Source of the DNA: Limnoraphis robusta CS-951
Lineage (GTDB): Bacteria > Cyanobacteriota > Cyanobacteriia > Cyanobacteriales > Microcoleaceae
DNA length: 15,207 bases
Assembly (NCBI RefSeq): GCF_000972705.2
Contig: NZ_LATL02000287.1
Coordinates: 1-15,207, forward strand
Reading direction: 5' to 3'
Below the pieces are notes generated by a model. That model ran no database searches. It was given only the letters and a program-made list of their open reading frames with translations, and was not told the origin of the DNA. The translations under genes and the position numbers were made by a program. Position 1 is the stretch's first letter; each line of letters opens with the position of its first letter. Shown in pieces: positions 1 to 15,207 of this stretch.

Positions 1-350
1 GAATGTTAGGTAAACATACTTTAGACGCAGGGTTCGGTCAGTTCTTCAATATACTCGCTTGGGTATGCTGGAAAAGGGGGGTTTATTTTGGCAAGGTTGA
101 CTACAGATACACCAGTCAAATCTGTCCAAATTGTGGAGTGCATACAGGCAAAAAAAGCTTGTCTGAACGTACACATAAATGCCCCGAATGCCAGTACGAA
201 ATCAACCGTGATGTTGCAGCAGCAAAAGTGATTTGTAACCGAGGTGTCACTGCGGTTGGGCAGATCGTAGAAGAAATTGACTGTGTAGGCGTACTGTCGG
301 GGGTTGGTAACAGCCTAGATAAGTGCCGCAAAAGCAGTAAACCCAAATAG
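1..350 (+). CDS. tnpB: RNA-guided endonuclease TnpB, C-terminal part (5' end cut by window edge)
   Basis: About 115 residues of the C-terminus are visible; full-length TnpB proteins are usually about 400 residues, and the frame is open to the window edge, so this is a partial gene rather than a short one. The segment contains the zinc ribbon CPNC (residues 41-44 from the ATG at 3) and CPEC (60-63). The NRDVAAA motif follows, whose Asp (residue 70) is the third RuvC catalytic acidic residue. The preceding LGKHTLDAGFGQF block is also typical of the family. TnpB is an omega-RNA-guided DNA nuclease that cuts the donor or target site and so helps keep the IS in place. No frameshift is seen in the visible part. 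The stop TAG at 348-350 is followed directly by the right-end structure, as expected when the omega RNA overlaps the gene's end. Whether the N-terminal half is intact cannot be judged. Confidence 0.9.
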   Translation, partial: MLGKHTLDAGFGQFFNILAWVCWKRGVYFGKVDYRYTSQICPNCGVHTGKKSLSERTHKCPECQYEINRDVAAAKVICNRGVTAVGQIVEEIDCVGVLSGVGNSLDKCRKSSKPK

Positions 351-404
351 CGATGTTTGGGAATCCCTCTCTATAATCTCTGATTTAGAGAGGGAGGATG
401 TCAA
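1..404 (+). mobile_element. Right end of an IS200/IS605-family element (TnpB type), left part outside window
   Basis: The segment holds the 3' part of a tnpB gene followed by a strong right-end hairpin. The arms CCCTCTCTA (365-373) and TAGAGAGGG (386-394) pair and continue through AATC/GATT (375-378/382-385), with one bulged T and a TCT loop. Seven bases after the hairpin comes TCAA (401-404), the usual right-end cleavage tetranucleotide of IS608-like elements, so I place the element end at 404. A subterminal hairpin near the cleavage site and no terminal inverted repeats are the family hallmark. The 3' part of tnpB plus this end is where the family's omega (guide) RNA normally lies. No tnpA is visible. 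The left end lies outside the window. Confidence 0.75.
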
Positions 405-534
405 GTCAAAATATGAGGATATAGCGTTTATATTATTAAATCAAAAGTGCAAGCGAGACGCTAGCTGGAGGGTATTCGGTTAATTGATTCACTTTATTTG
501 TTAATGTCAACTTCCCCAAAAGGCTAATTTTTTT

Positions 535-1842
535 ATGGCTGCTACCCTTGCTCTGATTGCTCACGATCGCAAAAAAGAAGAACTGGTTGAATTCATTTTA
601 CGATATCAAGGCATTTTTTCTCGTTATCACTTGATAGCCACGGCAACAACAGGACAACGAATTCAACAAGGAACAAACCTGACGGTTGAACCCCTGCTCT
701 CCGGGCCACAAGGAGGAGATCTTCAAATTGCAGCACAAGTCGCTGAAGGAAAAATATTAGCCGTTATTTTCCTGATAGATCCGCTTTTTTCCCAACCCCA
801 TGAACCCGATATTCAAGCGTTACAACGCATTTGTGCGGTTCATAATGTTCCCCTTGCGATTAATAGTGCTACGGCTGAAGCTATTGTTGAAAAACTCCGT
901 CAGTCACGAATTGCTCATCTAATATTTAACCCGGTTTCCGGAAGTGGAAATTCGACTCAAGAGTTAGCTTTAATTTGCAAATTACTTGAACCTCACCTGC
1001 ACTTACAGGTTCATCAAACTACCCCAGAAGAAAGTGCTGAAGAACTGACTCTAAAAGCCATTGCAACTGAACCCGATCTGATTATTGCCAGTGGTGGTGA
1101 TGGTACAATTTCGGCGGTAGCGGGAGTGTTAATTGGCACACAAATCCCCTTGGGTGTGATTCCGAGAGGAACCGCAAATGCCTTTGCAGTCGCTTTAGGA
1201 ATTCCCGTCGCCTTGACTCCGATTAGAAGTGCTTGTCAAGTGATTATTAATGGAAATACTCGGGTTGTTGATGCGGCTTACTGCAACCAAAAACCGATGA
1301 TTTTACTCGCCGGAATTGGCTATGAAGCCGAAACGATTGACAAAGCGACTCGAGAAATGAAAGAACAATGGGGGGCTTTAGCCTATTTAATTGCGGGTTG
1401 GCAACAACTGAATGAGCAAGAATTGTTTTTAACAGAAATTGAAGTTAATAACGAGGTTTATCAAATGAATTCAGCCGCGATTACGATTGCGAATGCTGCA
1501 CCCCCGACTTCGGTGTTAGCCCAGGGAAAAGGAGAAGTTATTTTTGATGATCATCTCTTAGATGTTACGATTGCAACGGTTAATGTTAATCCCCAACAAC
1601 TGGTTAATAATCCTAAATTACGAGCGGTTGCCACGATGATTAATATGCTGGGTTCGGCTTTAGTTAAAACAAATCCCGATCATCCTGATATTTATCATTT
1701 TAGAACTCAACGAATCAAGCTGACTGCAAATCCGCCTCAAAAAGTGGTTGTTGATGGGGAAGTTATCGGTACAACTCCTGTGGAAATTGAATGTATTCCA
1801 GATGGGTTAATGGTGTTTGTGCCTGGAAATAATATTGGTTAA
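535..1842 (+). CDS. mgsA: Methylglyoxal synthase fused to a YegS/diacylglycerol kinase-like lipid kinase
   Basis: The protein has 435 residues in two domains. Residues 1-120 match methylglyoxal synthase, which converts dihydroxyacetone phosphate to methylglyoxal and phosphate. The N-terminal ALIAHD (His10, Asp11), GPQGGD with Asp62, and PHEPD with His89 and Asp92 line up with the phosphate-binding and catalytic residues of E. coli MgsA (Asp71, His98, Asp101). Residues 127-435 match the DAGK/YegS/sphingosine kinase fold: FNPVSG (129-134), the nucleotide-binding GGDGT (187-191), PRGTANAFA (210-218), and a C-terminal VDGE (about 406-409). The lipid substrate cannot be read from sequence. The fusion form occurs in other cyanobacteria, to my knowledge. 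The ATG has AAGG about 11 bases upstream. The gene is monocistronic, starts 130 bp after the IS end, and overlaps the convergent hydrolase gene by 36 bp. It is cytosolic, perhaps membrane-associated through the kinase half. Confidence 0.92.
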   Translation: MAATLALIAHDRKKEELVEFILRYQGIFSRYHLIATATTGQRIQQGTNLTVEPLLSGPQGGDLQIAAQVAEGKILAVIFLIDPLFSQPHEPDIQALQRICAVHNVPLAINSATAEAIVEKLRQSRIAHLIFNPVSGSGNSTQELALICKLLEPHLHLQVHQTTPEESAEELTLKAIATEPDLIIASGGDGTISAVAGVLIGTQIPLGVIPRGTANAFAVALGIPVALTPIRSACQVIINGNTRVVDAAYCNQKPMILLAGIGYEAETIDKATREMKEQWGALAYLIAGWQQLNEQELFLTEIEVNNEVYQMNSAAITIANAAPPTSVLAQGKGEVIFDDHLLDVTIATVNVNPQQLVNNPKLRAVATMINMLGSALVKTNPDHPDIYHFRTQRIKLTANPPQKVVVDGEVIGTTPVEIECIPDGLMVFVPGNNIG

Positions 1843-2925
1843 CGGCGATTCAAATTCAACTGAATAGCTAGAATTTGACAAGCGATCGCACCACTGCAAC
1901 ATTCGATTCCAAGCCCACCAACGATCCGGATCTTCAGCTTGAAGTTGAGAAGATTTACTGCTAATATAACCCACATGACCGCCATATTGGGTTAATCTCA
2001 AATCAATCGCTGAATTTTCGCGGCTAGCGGCTTGCAAATCGGGGATAATCGTCGGGTCAAATAAAGGATCATCCGCAGCATAAAGGATTAACGTGGGTTT
2101 CTGCAATTGAGGCAACAAAGCCAGCGCACTACTGGCGTTATAGTAGTCTTCAACCGATGAAAAACCCAGTCGTTCGATCACCAGTTCGTGATCAAATCCC
2201 CAAATACTATTCGCTCGTTTAATCGCTTCAGGATCAATCGCTTCAGGATGCGCTGTATAGATGCGTCTGGCTAACTTTTTCAGTTCAGAGGCGATCGCTC
2301 TTTCTAGATATTTTCCCCAGCGATGTTGTACCAAATAGGACAGAGAACGGCTAGAATCAAGACTCGGACAAATCACCGCTCCCCCAGCAAAGTCGGACTC
2401 GCTGAACTCCAGGTCATTTCCCCAGTCTGAAACCGTTTGAGCCGCTTTCACGCCCCACAGCGCCAACTGTCCACCCAGAGAATATCCCGTAAACCAAAAC
2501 GGAGGCGGACAGCCTAAAGCTTTCGCATGGGCGGCGATGCGAACAAAATCTTCTCCCTCATACAGTCCATCTGAGGTTAGCGTCGGAGAAAGTTCTGCGG
2601 TTTTGCCATGCGCCCGCCAATCAAACAATACAACGCTGTAGCCTTGAGCGTAGGCTTTACGCCCCAACAGTCTGAGAAACCATTGATTATCTAAATCTCC
2701 GGTAATGCCGTAGGTTCCGACAATTGTACCGCGTGAATGTTCGGCAATGGCATATTTACCAAAAATCGGAACATTTTCCGCACCGATAAAAATTTGGTCT
2801 TGATAAGGAGGTTCTGGGTGAGGGGTTGTTTGTTCCCAAGTTTTCTTTGCTCTCAACGCCGCATAAACCGTCATGGTTAAGCCATTTTTCAGCAAAAAGG
2901 GAGGAGTATACACAAGTTGATCCAT
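1807..2925 (-). CDS. Alpha/beta fold hydrolase, YheT-like
   Basis: The product has 372 residues and an alpha/beta hydrolase core of the YheT (AB-hydrolase-4) type. Visible landmarks are the oxyanion-region motif GTYGITGDLDN (70-80), VVLFDWRAHGKT (98-109), and the nucleophile elbow GYSLGG with Ser149. The ADDPLFD motif carries the probable catalytic Asp (285 or 286), and GGHVGY carries His317. The complete Ser-Asp-His triad suggests an active esterase or lipase-like enzyme; the substrate is unknown. There is no signal peptide or membrane segment, so it is probably cytosolic. The gene starts 33 bp after the TetR-family gene on the same strand, so the two are probably co-transcribed. Its last 36 bp overlap the end of the convergent mgsA-type gene. 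The ATG at 2925 has no strong ribosome-binding site, which would fit translation linked to the upstream gene. Confidence 0.9.
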   Translation of the reverse strand: MDQLVYTPPFLLKNGLTMTVYAALRAKKTWEQTTPHPEPPYQDQIFIGAENVPIFGKYAIAEHSRGTIVGTYGITGDLDNQWFLRLLGRKAYAQGYSVVLFDWRAHGKTAELSPTLTSDGLYEGEDFVRIAAHAKALGCPPPFWFTGYSLGGQLALWGVKAAQTVSDWGNDLEFSESDFAGGAVICPSLDSSRSLSYLVQHRWGKYLERAIASELKKLARRIYTAHPEAIDPEAIKRANSIWGFDHELVIERLGFSSVEDYYNASSALALLPQLQKPTLILYAADDPLFDPTIIPDLQAASRENSAIDLRLTQYGGHVGYISSKSSQLQAEDPDRWWAWNRMLQWCDRLSNSSYSVEFESPLTNIISRHKHH

Positions 2926-2958
2926 GATCGAGAGCAGAGAATAAGTGATTACCCTTAA

Positions 2959-3603
2959 TTAGATTAACAATTTGTTGTTTTCAGGATCGGTTTGGCGTCC
3001 AGCTTTAATGATCGTATCCACAAGGCTATCAATTAACCGTTCGGAGTCCATCGGCATCAGTCGATGTCCGTGCAGCACTTTCTGAATGAGAACGAAGTGA
3101 ACTAAAGCCCCGACAAAAATACGGGCGGTGGCTTCAGGATCGTTAATTTCCAGTTCTGAACAATCTCTAAAATACTGCGTTAGAATCACCGTTGAAGGTT
3201 GAATCAATTCCTGCACAAAGACTTCTGCCAAATCGGGTCGTTTGCCGGACTCCGCGATAATTAAACGGGCAAAACAAAGCTGTCCATCCTCATCAGCATT
3301 TTGTAAAATTCTCTCCGCGAGATCTCGGAGAACGCTTTCTGGTTCACCTTTGAGGGGTTTTGACCAAACCAGGCGAAATTTCTCGGAAGCAATGCGCTTG
3401 ACAAGGGCGGTAAACAAGCCATCTTTATCGGAAAAATGACTGTAAAGGGTTTGTTTGGAGACTCCGGCTGATTTTGCTATTCTATCCATACTGGTGCAAG
3501 CATAGCCATGTGCCAAAAATTCGGGTATGGCACCTTCAAGGATTTGTTCGGCTTTTTCTGCATATCCGGGACGCAAATATTCGGAATTTATTATTTTAGG
3601 CAT
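2959..3603 (-). CDS. TetR/AcrR family transcriptional regulator
   Basis: With the ATG start the protein has 214 residues. The N-terminal helix-turn-helix domain spans roughly residues 10-66, with the recognition region SMDRIAKSAGVSKQTLYSHF (38-57) followed by DKDGLF, the standard TetR signature. The remaining helical region (AESGKRPDLAEVF and onward) resembles the ligand-binding and dimerisation domain of AefR-like regulators; the ligand is unknown. I chose the ATG at 3603 because AGGAG lies 11 bases upstream; a TTG at 3612 would leave only two bases between AGGAG and the start. The gene lies 78 bp after the STAND/WD40 gene and 33 bp before the hydrolase, so it probably represses itself and the hydrolase. 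Short inverted repeats in its leader are candidate operators. Confidence 0.92.
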   Translation of the reverse strand: MPKIINSEYLRPGYAEKAEQILEGAIPEFLAHGYACTSMDRIAKSAGVSKQTLYSHFSDKDGLFTALVKRIASEKFRLVWSKPLKGEPESVLRDLAERILQNADEDGQLCFARLIIAESGKRPDLAEVFVQELIQPSTVILTQYFRDCSELEINDPEATARIFVGALVHFVLIQKVLHGHRLMPMDSERLIDSLVDTIIKAGRQTDPENNKLLI

Positions 3604-3650
3604 TGTTATCAATACTCCTGTTGTGTTGTGTCTATTATCTTCCTGGCTCC

Positions 3651-3680
3651 CTGTTAAAAAACAGCACCCAACTGTACAGT
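3651..3680. promoter_or_regulatory. Inverted repeats upstream of the TetR gene, candidate operator
   Basis: Two short symmetric sequences lie between the STAND/WD40 stop and the TetR start. CTGTT-AAAA-AACAG occupies 3651-3664, and the perfect ten-base palindrome ACTGTACAGT occupies 3671-3680. TetR proteins bind such dyads in their own promoters, so one of these may be the operator. The link is inferred from position only; no clear -35/-10 pair is recognisable around them. The first dyad could instead be a weak terminator stem for the upstream gene. Confidence 0.3.
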
Positions 3681-3681
3681 C

Positions 3682-6600
3682 TCAAGGTAACATTACTGAC
3701 TGTTCACTGTTTCTTATCCCCTGACATAGAGGAGTACGGTTTTGTTCATCTGAAGTATCAGTCTGGAGATAATCATTTAACCACAGACAACCCGCACGAA
3801 TTTGATAACCTAACTGAAAACCTTGCATATTCCACAAAATCGTTGTTCCATCTTCTCGAGCGATCGCCAAAAGTTTACCATCGGGATCGAAATAGACACT
3901 ATTAAGAAACACATCTTGATCAAGGGTGTAAAAAGCCTCAATTTCCCTCTGAGCGGAACAGTTTCCATCTACAGGCCAAAGCTGTTGACGATCAAGCTGC
4001 CATAGTCGAACTTTTTTATCATCACTCGCACTCGCAATCAGAGTCCCATTAGGATGAAAATCAACACCGCGTACAATGGCTTGATGTTTCAAAGGACAAG
4101 ATGCTCCCCGGCTGGGACTCCACAGGACAACCTGGCGATCAACTGCAATCGCTAATAGTCCTTCTTTGGGGGTATAACTAATCTCATTAATGGTTTGATT
4201 GGGGTAAGACAAAATCCTGCGCGACTCCCAACCTGCTTTTTGGGAACTCCACAATAGGATCGCAGATCCCGTAGAATCTGAAGTTGCCGTCGCCATCTGA
4301 TTTCCGATCGCATTGAAACGAATACTCACAACCGGATCATCAAGCTTCAAAGTGTCAATTAAGCTGCCGTCGGGTTGCCAAAGCTTCACGGTGCGATCTT
4401 CACTTCCAGAAGCGATCATTCCAGTCGGACTAAACTCTACAGCATTCACGGGTTTCTGATGTCCGCTTAAGGTTTGAACCAACTCGCCTTTGAGGTTCCA
4501 GAGTTTAACGGTAGGTTGTTGTTGACTCACTGTCGCCAGGGTTTCTCCGTCTGGACTCAAACTTACCCAACGCACTTGTTTTTGATTGTTCAACACCAAC
4601 GGTTCATCGGTTGAGTTTTTCAACGGTTCCGCACTGTCTGTCTTCCACAGTCTAACGGTTTGATCGTCGCTAGCGGTGGCAATGATTCCATTCTGACTCC
4701 AACTAATATCATTAACAGCGTGAGAATGTCCTTGCAAGATTTGATCGAGGGGATTTCTGTTGCGATCCCAGAGTTTTACGGTATTGTCTGCACTGGCGGA
4801 AGCGATCATCTGACTATCGGGACTAAAACTCACCGTCCAGACATCATTTTTGTGTCCGGTAAACGTTTGCAAAATCGCGCCATTTTTATTCCACAGTTTC
4901 ACCGTGCTATCGCGACTACTACTGGCAATGGTCTGACCATCGGGGCTAAAACTCACGCCTAAAACATCACTGTTGTGTCCTTTGAGGGTTTCAACGGTAT
5001 TGGTTTTTAGGTTCCACAGTCTAACGGTGCGATCGCCGCTTGCAGAAGCCAAAATCTGACCATTCGGGCTAAAACTGACTTCATAGACCCCAATGCAGTC
5101 TTCTGTCTGTCTGAGGGACTCACAATGCCCTCTGAGGGTTTTTAGGAAGGTGCCGTCTGGCTTCCAAAGTTTCACGGTTGGATCTGAATTCCCACCGGAA
5201 GCGAGGGTTTGACCGTCGGGGCTAAACTTTACATCTAAAACTCCACCTTGATGGGCGTTGAGGGTTTTAATCAGGGTTTCCTGTTCAACATCCCAAAGCT
5301 TGATCGTACTATCACCACTCCCGGAAGCCAAAACCCGACCATCGGGACTGAAACTAACACTCGTCACCACATCCTGATGACCTTTGAAGGTTTTTAACAG
5401 TTGTCCGTCTCGACTCCAGAGTTTGACTGTCCTATCGATACTGGCTGAGGCGATCTGATTTCCATCGGGACTAAAACTCACGCTAATCACGTTATCCTCA
5501 TGGGAAACAGGTTGTGAATTGAGAGACGGATCGATCAGATCTTGAATAAATCTGCCATCTTTACCCCAGAGTTTGATCACTTTTTCGTTTCCGGCGGTAG
5601 CGATGATTTGACCATCGGGACTGTAGCTTGCGGCTAAAATACTGTCTTCTTGTTCGAGTCGATTGCGCTCGTGTAAACTATTATCAAATAACTTTCGCAG
5701 TCCTTTAGCAATCTCGTCTTTTTGTTCTTTGGACGCTTGGGTTTGTTGAATACTTTCACCAATCACCAAAGTCGCTCGTAAAATGCCAATTTGATCGTTT
5801 TGATCGCCTACAATTAAAGACTCTTGAGCCGCTTGAATGGCTTCAATTCTTGCTCGGGCTTCTTGTTTTCTTTGAGCCATTGCAAATAGACCAAATCCGG
5901 CAAAGACAAATCCGGCTAAAACCGCCATAATTCGTTCAAGTTGGCGGCTACGTTCTTCTGCTGTGCTACGACGTTCGGTTTCTTTGGCGAGGCGAGAATA
6001 GACATCTACATCTTCTTTGAGTGCTTTATTTTTTTGTTGCAGTTGCTCAAATTCTGCATCTCGATCTAAGCGATTTTTCTGACGAATAAAATCAGCCAGA
6101 TAATCGTGAACCAGTTGATAAAATTCTGCCCCATCTATGATTTCTCGGGAGACTAAGCCAGATTTTGCCAGAATATACAGAATTAAATCCAGTTGATATT
6201 CTACGGCTTCTTTTCCGAGTTTTCCTTTGAATTCTTCTGTTAATTCTGAACGGGTTTTTAGCGGCCGAGTGTTGTTTTCATCGGTGAGTAAAAACAGGAT
6301 TAAATTCGCGGTTTGTTGATGTTCTGGGCCACAATCTTGAATGACTTCTTCGAGAAAGCGCTCGACTAATTTTTGATGGGGGCCTTGACGTTTATAGTCG
6401 GCTAAAGTAGTAATATCTTCGGCTTGAAGTTGGGCGCCGACGACTTGTAATTCTATCGGACGAACTTCTCCTAATTCCCGCGAGAGGTCATTAACTAAGG
6501 CTTGAATTAGGGCATCTTCTAGGAAAAAATGGGAGCGATCTGTTAAACTTTTGATGACGTTGTAAGCTTCTGTCGGGGTCAAGTTGCCCAAATAAAATAG

Positions 6601-8778
6601 AATGTCTTTATTTAAAATATCGTTGTTAACAATTTCAAAATCAATTAATCGGGTTCCTTCTAATAAATGATGTAAGTAGTCCTCTCGAACGGAGATCATC
6701 ACTTTTACATAGGGTAAATTGAGACAATCTCTTAAGACTTCAAAAAAAAGGCGGCGAGTGCTGAGTCTTCTATGGGCGAAGAAAAATTCTTCAAAGTGAT
6801 CAAAAATTAAGATCGTGATTTGATTATTGTTCGCGTTTTCTTTTAATTTGAGTAAAATATTTTCAATCGCTTCTTGATGGGTTTGTTCTGTCTGGCGGGT
6901 TGATTTTTCTGCTTCTTCACGGTTTTCTATCGTTTCCTCTTCTTCTAAAAAGGCTTGAGTTCGATCAGCGTATAATTTATTTTCAAGTTCTTTTGCATAG
7001 GAGTTGTAAGTTCTCAGCAAGATCGGAACAATTTGACGGGCTTCCACACTCAAATCTTGCAAAGCCGGAACTAAACCCGCTCGAATAATCGAACTTTTAC
7101 CGACTCCAGACTGACCATAAATCACCGTTAATTTGTGTTGAGTGCTTCCGATGCGTTGGAGTAAACGATTAATTGCTTCTTCACGACCAGAGGCTTTGAT
7201 TTCATCGGTAACAGTGGCTTCAGTTGACACCGTTCCTAACATCGGATCAACCGCTTGTTCTCGGGGTTCGAGTCGTCCGGCGCCAATAAAAGCCGTATAG
7301 CCAAATGCACTCGATTTTGTACGATGTTCTTTTTTAATATCAAAGGCTTCTCGATATTGACCGAGTTCAAAATAGAGTCGGCGCAACATTCCTAAGATTT
7401 GCAGATAAAATCTAGGATTGTATTTAGGAGCGGTTTCTTTGTAGGCAATTTCTAACTTTTCTATGGCCTCCCAAGGTTGGCTTAACTGTTCTAAGGCTTG
7501 AGCCAGTATCCAGTAATATAAACCTTGATTTTTATTGGTGAGCGGATCATCAATAATTTCCTGGGGATTTTGATTCAGTATTTCTAAGGCTATTGAGGCG
7601 AATTCTTTGGTATTTTGCCAGTCAGATTTATGCCGATAATATTCCGCAAAAAAGCCGTAATCTTGAGCGAGTTGTAGCGGTTGAGAGTTTTGCTGTTGAT
7701 GTAATTTTCTGGATTTTTGAGCGAGTTTAAACAAAGCGTCCCAATCTTCCAGTTCCCGCAGAATTTCACCCAGTTGATTAATAAACTTTGCGACTAAATC
7801 GGGTCGTTTTGCCGCTTCAAAATAGTCTAAACATTGCTCAAAATACATTCGGGCTTCTAGCCATTCTTTGTGACTACTGTGCCTGAGATGTTGTTCGGCT
7901 TGGTAAGCTGAACATAACCCTAGATGATACAAAATAATACCCTGCCAAATGAGCGGATTTACGGCAGGGGAAGAATGAACCAATGGATATTCAGCCTCAA
8001 AATTCGATGAACGAGATGAGAGTTTTGTACTCTCTTGTTGCCAAAAGTTCCAACTGAGGTTATAGTTTTCTAGCGCTTCTGAGATGTTTTGATGAGCGTA
8101 GTAATGTCGAGCCAGAACGAACCTTAGACTAGCCGTTAAAGCGGGTGTTAAAGTAATTTTTCGGTTTGTTAAATCTTGATAAGCTAGTTGCAGTTCCGAG
8201 GCGCAATGTTCACCCAAAATTTTGCTATTGGAAACAAATGAACACCCCCCGAGTTCTAAAATGGTGGTGAAGAGTTGCTGAGATTTGCTCGAAAGAAAGT
8301 GAATTAATTCGCTAGAACTTTGTTGAAAAACATAAGTCGTCGCGTAGCCAGTAAAATCCGGCGCTCGTCGATTTAACTTTTTCCACAGTTGATCATTAAT
8401 CCACAGCAATACCGGAAAGGGAAAGTTTAAAAAGGCTTCTCTCGCTAAGTTAGTCGCCGCTAAGACTTCATCTAGCGTTTCCACCCTCTCTAAACCAAAC
8501 ACCATGACAACAGCAGGATGTTCTTCTGAGAGTTCTGTTTCTAGGGTACGATAGAGGTTATCAATAGAAGCACTCAGATGAATTTCTCGAATGGGTAAAG
8601 CTGATTTTTTGTGGAGTTGCTTAACAATTGTTTTCCGCAGACTAATATAGTTACAGCGAACCAACACCAATGAGAATTCTCCCTCTGACAGTTGTAAGGT
8701 TCGAGAGAGAGTATCAAGCTGGCTTTGATTGTGGGTTACTGTATCATCTTGGGGATATACATTCATTGGGCTGGTCAA
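3682..8778 (-). CDS. Giant TPR / STAND-type ATPase / WD40 repeat protein with one membrane segment
   Basis: The protein has 1698 residues. Residues 30-150 form an NTPase-like module without a Walker A, with the Walker-B-like VVMVFGLE (90-97) and PVLLWI (122-127). Residues 200-490 are helical TPR-like repeats. Residues 500-900 are a novel-STAND (nSTAND1-like) NTPase: Walker A GQSGVGKSS (555-563), Walker B ILIFDHFEE (656-664), and a sensor-like SVRED (696-700). An acidic charged helix (605-650) is inserted between the two Walker motifs. A coiled coil (905-950) leads to one hydrophobic segment (about 949-967). Fourteen WD40 repeats follow (1041-1650; LW-type ends from KLW 1069-1071 to ILW 1647-1649), enough for two seven-bladed propellers. 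The tail GCLWLNDYLQT (1663-1673) is typical of cyanobacterial members. Family role: ATP-switched signalling scaffold, with WD40 as sensor or partner surface; the partner here is unknown. The TTG start is preferred because GGAG lies six bases upstream; the ATG at 8766 would leave 18. Confidence 0.93.
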   Translation of the reverse strand: MTSPMNVYPQDDTVTHNQSQLDTLSRTLQLSEGEFSLVLVRCNYISLRKTIVKQLHKKSALPIREIHLSASIDNLYRTLETELSEEHPAVVMVFGLERVETLDEVLAATNLAREAFLNFPFPVLLWINDQLWKKLNRRAPDFTGYATTYVFQQSSSELIHFLSSKSQQLFTTILELGGCSFVSNSKILGEHCASELQLAYQDLTNRKITLTPALTASLRFVLARHYYAHQNISEALENYNLSWNFWQQESTKLSSRSSNFEAEYPLVHSSPAVNPLIWQGIILYHLGLCSAYQAEQHLRHSSHKEWLEARMYFEQCLDYFEAAKRPDLVAKFINQLGEILRELEDWDALFKLAQKSRKLHQQQNSQPLQLAQDYGFFAEYYRHKSDWQNTKEFASIALEILNQNPQEIIDDPLTNKNQGLYYWILAQALEQLSQPWEAIEKLEIAYKETAPKYNPRFYLQILGMLRRLYFELGQYREAFDIKKEHRTKSSAFGYTAFIGAGRLEPREQAVDPMLGTVSTEATVTDEIKASGREEAINRLLQRIGSTQHKLTVIYGQSGVGKSSIIRAGLVPALQDLSVEARQIVPILLRTYNSYAKELENKLYADRTQAFLEEEETIENREEAEKSTRQTEQTHQEAIENILLKLKENANNNQITILIFDHFEEFFFAHRRLSTRRLFFEVLRDCLNLPYVKVMISVREDYLHHLLEGTRLIDFEIVNNDILNKDILFYLGNLTPTEAYNVIKSLTDRSHFFLEDALIQALVNDLSRELGEVRPIELQVVGAQLQAEDITTLADYKRQGPHQKLVERFLEEVIQDCGPEHQQTANLILFLLTDENNTRPLKTRSELTEEFKGKLGKEAVEYQLDLILYILAKSGLVSREIIDGAEFYQLVHDYLADFIRQKNRLDRDAEFEQLQQKNKALKEDVDVYSRLAKETERRSTAEERSRQLERIMAVLAGFVFAGFGLFAMAQRKQEARARIEAIQAAQESLIVGDQNDQIGILRATLVIGESIQQTQASKEQKDEIAKGLRKLFDNSLHERNRLEQEDSILAASYSPDGQIIATAGNEKVIKLWGKDGRFIQDLIDPSLNSQPVSHEDNVISVSFSPDGNQIASASIDRTVKLWSRDGQLLKTFKGHQDVVTSVSFSPDGRVLASGSGDSTIKLWDVEQETLIKTLNAHQGGVLDVKFSPDGQTLASGGNSDPTVKLWKPDGTFLKTLRGHCESLRQTEDCIGVYEVSFSPNGQILASASGDRTVRLWNLKTNTVETLKGHNSDVLGVSFSPDGQTIASSSRDSTVKLWNKNGAILQTFTGHKNDVWTVSFSPDSQMIASASADNTVKLWDRNRNPLDQILQGHSHAVNDISWSQNGIIATASDDQTVRLWKTDSAEPLKNSTDEPLVLNNQKQVRWVSLSPDGETLATVSQQQPTVKLWNLKGELVQTLSGHQKPVNAVEFSPTGMIASGSEDRTVKLWQPDGSLIDTLKLDDPVVSIRFNAIGNQMATATSDSTGSAILLWSSQKAGWESRRILSYPNQTINEISYTPKEGLLAIAVDRQVVLWSPSRGASCPLKHQAIVRGVDFHPNGTLIASASDDKKVRLWQLDRQQLWPVDGNCSAQREIEAFYTLDQDVFLNSVYFDPDGKLLAIAREDGTTILWNMQGFQLGYQIRAGCLWLNDYLQTDTSDEQNRTPLCQGIRNSEQSVMLP

Positions 8779-9134
8779 TTTTTTCTCCGATACGCCTAGA
8801 TTAGCTTGATCTCAGATTGATGAATATAAAAATATACTTTAGGATAGCACTGCTTTATAGAGACTCGGAAAAGCCATAAAATATCTTTACTTGTTTGCAT
8901 CGGGAACTTTTTAGGCGATCGCATCGTCTACTCCGCTATTACCCATACCATATATCACATATGTTAAAGTATAGGGGATGAAAGTAGTCAGATCGGACAA
9001 AATCATAGCAGTCTGTGGTCAATTCTTCAATCTCGGGAAAATGCTTTCAGTCGAATCAGATCCAATGAAAGCCTACCCAATGAAAGCCAATCGATCGAAC
9101 AATAAACTCCTCACACGATGAGTTTTTGCTGTTT
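8779..9134. other. Intergenic region upstream of the STAND/WD40 gene
   Basis: No protein-coding gene is supported here. The stretch contains one HIP1 octamer (8915-8922) and a 12-base direct repeat CCAATGAAAGCC (9062-9073 and 9077-9088). A seven-base inverted repeat GCTTTCA/TGAAAGC (9043-9049/9066-9072) and the Yfr1-like motif described separately lie in its right part. It must hold the promoter of the minus-strand STAND/WD40 gene, but no convincing -35/-10 pair is visible. Confidence 0.6.
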
Positions 9135-9135
9135 T
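9043..9135 (+). ncRNA. Possible Yfr1-like small RNA
   Basis: The plus strand carries ACTCCTCACAC at 9106-9116, identical to the ultraconserved unpaired core of the cyanobacterial regulatory RNA Yfr1. Upstream is a possible seven-base-pair stem (9043-9049/9066-9072). T-runs follow the core at 9123-9127 and 9132-9136. Against the assignment, the 3' hairpin is weak: the nearest stem is TGCT/AGCA (9127-9130/9137-9140). The core can also be partly sequestered by AAACTC/GAGTTT pairing (9104-9109/9120-9125), whereas in known Yfr1 it is single-stranded between two stems. No clear promoter is seen. The boundaries are nominal. Confidence 0.28.
9104..9127 (+). terminator. Hairpin AAACTC/GAGTTT followed by T-run
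   Basis: AAACTC (9104-9109) pairs with GAGTTT (9120-9125), with two more inner pairs (TC/GA) after a mismatch and an ACAC loop. T-rich sequence follows on the plus strand. It would end a plus-strand transcript. In the other direction it lies just after the stop of the minus-strand small gene, where its T-tract is poorer. The stem is AT-rich and only moderately stable, and this reading competes with the Yfr1-like interpretation. Confidence 0.3.
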
Positions 9136-9368
9136 TAGCATTTCCCGTAGAGTTTACAGGGTGTACGATCATAAAGAATCTCAGGGGAGAGTAACTTCTC
9201 ATCCTCAAAAGAAGTAGAATCTTGGATCTCCATTTGCAAAACGCCATCCGGTTGGGAGATCGGCGGTTTGATTTTCCCGCTATCTGCCAAGCTAGAATTT
9301 CCACTGAGCATCAGTAGCATTGGAAGTGCTATCATTAGATCTAACCTTTTGGGTGTCATCGGAACCAT
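9135..9368 (-). CDS. Small predicted secreted protein of unknown function
   Basis: The protein has 77 residues. The N-terminus has the layout of a Sec signal peptide: Lys7-Arg8, then the hydrophobic core LDLMIALPMLLML (9-21), then SLA before Asp29 as a probable cleavage site. The mature part of about 49 residues is polar (GKIKPPISQPDG, then an acidic stretch) and ends in CKLYGKC, with cysteines 71 and 77. I recognise no family. The start is the ATG at 9368, with GAGGT seven bases upstream; the in-frame GTG at 9377 lies inside that ribosome-binding site and is less likely. It stands alone between the STAND/WD40 promoter region and a long non-coding stretch. The signal peptide and well-placed ribosome-binding site argue that it is real despite its length. 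Location would be periplasmic or extracellular. Confidence 0.6.
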   Translation of the reverse strand: MVPMTPKRLDLMIALPMLLMLSGNSSLADSGKIKPPISQPDGVLQMEIQDSTSFEDEKLLSPEILYDRTPCKLYGKC

Positions 9369-9681
9369 TTTGCTCACCTCGTTTGTTATTTGAATTTAGG
9401 GTTCATCAGGGTTTGATTGTTCTGCGTTCTTCTCTACTTTATTCTTCTCAATCTCCCAACTTTAGCCGGAATTTTAGGGAGATTATCCCCCTGTATCCGT
9501 TGTTTGTCAGCGTTTTAGCGATTGACGGATTGAGTTGTGATGTTTGCAAGTCAATCCCTTCTCACCTGTTTAAGAAGTGACGAGTGACAAGCCAAGAAAC
9601 GGGAAACCCACTCTGATCAAGCTGTTAACAGATCATCAATTTAAAGAGTAGGTTCTTCTTCAGCTTGAGGGAACGAGAGGG

Positions 9682-9705
9682 AAAAAAAATCATCCGTAGG
9701 GATGA
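9682..9705 (-). terminator. Intrinsic terminator-like hairpin on the minus strand, no assigned gene
   Basis: Read on the minus strand, TCATCC-CTAC-GGATGA (9705 to 9690) forms a six-base-pair stem with a four-base loop, followed at once by eight T (9689 to 9682). It is enclosed by a perfect seven-base stem CTTGAGG/CCTCAAG (9664-9670 and 9709-9715). No minus-strand gene ends here; pgm has its own terminator nearly 400 bp upstream. Confidence 0.45.
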
Positions 9706-9844
9706 AAGCCTCAAGACAACTTTTCACGAAAATATACTGACAGATAGAACAGGATTATTGTTCCAATCATCTAGTCGGAAAATAGGGCTTGAGACGGCAC
9801 AAAATTCGGGTTAAGTCGAGAACAGCAAAGGATCAGTTTTGGGA

Positions 9845-9953
9845 ATATAGCAGAAGTCAGGAGACACCGAGACAGGAGACAGAATTGAAACCTTTATCAT
9901 AAAAGGATTTGACAGAAAAACACTGTCCTAATCAAAGGCTTCGACTGCTATAT
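9845..9953. repeat. MITE-like element with 9-bp terminal inverted repeats
   Basis: ATATAGCAG (9845-9853) and CTGCTATAT (9945-9953) are perfect inverted repeats bounding a 109-bp segment with no open frame. Inside are GGAGACA repeats (near 9860 and 9874), a hairpin CCTTTAT/ATAAAAGG (9891-9906) and GACAG/CTGTC. The form fits a small non-autonomous element. No clear target-site duplication is seen, so insertion is not proven. Confidence 0.35.
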
Positions 9954-10074
9954 AACCCAATGGTTTAACTGTTCGTTGCTATAGAGAAGGTCTACTTCAT
10001 CAATCTACAACGGTATTGACACCAAAATCCGGAACATTTATCACCTTTACTTAATTTAGGGTGTGGGGTGTTCC

Positions 10075-10107
10075 AAAAACCCGATTTCTCCAAGAAACCG
10101 GGTTTCT
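10075..10107 (-). terminator. Intrinsic terminator of pgm, made from a dispersed GAAACCGGGTTTC-type repeat
   Basis: AAACCCG (10077-10083) pairs with CGGGTTT (10099-10105). After one mismatch the stem continues with TTTCT/AGAAA (10085-10089/10093-10097) around a CCA loop. On the minus strand it is followed by TTTTT (10079 to 10075) and begins about 11 bases after the pgm stop. This CCGGGTTTCTT-type palindrome is, from general knowledge, a frequent dispersed repeat in filamentous cyanobacteria, here serving as a terminator. Confidence 0.7.
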
Positions 10108-10116
10108 CTGTATACT

Positions 10117-11808
<1,692 letters not shown>

Positions 11809-11837
11809 TCAAGTTTTCTATCTGGGGAGTGATCGGC

Positions 11838-11855
11838 AACAGGCGCCTGTTTTTT
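11838..11855. promoter_or_regulatory. Perfect 14-bp palindrome with T-run between pgm and the GHKL gene
   Basis: AACAGGCGCCTGTT (11838-11851) is a perfect palindrome followed by TTTT (11852-11855). The surroundings GGGG-AGTGATCGG and CCGACA-CCCC are also partly complementary. It lies between two divergent genes. It could be an operator, or a terminator-like hairpin blocking plus-strand transcription into the GHKL gene. It could also be a remnant of a dispersed intergenic repeat. Function cannot be decided from one copy. Confidence 0.3.
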
Positions 11856-11938
11856 CCCGACACCCCATCTCCTTTAAGTTTGAAGACTTTCGAGGCTCGA
11901 TTTTTGTCTAAATCCCACTAAGTTAAACAAAGCTTTGG

Positions 11939-11944
11939 TATGAT
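11939..11944 (+). promoter_or_regulatory. Possible -10 box for the GHKL gene
   Basis: TATGAT (11939-11944) matches five of six bases of the TATAAT consensus and lies about 80 bases before the preferred ATG. No good -35 box is found at normal spacing, so this is weak. Confidence 0.25.
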
Positions 11945-12026
11945 GTAACATTTAAGATGTCTGTTGACTGACTCACTTGATAATATTTTTGTTAATTTTG
12001 TCCTTTATCAAATTTATCTAAAACAT

Positions 12027-14039
12027 ATGCACTATCAAACTTTTGCATCATTTGATCCTCTTGAAGCAAACACTAAAGCTGATACAGAAGTTCAACTAAA
12101 AGCTCGTAAAAATGCGATAAAAGGTATTTTAACATCCTATGTTGGTTGGTATGATCCATTTTCTGAAACGATTCAAAATGCTATGGATGCTGTAGAAAAA
12201 CGCCTCGATAACAATGAGTTATTTTATACTCCAAAAATTTGGATAACAATTAATTTAAAAGACAATGTACTGATGGTAACAGATAATGGAATCGGCTTGG
12301 ATGAAGAAAAATTCAAATTATTTCTTACACCTTTCTTTTCTTTCAAATCTCCAAAACATCGCGGACATAAAGGCGTAGGAGCAACTTACCTAGCATATGG
12401 ATTTAATTATATACAACTATGTACCAAAACTTCTAGTTTTACTGCTGTAGGGAAAATGGAAAATGCAAGAGATTGGGTAGATGATGATGATGTTTCTTTA
12501 TCCAGACCCCAAGTAATCCAGGATAAAGAAGGAGCATTAGATAATTATTTTAATAAAGAAATTTTAGAGACTGATGAAACAGGTGTTTCTATTTGTATAA
12601 AATTTGATAAAAAGACCTTAACTTGGAAGGGAATGACAGAAGCTAGTGCATGGTTGAAAGTTTTACGACTGAAAACAGGGCTAGGAGCAATTAACCCGAC
12701 TGAAAACTTAGAGGTTTTTCTGAATGTAATTGATAAAAATGACAGATTAACTCAAGAATCAATCAAGAGTCCTACTTATCTTTTTATCGAGAAAACCTCG
12801 CCACAATCAAAATCTATTTGCTATAAAGATGTACAAGAGAAACGAGAAGAGTTAGCAAGGAAACATAAAGATACTACTGAATTACCTAAATCATTTCGGA
12901 ATAAGTTAGTAATCTATGGTGCATGGGATTTTGATTCTTCTAATTCTCATGCCGATCTCAAACTGAAACTTGATCAAGAAGAAAAAGAGTTATTAGATAA
13001 ACATACTCCATATGTTTATTGTGCATATGTTTGGTCAGTCAATTATTGGAACAATTTTCATAAAGAATTAAATTATAGAGTAGGTGACAAAGTTTTATCT
13101 GGAGGTATTCAATTAGCCGCTAATAATATGCCACAAGGAGAAACCGTCTCAATTCCACTGGGACAAAATATTAGTCGTCAAAATAACGCTTTTGTTTTAA
13201 TACATTTTGAGAATTATACTCCTGATTTGGGTAGAAAAAATTATGAAAAACAATTGATAGAGATATCGCAAAAAATTGCTTCACGATTAGTAGATATTTT
13301 ATTTAAGTACCATATATGCTTAAAGCCTACTGGTACTGGAAAAATTAAAGAGTCACTACTTCAAGAAAAACAAATTAGTGATTGGAAAAAAGAGATGGAA
13401 AAACACGAAAAGCAAAATCCTTTAAATTTGATCAATGAAAACTTTTTTATTCCAACGAAAAAAATTTCCATTACCTCGATACCTTCTCGAGAGCAGGATG
13501 TAATTGCGTTATTTAATCAAATGATTGCAGGAGGAGTCATTCGTGGAATTCAAATTATGGCAACTAATGAACGTTTTAATTATGATGGACTTTATAGAAT
13601 CATTCTTGATAACAATGATCTTCATATCTATGATAAAGAAAAAAATCCTTTGGGAATTCAAGAGGAAACCTTAGACGCTTATAATGATGATGATTTATTA
13701 CCCTTTACATCAGAACCAAAAGTTTTAGAATATAAATATTCACTAGATGGTTTAGTTGAAGATATAGGTACGGGAACAAAAAAATCAAAAGATATTAATT
13801 TAGTTGTAGTTTGGGAAACTGGGGAAGAATGGAGAAAAAATTATCGAATTACAACAACCCTGCATGATGATTACCTAAATGATCGTCATTATCATGGTGT
13901 AACTCATAAAATGTCTAATTTTGATACATCTGGAGATCTTATGGACATAATTGTTTTAGAAGAATTAATTGAATATCTTAATGATCCTCAATCTACCCAG
14001 GAGAAACAGTTAAAAAAATACGAAGATTATGAAGACTAA
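12027..14039 (+). CDS. GHKL (HSP90/MORC-like) ATPase with C-terminal putative PD-(D/E)XK nuclease domain
   Basis: With the ATG at 12027 the protein has 670 residues. The N-terminal region has all three GHKL ATP-site motifs: the N-box SETIQNAMDA (Glu47, Asn51, Asp54), the DNGIG loop (86-90) and the GHKGVG lid loop (113-118). This is the ATP-clamp fold of MutL, HSP90 and MORC. Residues about 488-650 look like a PD-(D/E)XK nuclease: a helix starting REQDVIALF (Glu489), then YDG (Asp520), then LEYK (Glu568, Lys570), then a strand INLVVVWE. That is my motif reading, not a database hit. A TTG at 11964 would add 21 hydrophobic residues; neither start has a good ribosome-binding site. The gene is alone on its strand and AT-rich (17 G/C of 60 at 13741-13800), which suggests transfer. 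Prokaryotic MORC-like ATPases are known beside restriction-modification genes, so a DNA-defence role is plausible; no partner gene is present. Confidence 0.88.
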   Translation: MHYQTFASFDPLEANTKADTEVQLKARKNAIKGILTSYVGWYDPFSETIQNAMDAVEKRLDNNELFYTPKIWITINLKDNVLMVTDNGIGLDEEKFKLFLTPFFSFKSPKHRGHKGVGATYLAYGFNYIQLCTKTSSFTAVGKMENARDWVDDDDVSLSRPQVIQDKEGALDNYFNKEILETDETGVSICIKFDKKTLTWKGMTEASAWLKVLRLKTGLGAINPTENLEVFLNVIDKNDRLTQESIKSPTYLFIEKTSPQSKSICYKDVQEKREELARKHKDTTELPKSFRNKLVIYGAWDFDSSNSHADLKLKLDQEEKELLDKHTPYVYCAYVWSVNYWNNFHKELNYRVGDKVLSGGIQLAANNMPQGETVSIPLGQNISRQNNAFVLIHFENYTPDLGRKNYEKQLIEISQKIASRLVDILFKYHICLKPTGTGKIKESLLQEKQISDWKKEMEKHEKQNPLNLINENFFIPTKKISITSIPSREQDVIALFNQMIAGGVIRGIQIMATNERFNYDGLYRIILDNNDLHIYDKEKNPLGIQEETLDAYNDDDLLPFTSEPKVLEYKYSLDGLVEDIGTGTKKSKDINLVVVWETGEEWRKNYRITTTLHDDYLNDRHYHGVTHKMSNFDTSGDLMDIIVLEELIEYLNDPQSTQEKQLKKYEDYED

Positions 14040-14205
14040 ATAATAAATTTTTTGAAGACGATTTTGAGTGGCAACTTTCCACCTTAGTCCAGCCGAAAGT
14101 GACGCGCTCCATTAAGAATGAGTCTCACAGTGCTAGGAGTCGCAATGCGATAGGTTTGCTACATAACATTAAACTATGGTTTTTTCCTGAATAATCTAAC
14201 TGAAT

Positions 14206-14796
14206 TTATTGTTTCATTTGACGTCTTAATTGTTCTAATTCGTCTTCGGTTTCCCAACGTCTAAATTCTTGTTCTAACGGGTCTGCTGCGGCGCTAAAAC
14301 TGTTATAATTAGGAGTCTGAGCCCATGCTTTTGTTTCCCATTGTTGTTGCTGTTGAGTGGCTTTGGCTTGGGTGCGTGCTTTAACGGCTTCTGCGGCTTT
14401 AACGCTCACTTCTTGGCGACGCAGTTTAATTTGCTGATAAAGTTCTTTCGACTGTTCGATGCGCTGTTTAACGCCTTGCATTTGTCCCCAACGTTGGTTT
14501 CCCTGACGTAATAATACCGCTTCTCGTTCTCTAGCGGGTTGGGCGAGATCTTCTCGGTTAGCGGCTTCAGCTTTGGCGATGCGTTCATGCCAACGTTGAA
14601 TATCTTGAGCAATGGTGAGAATTTGGTCTTGTAAACTTTTTTCCTGACGTTGAAGATCGGCAATTAAACGTAATGTATCTTCTTGTTGTTCGCGAAGTTG
14701 TTCTTCTAAAGCTTGCAATTCTAGATGAGGATTAGACCGTAAAAATTCTTCTAATCTTGTTTCTAAAAAGCGACTAAAATCATCAAATAAACCCAT
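14206..14796 (-). CDS. Cyanobacterial conserved coiled-coil protein (TIGR04376-like)
   Basis: The protein has 196 residues and is almost entirely helical and charged. It begins MGLFDDFSRFLETRLEEFLR, then carries a long coiled coil rich in Gln, Glu and Arg (about 25-150), including LRLIADLQRQEKSLQDQI, REREAVLLRQGNQRWGQM and a Gln-rich stretch near 147-152. A short linker leads to a conserved-looking C-terminal tail EFRRWETEDELEQLRRQM. From memory this matches a family restricted to cyanobacteria (TIGR04376) with superficial likeness to PspA/Vipp1-type coiled coils; its function is unknown to me. There is no signal peptide or membrane segment. The ATG at 14796 has only a weak AAAG upstream. The gene is convergent with the GHKL gene, and a 143-bp repeat array begins 46 bp upstream of its start, so its promoter lies in or next to the array. 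Confidence 0.85.
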   Translation of the reverse strand: MGLFDDFSRFLETRLEEFLRSNPHLELQALEEQLREQQEDTLRLIADLQRQEKSLQDQILTIAQDIQRWHERIAKAEAANREDLAQPAREREAVLLRQGNQRWGQMQGVKQRIEQSKELYQQIKLRRQEVSVKAAEAVKARTQAKATQQQQQWETKAWAQTPNYNSFSAAADPLEQEFRRWETEDELEQLRRQMKQ

Positions 14797-14842
14797 AACT
14801 TTAATTTGAATTTCTACTTTTAAATATAGCGCTAATGTTGGG

Positions 14843-15207
14843 TTTCGTTCCTCAACTAACCTACTATTTTAGCCCTAATGTTGGGTTTCGTTCCTCAACC
14901 CAACCTACAGTTGTGATACCGTATTCGATAGCGTAGGTTGGGTTAAACGTGACTTGCAACCCAACAAAGCCTTGCCTATTTTGGATTTCGTTCCTCAACT
15001 AACCTACTATTTTAGCCCTAATGTTGGGTTTCGTTCCTCAACCCAACCTACAGTTGTGATACCGTATTCGATAGCGTAGGTTGGGTTAAACGTGACTTGC
15101 AACCCAACAAAGCCTTGCCTCTTTTGGATTTCGTTCCTCAACTAACCTACTATTTTAGCCCTAATGTTGGGTTTCGTTCCTCAACCCAACCTACAGTTGT
15201 GATACCG
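14843..15207. repeat. Tandem array of a 143-bp palindromic repeat, running off the window
   Basis: The sequence repeats with a period of exactly 143 bp: the same TTGGGTTTCG starts at 14881, 15024 and 15167, and TTTCGTTCCTC starts at 14843 and 14986. About 2.5 units are visible and copies are nearly identical (for example A14978 versus C15121). Each unit holds nested inverted repeats: AACCCAACCTAC/GTAGGTTGGGTT (14897-14908/14933-14944), TGTTGGGTT/AACCCAACA (14879-14887/14958-14966), and a small hairpin TTGGGTT/AACCCAA. The core TGTTGGGTTTCGTTCCTCAAC is a dispersed palindromic repeat seen widely in cyanobacteria. No open frame is supported. Confidence 0.9.

Follow-up and report, generated by a model that had tools for sequence, protein, structure and literature searches.

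In one described case, VcSduA of Vibrio cholerae, a GHKL clamp and a nuclease are joined in a single defence gene, and this example has been tested since 2025 (PMC12137116; here and below, papers are cited from the portions accessible to us). Encoded by a single gene that combines GHKL and PD-(D/E)XK parts, VcSduA defends against phages, and mutation of either the ATPase or the nuclease abolishes protection. The authors assign it to Shedu type I-D and connect it with the paraMORC3 proteins of PMC2292703. The paraMORC proteins are described there as combining GHKL with S5, and as sporadic in occurrence and laterally mobile; paraMORC3, a subset of which is standalone, adds an RE-fold domain with E-D-ExK residues.

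Here we analyse P0001, encoded in a 15,207-nucleotide stretch of Limnoraphis robusta DNA (the window). In the titles, abstract beginnings and passages of the literature searched, no account was recognised as the P0001 family, nor in the accessible parts of PMC3710099 and PMC8011034. A figure legend in the DefensePredictor paper (PMC13092281) names HATPase among the domains of predicted systems, a mention not comparable with P0001, and CapK, as far as PMC13373217 was accessible, is a GHKL kinase of unrelated architecture.

Architecture of P0001

The P0001 ORF is intact, and the N-termini of homologues favour the ATG at 12027 over the upstream TTG at 11964 as its start (Table 1). The ATP-site motifs that the preliminary description had read as complete are all three present (E47xxxN51xxD54A, D86NGIG90 and G113HKGVG118), and Pfam HATPase_c matches with 27.6 bits, against a cut-off of 26.4. 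The same domain is matched by 58/58 aligned members of alignment A1 at E <= 1, and ten GHKL motif positions checked there are identical in all 58, except D86 (57/58). R351, R384, R403 and K404, in the middle domain, are invariant in A1. By structure comparison, residues 19-435 align with the GHKL and middle region of Hsp90, MORC3, TopoVI and GyrB. With its ATP-site motifs in a Bergerat fold, P0001 belongs to the GHKL ATPase superfamily and, S5 following directly upon GHKL, it is a GHKL-S5 module of the MORC/paraMORC/TopoVIB type.

Table 1. Coordinates of the features discussed, in the window and in loci of relatives
Feature	Sequence	Positions	Strand	Basis
TnpB-family RNA-guided nuclease, C-terminal part, at window edge	window	3-350	+	
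Diacylglycerol/lipid kinase	window	535-1842	+	
nSTAND1 NTPase with WD40 propeller	window	3682-8778	-	
pgm, alpha-D-glucose phosphate-specific phosphoglucomutase, left flank	window	10117-11781	-	NCBIfam NF005737
Segment absent from relative G457	window	11843-14204	.	blastn: homology ends 11842, resumes 14205
12-nt direct repeat near both segment borders	window	11849-11860 and 14179-14190		
P0001, GHKL-S5-PD-(D/E)XK-like protein, complete gene, 670 aa	window	12027-14039	+	ORF; full-length relatives among 120 matches listed
GHKL (Bergerat-fold) ATPase domain, residues 1-190 (border set by analyst)	window	12027-12596	+	Pfam HATPase_c, motifs, structure
S5/transducer-like middle domain, residues 191-435	window	12597-13331	+	
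PD-(D/E)XK-like domain, residues 441-670	window	13347-14036	+	model pLDDT 92.4, weak nuclease matches, conservation
R..HG.TH motif, residues 620-627	window	13884-13907		
TIGR04376 family protein, right flank	window	14206-14796	-	NCBIfam
Long direct repeats	window	about 14860-15207		by eye
Crocosphaera copy, truncated	L002	4591-5763		
Halobacterium plasmid copy, two frames	L004	9986-11977		
XisH and DUF559	L071	7642-8109 and 10787-11191		
gpV-gpS cargo	L102	2746-4166		
gpV-gpS cargo	L104	2772-3836		
gpV-gpS cargo	L105	2775-3836		

The C-terminal part holds E489, D520, E568-Y-K570 and the stretch INLVVVWE, the pattern from which the preliminary description had proposed a restriction-type nuclease, to be judged by the conservation of these residues among homologues. 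E489, D520, E568 and K570 are identical in alignments A1 (58/58), A2 (93/93, overlapping A1), A5 (13/13) and A4 (18/18, among them an archaeal fragment at 23% identity), and apart from that fragment they hold in alignments down to 38% identity. Because they are identical throughout the four alignments, the pattern is not due to chance. In sequence, the domain carries the conserved E..D..ExK residues of the PD-(D/E)XK type. The invariant motif R620..H623-G..T626-H627 is an additional one in this domain, and may contribute to the active site.

The model of the domain is confident, with its elements in the order expected for PD-(D/E)XK, and its structural matches, all weak, are to EndoMS/NucS, EcoT38I, MspJI, LmuAB, McrBC, Cap4 and Ecl18kI, the endonuclease EndoMS being the best. 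Among viral structures it had no match at E <= 0.001; three of the 50 rows listed, at E 2.7-3.9, were named restriction endonucleases. The sequence search of the PDB returned only a match at E 0.73 for the whole of P0001, and none at E <= 10 for the C-terminal profile. That the domain is not a nuclease, P0001 being instead an ATP-driven, Hsp90-like chaperone or regulator on mobile elements, seems to us very unlikely.

No family name for the nuclease part was found in Pfam, NCBIfam or PADLOC. A search for separate copies of the domain gave 259 proteins at E <= 0.001. Of the 120 listed, none carries a Pfam domain and most come from short contigs, probably as fragments, with 15 on contigs above 20 kb. 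The PADLOC type II restriction enzyme model matched 4/58 A1 members (best E 9.6e-4) and none of the 13 C-terminal pieces of A5; its matches were treated as chance, as were single weak matches of the A5 pieces to MTase_II, Csx1 and Csm3. Other PADLOC matches among A1 members were few and weak, and were likewise put down to chance.

Relation to Shedu, paraMORC and Tiamat

P0001 and VcSduA have in common a single gene, an N-terminal GHKL domain, a clamp-like middle and a C-terminal PD-(D/E)XK nuclease, predicted in P0001. The activity of VcSduA was tested by experiment, whereas P0001 is known from its sequence and a model. The R..HG.TH motif, invariant in the P0001 family, is a further difference from VcSduA. 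The nuclease of VcSduA is DUF4263/SduA_C, to which the C-terminal domain of P0001 has no detectable profile relation, VcSduA being represented in this comparison by a stand-in: a GHKL-SduA_C family found via a cyanobacterial genome (L028), whose own PF14082 match is under cut-off and which has PF14082 on 27/120 of its listed homologues.

These observations bear on the possibility that P0001 is merely a diverged Shedu type I-D or paraMORC3 protein, similar to VcSduA and of a family already known. The order of parts (GHKL, S5, E-D-ExK nuclease) and the standalone habit are those of paraMORC3 and VcSduA, and the GHKL parts of the P0001 and GHKL-SduA_C families are related by profile (probability 77.7, E 1.9e-5). 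By contrast, BLASTP of P0001 with the stand-in protein found no similarity, and hhalign of the C-terminal profiles of the P0001 family and SduA_C gave probabilities of 0.1-1.3, versus 94.4 (E 9e-8) for the positive control, classic SduA_C with the GHKL-SduA_C family. PF14082 has no match in P0001, and is not among 25 of 29 families listed for the 58 A1 members. P0001 thus has a VcSduA-like anatomy but no SduA_C profile match, and is therefore not Shedu by signature domain; since the positive control worked, membership was rejected at the sequence level. Related PD-(D/E)XK domains often lose detectable sequence similarity, and the SduA_C comparison is one of sequence only, so the two nuclease domains may still share a distant common origin. 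Overall, we judge a diverged Shedu protein quite unlikely; it would be compatible with a role in defence, and the likelihoods given to the explanations overlap.

With paraMORC3, P0001 shares the architecture and the E-D-ExK residues, the RE fold being weakly supported. This comparison is by published description, and the P0001 family might already sit inside one of the five paraMORC families. The ExxxH of paraMORC2 was not seen on reading the invariant and nearly invariant columns of A1. The HxH of paraMORC5 is present in P0001 (H621-Y-H623), but H621 is not conserved.

Seven of eight members examined match a PADLOC TmtA model, presumably Tiamat, within residues 14-118, at the GHKL ATP site. 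The TmtA models have lengths of 1370-1782, and P0001 itself is unmatched; as none of the eight has a match outside the ATP site, Tiamat was rejected.

Distribution and neighbourhoods of the gene

The gene lies between pgm and the TIGR04376 gene, and is AT-rich compared with both, as the preliminary description had noticed (GC 0.312, versus 0.443 and 0.421). In all ten loci compared, out of 15 gene-bearing ones, its GC is below that of the rest of the locus (locus GC 0.37 to 0.64). In the closest relative, G457, 91 bp stand in place of the segment, pgm and the TIGR04376 gene adjoin, and the latter has 90% DNA identity to that of the window. Elsewhere in G457 the best match is 31.6 bits, limited to residues 35-113. 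With no second copy in the G457 sequence available, the two genomes differ here by a single gene plus short flanks; the gene-less state is documented in one draft genome. In ten more distant genomes, pgm was not found in the stretches around TIGR04376. The rarity of the gene suggests that the direction was gain rather than loss. A transposon was considered and rejected: no transposase ORF lies within the segment, and the TnpB fragment is far off. Near both segment borders lies a T-rich direct repeat of 12 nt with one mismatch (9 nt for the longest exact border repeat), which may be either chance or a trace of insertion.

Elsewhere in the window, we observed a protein of 1698 residues with nSTAND1 NTPase and WD40 propeller, a STAND-type conflict-protein architecture, in which a PADLOC match (HEAT-ARM_XIII) falls in the repeat region; a diacylglycerol/lipid kinase with a Methylglyoxal synthase domain fused ahead; and, past the right flank, long direct repeats of the GTTGGGTTTCGTTCCTCAACCCAACCTAC type.

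At E <= 0.001, at least 1058 of the 7998 proteins scored are relatives of P0001. The best 120 are mostly full length, at 46-53% identity, and weaker matches beyond these may include other GHKL proteins. Among the 120 listed, source names include Planktothrix, Paenibacillus, Desulfotomaculum, Larkinella, Caldilineaceae and Nitrospirales, and annotations read ATP-binding protein, hypothetical protein, HSP90-like ATPase and, once, Lrp-family regulator. Only 2/386 cyanobacterial genomes carry the gene at E <= 1e-30, one being G001. Relatives were found on two Rhizobium plasmids, one Halobacterium plasmid and nine IMG/VR contigs. The phage-record collection had no match to P0001 or to the protein of prophage L015, and 20,395 E. 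coli records none to the DNA of the L015 gene.

In a tree of 25 sequences, phylum labels change three times, versus a shuffled mean of 7.8, a clustering beyond chance. Cyanobacterial copies come together with support 83/71, one on a long branch. Two groupings have 100/100 support: one joins a Rhizobium plasmid copy to two prophage copies, the other a Chloroflexota sequence to one from Bacteroidota. The Crocosphaera copy (L002) is truncated, its 390 residues lacking the nuclease domain, and is followed by a gene that looks HicB-like by eye. A divergent cyanobacterial copy (L071, genome G247) has XisH before it and DUF559 after it. The copy in Microcoleus (L001) is preceded by an AAA gene and by one whose match to DUF4276 is weak, under cut-off.

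Pfam confirmed phage genes in L009, L011, L013, L015, L072 and L073, though not in L012 or L014, and L010 has an integrase and a D5-type primase. L011, with its GPA replication gene, cytosine methylase and integrase, is a P2-like prophage; for its repressor and integrase the best matches come from Vibrio phages, and the repressor is called CI in one of the records. There the gene directly follows the CI-repressor relative, and then come NsnC, NsnB and NsnA (PADLOC E 1e-67, 7e-104 and 2e-115), which we take to be the Menshen system, followed by the cytosine methylase and the integrase. The gene thereby occupies a position, from cI to integrase, described as an antiviral hotspot in a K139-like, P2-related prophage of Vibrionaceae (accessible part of PMC9122126), L011 being P2-like.

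Prophages L015 and L072 are akin in the gene as well as in its flanks. The gene stands there on the opposite strand, with the gpS/gpR tail genes to one side and the baseplate genes to the other. Matches to this phage region, at 60-80% identity, come from 217 phage records. In four of these examined in detail, the Peduoviridae gpV-gpS gap behaves as a cargo site of variable content: one Yersinia phage (L103) has nothing there, another a retron-type reverse transcriptase and a regulator, and two have a single hypothetical gene, on the opposite strand. The accessible part of PMC9122126 does not name this site. On the Rhizobium plasmid (L003), one flank of the gene holds a cytosine methylase, PDC-M26A-like, DUF2357-PDDEXK_7, Vsr and UvrD within 8 kb, and the opposite flank has an IS6 transposase. 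The Halobacterium plasmid copy (L004) is split into two frames; its neighbours are a cytosine methylase and two proteins matching PADLOC PDC-M33A.

The mobility of the viral and plasmid loci is partly a matter of selection, because they were drawn from collections that hold such elements. The cargo positions and defence neighbours are not a product of this selection. The preliminary description had proposed a search for defence islands around homologues: defence hotspots or islands were seen for relatives in L011, L015, L072 and L003, a result that covers these loci rather than the site in the window itself.

The cytosine methylases in L003, L004 and L011, with Vsr and UvrD in the first, would fit a restriction or repair part of a methylation-linked system (MutL/Vsr-like, or an R-M accessory), whose methylase might be unlinked, and so would EndoMS as best structural match. 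That likeness is weak and structural only, the C-terminal profile having no PDB sequence match, and we know of no GHKL ATPase in EndoMS/NucS. Besides, a methylase was recognised, by annotation, Pfam or eye in partly scanned genes, in 3/15 gene-bearing loci, and in none of the eight main ORFs of the window, to which the scan was confined, small ORFs aside, in agreement with the preliminary description; sporadic presence is also unlike housekeeping repair. A methylation-linked role for P0001 is thus unlikely. Since three divergent loci carry a cytosine methylase, some branches may be methylation-linked.

A putative clamp-nuclease effector

We consider it probable that P0001 is a mobile single-gene antiviral (or anti-plasmid) effector. 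In the proposed working, ATP binding would dimerise the GHKL domains, and the dimerised GHKL and S5 domains would close on DNA as a clamp. Once some feature of the invading DNA was recognised, the C-terminal PD-(D/E)XK domain would be licensed to cut that DNA through E489, D520, E568 and K570. Such a dimeric clamp would be gated by ATP, respond to a cue from the invader, spare self and protect against phage.

This reading is favoured because the gene is sporadic in cyanobacteria, missing from the G457 site and low in GC wherever compared, and because some relatives sit in antiviral cargo sites (L011, L015, L072) or near defence genes (the Rhizobium plasmid). It is favoured also because the analogous VcSduA needs both ATPase and nuclease residues for protection, and because the ATPase motifs are intact in a Hsp90/MORC/TopoVIB-like N-terminal fold, the nuclease-type residues invariant, and the C-terminal model confident, with weak nuclease matches. 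The preliminary description, in seeing an ATPase and a nuclease combined for defence, was right in substance, cleavage and protection being what we infer.

More tentatively, and possible rather than probable in our estimate, P0001 would represent a second clamp-nuclease lineage, independent of Shedu type I-D, made of GHKL-S5 and an undescribed PD-(D/E)XK family marked by the additional invariant R..HG.TH motif. It would sense a state of DNA (an end, a supercoil or a replication intermediate), and not a sequence or methyl mark, and would provide methylase-free, one-gene restriction in bacteria and archaea. The nuclease family and the P0001 lineage appear unnamed in the libraries and in the accessible literature searched.

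Clamps of the MORC and MutL types have central roles in the defence and repair of genomes, and how a clamp picks its DNA is poorly known. The P0001 family, in which a single chain holds both the clamp and the nuclease-type domain and which has full-length relatives in several phyla, offers a compact case for testing this, and would yield a new detection model for the annotation of defence genes. If it evolved separately from VcSduA, the joining of a GHKL clamp to a PD-(D/E)XK domain would be a recurrent solution.
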